Positions 1 to 37,537 of a DNA stretch of 37,537 bases are shown here, piece by piece. The position numbers and the translations under genes were made by a program. Below the pieces are notes generated by a model. The model searched no databases and was not told where the DNA came from. It saw only the letters and a list, made by a program, of their open reading frames with translations. The stretch comes from an uncultured Bacillota bacterium (GTDB lineage Bacteria; Bacillota_I; Bacilli_A; Erysipelotrichales; Erysipelotrichaceae). The DNA is taken from the NCBI GenBank assembly GCA_900319675.1, contig ONPK01000006.1:1-37537 (forward strand), in the 5' to 3' direction. Position 1 is the stretch's first letter, and each line of letters opens with the position of its first letter.

Positions 1-955
1 AATAGACTGCCATAACCATGGCGGCTGGCTGAGGGCGTTCCAGTATGGAGAAGAGGATGAGTTCGGTACCTATGAAGACAGGATCAGATTCCTGGTTGAG
101 AAACTGCCTGAACATGGCGTAACGACAGTCTTTCCAACTCTGAGCGGTACCAACTATGAAAGAGTTGCCAGAACGGTCAGGGAACTGAGAAAACTCAGAG
201 GTAAGTATGATGGAGCCAGGCTGGACAAATTCCAGTTTGAGGGATTGTATCCTTCGCTTAAGAGATACATGACAAAAGAGGCGGTAAATCCCAGCAGGGA
301 ACATACGGATTACATCGTTGACAATGATTACAGCGACGTTGCCCTGTTTCACGTCGGACCTGATCTGGAAGGAGCCATTGAGTGGTGTGACTACATGGTT
401 TCAAAGGGTGTTGATCCGACTGTCGGCAATACCGAAGCCTCGGCTGAAGATGTCTTCAAGGCAGCTGATCATGGCTTATGTCAGGCAGACCACATGTTCA
501 ACGGTTTCAAGGCCATGCATCACCGGGAAGCAGGAGCGGCTGCTGCCGTCATGTACGATGACAGGATCAAGGCTCAGCTGACCTGTGACGGCTATCATGT
601 GGATCCGTTATGGGTAAAGATACTGATAAAGATAAAGGGGCTGGAAAACGTCTATGGCGTATCGGACATGTCGGAGGCATCAGGAATACCGGATGGAACG
701 CATGTTGTTAACGGACGCAAAATAACTGCCAGAGACGGCTTCATCTATGGTGAGGATGGTTACATCGCCAGCGGCAACATGGCCGTCAACGAAGTCATGA
801 AGGCTGCCAGGGACAGATGCCATCTGACAATGGAAGAGGTTGGAAGTCTGTATTGTGAGAACGTGGCAAAGTGTCTGAACATCACGGACAGAGGAAAGAT
901 AGAAGTAGGCAGAAAGAGTGACCTGGTCATCATGAACGAAGACTATAGACTATGA
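1..955 (+). CDS. nagA: N-acetylglucosamine-6-phosphate deacetylase, 5'-truncated by the window edge, C-terminus frameshifted (nagA copy 1)
   Basis: The reading frame is open from base 2, so the gene begins outside the window. NagA removes the acetyl group from GlcNAc-6-phosphate in the cytoplasm, giving GlcN-6-phosphate. Visible family motifs are the metal-binding HNHGG near the left edge, FEG as the likely metal glutamate, HMFNGFKAMHHRE, DGYHVDP, and the catalytic aspartate in GVSDMSEASGIPDG. The protein aligns along its length with the second copy at 20202-21371. The frame stops early at 953-955 because of an exact 7-bp tandem repeat at 940-953. Removing one unit restores a tail ending TIIDGKVFYHR with a stop at 999-1001, matching TIIGGEVYYEAD of copy 2. 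About 15 residues are replaced by two. Family assignment is secure; whether the shortened protein works is unknown. Confidence 0.88.
   Translation, partial: IDCHNHGGWLRAFQYGEEDEFGTYEDRIRFLVEKLPEHGVTTVFPTLSGTNYERVARTVRELRKLRGKYDGARLDKFQFEGLYPSLKRYMTKEAVNPSREHTDYIVDNDYSDVALFHVGPDLEGAIEWCDYMVSKGVDPTVGNTEASAEDVFKAADHGLCQADHMFNGFKAMHHREAGAAAAVMYDDRIKAQLTCDGYHVDPLWVKILIKIKGLENVYGVSDMSEASGIPDGTHVVNGRKITARDGFIYGEDGYIASGNMAVNEVMKAARDRCHLTMEEVGSLYCENVAKCLNITDRGKIEVGRKSDLVIMNEDYRL
940..953 (+). repeat. exact 7-bp tandem duplication (AGACTAT x2) disrupting nagA copy 1
   Basis: AGACTAT occurs twice back to back at 940-946 and 947-953. The insertion shifts the nagA frame, and the stop at 953-955 follows at once. 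Deleting one unit restores an open frame to 1001 whose translation matches the C-terminus of the nagA paralogue in this window. Confidence 0.9.
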
Positions 956-1005
956 GGCTCTGATGACGATTATTGATGGAAAGGTGTTTTATCACAGATA
1001 ACTGA

Positions 1006-1018
1006 GGCCATTCTGGCC
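1006..1018. repeat. short inverted repeat GGCCA-ttc-TGGCC
   Basis: Five-bp arms with a 3-nt loop lie just after the original nagA stop and upstream of the promoter of the next gene. There is no T-run after it, so it is a poor terminator. It could be an operator, but nothing else supports that. Confidence 0.35.
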
Positions 1019-1022
1019 AATG

Positions 1023-1051
1023 TGGTCAAATAATGACAAATGCGATATAAT
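1023..1051 (+). promoter_or_regulatory. predicted promoter of the repeat-protein pair
   Basis: A perfect TATAAT at 1046-1051 lies 17 nt after TGGTCA (1023-1028), a 4/6 match to a -35 box. The -10 box falls inside the reading frame of the upstream ATG at 1040, which argues that translation starts further down at GTG 1079. Confidence 0.5.
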
Positions 1052-1078
1052 AAGCATGATTTATGGAGGTGGATTACA

Positions 1079-1879
1079 GTGGCAAAAACTAATAAGCTCC
1101 TGATTGGCATGATACTGCTTGCCTTGGGAGGATTAATTGCCGGTGCAGCTATTGGCTATGTAGGCACGCACATGTATCTCAATAACAGGGTACTTGCCGA
1201 CCTCAGGAAGGAAGGCTATGTGCTTACTGAAGACGCCAATGCGACTGCCTCAGACATCGTAAAGGGCAAGACGGCTTACGTTAACGGAGAGCTGATCACC
1301 GGAACAATGAGTGTTCTGGATACCTCCGACGCAACAGCCATGAGTGAATACATCGCCAAGGGCAAGACAGCCTATGTCAATGGCGAACTCGTCATCGGCA
1401 AGATGAAGGTCATGACGGGACAGGAGATCACTACCAAGGGTGCCTCAATTGACATTCCCGGTGGTGCATATGCCGAGGGTGACATCGTCATCAAGGGCGA
1501 TTCAGACCTTACACCTGACAATATAAAGTCAGGAGTCCTGATCTTCGGCGTACAGGGTACCTATACTGCAGAAGAGCCAAAATATACCATAACCTATAAA
1601 CTGGATGGCGGCAGTAATCACTCTGCCAATCCGTCAACCTACCGTAAGTCGGAAACACCGCTTACACTGCATGATCCTACCCGTGAAGGCTATACCTTTG
1701 ACGGCTGGATCTCAGAAGACATATCCATTCAGGGAACCGTAATACCGAAGGGTACGAGCGGAGATCTGACATTCATAGCTCTATGGTCAAAGATACCGGA
1801 ACCGGAGCCGGAGCCGCAGCCTGAACCTGAACCGATCGTTGAACCGATTGACGGTGGAGAGGAAGGAGGTCAGGGATAA
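1079..1879 (+). CDS. membrane-anchored protein with GKTAYVNG repeats and an InlB-type B-repeat, function unknown
   Basis: Start chosen at GTG 1079 because GGAGGT at 1065-1070 is 8 nt upstream; the in-frame ATG at 1040 has no ribosome binding site and lies upstream of the -10 box. The 266-residue protein has an N-terminal membrane helix (about residues 7-34) and is probably exported beyond it. Two adjacent copies of a repeat follow (ATASDIVKGKTAYVNGELITG, split here as ATASDIVKGK and TAYVNGELITG, then a variant ending TAYVNGELVIG). Next comes LTPDNIKSGVLIFGVQGTY, a motif style I associate with phage tail proteins. Residues about 167-238 look like a Listeria-Bacteroides (InlB B-repeat, Flg_new) domain: TREGYTFDGW and FIALWS. 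The tail is Pro/Glu-rich. It overlaps the next gene by 1 nt, and the two share the repeat, so they are probably partners. No function can be assigned. Confidence 0.75.
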   Translation: MAKTNKLLIGMILLALGGLIAGAAIGYVGTHMYLNNRVLADLRKEGYVLTEDANATASDIVKGKTAYVNGELITGTMSVLDTSDATAMSEYIAKGKTAYVNGELVIGKMKVMTGQEITTKGASIDIPGGAYAEGDIVIKGDSDLTPDNIKSGVLIFGVQGTYTAEEPKYTITYKLDGGSNHSANPSTYRKSETPLTLHDPTREGYTFDGWISEDISIQGTVIPKGTSGDLTFIALWSKIPEPEPEPQPEPEPIVEPIDGGEEGGQG

Positions 1880-2607
1880 TGAAACTGCCTTTTTCAAAGA
1901 AAAACAAAGACGAGGCTGATCTGCTGGAAACAACAGAATTCTCTGACGAGGAACTGGCTAAGGAAGGTTACGACGTTGATGCCGATGTAACCAAGGACAT
2001 CAGCATGATCGAGACCACTGAATTATCGACCCTGCCTACTGACAGCGCAATCGTTCCGGTTACTCACACATATGATGATGAAGACGAGGATGATGAGTAT
2101 GAATACATTACTCCTCACTACGGCCTGAATGCCGTCATGATTACCGTGCTGTTCATCATCATTGGTGCAGCAGTAACATTCTTCCTTACCAGACCGATTC
2201 TGACTGATAGCATCAGACAGGGTTACATCGACATGGGATACATCAACACCAGAGATGCCACGGCAACAGCCAATGACATTGCCTTCGGCAAGAGAGCATA
2301 CTCCAATGTTGGTGGAATTGACGGATCATTCGTTGAGATCGATACGTCAAACGCAACAGCAACGGCTGAAGACATTCTGCTTGGTTATACGGCATACGTA
2401 AACGGTCTGAAGATTACCGGCATAATACCGACCTTCTCACCGTCAATGTCATATTCCCCCGGCAGTAAGGACATTGTAATTCCAAAGGGAATGTACATTT
2501 CCGGGAACCTCTTCATTAAGGGTGAAGATAACCTGAAGGCTGAGAACATCAGAGATGGAGTTGACATCTTCGGTGTAAAGGGAACCTACAAGTACGTAGA
2601 AAACTAA
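1879..2607 (+). CDS. membrane protein with acidic cytoplasmic N-terminus and the same repeats as its upstream neighbour, function unknown
   Basis: 242 residues, starting on an ATG that overlaps the previous stop by one base (AGGAGG upstream at about 1864-1869). Residues 1-80 are strongly acidic and contain two similar motifs, LLETTEFSDEE (15-25) and MIETTELSTLP (43-53). A single helix at about 84-104 follows. The C-terminal part carries ATATANDIAFGKRAY, ATATAEDILLGYTAYVNG and IRDGVDIFGVKGTY, which are divergent copies of the repeats in the upstream protein. By charge distribution the N-terminus should be inside and the repeats outside. The ETTE motifs resemble the phospho-threonine motifs of GarA/OdhI, a resemblance only. 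I do not recognise the family. Confidence 0.72.
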   Translation: MKLPFSKKNKDEADLLETTEFSDEELAKEGYDVDADVTKDISMIETTELSTLPTDSAIVPVTHTYDDEDEDDEYEYITPHYGLNAVMITVLFIIIGAAVTFFLTRPILTDSIRQGYIDMGYINTRDATATANDIAFGKRAYSNVGGIDGSFVEIDTSNATATAEDILLGYTAYVNGLKITGIIPTFSPSMSYSPGSKDIVIPKGMYISGNLFIKGEDNLKAENIRDGVDIFGVKGTYKYVEN

Positions 2608-2617
2608 GAAAACTGAG

Positions 2618-2645
2618 ACCCTCTGATAAAAACAGAGGGTTTTCT
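2618..2645 (+). terminator. Rho-independent terminator after the repeat-protein pair
   Basis: ACCCTCTG (2618-2625) pairs perfectly with CAGAGGGT (2633-2640), followed by TTTCTC. It closes the two-gene unit. Confidence 0.8.
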
Positions 2646-2683
2646 CATGGCAAGAATGTTAAGTAAAAAGCGTTAATCCGTAT

Positions 2684-2689
2684 TATAAT
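2684..2689 (+). promoter_or_regulatory. -10 box for the polysaccharide deacetylase unit
   Basis: A perfect TATAAT lies 23 nt before the ATG at 2712, directly after the terminator of the preceding unit. No convincing -35 box is seen at normal spacing. Confidence 0.4.
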
Positions 2690-2711
2690 GATATAGGTTG
2701 GTGGGTTTAAT

Positions 2712-4112
2712 ATGAAAAAGGTATTAATTGGGGTAATAACCGCATTGGTCATCATCCTTGCTTTAATGGGGGTGACTGCGGGTTTTCAGCTGTTCAGAAT
2801 CGACATAACGCTCAATGGCGAGGAGAGTGTCGTTGCTGAATACGGTGAGACTTATGAAGATCAGGGAGCCAAGGTGGAAAAGGTTGCGATACTGTTTCCT
2901 TTCATCAGGAAGGAATATCCGTACGAAACCGTAAACGGGGTCGATATAAATAATCTTGGAACCTATGATTTTACTTACCGGGCTGAATTCAACGGCAAGA
3001 TATTTGAGAAGATCAGAAAGGTAGAGGTAAAGGACAACGCGCCGCCGGTAATCACGCTGGTAAGTGATCCTGACTTCTATACTCTGCCTGGACATGAGTA
3101 CATTGAAGAAGGTTACTCTGCCGTAGACAAGTATGACGGTGACGTAACTGAAAACGTTGAAAGAACTGATGATGGAGAAAGAGTGACCTACCGCGTTTCC
3201 GATTCGTTTGGAAACAAGGCAGAGCTCGTCAGGGAAATAGTCTTCGATGACCGCAAGGGACCGGAGATAACCTTTGATGACGTAGCATTCATTCAGCAGG
3301 GCTCCAGTTTTGATAGCTGGTACCATGCCGAAGATGACCTGGATGGTGATGTTACAGACAGAGTTGAAGTCATTGGCGAGGTAGATACTGATACAGCCGG
3401 TGAATATACGATTAAATACATAGTCTCAGACTCCTATAACAACGTAACCGTTGCTGAAAGAACCGTACAGGTCTGTGCATATGATCCGGACAAGGTCATC
3501 TACATGACATTTGATGACGGCCCGTCAAGAAATACGGACAGACTATTGGACATATTGAAGAAGTATAACATCAAGGCAACGTTCTTCGTTACGGATGTCT
3601 TTGATGCCTATGAATACTGCATAAAGAGAGAGTATGAGGAAGGCCATACCGTTGCCGTCCACAGCTATACGCATAACTATGCCAGGATATATCAGAGTCC
3701 TGAGGCATACTGGAACGACTTCAATCTGATGAATGACGTAATTGAAGAGCAGACAGGTCATCGCGCAACGCTGTTCCGCTTCCCGGGAGGCTCCAGTAAT
3801 ACCGTTTCCTTCAACTACTGTGACGGAATCATGAGTACTCTGGCTGCCCAGTCACGCCAGAAGGGACTTACTTACTTTGACTGGAACGTTGAAAGCGGAG
3901 ATGCCGGCAGGACGACTGATCCCTGGGAAGTAGCCCAGAATCTGATAGATGGGGTACAGTGGCACAGCAGATCTGTATGTCTGTCCCATGACTCTCTGGA
4001 ATATACGGTTGACGGCATAGAAAGATTCTTCCGCTGGGCACTGGAAAATGGTTATACATTCCTGCCACTTGATGAGAATTCACCAACGGCTCATCACGGC
4101 ATAGCCAATTAA
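2712..4112 (+). CDS. membrane-anchored polysaccharide deacetylase with Ig-like repeats (NodB family)
   Basis: 466 residues. An N-terminal helix (about 4-25) acts as signal or anchor. Residues about 30-255 form three tandem Ig-like repeats of the DUF5011 type, recognisable by NGEESVVAEYGETYEDQGA, APPVITLVSDPDFYTLPG and KGPEITFDDVAFIQQG. The NodB catalytic domain follows: TFDDGPS (266-272, catalytic base and metal Asp), HSYTH (317-321, metal histidines), RFPGGS and LSHDS. The family removes acetyl groups from peptidoglycan, chitin or related polysaccharides outside the cell; peptidoglycan or a wall polymer is the likely substrate here. All metal ligands are present, so it should be active. The upstream Shine-Dalgarno is weak. 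A DUF218 gene follows 10 nt downstream, suggesting a wall-related unit. Confidence 0.85.
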   Translation: MKKVLIGVITALVIILALMGVTAGFQLFRIDITLNGEESVVAEYGETYEDQGAKVEKVAILFPFIRKEYPYETVNGVDINNLGTYDFTYRAEFNGKIFEKIRKVEVKDNAPPVITLVSDPDFYTLPGHEYIEEGYSAVDKYDGDVTENVERTDDGERVTYRVSDSFGNKAELVREIVFDDRKGPEITFDDVAFIQQGSSFDSWYHAEDDLDGDVTDRVEVIGEVDTDTAGEYTIKYIVSDSYNNVTVAERTVQVCAYDPDKVIYMTFDDGPSRNTDRLLDILKKYNIKATFFVTDVFDAYEYCIKREYEEGHTVAVHSYTHNYARIYQSPEAYWNDFNLMNDVIEEQTGHRATLFRFPGGSSNTVSFNYCDGIMSTLAAQSRQKGLTYFDWNVESGDAGRTTDPWEVAQNLIDGVQWHSRSVCLSHDSLEYTVDGIERFFRWALENGYTFLPLDENSPTAHHGIAN

Positions 4113-4122
4113 TGAGGTACAA

Positions 4123-4887
4123 ATGAAGACATTCTACAGAATAACAGGTTTAATATGTGCTGTTTATGGTATAGTAACACTGGGAATACTGGGAATGGGA
4201 GGAGTTTTCAATTTCTTCTTCCTGGCTGCCGGGCTGTTTCTTATGGCATTAAGCCTCTTGTGGGACAGAATGCCAGTCACCTTGAAAAGAGGTGTGACGG
4301 CACTGACCGTTGTTCTGGGAATGATGTTTCTGATAATTGAGGGCATCATCATTCATGATGCCGTAAGTCCGACAGGCGAGAATGCGGACTATGTCATAGT
4401 GCTGGGAGCCAGGGTCCGCAAGGATGGACCAACAGTTGACTTCAAAGCCAGAATAGAAGCCGCTTACCGCTACGCTCATGACAATGAACGTGTCATGATC
4501 ATTACTACGGGTGGCAAGGGTGATGACGAACACATGGCTGAAGCTCTGGTCGCAAGGAATTATCTGATGAACATGGGCATTCCCGAGGCCAGGATATTAT
4601 ATGAGGACAGAAGTACCAACACTCAGGAAAACATCGAGAATTCCCGGATGCTGATCGAAGGCAGGGGAGACGATCCTGAAACTGCTAAGATCATAATTGT
4701 TTCAGCGTCTTATCATCTCTGCCGGGCCAGATTCATCGCTGACAGAATGGGATTCAGGAATGTTGAAACCCTTGGCAGCAATGGCTTAATGATACTAATG
4801 CCCCATTACTACACCAGAGAGTTCTTTGCTCTGATAAAGGACTTCGTGGACCTGACATTTTTTGAAAATCAGACTGTACTGAACTGA
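4123..4887 (+). CDS. YdcF/SanA-like DUF218 membrane protein
   Basis: 254 residues. Three hydrophobic segments (about 7-27, 29-47, 58-78) precede a DUF218 domain from about residue 86 to the end. Motifs are ADYVIVLGARV, the acidic GGKGDDEHMAEA, EARILYEDRSTNTQEN and a conserved basic stretch, IIVSASYHLCRARFIADRMG. DUF218 proteins (SanA, YdcF) are linked to envelope integrity, and some have been proposed to act on lipid-linked glycans; the reaction is not established. It follows the deacetylase by 10 nt with GAGGT before the ATG, so the two are probably co-transcribed. Confidence 0.8.
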   Translation: MKTFYRITGLICAVYGIVTLGILGMGGVFNFFFLAAGLFLMALSLLWDRMPVTLKRGVTALTVVLGMMFLIIEGIIIHDAVSPTGENADYVIVLGARVRKDGPTVDFKARIEAAYRYAHDNERVMIITTGGKGDDEHMAEALVARNYLMNMGIPEARILYEDRSTNTQENIENSRMLIEGRGDDPETAKIIIVSASYHLCRARFIADRMGFRNVETLGSNGLMILMPHYYTREFFALIKDFVDLTFFENQTVLN

Positions 4888-4930
4888 AGCCAGGACAGTC
4901 ATGCAAATAGATGCAATTCGGAGGAATCAT

Positions 4931-5866
4931 ATGATTACAGTTAAGGAATATACAGACAGACTGGTCAAGAACATCAGCAAGGTCATCGTAGGCAAGGAAG
5001 ATGTCATCAGACAGGTGGTCATCTGCTTTCTGGCCAAGGGACATGTTCTGCTTGAAGATCTGCCGGGTACCGGCAAGACAATGTTATTAAGAGCCTTTGC
5101 CCGCAGCATTGGCGGTGACTTCAAGAGAATCCAGTTCACACCGGACTTACTGCCGTCTGATCTGACCGGCATTAACTTCTACAACCAGAAGGAAGGTGAA
5201 TTCGTCTTCCGTGAAGGACCTCTCTTCAGCAACATCATTCTGGCTGACGAGATAAACAGGGCGACTCCGCGTACGCAGTCTGCCTTGCTGGAGGCCATGG
5301 AGGAAAAGCAGGTCACCGTTGACGGCAAGACCTATAAGCTGGCTGAACCGTTCATGGTCATGGGCACGCAGAATCCGGTCGAATCCTACGGAACCTTCCC
5401 GCTGCCGGAAGCTCAGCTGGACCGTTTCTTCATGAAGCTTTCAATGGGCTACATGAACAGGGAACAGGAAATGAGCATCATGGGACGCAGGGATTCCAGG
5501 GAGATCATTGAGGATCTGCCGGTAGTTTCTTCACCTGAGGAGATCGAGACTGTGATCAGTGAAATCAATAAGGTAACCGTTTCCGAGGATGTTCAGAAGT
5601 ACATCATGGACATCATCGAAGCTACCAGAGACAACAGCTATCTTTCTACCGGTGCCTCTACCAGAGGAACACTGGCCTTATACAGAGCTTCCCAGATACT
5701 GGCAGCCATGGAAGGCAGAAGCTATGTCATTCCTGAAGACGTCAAGAAGGAAGCCGTCAGCGTACTGGCTCACCGTGTAATCATGAATTCAGGCAGCCAT
5801 ACCAACGCTGAACAGGTAATGGAAAGAATACTTAACGACATAAGAGTACCTTTGGAAACCATATGA
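4931..5866 (+). CDS. MoxR-family AAA+ ATPase
   Basis: Start placed at ATG 4931, preceded by GGAGGAA at 4920-4926; an in-frame ATG at 4901 has no comparable site. 311 residues. Walker A is GTGKT (46-50) in DLPGTGKTMLL, Walker B is IILADEINR (102-110), and sensor 1 is MGTQNPVE. The C-terminal lid contains STGASTRGTLALYRASQ, typical of MoxR proteins. MoxR ATPases act as chaperones that mature partner proteins, commonly a DUF58/VWA protein encoded next door. The stop overlaps the start of the DUF58 gene by 4 bases (ATGA), so translation is likely coupled. Confidence 0.9.
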   Translation: MITVKEYTDRLVKNISKVIVGKEDVIRQVVICFLAKGHVLLEDLPGTGKTMLLRAFARSIGGDFKRIQFTPDLLPSDLTGINFYNQKEGEFVFREGPLFSNIILADEINRATPRTQSALLEAMEEKQVTVDGKTYKLAEPFMVMGTQNPVESYGTFPLPEAQLDRFFMKLSMGYMNREQEMSIMGRRDSREIIEDLPVVSSPEEIETVISEINKVTVSEDVQKYIMDIIEATRDNSYLSTGASTRGTLALYRASQILAAMEGRSYVIPEDVKKEAVSVLAHRVIMNSGSHTNAEQVMERILNDIRVPLETI

Positions 5867-6873
5867 TCGGTCTTCTGTTTGTGGGCTTACTGGCAGTTTG
5901 CGGATTTCTGCAGGTGGTAATGGCACCGACTGTCCTTAAGAACCTTTTCTATGAGTATAAATACGATACCAGACTGGCTGAGCCGGGCGAAAGGATTACC
6001 TTTACCTCAAAGATAATCAATGCCTGGCGTTTTCCGGTGGCTTACATCAACGTAAGCGAGCAGCTTCCGGAGGGGGCTGTCATAGAAAACGGCACCACAA
6101 ACAGATACGGCTACAGGCTGTTTCTCTTCCCAAAGAAGAGTCACACCCATGAAACGCACTTAACCTTTTCAAGAAGAGGCGTATATCGAAATGGCAGATG
6201 CTTCCTGGAGACCGGGGACTTCCTGGGCTTTCAGGCCAAGGTCAGAAACATCGATATCACTTCCGACCTGGTAATAATGCCGAAGAGAAGCGAGGATGAA
6301 TATGTCATAAAGACATTGGGAGGATTTCTGGGTGACATCTCGGTAAGAAGATTCATCATTGAAGACCCGGTGCTTAACATAGGTTACAGGGATTATACCG
6401 GCAGGGAACCGATGAAGAACATTTCCTGGAGCCAATCCGCCAAGGTAGATAAGCTGATGGTAAAGAACAATGACTTTACCGTGGATACCAACGTGGCTGT
6501 CGTGCTGCACATGGACAATAACCGCGATCAGGAAATGGAGGACTGTCTGGAAATAGTCAGAACGGTCTGCGAGGAACTGGAAAAGAAGCGGATACCCTAT
6601 GAGTTCATATCAGATGGTGATGTGGGAAATCTCAATGAGGGCTATGGTACCAGACATCTTAACTATCTGATGACCAGACTGGGAAGGTCCAGACTGCACG
6701 GCTATTATTCCTTCGGCGAACTGATGGATGAATGCATCAGAAAGAAGAAGAATAACCGCAGCTACATCGTCATCACACCAAGACTGGATGAGGGCGAGAA
6801 AGCGGCACTTAATAAATTACAGGCATACTCGGATCATGAGGTATGCGTCTTCACCGGAGGGCAGACATTATGA
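5863..6873 (+). CDS. DUF58 domain protein
   Basis: 336 residues with an N-terminal hydrophobic segment (about 1-22) and a beta-rich region, then the DUF58 signature YRDYTGREPMKNISWSQSAK (about 183-202) followed by MVKNND. DUF58 proteins have a VWA-like fold and occur with MoxR ATPases and transglutaminase or DUF4129 membrane proteins. The gene sits between exactly such partners, with 4-nt overlaps on both sides. The biological role of these trios is not settled; envelope assembly or stress roles have been proposed. Confidence 0.85.
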   Translation: MIGLLFVGLLAVCGFLQVVMAPTVLKNLFYEYKYDTRLAEPGERITFTSKIINAWRFPVAYINVSEQLPEGAVIENGTTNRYGYRLFLFPKKSHTHETHLTFSRRGVYRNGRCFLETGDFLGFQAKVRNIDITSDLVIMPKRSEDEYVIKTLGGFLGDISVRRFIIEDPVLNIGYRDYTGREPMKNISWSQSAKVDKLMVKNNDFTVDTNVAVVLHMDNNRDQEMEDCLEIVRTVCEELEKKRIPYEFISDGDVGNLNEGYGTRHLNYLMTRLGRSRLHGYYSFGELMDECIRKKKNNRSYIVITPRLDEGEKAALNKLQAYSDHEVCVFTGGQTL

Positions 6874-8063
6874 TCAGCGCACTTAAACTTTTCTGTGACG
6901 TATGTTTCTATCTGGCCTTTCTGACCCTGACCCCGTTTTTCTCCAGTGCCCATGTACTGAACGCGGTCATTGTGCTCTCGACTCTGATAGCGGGATTTCT
7001 GGCTGACAGGGAGAGAAGAACGCCGGTAAGGATCCTCCTGGGACTGTTGCCGGCAGTCAGTCTGGCCTTTGTAAGTGAAACAGCCCAGCTGTATTTCATG
7101 ATACCGTTACTGATCTATCTGGCTTACAGCATCATTACCGACCAGATGGACATCAGCTATGATCAGTACAGATACTGGTTTGCCATACCAGCGGTAGTCA
7201 CACTGGCAATGATGTTTGTCATCATAACGTCCCCATCGGACATGCCTCTGTCTTTACTGTTAGGGGCACTGCATCTGTTAAGCGGAGTCATAACTCTGAG
7301 GGTAAAGAGAGTTGGCAGAAATGCCGATCCTGCCAGCAAGATGCTCAACGCCATGACCGTACTGGTTGTCGTCTTTTCAGTTACGGTCATCATCGGACTG
7401 GTCTATGGACTGCTGGTTCATTCAGGAGAACTGCTTGAACTGGTATTATTACCGATAGGCTTTATCATCAGACAGTTCATCGGTATATTCGTCTTCATGA
7501 CCAAGATGATTGTCAGAAAGCCCGAGGAACAGATCATTGAAAATGAACCGACGGCTGAAGACATATACAATGAGATCTTCAGCAATGATACTGAGCAGAT
7601 GAGCGGAGAAACGGCAAATGAAGGAGGAAAGATCTTCGTCTTACTGCAGAGATTTGTACTGATCGTACTGGCCGTTGCCGCACTGGCACTGTTTGTATAC
7701 CTGATGGTAAGAGTATTCAGAAACTTTGCCGGCAGTAAGGAAGATGACGTTGACTATGAGAAGGCCAACGGTACGGAAACCGTTAACAGAAAGAAGAAAG
7801 AAAAAGCTGCCTCGGACAGATCCAACCGGCAGCAGATCAGAAACATATACAGGGAATTCCTGTTCTTCGTCAGAAAGAACGGGGTATCCGTTAACAAGAC
7901 TACTACTTCTGAGGACATACTGGACAGTTCACCTTATGGTGAGGATGCCAATGCCATCAGATTAAGGGAGCTCTACATCAGAGCCAGATATCAGCAGGAC
8001 AGCTTTGTCAGTAACGCTGAAGTAAGTGAAGCCAGAAAGTGTCTGGAACTGCTTACTCACTGA
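6870..8063 (+). CDS. multi-pass membrane protein with C-terminal DUF4129 domain
   Basis: Start placed at ATG 6870 (ATGA overlap with the DUF58 stop; GGAGGG at 6856-6861). The 397-residue protein has about seven hydrophobic helices in its first 215 residues, an acidic linker, one further helix (about 255-280), and a C-terminal soluble segment. That segment contains IYREFLFFVRKNG and LRELYIRARYQQDSFVSNAE, as in the DUF4129 domain at the end of TgpA-type transglutaminases. I see no transglutaminase core, neither a Cys motif nor the following His/Asp. It is therefore a TgpA-like scaffold without the enzyme, or a different DUF4129 membrane protein. It is the last gene of the trio, and its end overlaps the convergent thioesterase by 11 bp. 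Confidence 0.75.
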   Translation: MISALKLFCDVCFYLAFLTLTPFFSSAHVLNAVIVLSTLIAGFLADRERRTPVRILLGLLPAVSLAFVSETAQLYFMIPLLIYLAYSIITDQMDISYDQYRYWFAIPAVVTLAMMFVIITSPSDMPLSLLLGALHLLSGVITLRVKRVGRNADPASKMLNAMTVLVVVFSVTVIIGLVYGLLVHSGELLELVLLPIGFIIRQFIGIFVFMTKMIVRKPEEQIIENEPTAEDIYNEIFSNDTEQMSGETANEGGKIFVLLQRFVLIVLAVAALALFVYLMVRVFRNFAGSKEDDVDYEKANGTETVNRKKKEKAASDRSNRQQIRNIYREFLFFVRKNGVSVNKTTTSEDILDSSPYGEDANAIRLRELYIRARYQQDSFVSNAEVSEARKCLELLTH

Positions 8064-8442
8064 TCTTTCCGACTGAATACATCGTGAAGGTTGACTTACA
8101 GATCAATGAACCGTTCTGATCGATGATGTTTACCTCGATTACCTTGGTCTTTCTGCCATTGTGGCAGATTTTGCCGGTAACCAGGAGAACATCATCTTTT
8201 TCTGCGGGCTTAACGTAGTTGATGTTACCCTGCAGGGTTACGCAGTAGTCACCCATGGTTGCGGCCGTAACACCGGCAACGGTATCGCATAAGGTATAAA
8301 GATAACCACCGTGAGCAGTGCCGTAGGGATTGATGTTCCTTTCAGTGACCCTGCTTTCAAGAGAGAACGATCCCTCTGATTCTTCTATTATTCTGCATTC
8401 ATCAAATACGCTCAGTTCCTTAAATACTTCGTCCAGTGTCAT
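8053..8442 (-). CDS. PaaI-type hotdog-fold thioesterase
   Basis: Start chosen at ATG 8442, with GAGGAAG about 5 nt upstream; the longer frame to 8472 lacks a site. 129 residues. The motif GTAHGGYLYTLCDTVAG is the classical HGG...D/T active-site helix of hotdog thioesterases, followed by LQGNINYVKPAEKDDVLLVTG and ICKSTFTMY. Members hydrolyse acyl-CoA or aryl-CoA thioesters in the cytosol; the substrate cannot be read from sequence. It is monocistronic, divergent from the ABC transporter (shared 64-bp intergenic region) and convergent with the DUF4129 gene. Confidence 0.85.
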   Translation of the reverse strand: MTLDEVFKELSVFDECRIIEESEGSFSLESRVTERNINPYGTAHGGYLYTLCDTVAGVTAATMGDYCVTLQGNINYVKPAEKDDVLLVTGKICHNGRKTKVIEVNIIDQNGSLICKSTFTMYSVGKISE

Positions 8443-8478
8443 ACGTCTTCCTCTATGTAAAATACAGTCCATTCGTAG

Positions 8479-8484
8479 TATAAT
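8479..8484 (+). promoter_or_regulatory. -10 box of the ABC transporter operon in the divergent intergenic region
   Basis: A perfect TATAAT lies 23 nt before the ATG at 8507. The -35 region is weak (TGTAAA at 8456-8461). On the minus strand TATACT overlaps the same bases and could serve the thioesterase gene, so the two promoters may interfere. Confidence 0.45.
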
Positions 8485-8506
8485 AATAAATCAAAGGGGT
8501 GATAAA

Positions 8507-9223
8507 ATGTTGAAAATTGAACATTTGACCAAGAAATACGGAGCTAAGGTTGCCGTGGATGACCTTTCTCTGGAAATAAAGCCGGGGGAGATCTATGGCT
8601 TCATAGGTCATAACGGTGCCGGCAAGACCACTACCATCAGATGTGCGTGCGGTCTGCTGGATTTTGATGAGGGTGAGATCACCATCAACGGCAGATCCAT
8701 CAGGGAAGACCCGCTGGCCTGCAAGATGGACTTCGCCTACATTCCTGATAACCCCGTTCTGTTTGATTTCCTCAGTGGCATTGACTACCTGAATTTCATA
8801 GGTGACGTATATAAGGTTGAAAAGAGTGTCAGAGAAGAGAGGATCAGAAGGTATTCCGATACCTTTGAAATAACCTCAAATCTGGCTCAGCCAATCAGTT
8901 CATATTCACATGGCATGAAGCAGAAACTCGCCATCGTTGCGGCCATGCTGCACGAACCGAAGCTGTTTGTTCTGGATGAACCGTTCGTCGGACTGGATCC
9001 GATAGCTGCCTTCCAGTTCAAGAGCATGATGAGAGAACTGTGTGACAAGGGCGGAGCCGTATTCTTCTCAACTCACGTACTGGACGTTGCAGAAAAACTC
9101 TGTGACAAGATCGCCATCATCAAGAACGGCAAGCTCATCAAGGCCGGCACGATGGACGAAGTAAAGGGCGACGTATCGCTGGAAGAAACCTTCCTGGAAC
9201 TTGAGAGGGAAAAAGATGCTTAG
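8507..9223 (+). CDS. ABC transporter ATP-binding protein
   Basis: Start is ATG 8507 after AAAGGGGTG; longer upstream frames are antisense to the thioesterase. 238 residues. Walker A is GHNGAGKTT (34-42), the signature is YSHGMKQKLAIVAAM, Walker B is LFVLDEPFVGLD, and the H-loop is STHV. It resembles the single-domain ATPases of ABC-2 type exporters (for example EcsA- or YhaQ-like). It pairs with the membrane protein encoded next, whose start overlaps its stop by 8 nt. Confidence 0.9.
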   Translation: MLKIEHLTKKYGAKVAVDDLSLEIKPGEIYGFIGHNGAGKTTTIRCACGLLDFDEGEITINGRSIREDPLACKMDFAYIPDNPVLFDFLSGIDYLNFIGDVYKVEKSVREERIRRYSDTFEITSNLAQPISSYSHGMKQKLAIVAAMLHEPKLFVLDEPFVGLDPIAAFQFKSMMRELCDKGGAVFFSTHVLDVAEKLCDKIAIIKNGKLIKAGTMDEVKGDVSLEETFLELEREKDA

Positions 9224-10814
9224 ACAACTGACCCTGATCAACATCAAGGGATTAATAGGCAGGAAGGCATCAAACGGGAAGAAGAAATTCAGAATGCCGA
9301 CCTGGCTGGTAGTAGTCCTCATTGGTGTTCTGCTGGTAGCTTCGTTCTTTACCATGTTCTATGAATTCGCCAAGAGCTTCTACAGCGCTGCCATGGGCTG
9401 GATGTATTTCTCCATTCTTGGGACGATGACCTTTGGCTTCATGCTGATGACGAACATCGCCATGGCAGAGGGACAGCTGTTTGAGTCAAAGTACAATGAC
9501 ATGTTGCTGTCAATGCCGATCAAGTCACATCACATTCTGTTAAGCAGACTGATCGCCATGCTGATGTATGATTACTTCATTCAGGCAACAATGCTTATTC
9601 CGGCTCTGGCGGCCTGGATAATGGCATCAGGCAAAATCGGCGCATTCTTCGTAAACACCTTGGTCGTAAGCATCTTCTGGCCGTTACTGACACTGGCCAT
9701 AGGAGCGATAGTTGGCTTTGGCTTATACCGTGTCTTTGCCCGCAGTACTCACAAGAACCTGCTGAAGATAATAATGACCTTCGGCATGATTGGCCTGTAT
9801 TACTACTTCACCTTCAAGATGGAAATGGCAATGGCTGAAGGCGGGGACCTCGCTCCCATTGGCAATGCCTTAGGCAAGCTGAAGTTCACTGAGTGGTACG
9901 GCAAGGGCATCATGCATACGAATGTGAAGTACATGTTGCTGATAATCGGCATAGCCGTTGCATCAATTGCCCTGGTGTTTGTCATTGTAAACAGATTCTA
10001 CATCAAGGCCATTACCATCAATGGTGTTGTCGTTGCCAAGCGTACATATAAGGAAAAACCTGTCCGTGAGCGCTCAGTCATGGCAGCTCTCTGGAGCAGG
10101 GAACTGAAGAGATTCGGAGCTTATTTTACCTATCTGATCAATAATCTGATGGGAATAATCATGGTTCTGGCATTTGCCGTATTCATGATCATAAAGGGTG
10201 GTAGCCTGTTCAAAGAACTGGTTGACCTGACTCAGGGTGAAAGGGAACTGGTTACCGGGCTGGTTGCCGGTGGAGGAATGGCTGCCGGATGCTTCATGTG
10301 CTGTACCTTTGGTGTATCCGGATCATCGATCTCGCTTGAAGGTCCATGCCTGGACCATCTGAAGTCGCTGCCGATCAGAACAAGGGACATCATCAACAGC
10401 AAGCTCCTGTTCCATTATTCACTGATGGCTCCGGCAATACTGATACTGTCCGTTGTCTTCTGTGTTGTATGCAGATTTGACTGGAAGCTGGCAGCTTGCT
10501 GCATATTACTGCCGCAGGCCTTCCTGATCTTCTCCGACATGCTTGGCATGCTGGTTGGTCTGTTCTATCCAAAACTGAACTGGACCAATGAAGCTGAGGT
10601 GGTAAAGAGAAGCATGGCCGTAATGGTTCAGATGTTTGGATCAATGGCTGTTCTGGGCATCGGCATAGCAGCATATTTCCTGTTTGCCGCTGAACACATT
10701 CAGATGGATACATATTACATGATCTCAACCGCAGCGCTGTTTGTACTGGCAGCGATTCTGTACTACGTCATAATGCACTTCGGTGCCAGAAAATATGAAA
10801 AGCTGGGAGGTTAG
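9216..10814 (+). CDS. ABC-2 type transporter permease
   Basis: Start at ATG 9216 with AGAGGGA just upstream, overlapping the ATPase gene by 8 nt. 532 residues with roughly twelve hydrophobic segments, beginning with TWLVVVLIGVLLVASFFTMFY-like residues near position 30. A segment near the middle, EGPCLDHLKSLPIRTRDIINSK, echoes NDMLLSMPIKSHHILLSR nearer the N-terminus, so the protein is probably an internal duplication of a six-helix unit. This is seen in large ABC-2 permeases of Bacillota. It forms an exporter with the preceding ATPase; the cargo is unknown. Confidence 0.82.
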   Translation: MLRQLTLINIKGLIGRKASNGKKKFRMPTWLVVVLIGVLLVASFFTMFYEFAKSFYSAAMGWMYFSILGTMTFGFMLMTNIAMAEGQLFESKYNDMLLSMPIKSHHILLSRLIAMLMYDYFIQATMLIPALAAWIMASGKIGAFFVNTLVVSIFWPLLTLAIGAIVGFGLYRVFARSTHKNLLKIIMTFGMIGLYYYFTFKMEMAMAEGGDLAPIGNALGKLKFTEWYGKGIMHTNVKYMLLIIGIAVASIALVFVIVNRFYIKAITINGVVVAKRTYKEKPVRERSVMAALWSRELKRFGAYFTYLINNLMGIIMVLAFAVFMIIKGGSLFKELVDLTQGERELVTGLVAGGGMAAGCFMCCTFGVSGSSISLEGPCLDHLKSLPIRTRDIINSKLLFHYSLMAPAILILSVVFCVVCRFDWKLAACCILLPQAFLIFSDMLGMLVGLFYPKLNWTNEAEVVKRSMAVMVQMFGSMAVLGIGIAAYFLFAAEHIQMDTYYMISTAALFVLAAILYYVIMHFGARKYEKLGG

Positions 10815-10815
10815 C

Positions 10816-11634
10816 ATGGAACCTAATGATGAATTAAGAGAAAAAGTTGAATATTATAAGAGAATGGGTCATCAGGTCCCGAAGTGGAAATACGTCAAGA
10901 CTCCTGAACAGATCGAAGGCATAAGAGCCAGCGGTGTCATTAACACCGGCGTGCTTGATTACGTTTCGGAAAGGATCAGGGAAGGCGTTACCACTCAGGA
11001 AATAGATGACTGGGTAGCTGAATATACGGAGGCTCATGATGCCATCTGTGCCCCATATCACTATGAGGGCTTCCCGAAGCATGTATGCGTATCAATAAAT
11101 GACGTCGTATGTCATGGCATTCCAAGTACCAAGAGAGTACTGAAGGAAGGCGACATCGTCAACGTTGACGTTACGACGATATACAAGGGTTATTACGCTG
11201 ACGCTTCCAGGATGTTCGTCATTGGCAAGACGACACCGGAAAATGAAAGACTCATCCGTGTCTGCAAGCAGTGCCTCGACTTGGGACTGGAGGCCGTTAA
11301 GCCCTGGGGATTCCTTGGGGATGTAGGCTACGTCATTGAACAGCATGCCAGCAGAAACGGCTTCAAGGTAGTAAGAGACTTCGGCGGTCATGGCGTTGGC
11401 ATTGAATTCCACGAGGATCCGTTTGTCTATCACTATGGCAAGAAGAACACCGGCTGTCTGATCGTACCGGGCATGACATTCACGATTGAGCCCATGCTCA
11501 ACTTCAAGAAGTCTGGTGTAAGAGTAAGCGCTCTTGATGGCTGGACAGTCTATACCAAGGACGGCCTGCCAAGCGCTCAGTGGGAATATACCGTTGCGGT
11601 ATTTGAAGATCATTGCGAGATATTGAGTAAGTAG
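10816..11634 (+). CDS. map: type I methionine aminopeptidase
   Basis: Start is ATG 10816 after GGGAGGT at 10805-10811, almost touching the permease stop. 272 residues. The enzyme removes N-terminal methionine from nascent proteins. The dinuclear metal ligands are visible in order: Asp in NVDVTTIYKGYYADASRMF (two aspartates), His in GGHGVGIEFHEDP, Glu in FTIEPML and Glu in QWEYTVAV. The substrate-binding histidine is in ICAPYHYEGFPKHVCVS. A short N-terminal extension of about 30 residues precedes the catalytic fold; it has no SEC-C zinc motif. The sugar kinase follows after 4 nt. Confidence 0.93.
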   Translation: MEPNDELREKVEYYKRMGHQVPKWKYVKTPEQIEGIRASGVINTGVLDYVSERIREGVTTQEIDDWVAEYTEAHDAICAPYHYEGFPKHVCVSINDVVCHGIPSTKRVLKEGDIVNVDVTTIYKGYYADASRMFVIGKTTPENERLIRVCKQCLDLGLEAVKPWGFLGDVGYVIEQHASRNGFKVVRDFGGHGVGIEFHEDPFVYHYGKKNTGCLIVPGMTFTIEPMLNFKKSGVRVSALDGWTVYTKDGLPSAQWEYTVAVFEDHCEILSK

Positions 11635-11638
11635 GAAT

Positions 11639-12544
11639 ATGATATATACGGTAACTTTGAATCCATCAGTGGATCTCTTCGTTAAGACGGAGATTGAATT
11701 AGGAAAGCTCAACAGAGCAGAATCGGAACAGTACATTGCCGGCGGAAAGGGCATCAATGTTTCCTTACTTGTCGAAAAACTGGGAATTAAGAGCTGCGCA
11801 ATCGGCTTTGTCGGCGGCTTTACCGGTGAATTTATCAGAAACAGCCTTAAGGGTAAGGTTTCTGAGATCAACATGATCGAATGTGAGGGAGTTTCCCGCA
11901 TCAACATCAAGGTTGAGGACGAAAAAGAACTTACGGAGATCAATCTTTCCGGAATCAAGGTCGGAAGTCAGCAGAAAGAAGAGCTGTTTGAATTCCTGAG
12001 GAACAGACTTACTGAAGAGGATTACCTGGACATCAGTGGCAATACGGCCAGAGGCTTCGAAACGGAAGACATTGAAACACTGTGCAGGATCGCCAATGAA
12101 AAAAATGCCAGACTGGTCGTCGACATCAATGAAAAGTATCTTAAGAGCTTATTGAAATACAGACCATTCCTGATCAAACCAAACATTGCCGAACTAAGCG
12201 GCATGACCGGCAGGGAATTAAGTGATCCTGAGGAACTGATTGAGGTCATGAAGGACATCCATGAACAGGGCATTGCCAATGTTCTGGTTTCCATGGGCGG
12301 CGATGGAGCCTGCCTGTATGACGGTAACTATGAACGCGCTGAAGCCTTTAAGGGTAAGGTCGTCAGCACCATAGGTTCCGGTGACAGCATGGTAGCCGGC
12401 TTCATGTATGCCAGTGAGCAGGGAATGACCGGCAGGGACAAGTTGATATATGCGACAGCCTGCGGTTCAGCTACTGCGTTTAAACTGGGGCTGGCTGACA
12501 AACAGGAAGTTGAAGATCTGTTCAACAGTTACGGAAAACAATAA
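11639..12544 (+). CDS. fruK: PfkB-family sugar-phosphate kinase, probably 1-phosphofructokinase
   Basis: 301 residues. The N-terminus (MIYTVTLNPSVDLFVK), the PfkB signature 1 region AGGKGINVSLLVEKLG (about 36-51) and the ATP/catalytic motif GSGDSMVAGFMYASEQG (about 247-263, catalytic Asp in GSGDS) fit the 1-phosphofructokinase / tagatose-6-phosphate kinase subgroup. It would phosphorylate fructose-1-phosphate to fructose-1,6-bisphosphate with ATP. No fruA PTS or fruR gene is adjacent, so tagatose-6-phosphate kinase (LacC-like) cannot be excluded. It follows map by 4 nt and ends at a strong terminator. Confidence 0.82.
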   Translation: MIYTVTLNPSVDLFVKTEIELGKLNRAESEQYIAGGKGINVSLLVEKLGIKSCAIGFVGGFTGEFIRNSLKGKVSEINMIECEGVSRINIKVEDEKELTEINLSGIKVGSQQKEELFEFLRNRLTEEDYLDISGNTARGFETEDIETLCRIANEKNARLVVDINEKYLKSLLKYRPFLIKPNIAELSGMTGRELSDPEELIEVMKDIHEQGIANVLVSMGGDGACLYDGNYERAEAFKGKVVSTIGSGDSMVAGFMYASEQGMTGRDKLIYATACGSATAFKLGLADKQEVEDLFNSYGKQ

Positions 12545-12550
12545 AGGAAA

Positions 12551-12575
12551 ACAGCGAGATATCTCGCTGTTTTTA
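12551..12575. terminator. bidirectional terminator between convergent units
   Basis: Bases 12551-12570 are a perfect 20-bp palindrome (ACAGCGAGAT and its complement) followed by TTTTA on the plus strand and by TTTTCC on the minus strand. It ends the kinase unit and the convergent DUF3592 gene. Confidence 0.85.
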
Positions 12576-13061
12576 CTTAATGAAAAATCCCATTACGATG
12601 AATCCGGCACCGATCAGTCTGATCAGTTTCAGAAACTTCATTGAATTCCTTCTGGTGTCGGATATGTATGATTCCTCCGGCTGATCCGGATTCAGATATA
12701 CCTCTACCTCACGGCCTTCCGGCAGTCTTGATGGATTATCAGACAGTTCTGATTGAACGCGGTAGGTATTGTCACCGTAAGTGTATTCGTATACCGGGAA
12801 AAGGCTGTCTGCTTCATCGCCGTTATCCTTGCGGTAGTAGTCTACGATCGTTCCCGTGGTCAGATACGAACAGTTTTCAACCTTGGATGTCATGCCCTTT
12901 TCCATCACCAGTGAAATTATTATGCAGACAAGTCCGAACATCGCTGTTATGAACGTTCCCTTGTACTGAGGAAAGACAATGATTCCGACTGTTCCGAGTA
13001 CTATGATTGCCACGCATATGGCCACTATCTGCCATATGTTTCTGGAAGTTCTTATCTCCAT
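12573..13061 (-). CDS. DUF3592-type membrane protein
   Basis: 162 residues with two N-terminal helices (about 10-29 and 34-53) and a third at the extreme C-terminus (about 143-161). The soluble middle reads TGTIVDYYRKDNGD, FPVYEYTYGDNTYRVQS, LPEGREVEVYLNPDQPEESYI. This is the DUF3592 pattern of a small beta domain with a 'G..v.V.YnP.nP..s' end. Function of the family is unknown. It begins 3 nt after the stop of the Fic-like gene, so it is presumably co-transcribed and translationally coupled. Confidence 0.75.
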   Translation of the reverse strand: MEIRTSRNIWQIVAICVAIIVLGTVGIIVFPQYKGTFITAMFGLVCIIISLVMEKGMTSKVENCSYLTTGTIVDYYRKDNGDEADSLFPVYEYTYGDNTYRVQSELSDNPSRLPEGREVEVYLNPDQPEESYISDTRRNSMKFLKLIRLIGAGFIVMGFFIK

Positions 13062-13064
13062 GAC

Positions 13065-13667
13065 CTAATAATACACTTTCTTGCCCTTGATGCAGTACTT
13101 GTAGAGCCAGTCCTTAAATGGCTCTGCTTCCTTGGTGTCGTTGTATGCCTTCAGCTTTTCTCTGAAGGTGTGGGCGTTTTCAGGTGATACGGTTATGAAA
13201 CCGTTGCCGTTATCAACCATGATCTTATTGGCAAACATCATGGCAGCTCTTACGTCGCCATCCACGAACAGTCTCTTGTCGAGAATGTGAATCATGACGT
13301 CCAGGGCTATTTCAGTATTGGCCTTGGCCGGCTGATTGATCATGGCGTTGAGTTCTTCGATCTGATCCTCGGTGAGCATGTTATGATAACCGTCCAGAAG
13401 CCCCTTCATTAAGATGGTGTGCAGCTCAATGAGAACGGAGTAACTGGCTTCGATGTCAGTTGACTCCAGAAGGTAATTATATGCCTCGACAAAATTGGCC
13501 AGGGCAATCTCTTCCTCGGTCTCATCAGGAATGTTGGTAATGTTCTCACACATCTCCTTGGTAACATCATATCTTGCCAGGATCATGCTGTTGTAAAGGA
13601 AAGTGTTCAGATTTGCCTTAACGAAATTAAGGCTCTGTCTGGGAGTCATCATAAACTTATTCTTCAT
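13065..13667 (-). CDS. degenerate Fic-like protein
   Basis: Start taken at ATG 13667 (AGGTGA 6 nt upstream) rather than TTG 13673. 200 residues. The N-terminus (MTPRQSLNFVKANLNTFLYNS), the helix IELHTILMKGLLDGY (80-94) and the segment RLFVDGDVRAAMMFANKIM (132-150) follow the layout of Fic-domain proteins, whose core motif is HPFx(D/E)GNGRxxR. Here the core reads RLFVDGDVRAAM: the catalytic His, the Asn, the second Gly and the last Arg are all replaced. If the homology is right it cannot perform canonical AMPylation. Function unknown. It is transcribed from its own extended -10 promoter and followed by the DUF3592 gene. Confidence 0.55.
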   Translation of the reverse strand: MKNKFMMTPRQSLNFVKANLNTFLYNSMILARYDVTKEMCENITNIPDETEEEIALANFVEAYNYLLESTDIEASYSVLIELHTILMKGLLDGYHNMLTEDQIEELNAMINQPAKANTEIALDVMIHILDKRLFVDGDVRAAMMFANKIMVDNGNGFITVSPENAHTFREKLKAYNDTKEAEPFKDWLYKYCIKGKKVYY

Positions 13668-13685
13668 AATCAATCACCTGGAAAT

Positions 13686-13694
13686 ATTATAGCA
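13686..13694 (-). promoter_or_regulatory. extended -10 promoter of the Fic-like gene
   Basis: On the minus strand the sequence reads TGCTATAAT (TG-n-TATAAT), about 20 nt before the ATG at 13667 and immediately after the terminator of the DUF1893 gene. No good -35 box is seen, as expected of extended -10 promoters. Confidence 0.5.
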
Positions 13695-13696
13695 CA

Positions 13697-13731
13697 TAAG
13701 AAAAAAGAATAATCACTATGGATCATTCTTT
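13697..13731 (-). terminator. Rho-independent terminator after the DUF1893 gene (minus strand)
   Basis: On the minus strand AAAGAATGATC (13731-13721) pairs with GATTATTCTTT (13714-13704; one G-T wobble) and is followed by a T-rich run. The left arm begins inside the stop codon of the DUF1893 gene. It separates the parAB unit from the Fic-like gene. Confidence 0.75.
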
Positions 13732-14106
13732 TATGAATATGGGTTTTAATGCGGCGAAGGCTTCTTCCGGTTCCTTCAGATCCTTTACTCTCTTTTCCAT
13801 CGGACACATGTCACTCTGGTCCTGATTCAGGATGTAATCAGTCAGAACGTCATAGGTGTGCTCGATGCCGTGAGCAGTCAGGAATTCATCTGCCGGTCTG
13901 CTCATGAGCTTGCCATGGATCTTCCTGGCCCCGCCGTATGTCAGTAACATGGCGCTGGCCTTGCCTACTACCTTGTCAATGACATAGCTGCCTTCAAATA
14001 TTTCAGGTGACCGGTGCAGCCAGTTCATTAATGGTCTTAATCCCGGCAGGTCAGACACATAAGTCTGATCGCCCTGGATCACGGTGCAAGTAATGTTATC
14101 GGTCAT
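13723..14106 (-). CDS. DUF1893 domain protein
   Basis: 127 residues. The motifs RPLMNWLHRSPE, VIDKVVGKASAMLLTYGG (42-59) and CPMEKRV (101-107) fit DUF1893, a small domain with a deaminase-like Cys arrangement and no settled function. The protein starts one base after the parB stop (parB ends at 14106), so it is effectively the third gene of the parAB operon, and a terminator follows directly. Family assignment is from motif memory and not a search. Confidence 0.7.
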   Translation of the reverse strand: MTDNITCTVIQGDQTYVSDLPGLRPLMNWLHRSPEIFEGSYVIDKVVGKASAMLLTYGGARKIHGKLMSRPADEFLTAHGIEHTYDVLTDYILNQDQSDMCPMEKRVKDLKEPEEAFAALKPIFIKE

Positions 14107-14987
14107 TATTCTGTTTCCTCGTATCCGATCAGCTCCAGAATGCGGTTGAGATCAGCCGTACTTGAATAGCTGATGTTGATTGAACTTCCCGAAATCCTTA
14201 CCCTGGTTCCCAGCTTGCGCTGCAGGTTTTTCTGAACGTCCAGGATATGGTTGTCGCTCTGCCTAACCGGCTCATAGTGCATGGAAGGAGTCTTGAAGGT
14301 CCTTACCAGGTTTTCTACGGCTCTTACTGACAGACCGTCCTTGATGGTCTTGTCTGCAATCTTTCTGGCATCGCTCTCTGATTCAATGGTGATCAGAGGT
14401 CTGGCCTGTCCCATTGACAGTGTTCCTTCTTCAACCAGCTTCTGGATGAACTTCGGCAGCTTCAGCAGTCTTAATGAGTTGGCAATGTATTCTCTTGACT
14501 TGCCGATCTTCTTGCTGAGTTCTTCCTGGGTATAGCCCATGTTGTCCATCAGCTGCTTGTAGGCATTGGCTTCCTCAATGGCATTGAGGTCTTCTCTCTG
14601 TATGTTTTCCAGTAAGGAGATTTCCATCATCTGTTCGTCATTGAAGTCAACAACGATGGCCGGGATCTCCTGCTTGCCGGCAATTTTAGAAGCCTTTACT
14701 CTTCTTTCACCGGCAATCAGTTCATAGCCGGCTGCTGACTTTCTGACCAGTACAGGCGTGAATACGCCATGTTCTCTGATGGAGTCAGCCAGTTCATTCA
14801 GCTTTGTCTCGTCAAATACGTGACGGGGCTGATAGGGATTCATTCTGATTTCATCAATTCTGAGCGTGACCTTTCTGCCATACTGGTCAGCCATTTCAGA
14901 ATTGTTCTGGATGTCATCGATGATGTTGGTCAGATCCGGTCCGAATATGGCTTCAAGTCCTGTTCCTAAATGATCGTCTTTTGGCAT
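14106..14987 (-). CDS. parB: chromosome-partitioning protein ParB (Spo0J)
   Basis: 293 residues. ParB is a CTP-dependent DNA clamp that loads at parS, spreads along DNA and recruits SMC. The N-terminus contains LGTGLEAIFG, the short ParA-activating stretch typical of Spo0J. The CTP-binding motifs are present: NPYQPR, LIAGERRVKAS and ENIQREDLNAIEEANAY. A helix-turn-helix follows (YTQEELSKKIGKSREYIANSLRLLKLP, about 151-173 by position), with a C-terminal dimerisation segment after a short linker. The start overlaps the parA stop by 1 nt. I found no canonical parS 16-mer in the window. Confidence 0.95.
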   Translation of the reverse strand: MPKDDHLGTGLEAIFGPDLTNIIDDIQNNSEMADQYGRKVTLRIDEIRMNPYQPRHVFDETKLNELADSIREHGVFTPVLVRKSAAGYELIAGERRVKASKIAGKQEIPAIVVDFNDEQMMEISLLENIQREDLNAIEEANAYKQLMDNMGYTQEELSKKIGKSREYIANSLRLLKLPKFIQKLVEEGTLSMGQARPLITIESESDARKIADKTIKDGLSVRAVENLVRTFKTPSMHYEPVRQSDNHILDVQKNLQRKLGTRVRISGSSINISYSSTADLNRILELIGYEETE

Positions 14988-15763
14988 TATTTCACCTCCG
15001 GTGTATTTCTCTCTATTACTTCCTTGGCCAGAGCCACGTAGGCTCTGGAGCCGCTGCTCTTGATGTCGTACTGAAATATGCTCTTGCCGTGTGACGGGGC
15101 TTCGGAAAGCTTGACGTTACGCGGTATGGAGACCTTGTACACTCTTTCCTTGAAGTACTTGCGGACTTCCTGCTGTACTTCCAGTGACAGCTTGACACGG
15201 ATGTCAAACATTGTCAGTAATACGCCCTCAATGTGCAGCTTGGGGTTGAACAGCTTCTGAACCAGTCTGATGGTTGAAAGAAGCTGGGTAAGACCTTCCA
15301 AGGCATAGTATTCACACTGAACTGGGATGATGACTGAATCAGCAGCGGTAAGGGCATTTGTGTTTAACAGGCCTAATGACGGCGGACAGTCAATGATCAC
15401 GAAGTCATAGTTGTCCTTAATGACATCAAGCTTGTTCTTCAGCAGTTTCTCTCTGCCGTCCTTGTATGACAGCATCTCCAGATCGCTGCCAGCCAGATCA
15501 ATGGTAGCCGGAATCAGATCCATTGGCGGGATCTTCAGCGACTTGATGCACTCTTCTGCCGTACTGTCTCTTAATAACAGGTCATAGGTGCTGGTCGTAA
15601 TGTTGTTTCTGGCACCCAGACCCTGAGTAGCGTTACCCTGAGGGTCGAGGTCTATGAGCAATATCTTCTTGCCCAGGAAAGCCAGACCCGCTGCCAGGTT
15701 CATGCTGGTAGTGGTCTTGCCGACTCCGCCTTTCTGATTAGCTACTGCTATTATTTTTCCCAT
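14987..15763 (-). CDS. parA: chromosome-partitioning ATPase ParA (Soj)
   Basis: Start at ATG 15763 with AGGATG upstream; a TTG-started frame to 15781 is less likely. 258 residues. The deviant Walker A KGGVGKTTTSMNLA lies near the N-terminus, with the switch region LLIDLDPQGNATQGLG and Walker B-like DFVIIDCPPSLG. ParA binds DNA nonspecifically as an ATP dimer; in Bacillus, Soj also regulates DnaA. It is encoded directly before parB with a 1-nt overlap and has its own promoter inside the end of noc. Confidence 0.95.
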   Translation of the reverse strand: MGKIIAVANQKGGVGKTTTSMNLAAGLAFLGKKILLIDLDPQGNATQGLGARNNITTSTYDLLLRDSTAEECIKSLKIPPMDLIPATIDLAGSDLEMLSYKDGREKLLKNKLDVIKDNYDFVIIDCPPSLGLLNTNALTAADSVIIPVQCEYYALEGLTQLLSTIRLVQKLFNPKLHIEGVLLTMFDIRVKLSLEVQQEVRKYFKERVYKVSIPRNVKLSEAPSHGKSIFQYDIKSSGSRAYVALAKEVIERNTPEVK

Positions 15764-15797
15764 GTGTTCACATCCTATCAATTACTATGCATGAAAG

Positions 15798-15806
15798 ATT
15801 ATATCA
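15798..15806 (-). promoter_or_regulatory. extended -10 promoter of parAB
   Basis: The minus strand reads TGATATAAT between the noc stop and the parA start, identical to the rsmG -10 element. It is about 35 nt upstream of the parA ATG. Confidence 0.55.
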
Positions 15807-15814
15807 TAAACGGT

Positions 15815-16579
15815 TTACTTTTTGATACTGATTGTAATGACGTAATCATCAGGATTATCCTGCTCCGTTACGTCGATGTCCATGTTGACTTTTCTTAAAC
15901 TGTTGACAGCCTGTCTGATCGTATTTACGGCTATTCTGGTGCTCACACCGAAGCACTTTATGAAGTCCTTCTGGTTGTCAGGATTGAGGGTATAGTATCT
16001 TTCGATGTACTTCTCCGTATCCTTGACCGTAAGATTGTTATTGACTATATAATCAAGGGCTTTCTTCTGCTGGTCAGGCTTCAGGGTCAGAATGGCTCTG
16101 CCATGTCTTTCAGTGATCTTCTTTTTGGCCAGGGCATCTCTTACTGATTCATCCAGGTTCAGTAATCTCAGCTTGTTGGCGATCGCCGACTGGCTCTTGC
16201 CGAGCTTGTCGGCCAATTGTTCCTGAGTCATGCCGCCGTCAGCCAGTATGGTCCTGTAAGCTTCAGCTTCCTCAATTGCGTTAAGGTCCTCTCTCTGAAT
16301 GTTTTCAATCAGAGCCAGCTGTGCCATTTCCCTGTCATTTACGTCATTTATCAGAGCAGGGATGAGCGTCCAGCCCAGGGACCTGCAGGCCATTAATCTT
16401 CTTTCGCCGGTGACTAATTCGTACCTTTCTCCGGCTTTTCTTACGGTTACCGGCTGAATGAGGCCGTTTTCTCTTATTGATGCGGCCAGTTCGTTGATTC
16501 CGGTTTCATCAAACTCCTTACGGGGCTGAAAAGGATTTGGAAGAATGTCAGCTGTCTTAATCAGTTCTACTAATGCCAT
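15815..16579 (-). CDS. noc: ParB-family nucleoid occlusion protein, Noc-like, without N-terminal membrane helix
   Basis: 254 residues. It shares the ParB core: NPFQPRKEF, LVTGERRLMAC, ENIQREDLNAIEEAEAY, and an HTH in TQEQLADKLGKSQSAIANKL. Its position between rsmG and parA is exactly that of Bacillus noc, which is the main reason for the name. In B. subtilis, Noc begins with an amphipathic helix that brings DNA complexes to the membrane to block FtsZ. Here the protein starts with MALVELIKTADILPNPFQPR, so that helix is missing. The start is firm: AGGAGGT sits 5 nt before it and the rsmG stop 9 nt before it. It could instead be a second chromosomal ParB. Protein family is certain; the Noc role is inferred. 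Confidence 0.8.
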   Translation of the reverse strand: MALVELIKTADILPNPFQPRKEFDETGINELAASIRENGLIQPVTVRKAGERYELVTGERRLMACRSLGWTLIPALINDVNDREMAQLALIENIQREDLNAIEEAEAYRTILADGGMTQEQLADKLGKSQSAIANKLRLLNLDESVRDALAKKKITERHGRAILTLKPDQQKKALDYIVNNNLTVKDTEKYIERYYTLNPDNQKDFIKCFGVSTRIAVNTIRQAVNSLRKVNMDIDVTEQDNPDDYVITISIKK

Positions 16580-16588
16580 GGTGACCTC

Positions 16589-17275
16589 CTATAACGGTTT
16601 CTTCTTGATCTGTGAATAATTACGCGGATACTTTGGATCATGTTCCGAAGTCTTCTGAATGTCGATGAGTACTCTGGTCTGATCAGATGATAAAGGTATC
16701 TCTCTGACTTCCCTGACCGTACCTCCCAATACCCTGATGGCTCTGGAGGCATTCTCAAGTTCCTGATAGGCCTTGGGGCCTTTCATGACGATGAAGTGAC
16801 CATCTGTCTTAACCAATGGCAGACACAGTTCAGTCAGGATGTTCAGCTCGGCAACGGCTCTGGCCGTGACGAAGTCAAATCTGACGTTTTCCCTGGCATA
16901 ATCCTCACTGCGCATGTTTACTACCGTGATTTTATCCAGAGACAGCTGACTTATCACTTCATTCAGAAAGGTGCATCTCTTGCCGGTTGGCTCTATGAGC
17001 GTGACTTCCAGATCGGGATACATGATTTTTAACGGAATTCCCGGGAACCCGGCGCCTGATCCTACATCGGCCAGTGATCCCTTAAGGTCATGGTAAAGGG
17101 AAGGGAGAATGCTGTCGTAAAAGTGCTTTACGTAGATGTCCTCTCTGCCGGTAATGCTGGTGAGGTTGAATTTCTCATTCCACTCGATCAGCAGATCAGC
17201 GTATCTTTCAAACTGCTGAAGCTGACGATTGGTCACCTCAATATTATTACTTAAGAAGATTTCCCTTAATTCCAT
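16589..17275 (-). CDS. rsmG: 16S rRNA (guanine-527-N7)-methyltransferase
   Basis: 228 residues. RsmG (GidB) methylates G527 of 16S rRNA using S-adenosylmethionine. The SAM-binding loop is LADVGSGAGFPGIPLKIMYP (about 67-86), preceded by WNEKFNLTSI and HFYDS. The later motifs EPTGKRCTFLNEV and FVTARAVAEL are also typical. Normally mnmG lies upstream; here the upstream neighbour is the divergent tldD, so the usual mnmG-rsmG link is broken. noc follows after 9 nt. Confidence 0.95.
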   Translation of the reverse strand: MELREIFLSNNIEVTNRQLQQFERYADLLIEWNEKFNLTSITGREDIYVKHFYDSILPSLYHDLKGSLADVGSGAGFPGIPLKIMYPDLEVTLIEPTGKRCTFLNEVISQLSLDKITVVNMRSEDYARENVRFDFVTARAVAELNILTELCLPLVKTDGHFIVMKGPKAYQELENASRAIRVLGGTVREVREIPLSSDQTRVLIDIQKTSEHDPKYPRNYSQIKKKPL

Positions 17276-17293
17276 GCCTTTTCCTTTTTTTTA

Positions 17294-17302
17294 ATTATAT
17301 CA
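17294..17302 (-). promoter_or_regulatory. extended -10 promoter of rsmG-noc
   Basis: The minus strand reads TGATATAAT about 19 nt before the rsmG start codon. No clear -35 box is visible. The divergent tldD start is about 90 bp away. Confidence 0.55.
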
Positions 17303-17358
17303 CGTAAGAAGTAATGATATGACAGTGTAAAGTGACAATTGCTTGAAGGAGAAGAATT

Positions 17359-17373
17359 ATGAGCATAGAATAA
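17359..17373 (+). other. possible 4-residue upstream ORF before tldD
   Basis: AAGGAG (17346-17351) is followed 7 nt later by ATG and a frame encoding MSIE then TAA. The tldD ribosome binding site begins 4 nt after that stop. It could couple or modulate tldD translation, or be chance. No hairpin structure is evident. Confidence 0.25.
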
Positions 17374-17392
17374 TTGCAGGAGGATGGAACAT

Positions 17393-18817
17393 ATGATAGC
17401 AAGACAGTCAGAGTATTTACTGCAGGTAAAGCCTCAGCTGAAGAAACTCGTTGAACTATTGAAGCCTCACTATGACTACGTATCCGTTCTGGCTACCGAT
17501 GTCAGCGGAACAAGCTTCAGAGTTTCCATGCGCAACACCTCGATTTCGGAATACCCGGACGGGGAAAGAGGATTCGTCGTCAGAGTGTACAAAGATGGCG
17601 GATACAGCGAATACTCATTTACGGATATCAGTGATGTTAATGAACTGGCGGAAACGATCAGAAGGACACTTGATGAGCAGAGTGCAATGCTTGAGGGATT
17701 AGGTGTCAGAAAACTGGAAACACCGCTGGAATATGAAGAAAAGATCACCAGGGAATTTGCCGGGGAGATCTCCGAGGAACTGTATGATCTGAATAACGAT
17801 GAGATCCTTAACAAGATGAAGAAGCTGCGTGACAGCGGGGCATCTTATCCGGGAATCATTGACTGCATGGTCAGCTTCATGACCGAAATCAACAGCAAGC
17901 TCTTCCTTTCTGTAAACAAGGATCTGATCCAGAGCTGGGGCGTATCATTCGTCAGCTGTGCCTTACTGGCCTTTAAAGATGGCGAGATACAGTATAACAA
18001 CGTTGGAGATACCGGCTGGTTCGGTTCAGAACTGATTGAGAAGCAGGAATGCAAGCTGGGAAAGGCCTATGAGGATCTGATGGCAATGTTCGGTGCACCG
18101 AATATTGAACCGGGTGAATATGAAGTCATCTGTACACCGGAAGCTACCGGATTAATTGCCCATGAAGCCTTCGGACATGGCGTTGAAATGGACATGTTCG
18201 TCAAGGAAAGGGCTATTGCCAAGCAGCACATGGGAGAAAAACTGGCCAGCACCATTACCAACATGTATGACGGTGCTCAGGGCGGCATTGAACAGACCGC
18301 ATCATATTTCTTCGATGATGAAGGAACGATCAGCGGCTGCACCAAGATCCTGGATAACGGTTACCTGGTATCAGGAATCTGTGATGCCTTAAGCGCAGCC
18401 AGACTGCATGTAAAGCCGACAGGCAATGGCAGAAGGGAATCCTTTGAAAGAAAGGCTTATACCAGAATGACAAACACCTACTTCGGTACGCAGAACAATA
18501 CCGTTGAAGAGATGATAAAGTCAGTCAGGTACGGTTTCCTGGTTGACGGAATGAATTCCGGCATGGAAGACCCGAAGCACTGGGGCATTCAGTGCATTCT
18601 GTCCAGAGCCAAGGAGATAAAGGATGGCAAGCTGACAGGCAAGATGTTCACACCTGTCGTTCTGACCGGTTACGTTCCGGATCTTCTCAGCAACATTTCA
18701 ATGATCGGCAGTGACCTTGAACTTAACGGTAACGGACACTGCGGCAAGGGCTATAAGGAGTGGGTCGTCGTATCAGATGGCGGTCCATACATCAAGACGA
18801 AAGTGAGATTAGGATAA
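17393..18817 (+). CDS. tldD: metalloprotease TldD
   Basis: Start placed at ATG 17393, 9 nt after AGGAGG (17378-17383); the ATG at 17384 touches that site and cannot be used efficiently. 474 residues. The zinc motif HEAFGH (residues 257-262 in TGLIAHEAFGHGVEMD) is the HExxxH signature of the family. The C-terminal half contains DGMNSGMEDPKHWGIQCI and the conserved end GNGHCGKGYKEWVVVSDGGP. TldD forms a heterodimer with TldE that degrades unfolded peptides threaded into its cavity and matures some modified peptides. The tldE gene follows after one base. Confidence 0.92.
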   Translation: MIARQSEYLLQVKPQLKKLVELLKPHYDYVSVLATDVSGTSFRVSMRNTSISEYPDGERGFVVRVYKDGGYSEYSFTDISDVNELAETIRRTLDEQSAMLEGLGVRKLETPLEYEEKITREFAGEISEELYDLNNDEILNKMKKLRDSGASYPGIIDCMVSFMTEINSKLFLSVNKDLIQSWGVSFVSCALLAFKDGEIQYNNVGDTGWFGSELIEKQECKLGKAYEDLMAMFGAPNIEPGEYEVICTPEATGLIAHEAFGHGVEMDMFVKERAIAKQHMGEKLASTITNMYDGAQGGIEQTASYFFDDEGTISGCTKILDNGYLVSGICDALSAARLHVKPTGNGRRESFERKAYTRMTNTYFGTQNNTVEEMIKSVRYGFLVDGMNSGMEDPKHWGIQCILSRAKEIKDGKLTGKMFTPVVLTGYVPDLLSNISMIGSDLELNGNGHCGKGYKEWVVVSDGGPYIKTKVRLG

Positions 18818-18818
18818 C

Positions 18819-20102
18819 ATGCTGAAACACATAGAAGAATTAGTAAGAAAATGTAACGTCAGCGATTACCGCATCGTTGAAAAGACAACGGTATCTCACC
18901 AGGCTTTCTTCGTTAAGCAGGAGCTTGATCAGCACCGTATATCCAATACTACGCATACGACTCTTACCATCTACATGGATAAGGAAGTCGACGGCAAGAA
19001 GATGCGCGGTCAGGCAGCCCATGAAATCTATGGCAGCGACAGCGATGAAAAGATCCTGAAGGACATCGACGAGATGAGAAAGAATGCCCTGCTGGCACTC
19101 AATCCTTACTTTGAGATCCCGGCTGATAATAAGCACTTTGAGGAAAAGAAGGACTTCGGATTACTGGATGTTCTTAAGACTCTGGTAAGTGCAATTCAGA
19201 ACGTCAGGGATACCGAAACGGAAAAGATCAACTCATACGAGCTGTTCGCAAATGAATATTACTACCATGTCATCAATTCCAGAGGCGTTGACATTTCATT
19301 CAACACCATGGATGAAGAGGCAGAAGTAATCATCAATTCAATTGACGGCGATCATGAGATCGAACTGTACCACAGAGTCAAGTTCGCCAATCAGCCGTTA
19401 AATGAAATAACTGATGGCATTCTGGATGTCTTCAGATATGCCAAGGACAGAACAAAGGCCGTTCCGACAAAGAAGATGAACGGCGTAACCGTTCTGATGT
19501 CAGGACTGGACAATGGAGACTTCTTCCATTACTTCATCGTCAAGACGAATGCCTCAATGGTCTACAACAAGCGTTCACAGGTTCAGATCGGCGACAGATG
19601 TCAGGAAGGTGACAACTGTGACAAGCTGACGGTTGAACTGGTCAGAGAACTGCCTTATTCATCAATGAACATGCCGTATACGGTTGAAGGCAATCCGGCC
19701 AAAGATCTGGTATTAGTGAAAGACGGCCAGTACATGAATTACTGGGGCGACCAGCCGAACAGCTACTATCTGGGCATCAAGGAAGCCGTACCGGCCAATA
19801 ACTTCGTAGTAAGCGGCGGTACCAGGACAATTGAGGAAATGAAGAAGGATCCTTATCTGGAGATCATTCAGTTCTCAAGCTTTGTCATGAATCCGATGAC
19901 CGGAGACTTCGGCGGTGAGATCAGACTTGCCTATTACTATGACGGCAAGACGGTAACACCGGTTACCGGCGGCTCGATCACCTGCAACATGCAGGATTCC
20001 CTCAGCAGCATGTATTTCTCCAGCAAGACCAGACAGATCAATAACTGCGTGGTTCCTCAGACCATTCAGGTATTCAATGTCAACGTGGCAGGCGAAGAAT
20101 AG
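18819..20102 (+). CDS. tldE: TldE/PmbA, non-catalytic partner of TldD
   Basis: 427 residues. It aligns with the TldD/PmbA fold but has no HExxxH motif, as expected of the TldE subunit. Recognisable segments are FANEYYYHVINSRGVDISFN, GVTVLMSGLDNGDFFHYFIV, VVSGGTRTIEEMKKDPYLEI and the C-terminal FSSFVMNPMTGDFGGEIRLA. It is read from ATG 18819, one base after the tldD stop, so the two subunits are made in step. No candidate peptide substrate gene lies nearby, so a general peptide-degrading role is the simplest reading. A terminator follows at once. Confidence 0.9.
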   Translation: MLKHIEELVRKCNVSDYRIVEKTTVSHQAFFVKQELDQHRISNTTHTTLTIYMDKEVDGKKMRGQAAHEIYGSDSDEKILKDIDEMRKNALLALNPYFEIPADNKHFEEKKDFGLLDVLKTLVSAIQNVRDTETEKINSYELFANEYYYHVINSRGVDISFNTMDEEAEVIINSIDGDHEIELYHRVKFANQPLNEITDGILDVFRYAKDRTKAVPTKKMNGVTVLMSGLDNGDFFHYFIVKTNASMVYNKRSQVQIGDRCQEGDNCDKLTVELVRELPYSSMNMPYTVEGNPAKDLVLVKDGQYMNYWGDQPNSYYLGIKEAVPANNFVVSGGTRTIEEMKKDPYLEIIQFSSFVMNPMTGDFGGEIRLAYYYDGKTVTPVTGGSITCNMQDSLSSMYFSSKTRQINNCVVPQTIQVFNVNVAGEE

Positions 20103-20109
20103 AAGTGAC

Positions 20110-20132
20110 AGGTGGACAATGTCCGCCTTTTC
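20110..20132 (+). terminator. Rho-independent terminator after tldDE
   Basis: AGGTGGAC (20110-20117) pairs with GTCCGCCT (20121-20128, one G-T wobble) around a 3-nt loop, followed by TTTTC. Confidence 0.8.
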
Positions 20133-20201
20133 TTATGGTCATGTACCGTTTTAGAGACAGCATCATGTGTTAATATATGTATATAAAGCGAGGAAAACAT
20201 A

Positions 20202-21371
20202 ATGATAGTCAGAAATGCACATGTCTTTATTGATGGGAAGTTTAATGATGTCGATGTACGCTATGATGAAACCGGAATACAGGAGATCGGAAAAGGTCTG
20301 ACTGGTGATGAGGTATTGGATGCCCATGGAGCATACCTCTATGCCGGAATGGTGGATGCTCACTGTCATGGGGGATTTCTGAGAGGTTTCAACTACTCAA
20401 CATCCTTCAAGAACAGGGGCACTCATGAAGAGCAGGTCCGCTATCTTCTGGACAGGCTGCCTTCAACGGGCGTAACCACTGTTTATCCGACACTGGCTAT
20501 AATCTATCCGCCGATCAAGGAAACATATGAGGACATGAGGGACAGCGTCCGTACCATCCGCAAGGTCCATGAAAACTACAGGGGAGCCGAACCGCTGAAG
20601 TTCCACTTTGAACATCCGTTCCCGACCTTGGACAGATACCTTCATGCGGGAGTAAAGCCGGCTACACCTGAACTGGCAGATTTCATCGTTGACGGTGACT
20701 ATTCTGATGTCGGCATCTTCGGTATAGCTCCTGACTATGAAAACGCCATTGAATTCATTGATTATCTCGTCAGCAAGGGGGTTGATCCGGAAGACGGCTA
20801 TACCAATGCGACAGCCGAGGAAACTAAGATAGCTGCTGATCACGGAATGAATCAGGCATCACATCTTTATAACGGGTACAAGACGATGCACCATAGGGCA
20901 AGTGACCCGTGTGTTGGTGTATTGCTGGAAGACAGAATAAATGCTCAGCTGACGATGGACGGCTATCATGTAAATCCAAGCTGGATAAAGCTGACGATCA
21001 AGGCAAAGGGCATTGACAGATGTTACGGCATTACTGACCTGAGCGGATACAGCGGTCTTCCTGACGGGAAAAACGTAATGGATGACGGATCGATCATTGA
21101 CACTCATGACGGGTACAACTGGCGTCCTGACGGACATCTGCGGTCAGGCAACATGGTGGCCAACGAGATCATCAGATGCGCCAGAGACGTAGTCGGTCTG
21201 ACCATGGAAGAAGTCGGTAAACTGTACTTTGAGAATCCGGCCAGGTGTCTGCGCTTAACTGACAGAGGCAAGATAGAAGTTGGCCGCAGAAGTGACCTGG
21301 TTCTGATGGATCATGACTATAAGGTATTGAAGACAATTATCGGGGGAGAAGTATATTATGAAGCTGACTAA
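20202..21371 (+). CDS. nagA: N-acetylglucosamine-6-phosphate deacetylase (nagA copy 2)
   Basis: 389 residues, a full-length NagA, with GCGAGGA before the ATG. The metal and catalytic motifs are VDAHCHGGF (HxH), FHFEHPFPTLDRY (metal Glu), HLYNGYKTMHHR, MDGYHVNP and the catalytic Asp of GITDLSGYSGLPDG. The C-terminus RGKIEVGRRSDLVLMD returns to the beta domain. The FEHP motif departs from the usual LEGP of E. coli NagA, as does FEGLYP in copy 1, so both copies belong to a divergent subgroup. No nagB, PTS or other amino-sugar gene is adjacent. The 3' end overlaps the FAH-family gene by 14 nt, an unusual partner for nagA. Confidence 0.9.
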   Translation: MIVRNAHVFIDGKFNDVDVRYDETGIQEIGKGLTGDEVLDAHGAYLYAGMVDAHCHGGFLRGFNYSTSFKNRGTHEEQVRYLLDRLPSTGVTTVYPTLAIIYPPIKETYEDMRDSVRTIRKVHENYRGAEPLKFHFEHPFPTLDRYLHAGVKPATPELADFIVDGDYSDVGIFGIAPDYENAIEFIDYLVSKGVDPEDGYTNATAEETKIAADHGMNQASHLYNGYKTMHHRASDPCVGVLLEDRINAQLTMDGYHVNPSWIKLTIKAKGIDRCYGITDLSGYSGLPDGKNVMDDGSIIDTHDGYNWRPDGHLRSGNMVANEIIRCARDVVGLTMEEVGKLYFENPARCLRLTDRGKIEVGRRSDLVLMDHDYKVLKTIIGGEVYYEAD

Positions 21372-22169
21372 GATCAGAGTTAACAATGAAGAGCACATTG
21401 CCAGGGTAGTGAAAGGGTCTATGATCTGGACATCACAGGCAGACTGGAAGACTACATGGAACCTGAGAAACTTAAGAAACTTGAGAACATTGAGGGAAAA
21501 CCGGTTGAAGATCCTGAATACGTAAATCTTACTGAGCCTAAGAAGATCATATGTGTTGGCTGGAATTATCCCAAGCATGCTCAGGGCTTCAAGCTGGATC
21601 CACCGGAATACCCGGTACTGTTTTCCAAGTACAGTGATGCACTTATCCCGAATAATACGGTGATAAGTGTTTATCCCTATGATGTTTCCTTTGACTATGA
21701 AACTGAGCTTGTAATCGTTATTGGCAAAGACGGGTTCAACATTCCGAAGGATAAGGCATTTGAGCATGTATTCGGATACGCAGTAGGCAATGACGTAACC
21801 TGCCGCAAGGCTCAGTTCCAGACTTCCCAGTGGCTGGTCGGCAAGGCCTGGCCAAACAGTGGACCGTGCGGTCCGTGTGTTGTAACGGCTGATGAGTTTG
21901 ATCCGTCTGACAAGAGCCTTAAGACTTACGTCAATGGCGTATTAAGGCAGGACGGCAATACCGGAGAAATGATGTTCAAGGTTGATGACATCATCGCCTA
22001 TGCCTCAAGATATCTGCCGTTGTCCAAGGGCGATCTAATATTTACCGGAACACCTGAGGGAGTAGCTCATGAAAAGAAAACCGGTTATCTCAAGGACGGA
22101 GATAAGATCGATTCAGTAATAGAAGGAATCGGAACCCTGCATAACGAGTTCCACATTATAAAAGAATAA
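21358..22169 (+). pseudogene. fumarylacetoacetate hydrolase-family protein, N-terminal frameshift
   Basis: ATG 21358 follows GGGGGAG and opens MKLTKIRVNNEEHIARVVKG, the usual start of FAH-family proteins. The frame is then lost at GGG 21415-21417. From 21417 the frame one base back continues VYDLDITGRLEDYMEPEKLK and runs to 22169, so one missing base explains the break. The downstream part contains the FAH core: CVGWNYPKHAQ, ELVIVIGKDG, GYAVGNDVTCR and DLIFTGTPEGVAHEKK. Members are metal-dependent enzymes such as acylpyruvate hydrolase or oxaloacetate decarboxylase. An ORF from ATG 21456 (237 residues) retains the catalytic domain but has no clear ribosome binding site. Sequencing error or true pseudogene cannot be told apart here. 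Confidence 0.8.
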
Positions 22170-22170
22170 A

Positions 22171-22199
22171 ACAGTCACCCATGTGGGTGACTGTTATTC
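22171..22199. terminator. bidirectional terminator between the FAH gene and the SRAP gene
   Basis: ACAGTCACCC (22171-22180) and GGGTGACTGT (22185-22194) form a perfect 10-bp stem around ATGT, followed by TATTCT on the plus strand and TTTTATT on the minus strand. The SRAP gene ends in the right arm. Confidence 0.85.
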
Positions 22200-22733
22200 T
22201 ACTGTAAATTCAGCGCGATTGCTAAACAGAAGATCCATGTCAGGTCTGTTCAAGTAACATGCCGCATCCTTGCGGGTAAGTACGATCGGTATCCTGTCAT
22301 GTATTCCTTTTGTTGAAGTGGCTTCCTTGGTCAGGATGGAACACTGCTCAATGCCGTCTGTTTCCTGGTAGATGCCGGCAAGATAGAAGATGTTATCGTC
22401 GGTATGGAAGTAGCACTTTCTCTTGTTGTGATCCCATTCATAAAAACCTGAAGCGGGAATCAGACAGCGGTGACTGAGGTAATCGGAAGTGTAGATCTTC
22501 TTGTCTCTGATTGACTCTATTCTGGTGTTGATCACCTTTCTGTTAAAGATGTCGTAACCCCATTTCATCAGGGTGACGTTGTTCCTGTTATCAATGGCCA
22601 GAAGAAGATCGGACGGGTAGAATTCTCCCGTTTTTTTCCACAGCTTAAGGATCTCCTGGCTGAATTTGTCAGCGAGGATCTTCTGATATTTTTCCAGATC
22701 TGTTTCCGGCGCCAGCCATACTCTACCGCACAT
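22194..22733 (-). CDS. SRAP-domain abasic-site processing protein (HMCES/YedK family)
   Basis: 179 residues. SRAP proteins bind abasic sites in single-stranded DNA and form a stable thiazolidine crosslink through Cys2 after removal of Met1. The start MCGRVWL supplies Cys2. Other active-site parts are NTRIES (Asn), PASGFYEW (Glu) and GIHDRIPIVL (His). It is somewhat short compared with E. coli YedK. It is a single gene, convergent with the FAH gene, and has a TATA-rich upstream region. Confidence 0.92.
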   Translation of the reverse strand: MCGRVWLAPETDLEKYQKILADKFSQEILKLWKKTGEFYPSDLLLAIDNRNNVTLMKWGYDIFNRKVINTRIESIRDKKIYTSDYLSHRCLIPASGFYEWDHNKRKCYFHTDDNIFYLAGIYQETDGIEQCSILTKEATSTKGIHDRIPIVLTRKDAACYLNRPDMDLLFSNRAEFTVE

Positions 22734-22782
22734 GTTTCTACCTCTGTCTATAATATAGCAGAATTAATGAAAGTGTTATAAA

Positions 22783-22796
22783 TGTAAACGGTTACA
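22783..22796. promoter_or_regulatory. cre-like site (CcpA operator) upstream of the surface protease
   Basis: TGTAAACGGTTACA matches 13 of 14 positions of the catabolite-responsive element consensus TGWAARCGYTWNCW. It sits in a wider inverted repeat, AATGTAA-acgg-TTACATT (22781-22798). It lies 13 nt upstream of the protease -35 box, where a regulator could act on that promoter or on the divergent SRAP gene. A match to consensus is seen; regulation is inferred. Confidence 0.5.
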
Positions 22797-22809
22797 TTCA
22801 CTATGATAA

Positions 22810-22839
22810 TTTACATGATAGACTGCAAAATGTTATAAT
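22810..22839 (+). promoter_or_regulatory. promoter of the S8 protease gene
   Basis: TTTACA (22810-22815, 5/6 match) and TATAAT (22834-22839) are 18 nt apart. The -10 is extended (TGTTATAAT). The ATG at 22877 follows AGGGAGGA. Confidence 0.65.
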
Positions 22840-25254
22840 TTTTAGTAATTTGGGAGAATTATAGGGAGGATATTCTATGAAACGTCTCTTATCATTAATG
22901 CTCGCTGCAGTAATGATGGTTTCATCATTGACCGTTACTCATGCAGAGTCAACGGAAAATCCGGAAAACTATCCTCCTGTAGAACAGACAAATGACCGTG
23001 AGGAAGTCGATCCATCCACGGTTAGAAAGCCAAAAGCTGGTCTGTATGCAGGAAAACAGCGGGAAACAGTCAGAAATGATGAGGATGCAGCAACTGTCAT
23101 TTATGGTGATGACGATGTTGTGCGTGTATCTATCCAGCTCGAAACCCCATCCACTTTGGATGCAGGTTATTCAGTAGAAGATATTGCCAACAACAGCAGC
23201 GCCATGAATTACCGTGAAGGGCTGCAGAATCAGCAAAGGAACGTTGAAAGTTCTATCAACAGGATAGGCGTCGACATTGATGTTGTCTGGAATCTTACAT
23301 TGGCTGCCAACATTATTTCAGCAGATGTAAAGTATGGTGACATCAGCAAGATTGAAAGACTTTATAACGTTAAGAAGGTTTTCGTTGAAAACTATTATGA
23401 ACAGATGAGGTCCGGTGACGAGCCTAATACAAGCTTTACCACCAAAGAGATGGTATACGCTACACAGGCTTGGGCAAACGGTTATACCGGAGCAGGAACA
23501 AAGGTTGCCATTATTGACACGGGTACAAACGTCAACCATGCTTCCTTTGATGCTGAAGCTCTGGAATATGCTCTGACACAGGAAGGCAAGTCATTAAGTG
23601 ACTATGGTCTTCTGACAAATATGATATCGATCACAGTAATGATGATGCCTCTGAACATGGCTCACATGTTGCAGGTATTGCCGCAGCCAACAGATACGTA
23701 TCTGATGGTAACGGCGGATTTGTGGATGCAGCATCAACAGTATACGCCGTAGGTGTTGCACCTGATGCACAGATCATTACCATGAAGGTATTTGGCAAGG
23801 GCGGCGGAGCTTATGACTCTGACTACATGGCAGCAATTGAAGATGCCATCGTCTTAGGCGCAGATTCAATTAACCTTTCATTAGGTTCAGCTAACCCAGG
23901 AATGGCTTATTCTGATGAATATCAGGATATCATGGATGGATTATCAGGAAAGGGCGCCGTAGTTGTCATGTCAGCAGGTAACTCATACAGCTGGAACAGC
24001 ACTGTATGGCCATATGGAGCAGAAACAGAAGATGAATCAGATGACATTACTTTCCCATATCCTGGATACATGTATGTAGAAGATGTCAGTTTTGATACAG
24101 TAGGATCTCCGGGATCATTCCATAACTCTTTAACTGTTGCCTCAGCAGACAATGTCGGCATTACCGGCATGCCTCTGATCTTTGATGGCGCAGTAAATGC
24201 ATTCTACAACGAAACAGAATCAAATGGTGCCAGAATGGTCAGCATCGCAGACACCTATGATTATGTATACATTGATGGCGTAGGCGAAGCAGATGAATAT
24301 GAGAAAGTAAATGCTGAGATCAGTCTTGAAGGGAAGATCGTTATCGTTAATCGTGGCGAGATCTCTTTCTATGTCAAAGGTAATAATGCCATTAATTATA
24401 ATCCGGCAGCTGTGGTCGTTGCCAATAACGATAAGGGATCTCTTGGTATGAACCTTACCGGTTATACCGGCATATTCCCGATGGTACTCATCACTCTTGA
24501 TGCAGCTAAGCAGATCAAGAATTCAGAACCAAAGAACATTGGCGGTTATGATGTTTATACTGGTAAAGTTGAAGTAACTGACTACAACATTACTCAGCTC
24601 AATGGCAGTGTTTCAGAAGCTACAGTAAGTGATTTCAGTTCATGGGGTGTTCCAGGTTCACTTACCCTTAAGCCTGAGATAGTTGCTCCTGGCGGAGACA
24701 TCTTCTCAGTAAATGGTTTCACAGATGATGACTATGAGTTAATGAGCGGCACCTCAATGGCAGCACCACACGTAACAGGAATGGCTGCCTTACTTGCACA
24801 GTATGTAAAGGAAAACGGCTTAGCCAAGTGGACTGATGGAAATGCTCGTACGCTCATCAACAGCCTGTTAATGTCTACAGCTTTACCAATGATGGACCCG
24901 ACAGATGGCGGAGATTACTATTATCCTGTATTACAGCAGGGTGCTGGTTTAGGAAACGTATACGCTGCTACGCAGGCACTGTCATTCATTATGATGAATG
25001 ATGATGCTACATTGGCATATTCAGACGGTAAGGTAAAGGCTGAACTCGGTGATGATCCTGACCGTGAGGGTAAATACAGCTTCTCATTCAATATTACAAA
25101 CATGAGCGATGATGACCTGGCATATGAATTTGCCACTGATATGTTTACTCAGTTTGCTGATACTGATGGAGAAAAGTGGTATGTGACACCTTATACGGAT
25201 TATCTTGACGCTACAGTTGTTTATGACTGGTCAGATGAAGAAGTAGAAGGACAC

Positions 25255-25430
25255 GATGTAGATCTTGACGGTGATACAGATTATGATGATGCTCAGGCAT
25301 TGTTAGATTACGTTACTGGCAAGGAAGATGGTAAGGAATGGGATCTTGAAGCCGGTGAGATGGACGAAGTAGAAGGTATTTCTTCTTATGATGCAAAACT
25401 GTTAATTGACTGGCTGGCATCAATGGGTAT
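25255..25430 (+). other. dockerin-like segment inside the S8 protease
   Basis: The first repeat, DVDLDGDTDYDDAQALLDYV, has a complete calcium-loop pattern (acidic at positions 1, 3, 5, 9, 12, Gly at 6) followed by the L..Y helix. The second, EVEGISSYDAKLLIDWLA, keeps the helix but its loop is degenerate. Such pairs are type I dockerins; here it is internal, after the catalytic domain. Confidence 0.6.
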
Positions 25431-28214
25431 CGCTACGGAAGGCCAGATTCTGGTAAGATCTGGAGAAACCAGAAACATTACCGTAACAATTACATTAAAT
25501 GATACAGAGTCAATGGATGAGATCTATCCAAATGGCGCATATATTGAAGGCTTTACATATGTAACATGCGTATCAACCACAGATGATGGTGGATTATTAG
25601 ATGTTTCGCACTCAATTCCAATCTTGGGCTTCTACGGCAATTGGACAGACGCGTCAATGTTTGACAATACGACAATTGATGAAGTTGCATTTGGAACAAA
25701 TGATAAGATACCATACGCTGGTGAATACTATACAAACTACATGACAGTACGTTATGCAGGTGATAAGACTGATTCTATTTTCCTTGGTAACCCTTATGAT
25801 TATTCACTGGAAGATGAATTCCCAGTTGATAGGTTGGCATTAAGCGATGATGTAACAATAAAGAGATTTGAGTATAACCTTATTCGTAATGCTGGAACAT
25901 TAGGACTGGCAGCTGTAAAGGTTGATGAAAATGGTGATCCTGTTGAAACAGCATTTACTGGAGAACTTAAGCAAAACGCTGAAAGTGCCTTCTATCATGT
26001 TAATGAAGGACGCTGGCATGATGGCATCGGCAGAGTAAAGGATAACGTAAAAGTCAGAAATTTCGGATTGTCTGAAGACGACAGATTTATCCTTGGCGTT
26101 TATGCTGTTCCTGAATACAACATCATGAAGGAAAACGGAAACACATCAGGTAACGCTGATGCGGAAACATTCGCTGACATCATTTCAAGCGGTGAACTCG
26201 GAAGAGGCGCTTATACAGGTTATACATTTACGCTTGATAACACAGCTCCTGTTATTGACAATGTCACTGTTGATCAGGAAGCAGGCACAGTGACTGTTAC
26301 ATTAAGTGATAATAACTATGTTGCATTAGTAGAAATATTAGACTCAAAGGGCAACATCATTTATGATTACGCATTGCCTGAACAGTCTAAGGCAAACGAG
26401 AAAATCGAGCATGTATTTGAACTTGATGAGGAAGTTATTGAAGAAATTCTCAGTACAAATGCCGTTGTTGTATTGGCTGGTGACTACGCAGCTAATGAAT
26501 CAGCAGAACTCATAAAGATCGATCCGACAAAGCCGGTTCTTGACCTGATTCCGATTTACAGACTGACAGATGAACTTGTTCCAGGTAAAGAGTATATCAT
26601 TGCTCACACTAACGAACCTGGATACGCAGCAGTAGCGTATGGCTATGGTGATTTTTATCCTGTCTTTGTTGAAATTGCTGAAGTTCTTGAAGACGAAGAA
26701 GGACCATATATTATTGCGGAAGATAATGCATATGTCTGGTATGCTGAGCCACTGTTTGGCGAGGACTACGGACCAGCATTTATTAACAAAGATAACGGTT
26801 TGGTAATCGGTTTAAGCGGCTTGGAGGATGATTCGCCTCTGATCACTGCTGAAGACCCTCGTTATGCATTTGATTTCTATTATTATCCTGATTACTCATT
26901 GTTATACACAAGTTTAGGTCAAGATATATATTCTGTAGGCCTAAGTTATGTAGAAGATTATGATGATTATTTCTTCGTATCTTCATCACAGATGTATTCA
27001 GTTTATCTGTATACGTTGGAGTATAAACCTGTAGCGGTTGATACAGAGGCAGCAACTTCAGTTGTGGTTGATCCTTCAGCTGTAACACTTATTAACAAGG
27101 TAAAAGATGAAGCAGACTTAACAGCAACTGTATACCCAATCTATATTGATAACAAGGATGTTACCTGGGAGTCATCTGATCCGGAAGTTGTAACTGTTGA
27201 CGAGAACGGTCATATTACAGCTGTTGGCATAGGTACGGCACAGATTATTGCCACATCAGTTCAAACTCCAAGTGTTTATGGCGCTGCATCTGTAAGTGTT
27301 GTTGATGGTACACCGATGGATGCTGTCGTATATGGCCAGATAGAAACCAAGGAAGGTGTTCAGTTCGTTGAAATAGATCTCAGTGACATGTCATATGACC
27401 CTATTGGCGAAGGTATAACACCATATATCGGCGGTGGACAGGCTGGTCAGTACATTTATGGCAATGATGCAGATTACACATTCTACAGATACATAATTGG
27501 TGAAGATGGAATAGCGTTCGATGGCGGATATGAATATTTCGGTTTAAATGAACCATATTCATACAGAGACGTTGCAAACATTCCGTATTTCAGTATCGGC
27601 GAAGGTGAGGATTTAGTTGAATTTGACTTTGCTGCAGCAGGTATTACTCAGGGAGATTACTTCCTGCTGTTGACAGAAGATGGCGGTGGAAGATTATTTG
27701 ACTTTACCGATGCTGATTATCCGATAATTGCAAATACTTATGTTGGAAGTTTTGAAATGAAGGATGAAGAAACCGGCGAGCCATTCATGACTAACTGGTA
27801 TTACCTGCTGGATGCTGCCGGTGATTTGTACTACTTATATTTCCATGGCACTGAAAGCGGAGGCCTCTCTGGAGACATTGGCCTGATTGGAAATGTTGAC
27901 CTCCTGAGTGTTGGCGATGATCTGACAGCTTATTCAATGACATATACTGATGAACTGTGTGGAACAGACGGCGTATTCATTGCCGACAACACAACAAAGG
28001 GTATCTTCTATGCAGAAATATCCACAAATGAAGAAGGAGAAACTGAAGTTTCAACTACATTCGTTGGAAGAATGGCTGATGTAGATAATCTCACAACACT
28101 CTTTGACCTTGGATACGACGGAATAGAAGAAGCTTCACGTAAGGCTCCGGAATGGATCAGTAATATTAAGGTTAATAAAGATGCCATTCAGTCTGTTGAT
28201 GTTCAGCTCAAGGA

Positions 28215-28560
28215 AAACGAAGCATCAATCGAAGAGCCTGCAATTGAAGAAACTGTAATTGAGGAGGCAACTGTGGAAGAAGTTGCTGAAACCACAGAAG
28301 AAGCAGCTGTCGAGATTGAAGAACCTGCAGAAGCAGTTGAAGAAACGACAGTAGAGGAACCAGTAATTGAAACTGCTGAAGAGCCTGTCGTTGAGACAGA
28401 ATCTGCCGAAGAACCGACAATTGAAGAGGCAGTAGCTGAGGAACCTGAAGTTGAAGAACCAGTTGTTGAAGAACCTGTAACAGAGGAAACTGTTGCTGAA
28501 ACAGAGCCTGTAGCAGAGGAGCCTGCAACTGAAGAATCTGGCGAGACAAATGAAGCTGTT
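28215..28560 (+). repeat. Glu/Val/Pro-rich low-complexity repeat coding region
   Basis: About 115 residues are built from variants of VEEP, IEEP and EETV (for example EEPVVEEPVTEE). It is likely a flexible wall-spanning spacer between the catalytic stalk and the C-terminal anchor. Repeated GAAGAACC-type units at DNA level could make it length-variable. Confidence 0.7.
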
Positions 28561-28564
28561 GGTA

Positions 28565-28910
28565 CTCTGAATGCGGTATGGAATTACTCACCAAAGAACA
28601 TAGTAACAGCGAAGGCGGTAATCAAGACTGAAACTGCAGAAGATGATGGCAGTAAGGTTACCATCACATATACAGAGGATGTTGACGTTACGAATGCACT
28701 CATTACTGTAACCTATGATCCTGAATTGCTGACCTATGTTGAAACCAAGTGCGATCTGAAACACTTCTCAGTAAATCCTGAAGAAGGAGTCATCACATTT
28801 GCATTTGCTTCAGAAGAAGCCGAGTTAAAAGGTAATATCCTGGCTCAGTTCATCTTTGAAGTTGGATGTGAAAATGCTGATGTAACAATTGAAGTCAGTG
28901 AGCGTGATTC
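28565..28910 (+). other. cohesin-like domain near the C-terminus of the S8 protease
   Basis: The segment contains KVTITYTEDVDVTNALITVT, YDPELLTYVE, EGVITFAFASEEAELKGN and ILAQFIFEVG. This matches the order of strands and the YDP.LL and G.I.F.F motifs of cohesin domains. It lies between the spacer and the sorting signal. Assignment rests on pattern recognition only. Confidence 0.5.
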
Positions 28911-29336
28911 TGATCTGGATTTAAGTGAAAAGACTGTTTCAGAAGTTGAAGGCACAGGACATGATTACGGTGAACCTGAATGGATATGGGCAGAAGATTA
29001 CTCTACTGCTACAGCTACATTCACATGTGCTAATAACGAAGAGCATGTACTGGTTGAAAAGGCTGAGGTTTCTGTAGAAAAGGTTGAAGCTACAACAAGC
29101 AAGGAAGGTAAGATCACTTACACAGCCAAGGTAGTAGTTAACGGTAAGGAATACACGGATGTTAAGACCGTTATCCTGCCAAAGACACCTGATACAGGCG
29201 ATCACAGCAACATTGACGGCTGGTACAGAACATTCATGGCAGGAGTTGCCGGAATGTATGTGGCAATCGTACTGCTCAGAAAAGGCAGAAAGGAAACCGC
29301 AGAATAAGCATTATTATATAAATAATGATATAAATG

Positions 29337-29364
29337 AAGGCAGGTATTAACCTGCCTTTGTTTT
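29337..29364 (+). terminator. Rho-independent terminator after the S8 protease
   Basis: AAGGCAGG (29337-29344) pairs with CCTGCCTT (29351-29358) around TATTAA, followed by TGTTTT. The remaining AT-rich stretch to 29492 holds no gene; a TTGACT at 29446-29451 has no -10 box at proper spacing. Confidence 0.85.
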
Positions 29365-29492
29365 GGTTTGCCTTTGATGAAGGAAAAAACGGAACGAATC
29401 ATGAAAGTGTGATTATATATCATTATGTTGTATATAAGTATCATTTTGACTGAAGATGCTGTAATCTATTGTCAGAGATAAGGAGTAACAAG

Positions 29493-30563
29493 GTGATTGA
29501 AAGAATACTTTTGACATTACTGGCTGCGGCCATAGGCACATTCATTGCCAGTAAGATCAGGATTCCGGTACCGTTCATGATTGGTGGGATGATCGGATCT
29601 GCCGTATTCAACATAGCTACGGGAATGGCGGCGATGCCTTCGTTTACGAAGACTGTCGTTCAGTCACTTTCTGGTGTCTTCATCGGTCTTTCGCTGAAGA
29701 GAAAGGACATCAGGTCACTTAAGGAACTGGCTGCCCCATTGGCAGTACTCGTTGGCTGCCTTCTGGTATTTACAACCGTAATGGGACTATTATTCCATTA
29801 TGTATTCGGCCTTGATCCGGCTACGGCTTTCCTGGTAGCGATACCGGGAGGTGTTACGGAAATATCCTTGATGTCAACGGATGTAGGGGCAGATCCGGCT
29901 ATTGTTTCATTCATGCAGACATTCAGACTGTTTTCGGTATATCTGATATTCCCGGCTACCATAGCCTACATGAGCAAGCGCTATCCTTCCGAGGAAGCTT
30001 CACACATGGAAGAAGGGATTGATGAGAAAGTTACGACACTGGACAGATTCATTCCTGACAATATGTACCTTAGGCAGATAATGACAGCCATTATAGGTCT
30101 GGCTGGAGGAATACTGGGGAAACTATCCGGCTTGCCATCCGGAACACTTAGCTTTGCGATGATATTTACCATTCTGGCAAATCTCAATTCAACGAAGATA
30201 ACTCTCAAGAGAGAGTACAAGAGATATGTACAGCTGTTCTCCGGTGCTCTGATAGGGGTCTCAATATCAATGGAAACGGTAAGAGGATTTACGAAGATAG
30301 TGTTACCGTCACTGATTCTGATACTGGGATATCTGATTGCCAATTTCATCATCAGTTATCTGATGGCGAAGACCGGCAGGATGGACAGGATCACGGCGAT
30401 GTTTGCCTCGTCACCGGGCGGGGCCAGTGACATGGCGCTGATTGCCAGTGAAATTGGCGGAGATTCACCGAAGATTGCGGTCATGCACATCTTCCGACTT
30501 ATCGCCTGCTATACCATATTCCCGATGCTGGCCAAGATTCTGATAGAATTTGTTACAAAATAA
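29493..30563 (+). CDS. AbrB-family membrane protein (COG3180, membrane AbrB duplication)
   Basis: Start placed at GTG 29493, 7 nt after AAGGAG (29480-29485); the frame from TTG 29469 would include that site. 356 residues and about ten hydrophobic helices. Two repeated halves are visible: RIPVPFMIGGMIGSAVFN and LVAIPGGVTEISLMSTDVGADPAIV in the first, SGLPSGTLSFAMIF and FASSPGGASDMALIASEIGGDSPKIAVMHIFRL in the second (quoted here as the helix-breaking PGG motifs). The family is often annotated as 'putative ammonia monooxygenase', a historical misnomer; it is better seen as a transporter-like membrane protein of unknown substrate. It is monocistronic, with a terminator after it. Confidence 0.83.
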   Translation: MIERILLTLLAAAIGTFIASKIRIPVPFMIGGMIGSAVFNIATGMAAMPSFTKTVVQSLSGVFIGLSLKRKDIRSLKELAAPLAVLVGCLLVFTTVMGLLFHYVFGLDPATAFLVAIPGGVTEISLMSTDVGADPAIVSFMQTFRLFSVYLIFPATIAYMSKRYPSEEASHMEEGIDEKVTTLDRFIPDNMYLRQIMTAIIGLAGGILGKLSGLPSGTLSFAMIFTILANLNSTKITLKREYKRYVQLFSGALIGVSISMETVRGFTKIVLPSLILILGYLIANFIISYLMAKTGRMDRITAMFASSPGGASDMALIASEIGGDSPKIAVMHIFRLIACYTIFPMLAKILIEFVTK

Positions 30564-30566
30564 TGC

Positions 30567-30598
30567 AAAGAACTTATGTGATCATAAGTTCTTTTTTT
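30567..30598 (+). terminator. Rho-independent terminator after the AbrB-family gene
   Basis: AAAGAACTTATG (30567-30578) pairs perfectly with CATAAGTTCTTT (30583-30594) around TGAT, followed by TTTT. Confidence 0.88.
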
Positions 30599-30638
30599 GC
30601 GTGTATGCATATTGAAAAAATGGGTCATTTTAGTGAAA

Positions 30639-30654
30639 ATGAAAATATTTTCAT
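30639..30654. repeat. perfect 16-bp palindrome in the AT-rich opp leader
   Basis: ATGAAAATATTTTCAT is its own reverse complement. It lies about 60-75 bp upstream of the predicted opp -35 box, in an AT-rich stretch with several further GAAAA/TTTTC runs. It is a plausible operator for a dimeric regulator; none is identified. Confidence 0.5.
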
Positions 30655-30714
30655 AAAAAATGAAGAAAAATTGATGTTTTGATGTAAAATTTTCCATTTT
30701 CATCTGAAAAATAG

Positions 30715-30743
30715 TTGATTATTTACATCAATGAGAGTAAAAT
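30715..30743 (+). promoter_or_regulatory. promoter of the opp operon
   Basis: TTGATT (30715-30720) and TAAAAT (30738-30743) are separated by exactly 17 nt. The oppB ATG is at 30792 after GGAAGGAG. No open frame lies between 30599 and 30791. Confidence 0.6.
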
Positions 30744-30791
30744 CTCGATTATAAATGTTTAAAATCATTACGTGTTTGGAAGGAGTAGAGT

Positions 30792-31715
30792 ATGTTAAAG
30801 TACATCTTCAAGAGAATTGTTATAGGAGCTATAACACTTCTCATATTATCTACAATTACATTCTTTGGCGTCAGAGCAATGCCTGGCGATCCTTTTGAAC
30901 AGGATAACAAGGTAATGGCTCCGGAAACATACGAGGCACTCAGGGAAAAGTTCCATCTGGACAAGCCCTTAAGTGAGCAGTACTTGATCTTCCTGAAGAA
31001 TGCCGCAAAGGGTGACTTCGGTGAGTCAATCTCCAAAAAGGGAAAACAGGTTTCTGACATTATCTCCCTTCGTTTCCCTGTAACAGCCAAGTTGGGAGCC
31101 ATCGCCTTCGTAACATCAATGGTCATTGGTCTTACCCTCGGTATCATCGCAGCCCTGGCAAAGGAAAGGTGGGTGAACAGTGTAATCACTGTAGTCACCA
31201 CGCTGGGCGTATCAATGCCGAACTTCCTGTTCGCGCTCATGATCATGATACTGTTTGCGGTAAAACTCAAATGGCTTCCGATCGTTGGACTTAACGGTCC
31301 TCAGTATTACGTCCTGCCTGTTGCGGCACTGTCCCTTGGACCTATATCTTCCGTAACAAGGTTAACAAGAAGCTCCATCAGAGATGTAATGCATGAAGAC
31401 TACATCACCTTATCCCGCAGTAAGGGCAATAAGGAAACCAGAACGATCATTCTTCACGGATTGAAGAACGCACTGCTGCCAGTAATTACCTATTCCGGTC
31501 CGTTATTCGCCGGCATGATCACTGGCTCACTGGTAATTGAGACACTGTTCTCAGTTCCGGGCATCGGTGCTGAATTCACCAACAGTATTACCAACCGTGA
31601 CTATACGCTGGTCATGGGCCTGACAATTCTGTTCGGCGCACTGGTAATCATAATGAATCTCATATCCGACGTAGTAGCTGCTATTGTCGACCCGAGAATC
31701 AAGTTAGGAAAGTAG
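30792..31715 (+). CDS. oppB: oligopeptide ABC transporter permease OppB
   Basis: 307 residues, six predicted membrane helices. The start MLKYIFKRIVIGAITLLILS and the motif RAMPGDPF are typical of OppB/DppB. The EAA loop that docks the ATPases is DYITLSRSKGNKETRTIILH (about 198-217), and the C-terminus contains ETLFSVPGIGAEFTNSI. With OppC it forms the membrane channel for peptides delivered by OppA. First gene of a five-gene operon under a clear promoter; oppC starts 8 nt downstream. Confidence 0.92.
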   Translation: MLKYIFKRIVIGAITLLILSTITFFGVRAMPGDPFEQDNKVMAPETYEALREKFHLDKPLSEQYLIFLKNAAKGDFGESISKKGKQVSDIISLRFPVTAKLGAIAFVTSMVIGLTLGIIAALAKERWVNSVITVVTTLGVSMPNFLFALMIMILFAVKLKWLPIVGLNGPQYYVLPVAALSLGPISSVTRLTRSSIRDVMHEDYITLSRSKGNKETRTIILHGLKNALLPVITYSGPLFAGMITGSLVIETLFSVPGIGAEFTNSITNRDYTLVMGLTILFGALVIIMNLISDVVAAIVDPRIKLGK

Positions 31716-31723
31716 GTGGTTAG

Positions 31724-32650
31724 ATGAGTGAAGCAAAGCTGACATTAAGTGATGATTTATTCGAAAAACTGCCTGAAGAAGAGAAAAACTCTGAATTCAT
31801 AGCGATGGCGCTTAAGACATTCGCCAAGGATGCATGGGACAGATTCAGAAGAAACAAGCTGGCACTGTTCGGCCTGATCTTCTTAACCATCATCATCATT
31901 CTGGCAATAGTCGTGCCAATGGTATCTCCATATCAGTTTGATACCCAGGACATGGCAAACAGAAATGCATTGCCAAGCATGCAGCATCTGTTTGGCACAG
32001 ACAAGCTGGGACGTGACATCTTCGTAAGAGTCATGTACGGTGCCCGTGTATCACTGTCAATCGCCTTTGCGACAGCAGCGATCAACCTGGTCATCGGCGT
32101 ACTGTACGGCGGCATATCAGGCTACGTAGGCGGCAGAGTAGACATGATCATGATGAGAATCATTGACGTAATCTACGCTGTTCCATCACTTATATATATC
32201 GTATTGATCAGATTAGTATTTGGTGACAGCATCGGATCAATGATGCTGGCCATATGTCTTACCAGCTGGATCGGAATGGCCAGACAGGTAAGAGCCCAGC
32301 TGATGTCATTAAAGGAAATGGAATTCTCACTGGCAGCCAAGGTAATCGGCGCCAGCCACAGCCGTATCCTTCTCAGACACCTGGTAGTAAATGCCCTGGG
32401 TCCAATCATCGTCTCTCTGACCATGATGGTACCTGGCGCAATCTTTACAGAAGCTTCATTAAGCTTCGTAGGCATTGGTCTTAACCCGGCAGTACCAAGC
32501 TGGGGCAAGCTGGCAAATGACTGCAGATCGCTGATATTCACTACACCGATCCAGATCATATGGCCGGTAGCCGCCATAAGCCTTACCATTCTGGCCCTCA
32601 ACTTCGTCGGTGACGGCATCGGTGAAGCCTTCCAGGCCAGGACAAGATAG
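31724..32650 (+). CDS. oppC: oligopeptide ABC transporter permease OppC
   Basis: 308 residues. The N-terminal region before the first helix holds the motif WDRFRRNKLALFGLIFL, and HLFGTDKLGRDIFVRVMYGAR is the OppC/DppC hallmark. The EAA loop is EFSLAAKVIGASHSRILLRH, and the C-terminus contains FTEASLSFVGIGLNPAVPSW. AGGTGG precedes the ATG. It is the partner of OppB in the importer channel. Confidence 0.92.
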   Translation: MSEAKLTLSDDLFEKLPEEEKNSEFIAMALKTFAKDAWDRFRRNKLALFGLIFLTIIIILAIVVPMVSPYQFDTQDMANRNALPSMQHLFGTDKLGRDIFVRVMYGARVSLSIAFATAAINLVIGVLYGGISGYVGGRVDMIMMRIIDVIYAVPSLIYIVLIRLVFGDSIGSMMLAICLTSWIGMARQVRAQLMSLKEMEFSLAAKVIGASHSRILLRHLVVNALGPIIVSLTMMVPGAIFTEASLSFVGIGLNPAVPSWGKLANDCRSLIFTTPIQIIWPVAAISLTILALNFVGDGIGEAFQARTR

Positions 32651-32661
32651 GGGGTAGTCAG

Positions 32662-33663
32662 ATGGCACTGTTAGAAGTTAATGATCTCAGAACTGAATTC
32701 AAGACTGATTCTGGAAGAGTACAGGCTGTACGTAATGTTTCCTTCCAGCTGGAACAGGGCGAAGCTCTGGGCGTAGTTGGTGAATCAGGTTCAGGAAAGA
32801 GCCAGATGATGTACTCCATCATCGGACTGCTGGCTGAAAACGGAATCGTTGAAAGCGGCAAGATAATGTTCGACGGCAAGGATATTTCCCCGAGCCAGTT
32901 CGCAAAGAAAAAGGAATACGATGAGTTCATGCGTGAGATCCGCGGCAATTCAATGGCCATGATCTTCCAGGACCCGATGACATTCCTTAACCCGGTATTG
33001 AAAGTAGAAACACAGCTGATCGAGCCAATGCTCAATCATACTGACATGACCAAGCAACAGGCAAGGGAAAGGGCGCTGGACCTGCTTAGAAAGGTTGGCA
33101 TTCCTTCTCCTGAAAAGCGTATCACTCAGTACCCGTTTGAATTCTCAGGCGGCATGAGACAGAGAATCGTAATTGCCATTGCCCTGGCAAATAACCCGAA
33201 GCTGATCATCGCTGATGAACCTACCACAGCCCTGGACGTTACGATTCAGGCGCAGGTTCTGGAACTGATTGATGATCTGAAGCGTGAAAGCAACTCAGCC
33301 ATCATCATGATCACTCATGACCTGGGCGTTGTTGCCAAGCTGTGTGACAGAATTGCCATCATGTATGGAGGTAAGATCGTTGAAATCGGAACGGACAAGG
33401 ACATCTTCTACAATCCGAAGCATCCGTATACGGAAGGACTGTTAAGATGCATATCAAATCCTGAAGATGACGACGAGAAGAGCCTGACTCCGATAGCCGG
33501 TTCTCCACCTGACCTGCTGAATCCTCCAAAGGGATGTCCGTTCGTCGACAGATGTGAGAAGGCAATGAGAGTCTGCAAGGATTACGAACCTGAAGTAACC
33601 GACGTCAGCAAGGGACACCAGTGTGCCTGCTGGCTGTTAGATAGAAGGGCGGTGAAACAATGA
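32662..33663 (+). CDS. oppD: oligopeptide ABC transporter ATP-binding protein OppD
   Basis: 333 residues. Walker A is GESGSGKS (about 39-46), the signature is FSGGMRQRIVIAIALA, Walker B is LIIADEPTTALD and the H-loop is MITHDLGVV. The C-terminal extension with PPKGCPFVDRCEKAMRVC and a final cysteine pair is specific to Opp/Dpp ATPases. The start follows GGGGGT. The stop overlaps the start of oppF by 4 nt (ATGA), so the two ATPases are probably made in equal amounts. Confidence 0.93.
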   Translation: MALLEVNDLRTEFKTDSGRVQAVRNVSFQLEQGEALGVVGESGSGKSQMMYSIIGLLAENGIVESGKIMFDGKDISPSQFAKKKEYDEFMREIRGNSMAMIFQDPMTFLNPVLKVETQLIEPMLNHTDMTKQQARERALDLLRKVGIPSPEKRITQYPFEFSGGMRQRIVIAIALANNPKLIIADEPTTALDVTIQAQVLELIDDLKRESNSAIIMITHDLGVVAKLCDRIAIMYGGKIVEIGTDKDIFYNPKHPYTEGLLRCISNPEDDDEKSLTPIAGSPPDLLNPPKGCPFVDRCEKAMRVCKDYEPEVTDVSKGHQCACWLLDRRAVKQ

Positions 33664-34640
33664 GCGAAGAAAAACCTATTCTGAGCGTCAGAAATCTTAA
33701 GACCTACTTCGATGTTACCAAGGGAATATTTACCAAGAAGCAGATCGTCAAGGCCGTTGATGATGTATCATTCGACGTAATGGAAAATGAGACATTCGGT
33801 CTTGTAGGCGAATCAGGATGCGGCAAGACAACACTTGGCCGTACCATCGTAAAGCTCTATGAACCGGAAAGCGGTTCAATAGAATTCCAGGGCAAGGACA
33901 TTGCCAAACTGCATGGCAAGGAACTCATCAGTTTCCGCAAGGACATGCAGATGATCTTCCAGGATCCATATGCATCTCTCAACCCACGTATGACCGTAGG
34001 CGAGATCATCAAGGAACCGATGATCATTCACAACATCTACAACACGGATGAAGAAAGAGAACAGCGAGTCGTTGAACTGCTGAAGATCGTAGGACTGAAA
34101 CCTGACCATATCAGAAGATATCCTGCTGAATTCTCCGGCGGCCAGAGACAGCGTGTCGGAATTGCCAGAGCACTGGCAGTCAATCCGAAGTTCATCGTCT
34201 GTGACGAACCTATTTCAGCTCTGGACGTATCCATTCAGGCTCAGGTTGTAAACCTGCTGAAGGACATTCAGAAGGAAATGGGATTATCCTACCTGTTCAT
34301 TGCTCATGACCTTTCAATGGTCAAGCACATATCAGACCGTATCGGTGTAATGTACCTGGGTCACCTGGTAGAATGCGGGCCTTCAAATGACGTATATCAC
34401 CGTCCGCTGCACCCATACACAATTGCCTTATTGTCAGCTATTCCGATCCCTGATCCGGACGTAGCCAAGAATAAGCAGAGAATCGTACTTGGCGGAGAAG
34501 TGCCAAGCCCGATCAACCCTCCTGAGGGTTGTCCGTTCTGTACCAGATGCACCAGGGCTACAGAACGATGCCATAAAGAAAGACCTAAACCAATTCAGGT
34601 CGGAACTCGTACAGTTGCATGCCATCTGTATGAAAAGTAA
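33660..34640 (+). CDS. oppF: oligopeptide ABC transporter ATP-binding protein OppF
   Basis: 326 residues. Walker A is GESGCGKTT, the signature is [16 protein letters not shown], Walker B is [12 protein letters not shown] and the H-loop is FIAHDLSMV. The C-terminal domain has [18 protein letters not shown] and ends ACHLYEK. It contains the OppF-type inserted sequence around the ATP site ([20 protein letters not shown]). It is the second ATPase of the importer; oppA follows 18 nt later. Confidence 0.93.
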
Positions 34641-34658
34641 TTAAGAAAGGGGAACTCT

Positions 34659-36296
34659 ATGAATTACAAAAAATTATTAGCATTAGTATTAGCAATTCTG
34701 ATGGCCTTAACACTGACAGCCTGTGGCGGCGGTGGCGGCGGCGGAGACAAACCGAGCGAGCCGACATTCAAGAAGACCTTCACATACTCTGTTGGTGGTG
34801 AACCAACTTACATGGATCCGGCAAGATGTGGTGACTCTGTTACAGCTGAGATCCATAATGAAATCTGGTACCCATTATTCTACTTAACAGAAGATGGCTC
34901 ACCGGCAAAGGGTGACTGTATCGACTATACGATCGATGACAGCGGCACAGTATACACATTCAAGCTTGATCCAAACGCAAAGTGGAGTGACGGTGTTGCT
35001 CTGACAGCTGATCAGTATGTATACGGCATCAAGCGTTGTATCGGCATGGGCTACGAAGATGTAGGCTACCTGACAATGATCACTAACTACATCGTCAATG
35101 CTGAAGCACACGTAGGTGACGCAGTAGCTGACATGGATGACGTAGGTGTAAAGGCTCTTGATGACTACACACTCGAAATCACATTGAATGCAAAGTGCCC
35201 ATTCTTCGTATCATTATTACCGACACAGGTATTCGCTGCAGTACGTTCTGAATTTGCTCCTGAAAAGGATTCAGAGTGGTCAAATACTGTTGGTTATCCG
35301 ACAACTGGTGCATTCTATCCAACAAAGATCGACTCAGCAAGTGAATACATCCTGGAAAAGAACCCATACTTCGCATTAGCTGACCAGGTATACTGCGATA
35401 AGCTCATCGCTAAGATCATGCCTTCAATGGAAGCTAGCCAGATGGCGTTCCAGACAGGTGAAATTGACTACGATACATCTGCAGACTCAAGTGCAACAAA
35501 GGTTGCTGACCTGGCAGACGCAATCGATATTCACGGCAACATCAACTACTACATGAACATCAACTGCTACACATCAAACGAAGCATTACAGAACGTTGAG
35601 ATCCGTCGTGCTCTGCAGTTAGGTATTGACAGAAGTGCATTCGTTACAGCTCTGGATGCCGGCGATGTTTACTATGAATTATACGGCTTCTTACCAGTAG
35701 GCATTCCTGACTTCAAGGGTGACTTCCGTACAAATCAGGATAATGAGCACAAGCTTGTTTACACTGACAAGGAAGCAGCTAAGGCAATCATGGAAAAGTA
35801 CGGCTACGGTCCAAATAACACACTGAAGCTTGAATACTACTACAACCAGAACGCTATGCATGACACAGTATCTGCAGTTATCAAGGAACAGTTAAAGGAC
35901 ATCTACGTTGACGTAACATTAAAGACAGCTGAATTACGTACATTCTTCGATGACAGAAGCTATGGACGTTACGACCTGGCTAGAAATGCCTTCTCAGCTG
36001 ACTACATGGATCCATGGAACTACCTCGAACTGATGGCAATCTACAATGACCCAGAGGGAAGAACATTCTTCGGTGATGAGACATATGACAAGCTGCTGTT
36101 CGAATCTATGGAATTAGAAGGTGAAGCTCGTTTCGCTAAGTTACACGAAGCTGAAACATATGCAATTGAAACAATGTGCTTCAACGTTCCATTATTCGGC
36201 TACGGTTCAGTATCATTACAGAAACCTGGTACAACCGGTGTTATCAATAACCCACAGGCTAACCACATCTTCTGGTTCGTCAAGTGCCCGGAATAA
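34659..36296 (+). CDS. oppA: oligopeptide-binding lipoprotein OppA
   Basis: 545 residues. The signal peptide ends in the lipobox LTAC (Cys 22), so the mature protein is lipid-anchored; a glycine-rich linker follows the cysteine. The SBP_bac_5 (family 5) fold is shown by GGEPTYMDPARCGDSVTAEI, KWSDGVALTADQYVYGIKR, the NVEIRRALQLGIDRSAF helix and the C-terminal FNVPLFGYGSVSLQKPGTTG. It delivers peptides to OppBCDF. It is last in the operon, and its codons are strikingly biased to ACA, TTA and GCT/GCA compared with oppBCDF, a pattern I link to high expression. Confidence 0.92.
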   Translation: MNYKKLLALVLAILMALTLTACGGGGGGGDKPSEPTFKKTFTYSVGGEPTYMDPARCGDSVTAEIHNEIWYPLFYLTEDGSPAKGDCIDYTIDDSGTVYTFKLDPNAKWSDGVALTADQYVYGIKRCIGMGYEDVGYLTMITNYIVNAEAHVGDAVADMDDVGVKALDDYTLEITLNAKCPFFVSLLPTQVFAAVRSEFAPEKDSEWSNTVGYPTTGAFYPTKIDSASEYILEKNPYFALADQVYCDKLIAKIMPSMEASQMAFQTGEIDYDTSADSSATKVADLADAIDIHGNINYYMNINCYTSNEALQNVEIRRALQLGIDRSAFVTALDAGDVYYELYGFLPVGIPDFKGDFRTNQDNEHKLVYTDKEAAKAIMEKYGYGPNNTLKLEYYYNQNAMHDTVSAVIKEQLKDIYVDVTLKTAELRTFFDDRSYGRYDLARNAFSADYMDPWNYLELMAIYNDPEGRTFFGDETYDKLLFESMELEGEARFAKLHEAETYAIETMCFNVPLFGYGSVSLQKPGTTGVINNPQANHIFWFVKCPE

Positions 36297-36317
36297 AGTA
36301 AAGGTTACGGATTAAAC

Positions 36318-36350
36318 ACAGGAGAGAACTTAACAGGTTCTCTCCTGTTC
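36318..36350 (+). terminator. terminator hairpin after oppA
   Basis: ACAGGAGAGAAC (36318-36329) pairs perfectly with GTTCTCTCCTGT (36337-36348) around a 7-nt loop. The following TCACTATTATTT is only moderately T-rich. Confidence 0.75.
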
Positions 36351-36420
36351 ACTATTATTTGGCTTTCTGTGGTAATGAATACTCATTGGCAGAGAAAATC
36401 AAATAAGGGAGGATCTACTA

Positions 36421-37537
36421 TGAAACAGATCGAACTTGATAAGTTTAAGGAATTTACGTTTCTTTCCAATCTGAACATCAACAGACAGAAGGATACGCTG
36501 TTTTTCGTGCGCACGGAAACCGACATGAAGAACAACGGCTACCGCCAGCAGTTACTGGCAATGAATGTCACGGACAGAAAGATCAGGAAGGTTTCACGCT
36601 GGATGAAGGGAATTAACTATGCCGTTCTGAAGGACGGTGTGTTCTTCGTGGATAACGGCAGGGAAAAGAAACCTGTTTCCAGATTCTTCAGGGTAACTCC
36701 AGAGGGAAGTGAGGAGGCTTTCACTATTCCGCTGCCGGTGGGCAGAATGATCGATTTCGATGAAGACCATCTGGTAGTTTCAGTCGATACGAACATGAAC
36801 TGTCCTAACTACTTCACCATGAGCGATGATGAGAAAAAAGCTCATGATGACAACATAAAGGAAAACGCAGATTACATCATCTTTGATGAATATCCGTTCG
36901 TCTTTAACGGGGCTGGAGTAGTAAACGGCAACCGTACCTCACTGTACATGGTTGACAAGAATGACTGGTCCGTTAAGAAGATCGTTCCTGATACCTTCAA
37001 CGTCGGCAGTTTTGAGATGATCAACGGCAAGCTGATCATCTGTGCCAATGACTTTGAAACGGTAATGACTAAATGGGACAAGATCTATCAGTATGATCCA
37101 AAGAAGAACAAGGTAAAGGAAATCTATTCTGAGAAGATGCAGATTCACAGAGTCTTCGAAGAAAATGGTAAGATATATGTAAAGGGTACTTTCGGCAGAG
37201 ACTATGGTGAAATGGAAGCCGGCAAGTTCTATGAACTTAAAAACGGCAATATGGAACTCAGAGTTGATACTGAATACTCAATGTATAATTCAACCGCAAC
37301 AGACTCCCGCTACGGCCGCTGCAAGAATTACTTCAACTATGACGGCAGTAACTACTTCATCACCTGCGATAAGGATAAAGGTGTATTGCTGAAGCTGGTA
37401 AATGATGAACTGATCAAGGTTATAGACATTGACGGCACGGTAGATGACTTCGTGGCAACGGATAACGGATTCTTCACCATCGCCATGCTGAAGCAGAATC
37501 TGCAGGAGATTTGTTTCATAAAGAACAACAAGGTCAA
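36421..37537 (+). CDS. S9-family peptidase (acylaminoacyl-peptidase/prolyl oligopeptidase type), N-terminal part, runs off the window
   Basis: The frame opens at ATG 36421 after AGGGAGGA and remains open to the last base (372 codons). The sequence is beta-propeller-like, with repeated short strands such as KDTLFFVRTETD, YAVLKDGVFFVDNG, NGKLIICANDFE and ENGKIYVKGTF. The motif DNIKENADYIIFDEYPFVFN with NRTSLYMVDKND is typical of Bacillota S9 peptidases of the S9C type. The Ser-Asp-His hydrolase domain would lie beyond the window. There is no signal peptide, so it is cytosolic. Its place behind the Opp importer fits hydrolysis of imported peptides. Propeller assignment is good; catalytic competence is unseen. 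Confidence 0.72.

Follow-up and report, generated by a model that had tools for sequence, protein, structure and literature searches.

The window, by which we mean the whole stretch of 37,537 nucleotides that was analysed, carries a gene for an S8 cell-envelope protease in which a dockerin is inserted into the domain that follows the catalytic domain, and in which a cohesin lies close to a predicted sortase-type anchor. Far from being peculiar to one genome, the pair has been kept together in about six genera of Erysipelotrichaceae. The host genome, of which the window is contig C134, has a size of ~1.65 Mb and is ~89% complete, and the protease has matches in Erysipelotrichaceae MAGs from ruminant guts.

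Domain layout and the two modules

The gene belongs to the class of C5a-peptidase-like S8 cell-envelope proteinases, with a PA insertion in the S8 domain and then an Fn3_5 domain. Its features are as follows.

22877..23752, + strand: N-terminal part of the gene, with signal peptide, propeptide and the catalytic Asp codon (23516-23518)
23617..23626, + strand: frame break, from nucleotide alignment with the closest relative (L004) and three-frame translation
23656..24915, + strand: remainder of the S8 protease domain (Pfam Peptidase_S8, 2.9e-31)
23656-23676 and 24748-24771, + strand: catalytic motifs HGSHVAG and GTSMAAPH, the latter with the catalytic Ser (24754-24756)
24289-24516, + strand: PA domain inside the S8 domain (Pfam PA, 9.1e-9)
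25009..25671, + strand: Fn3_5 domain of the C5a-peptidase Fn1 type, divided by the dockerin (Pfam fn3_5 in 28/29 homologues)
25243..25437, + strand: type-I-like dockerin within Fn3_5 (family profile, Pfam in homologues, model helices)
27052..27276, + strand: Big_2 Ig-like domain (Pfam, 3.1e-10)
28213..28551, + strand: linker of ~113 residues rich in Glu, Pro, Val and Thr, directly N-terminal to the cohesin (from sequence)
28615..28947, + strand: cohesin module, a nine-stranded beta sandwich (Pfam, AlphaFold, Foldseek)
28954..29175, + strand: C-terminal GHxYGEPxW domain (from homologues; repeated in other proteins of the family)
29176..29304, + strand: putative sorting signal LPKTPDTGD, membrane segment and positively charged tail (from sequence)

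The long open reading frame (23722-29307) holds the S8 domain with its PA insertion, Fn3_5, Big_2, the Glu/Pro-rich linker and the C-terminal sorting signal. Compared with the PDB, the S8 region matches C5a peptidase and cell-envelope proteinases at ~1e-24, and a Foldseek search with the AlphaFold model of the Fn3/dockerin segment returns SpyCEP and ScpA/ScpB (best 1.2e-8). The linker before the cohesin is conserved in kind in four other genomes (G001, G006, G007 and G023). LPKTPDTGD is a non-canonical LPxTG-like motif, with IPKTVDTGD, SPDTGD and LPPTG as its equivalents among orthologues; the tail ends in KGRK, and the genome encodes one sortase (contig C82, 2.5e-10). With motif, membrane segment, basic tail and sortase all present, the protein is predicted to be sortase-anchored, as the preliminary description of this DNA had proposed. 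Two homologous loci from another genome (L130 and L135, G153) carry C-terminal GKWVRY/GW-type repeats, resembling wall-binding repeats, instead of a sorting signal. Downstream of the protease (29469-36296) we find an AbrB-type membrane protein and then a five-gene oligopeptide/dipeptide ABC transporter, which starts two genes downstream of the protease and is complete (two permeases, two ATPases and SBP_bac_5); this adjoining transporter would fit a peptide-harvesting role of the protease.

A dockerin had been described at 25255-25430, after the subtilisin domain. The interval was right, and the module, which we put at 25243-25437, does lie downstream of S8, but it is inserted inside Fn3_5 rather than simply following the protease domain. 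In the AlphaFold model of this segment (mean pLDDT 86), Fn3 strands are followed by three helices (102-112, 123-126 and 136-148; pLDDT ~93), in the loop-helix-helix-loop-helix fold of the dockerin, and then by the remaining Fn3 strands. Because Fn3 strands flank the dockerin helices, the dockerin sits nested in the Fn3_5 domain, and this is the real surprise of the architecture; exactly the dockerin piece is missing from two homologues (L005 and G048). The nesting rules out a dockerin that is a C-terminal appendage of the protease.

All canonical Ca-ligand positions are present in the first dockerin loop (25255-25290, DVDLDGDTDYDD), and in the second loop (25357-25392, EMDEVEGISSYD) both ligand position 5 and the Gly of position 6 are gone, in keeping with the degenerate second repeat noticed earlier; loop 2 is degenerate in the window clade and canonical in G012. 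Pfam Dockerin_1 (PF00404) gives no match to the window's own copy, but it matches 9 of 11 close homologues (best 1.4e-8) and 16 of about 29 (28-29) homologues in a wider set (best 3.6e-9). The family profile matches the CelS dockerin in the PDB (E = 2.3e-7), and phmmer gives an almost full-length alignment of the window dockerin with that of ScaB (E = 0.03). The homologue matches to Dockerin_1 and the profile match to CelS remove the doubt, and we conclude that the dockerin module is real. Foldseek with the whole Fn3/dockerin segment returned Fn3 matches and none to dockerins.

The cohesin that had been placed before the anchor at 28565-28910 is also real, with 28615-28947 as the better interval. 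Its window copy passes the Pfam Cohesin (PF00963) cut-off (25.1-25.9 bits vs 24.1), and the AlphaFold model, made for the window cohesin with 29 homologues, has the nine-stranded fold, with a pLDDT of ~90 in the strands. Foldseek returns 37 matches to this model at E <= 0.001, and all but 9ifr and 1amx are cohesins or cohesin-holding chains, the best being non-cellulosomal modules of Clostridium perfringens (E = 2e-6). These 35 of 37 matches rule out a cohesin-like Ig domain, and a chance or low-complexity match is ruled out for the modules by their conservation together with the profile and model results. Conservation is lower in the cohesin (61-63%) than in the dockerin (82-85%). The profile searches that the preliminary description recommended therefore succeed on the window copy for Cohesin and only in homologues for Dockerin_1, and the structure prediction it recommended yields both the cohesin sandwich and the dockerin helices.

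Distribution and co-divergence of the pair

We surveyed 273 Erysipelotrichaceae genomes with family profiles for the dockerin and the cohesin. The dockerin profile matches in 31 genomes and the cohesin profile in 33, six genera each, and both modules occur together in 29 [Fisher p ~2e-32, with genomes that are not independent of each other]. For 36 of the 45 dockerin matches a cohesin lies C-terminal to the dockerin in the same open frame, and in 35 of these 36 cases the span from dockerin to cohesin is 837-1239 residues. Among the nine other matches, a wider profile does find a cohesin in both G153 proteins, two G149 contigs stop precisely where the cohesin starts, one (G284) has its cohesin in the next ORF, three (G007, G012 and G192) are truncated by contig ends, and one (G204:C41) has no S8 match; contig ends, frame breaks and profile sensitivity account for most of these exceptions. 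No cohesin match was found in the dockerin-less homologues (L005, G048 and genus g77), and neither the same architecture nor a nested dockerin was found outside Erysipelotrichaceae in samples of 392 genomes from the phylum and 395 from the class. A match in G070 was rejected as an example of the same architecture because the frame that carries its dockerin shows no match to S8. The joint occurrence of both modules in one anchored peptidase had been called unusual, a view that does not stand, given its conservation in several genera of this family and the precedents of ScaO/ScaP discussed below.

The two G149 contigs (L131 on C83 and L132 on C204) both break at the cohesin start, and the shared break point suggests near-identical cohesins common to paralogues. 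At two loci in another genus of the family (L133 at G204:C41 and L134 at G189:C52), the ORF that comes after a dockerin protein encodes three cohesins, an arrangement that is scaffoldin-like.

To compare the divergence of the modules, we used distance matrices for 25 paired proteins, with S8, both Fn3 halves, the middle region and the pre-cohesin region as controls. Of the modules compared, it is the dockerin whose distances follow those of the cohesin most closely [rho 0.72], and given all controls the partial correlation between the two is 0.46, against at most 0.34 for the other modules (Fn3a, the next best, at 0.34) and ~0 for the stretch that immediately precedes the cohesin. In 90% of subsamples the dockerin ranks first among the partners of the cohesin. 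Without the six rows of the window's genus, however, the partial correlation of the dockerin is 0.35 and that of Fn3a 0.39, and because the dockerin then falls below Fn3a we regard the co-divergence as suggestive only in pointing to binding partners. The distance correlation could instead reflect joint shuffling of the modules.

Known systems and possible partners

One cohesin and one dockerin are already known to accompany a peptidase in ScaO/ScaP of Acetivibrio cellulolyticus and Pseudobacteroides cellulosolvens (PMC5590126, PMC3413522), and a figure legend for A. cellulolyticus names S8 (PMC3413522). Compared by description, ScaO/ScaP are like the window protein in that a peptidase shares its chain with just one module of each kind, but they come from cellulosome producers and carry PPC modules, and we did not find sortase anchoring or an Fn3-nested dockerin reported for them. 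In C. perfringens, one GH31 protein carries both a cohesin and a dockerin (PMC12997984). The cohesin X82 and dockerin enzymes of this species (PDB 2jh2, 2vo8, 2w1n) resemble the window protein in being non-cellulosomal, with a single cohesin on the enzyme, and their cohesins are the closest structural match to that of the window; they differ in being glycosidases, with cohesins and dockerins mostly on separate enzymes. The double dockerin dDoc_0689 of a C. thermocellum S8 protease has ScaD, a scaffoldin attached to the cell, as its presumed partner (PMC12484212), and it is similar in that dockerins occur on an S8 protease, whereas there are two of them and no cohesin is reported. The window family profile matches PDB 8x39/8x3a ('Serine protease'), which is probably this same double dockerin. 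The streptococcal C5a peptidase, SpyCEP and lactocepin proteinases have the same order of S8, PA and Fn3_5 and a wall anchor, but neither dockerin nor cohesin. As far as our searches reached, three features are new: that the dockerin is nested in Fn3_5, that a sortase-type anchor lies close to the cohesin, and that the two modules are conserved jointly across the family.

Cohesin-dockerin pairs are known mainly as cellulosome plugs that join different proteins. The explanation that we favour, and to which, as a whole, we give an even chance, starts from a C5a-peptidase/lactocepin-type cell-envelope S8 protease of an Erysipelotrichaceae gut bacterium; its first Fn3 domain has taken in a dockerin, a matching cohesin has been placed between the long linker, acidic and rich in proline, and the signal for wall sorting, and the dockerin would bind the cohesin of the same protein species. 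Binding might occur within one molecule, where it would act as a calcium-dependent latch and bring the protease head back towards the wall stalk, or it might form short homotypic links between neighbours, which would cluster the protease on the wall or retain shed heads. That the Fn3-inserted dockerin and the cohesin are a self-complementary pair, setting the position or clustering of the protease as such a Ca-dependent latch or homotypic linker with no scaffoldin, we propose tentatively. If true, the known uses of the plug would widen to include the self-assembly of surface enzymes in gut bacteria, or their control from within the molecule, and more than 30 natural matched pairs would be available for specificity studies and as orthogonal assembly parts.

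The search for other dockerins in the genome, also recommended earlier, bears on the choice of partner. It gave one further Dockerin_1 match and one further Cohesin match, adjoining on contig C131. This dockerin is C-terminal on a glucosaminidase-like protein (L047, 772-4531 of G000:C131), a label that is a reading of its sequence with no profile result behind it, and the adjoining cohesin protein has a C-terminal membrane segment. Neither module matches the S8-type profiles at 1e-4, and BLAST finds no similarity between the C131 cohesin and the S8 cohesin, and by these profiles the C131 pair appears to be of another type, at its own locus and unrelated to the S8-type pair. Since it is also the only other pair, the S8 dockerin is, by elimination, the most likely partner of the S8 cohesin, and since the single other dockerin is of another type and stands beside its own cohesin, self-association is favoured over a multi-enzyme assembly. 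With two cohesins and two dockerins found in a ~89%-complete genome, there is no cellulosome in the sense of a multi-cohesin scaffoldin with many dockerin CAZymes. The idea in the preliminary description that protease molecules could link to each other thus seems plausible, and its companion, linkage to other dockerin-bearing enzymes, fares worse, as the genome offers one such protein, of a different type and with its own cohesin.

Counted against self-association are the degenerate loop 2 of the window clade, the lower conservation of the cohesin than of the dockerin, and the break of the gene in the window and in its closest relative, which suggests that this species may be able to do without the function. 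We consider it unlikely that the protease cohesin instead captures other dockerin proteins, or that the dockerin binds a separate cohesin protein, in a small non-cellulosomal surface complex like that of C. perfringens or the Limousia mucinolysome. Such assemblies have precedents (PMC12997984, PMC5590126), and the dockerin protein and membrane-segment cohesin protein at C131, with similar sets in relatives, could take part in one; however, they supply a single other dockerin, are dissimilar from the S8-type modules and are already a neighbouring pair. It is more doubtful still that both modules are past binding and are kept as structural insertions for the spacing or stability of a stalked protease. 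The joint presence and absence over about six genera is hard to explain for independent spacers ~1000 residues apart, and the modules co-diverge better than the backbone, although the degeneration of loop 2, the broken gene in two close relatives and a stalk of many beta sandwiches, to which the cohesin fold adds one more, would all be consistent with such a role.

The frame break in this allele

The proposed self-association has to be read together with a frame break that the preliminary description did not mention. Near 23622, 106 nt of the closest relative L004 are absent from the window, a number that is not a multiple of 3, and the N-terminal part follows the frame of intact homologues until ...SDYGLLT (~23622) and is out of frame after it. 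The catalytic Asp (23516) lies before the shift and the catalytic His (23656) after it; as assembled, the downstream ORF is without a signal peptide and without the catalytic Asp. The catalytic Asp-His-Ser are thus not in a single open frame in the window allele, and they are intact in relatives such as G001. L004 itself has an in-frame TAG at ~7750, between Asp and His and in the same stretch as the window deletion. Beyond the breaks, 1861 (window) and 1907 (L004) codons remain open, and dN is well below dS for both modules where dS is computable; the open frames and the low dN imply that the inactivation is recent or an assembly error, and the window allele would be either such an error or a recent pseudogene. 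That the break is real and leaves this species with a pseudogene, the modules mattering in relatives alone, is a serious possibility, if short of an even one, and it is compatible with any other reading of the modules. It accounts for two separate lesions, the deletion and the TAG, between the same two catalytic residues, but both sequences are metagenome assemblies, the codons still open would require an inactivation that is very recent or an artefact, and the gene is intact in G001 and others, where, for this reason, the function of the architecture is better judged.

The last 350 bp of the gene (28954-29307), comprising the GHxYGEP domain and the anchor, are nearly identical in DNA between the window and L004 [dS 0.07-0.21, vs >1.1 elsewhere where computable], which we read as recent recombination or module exchange.
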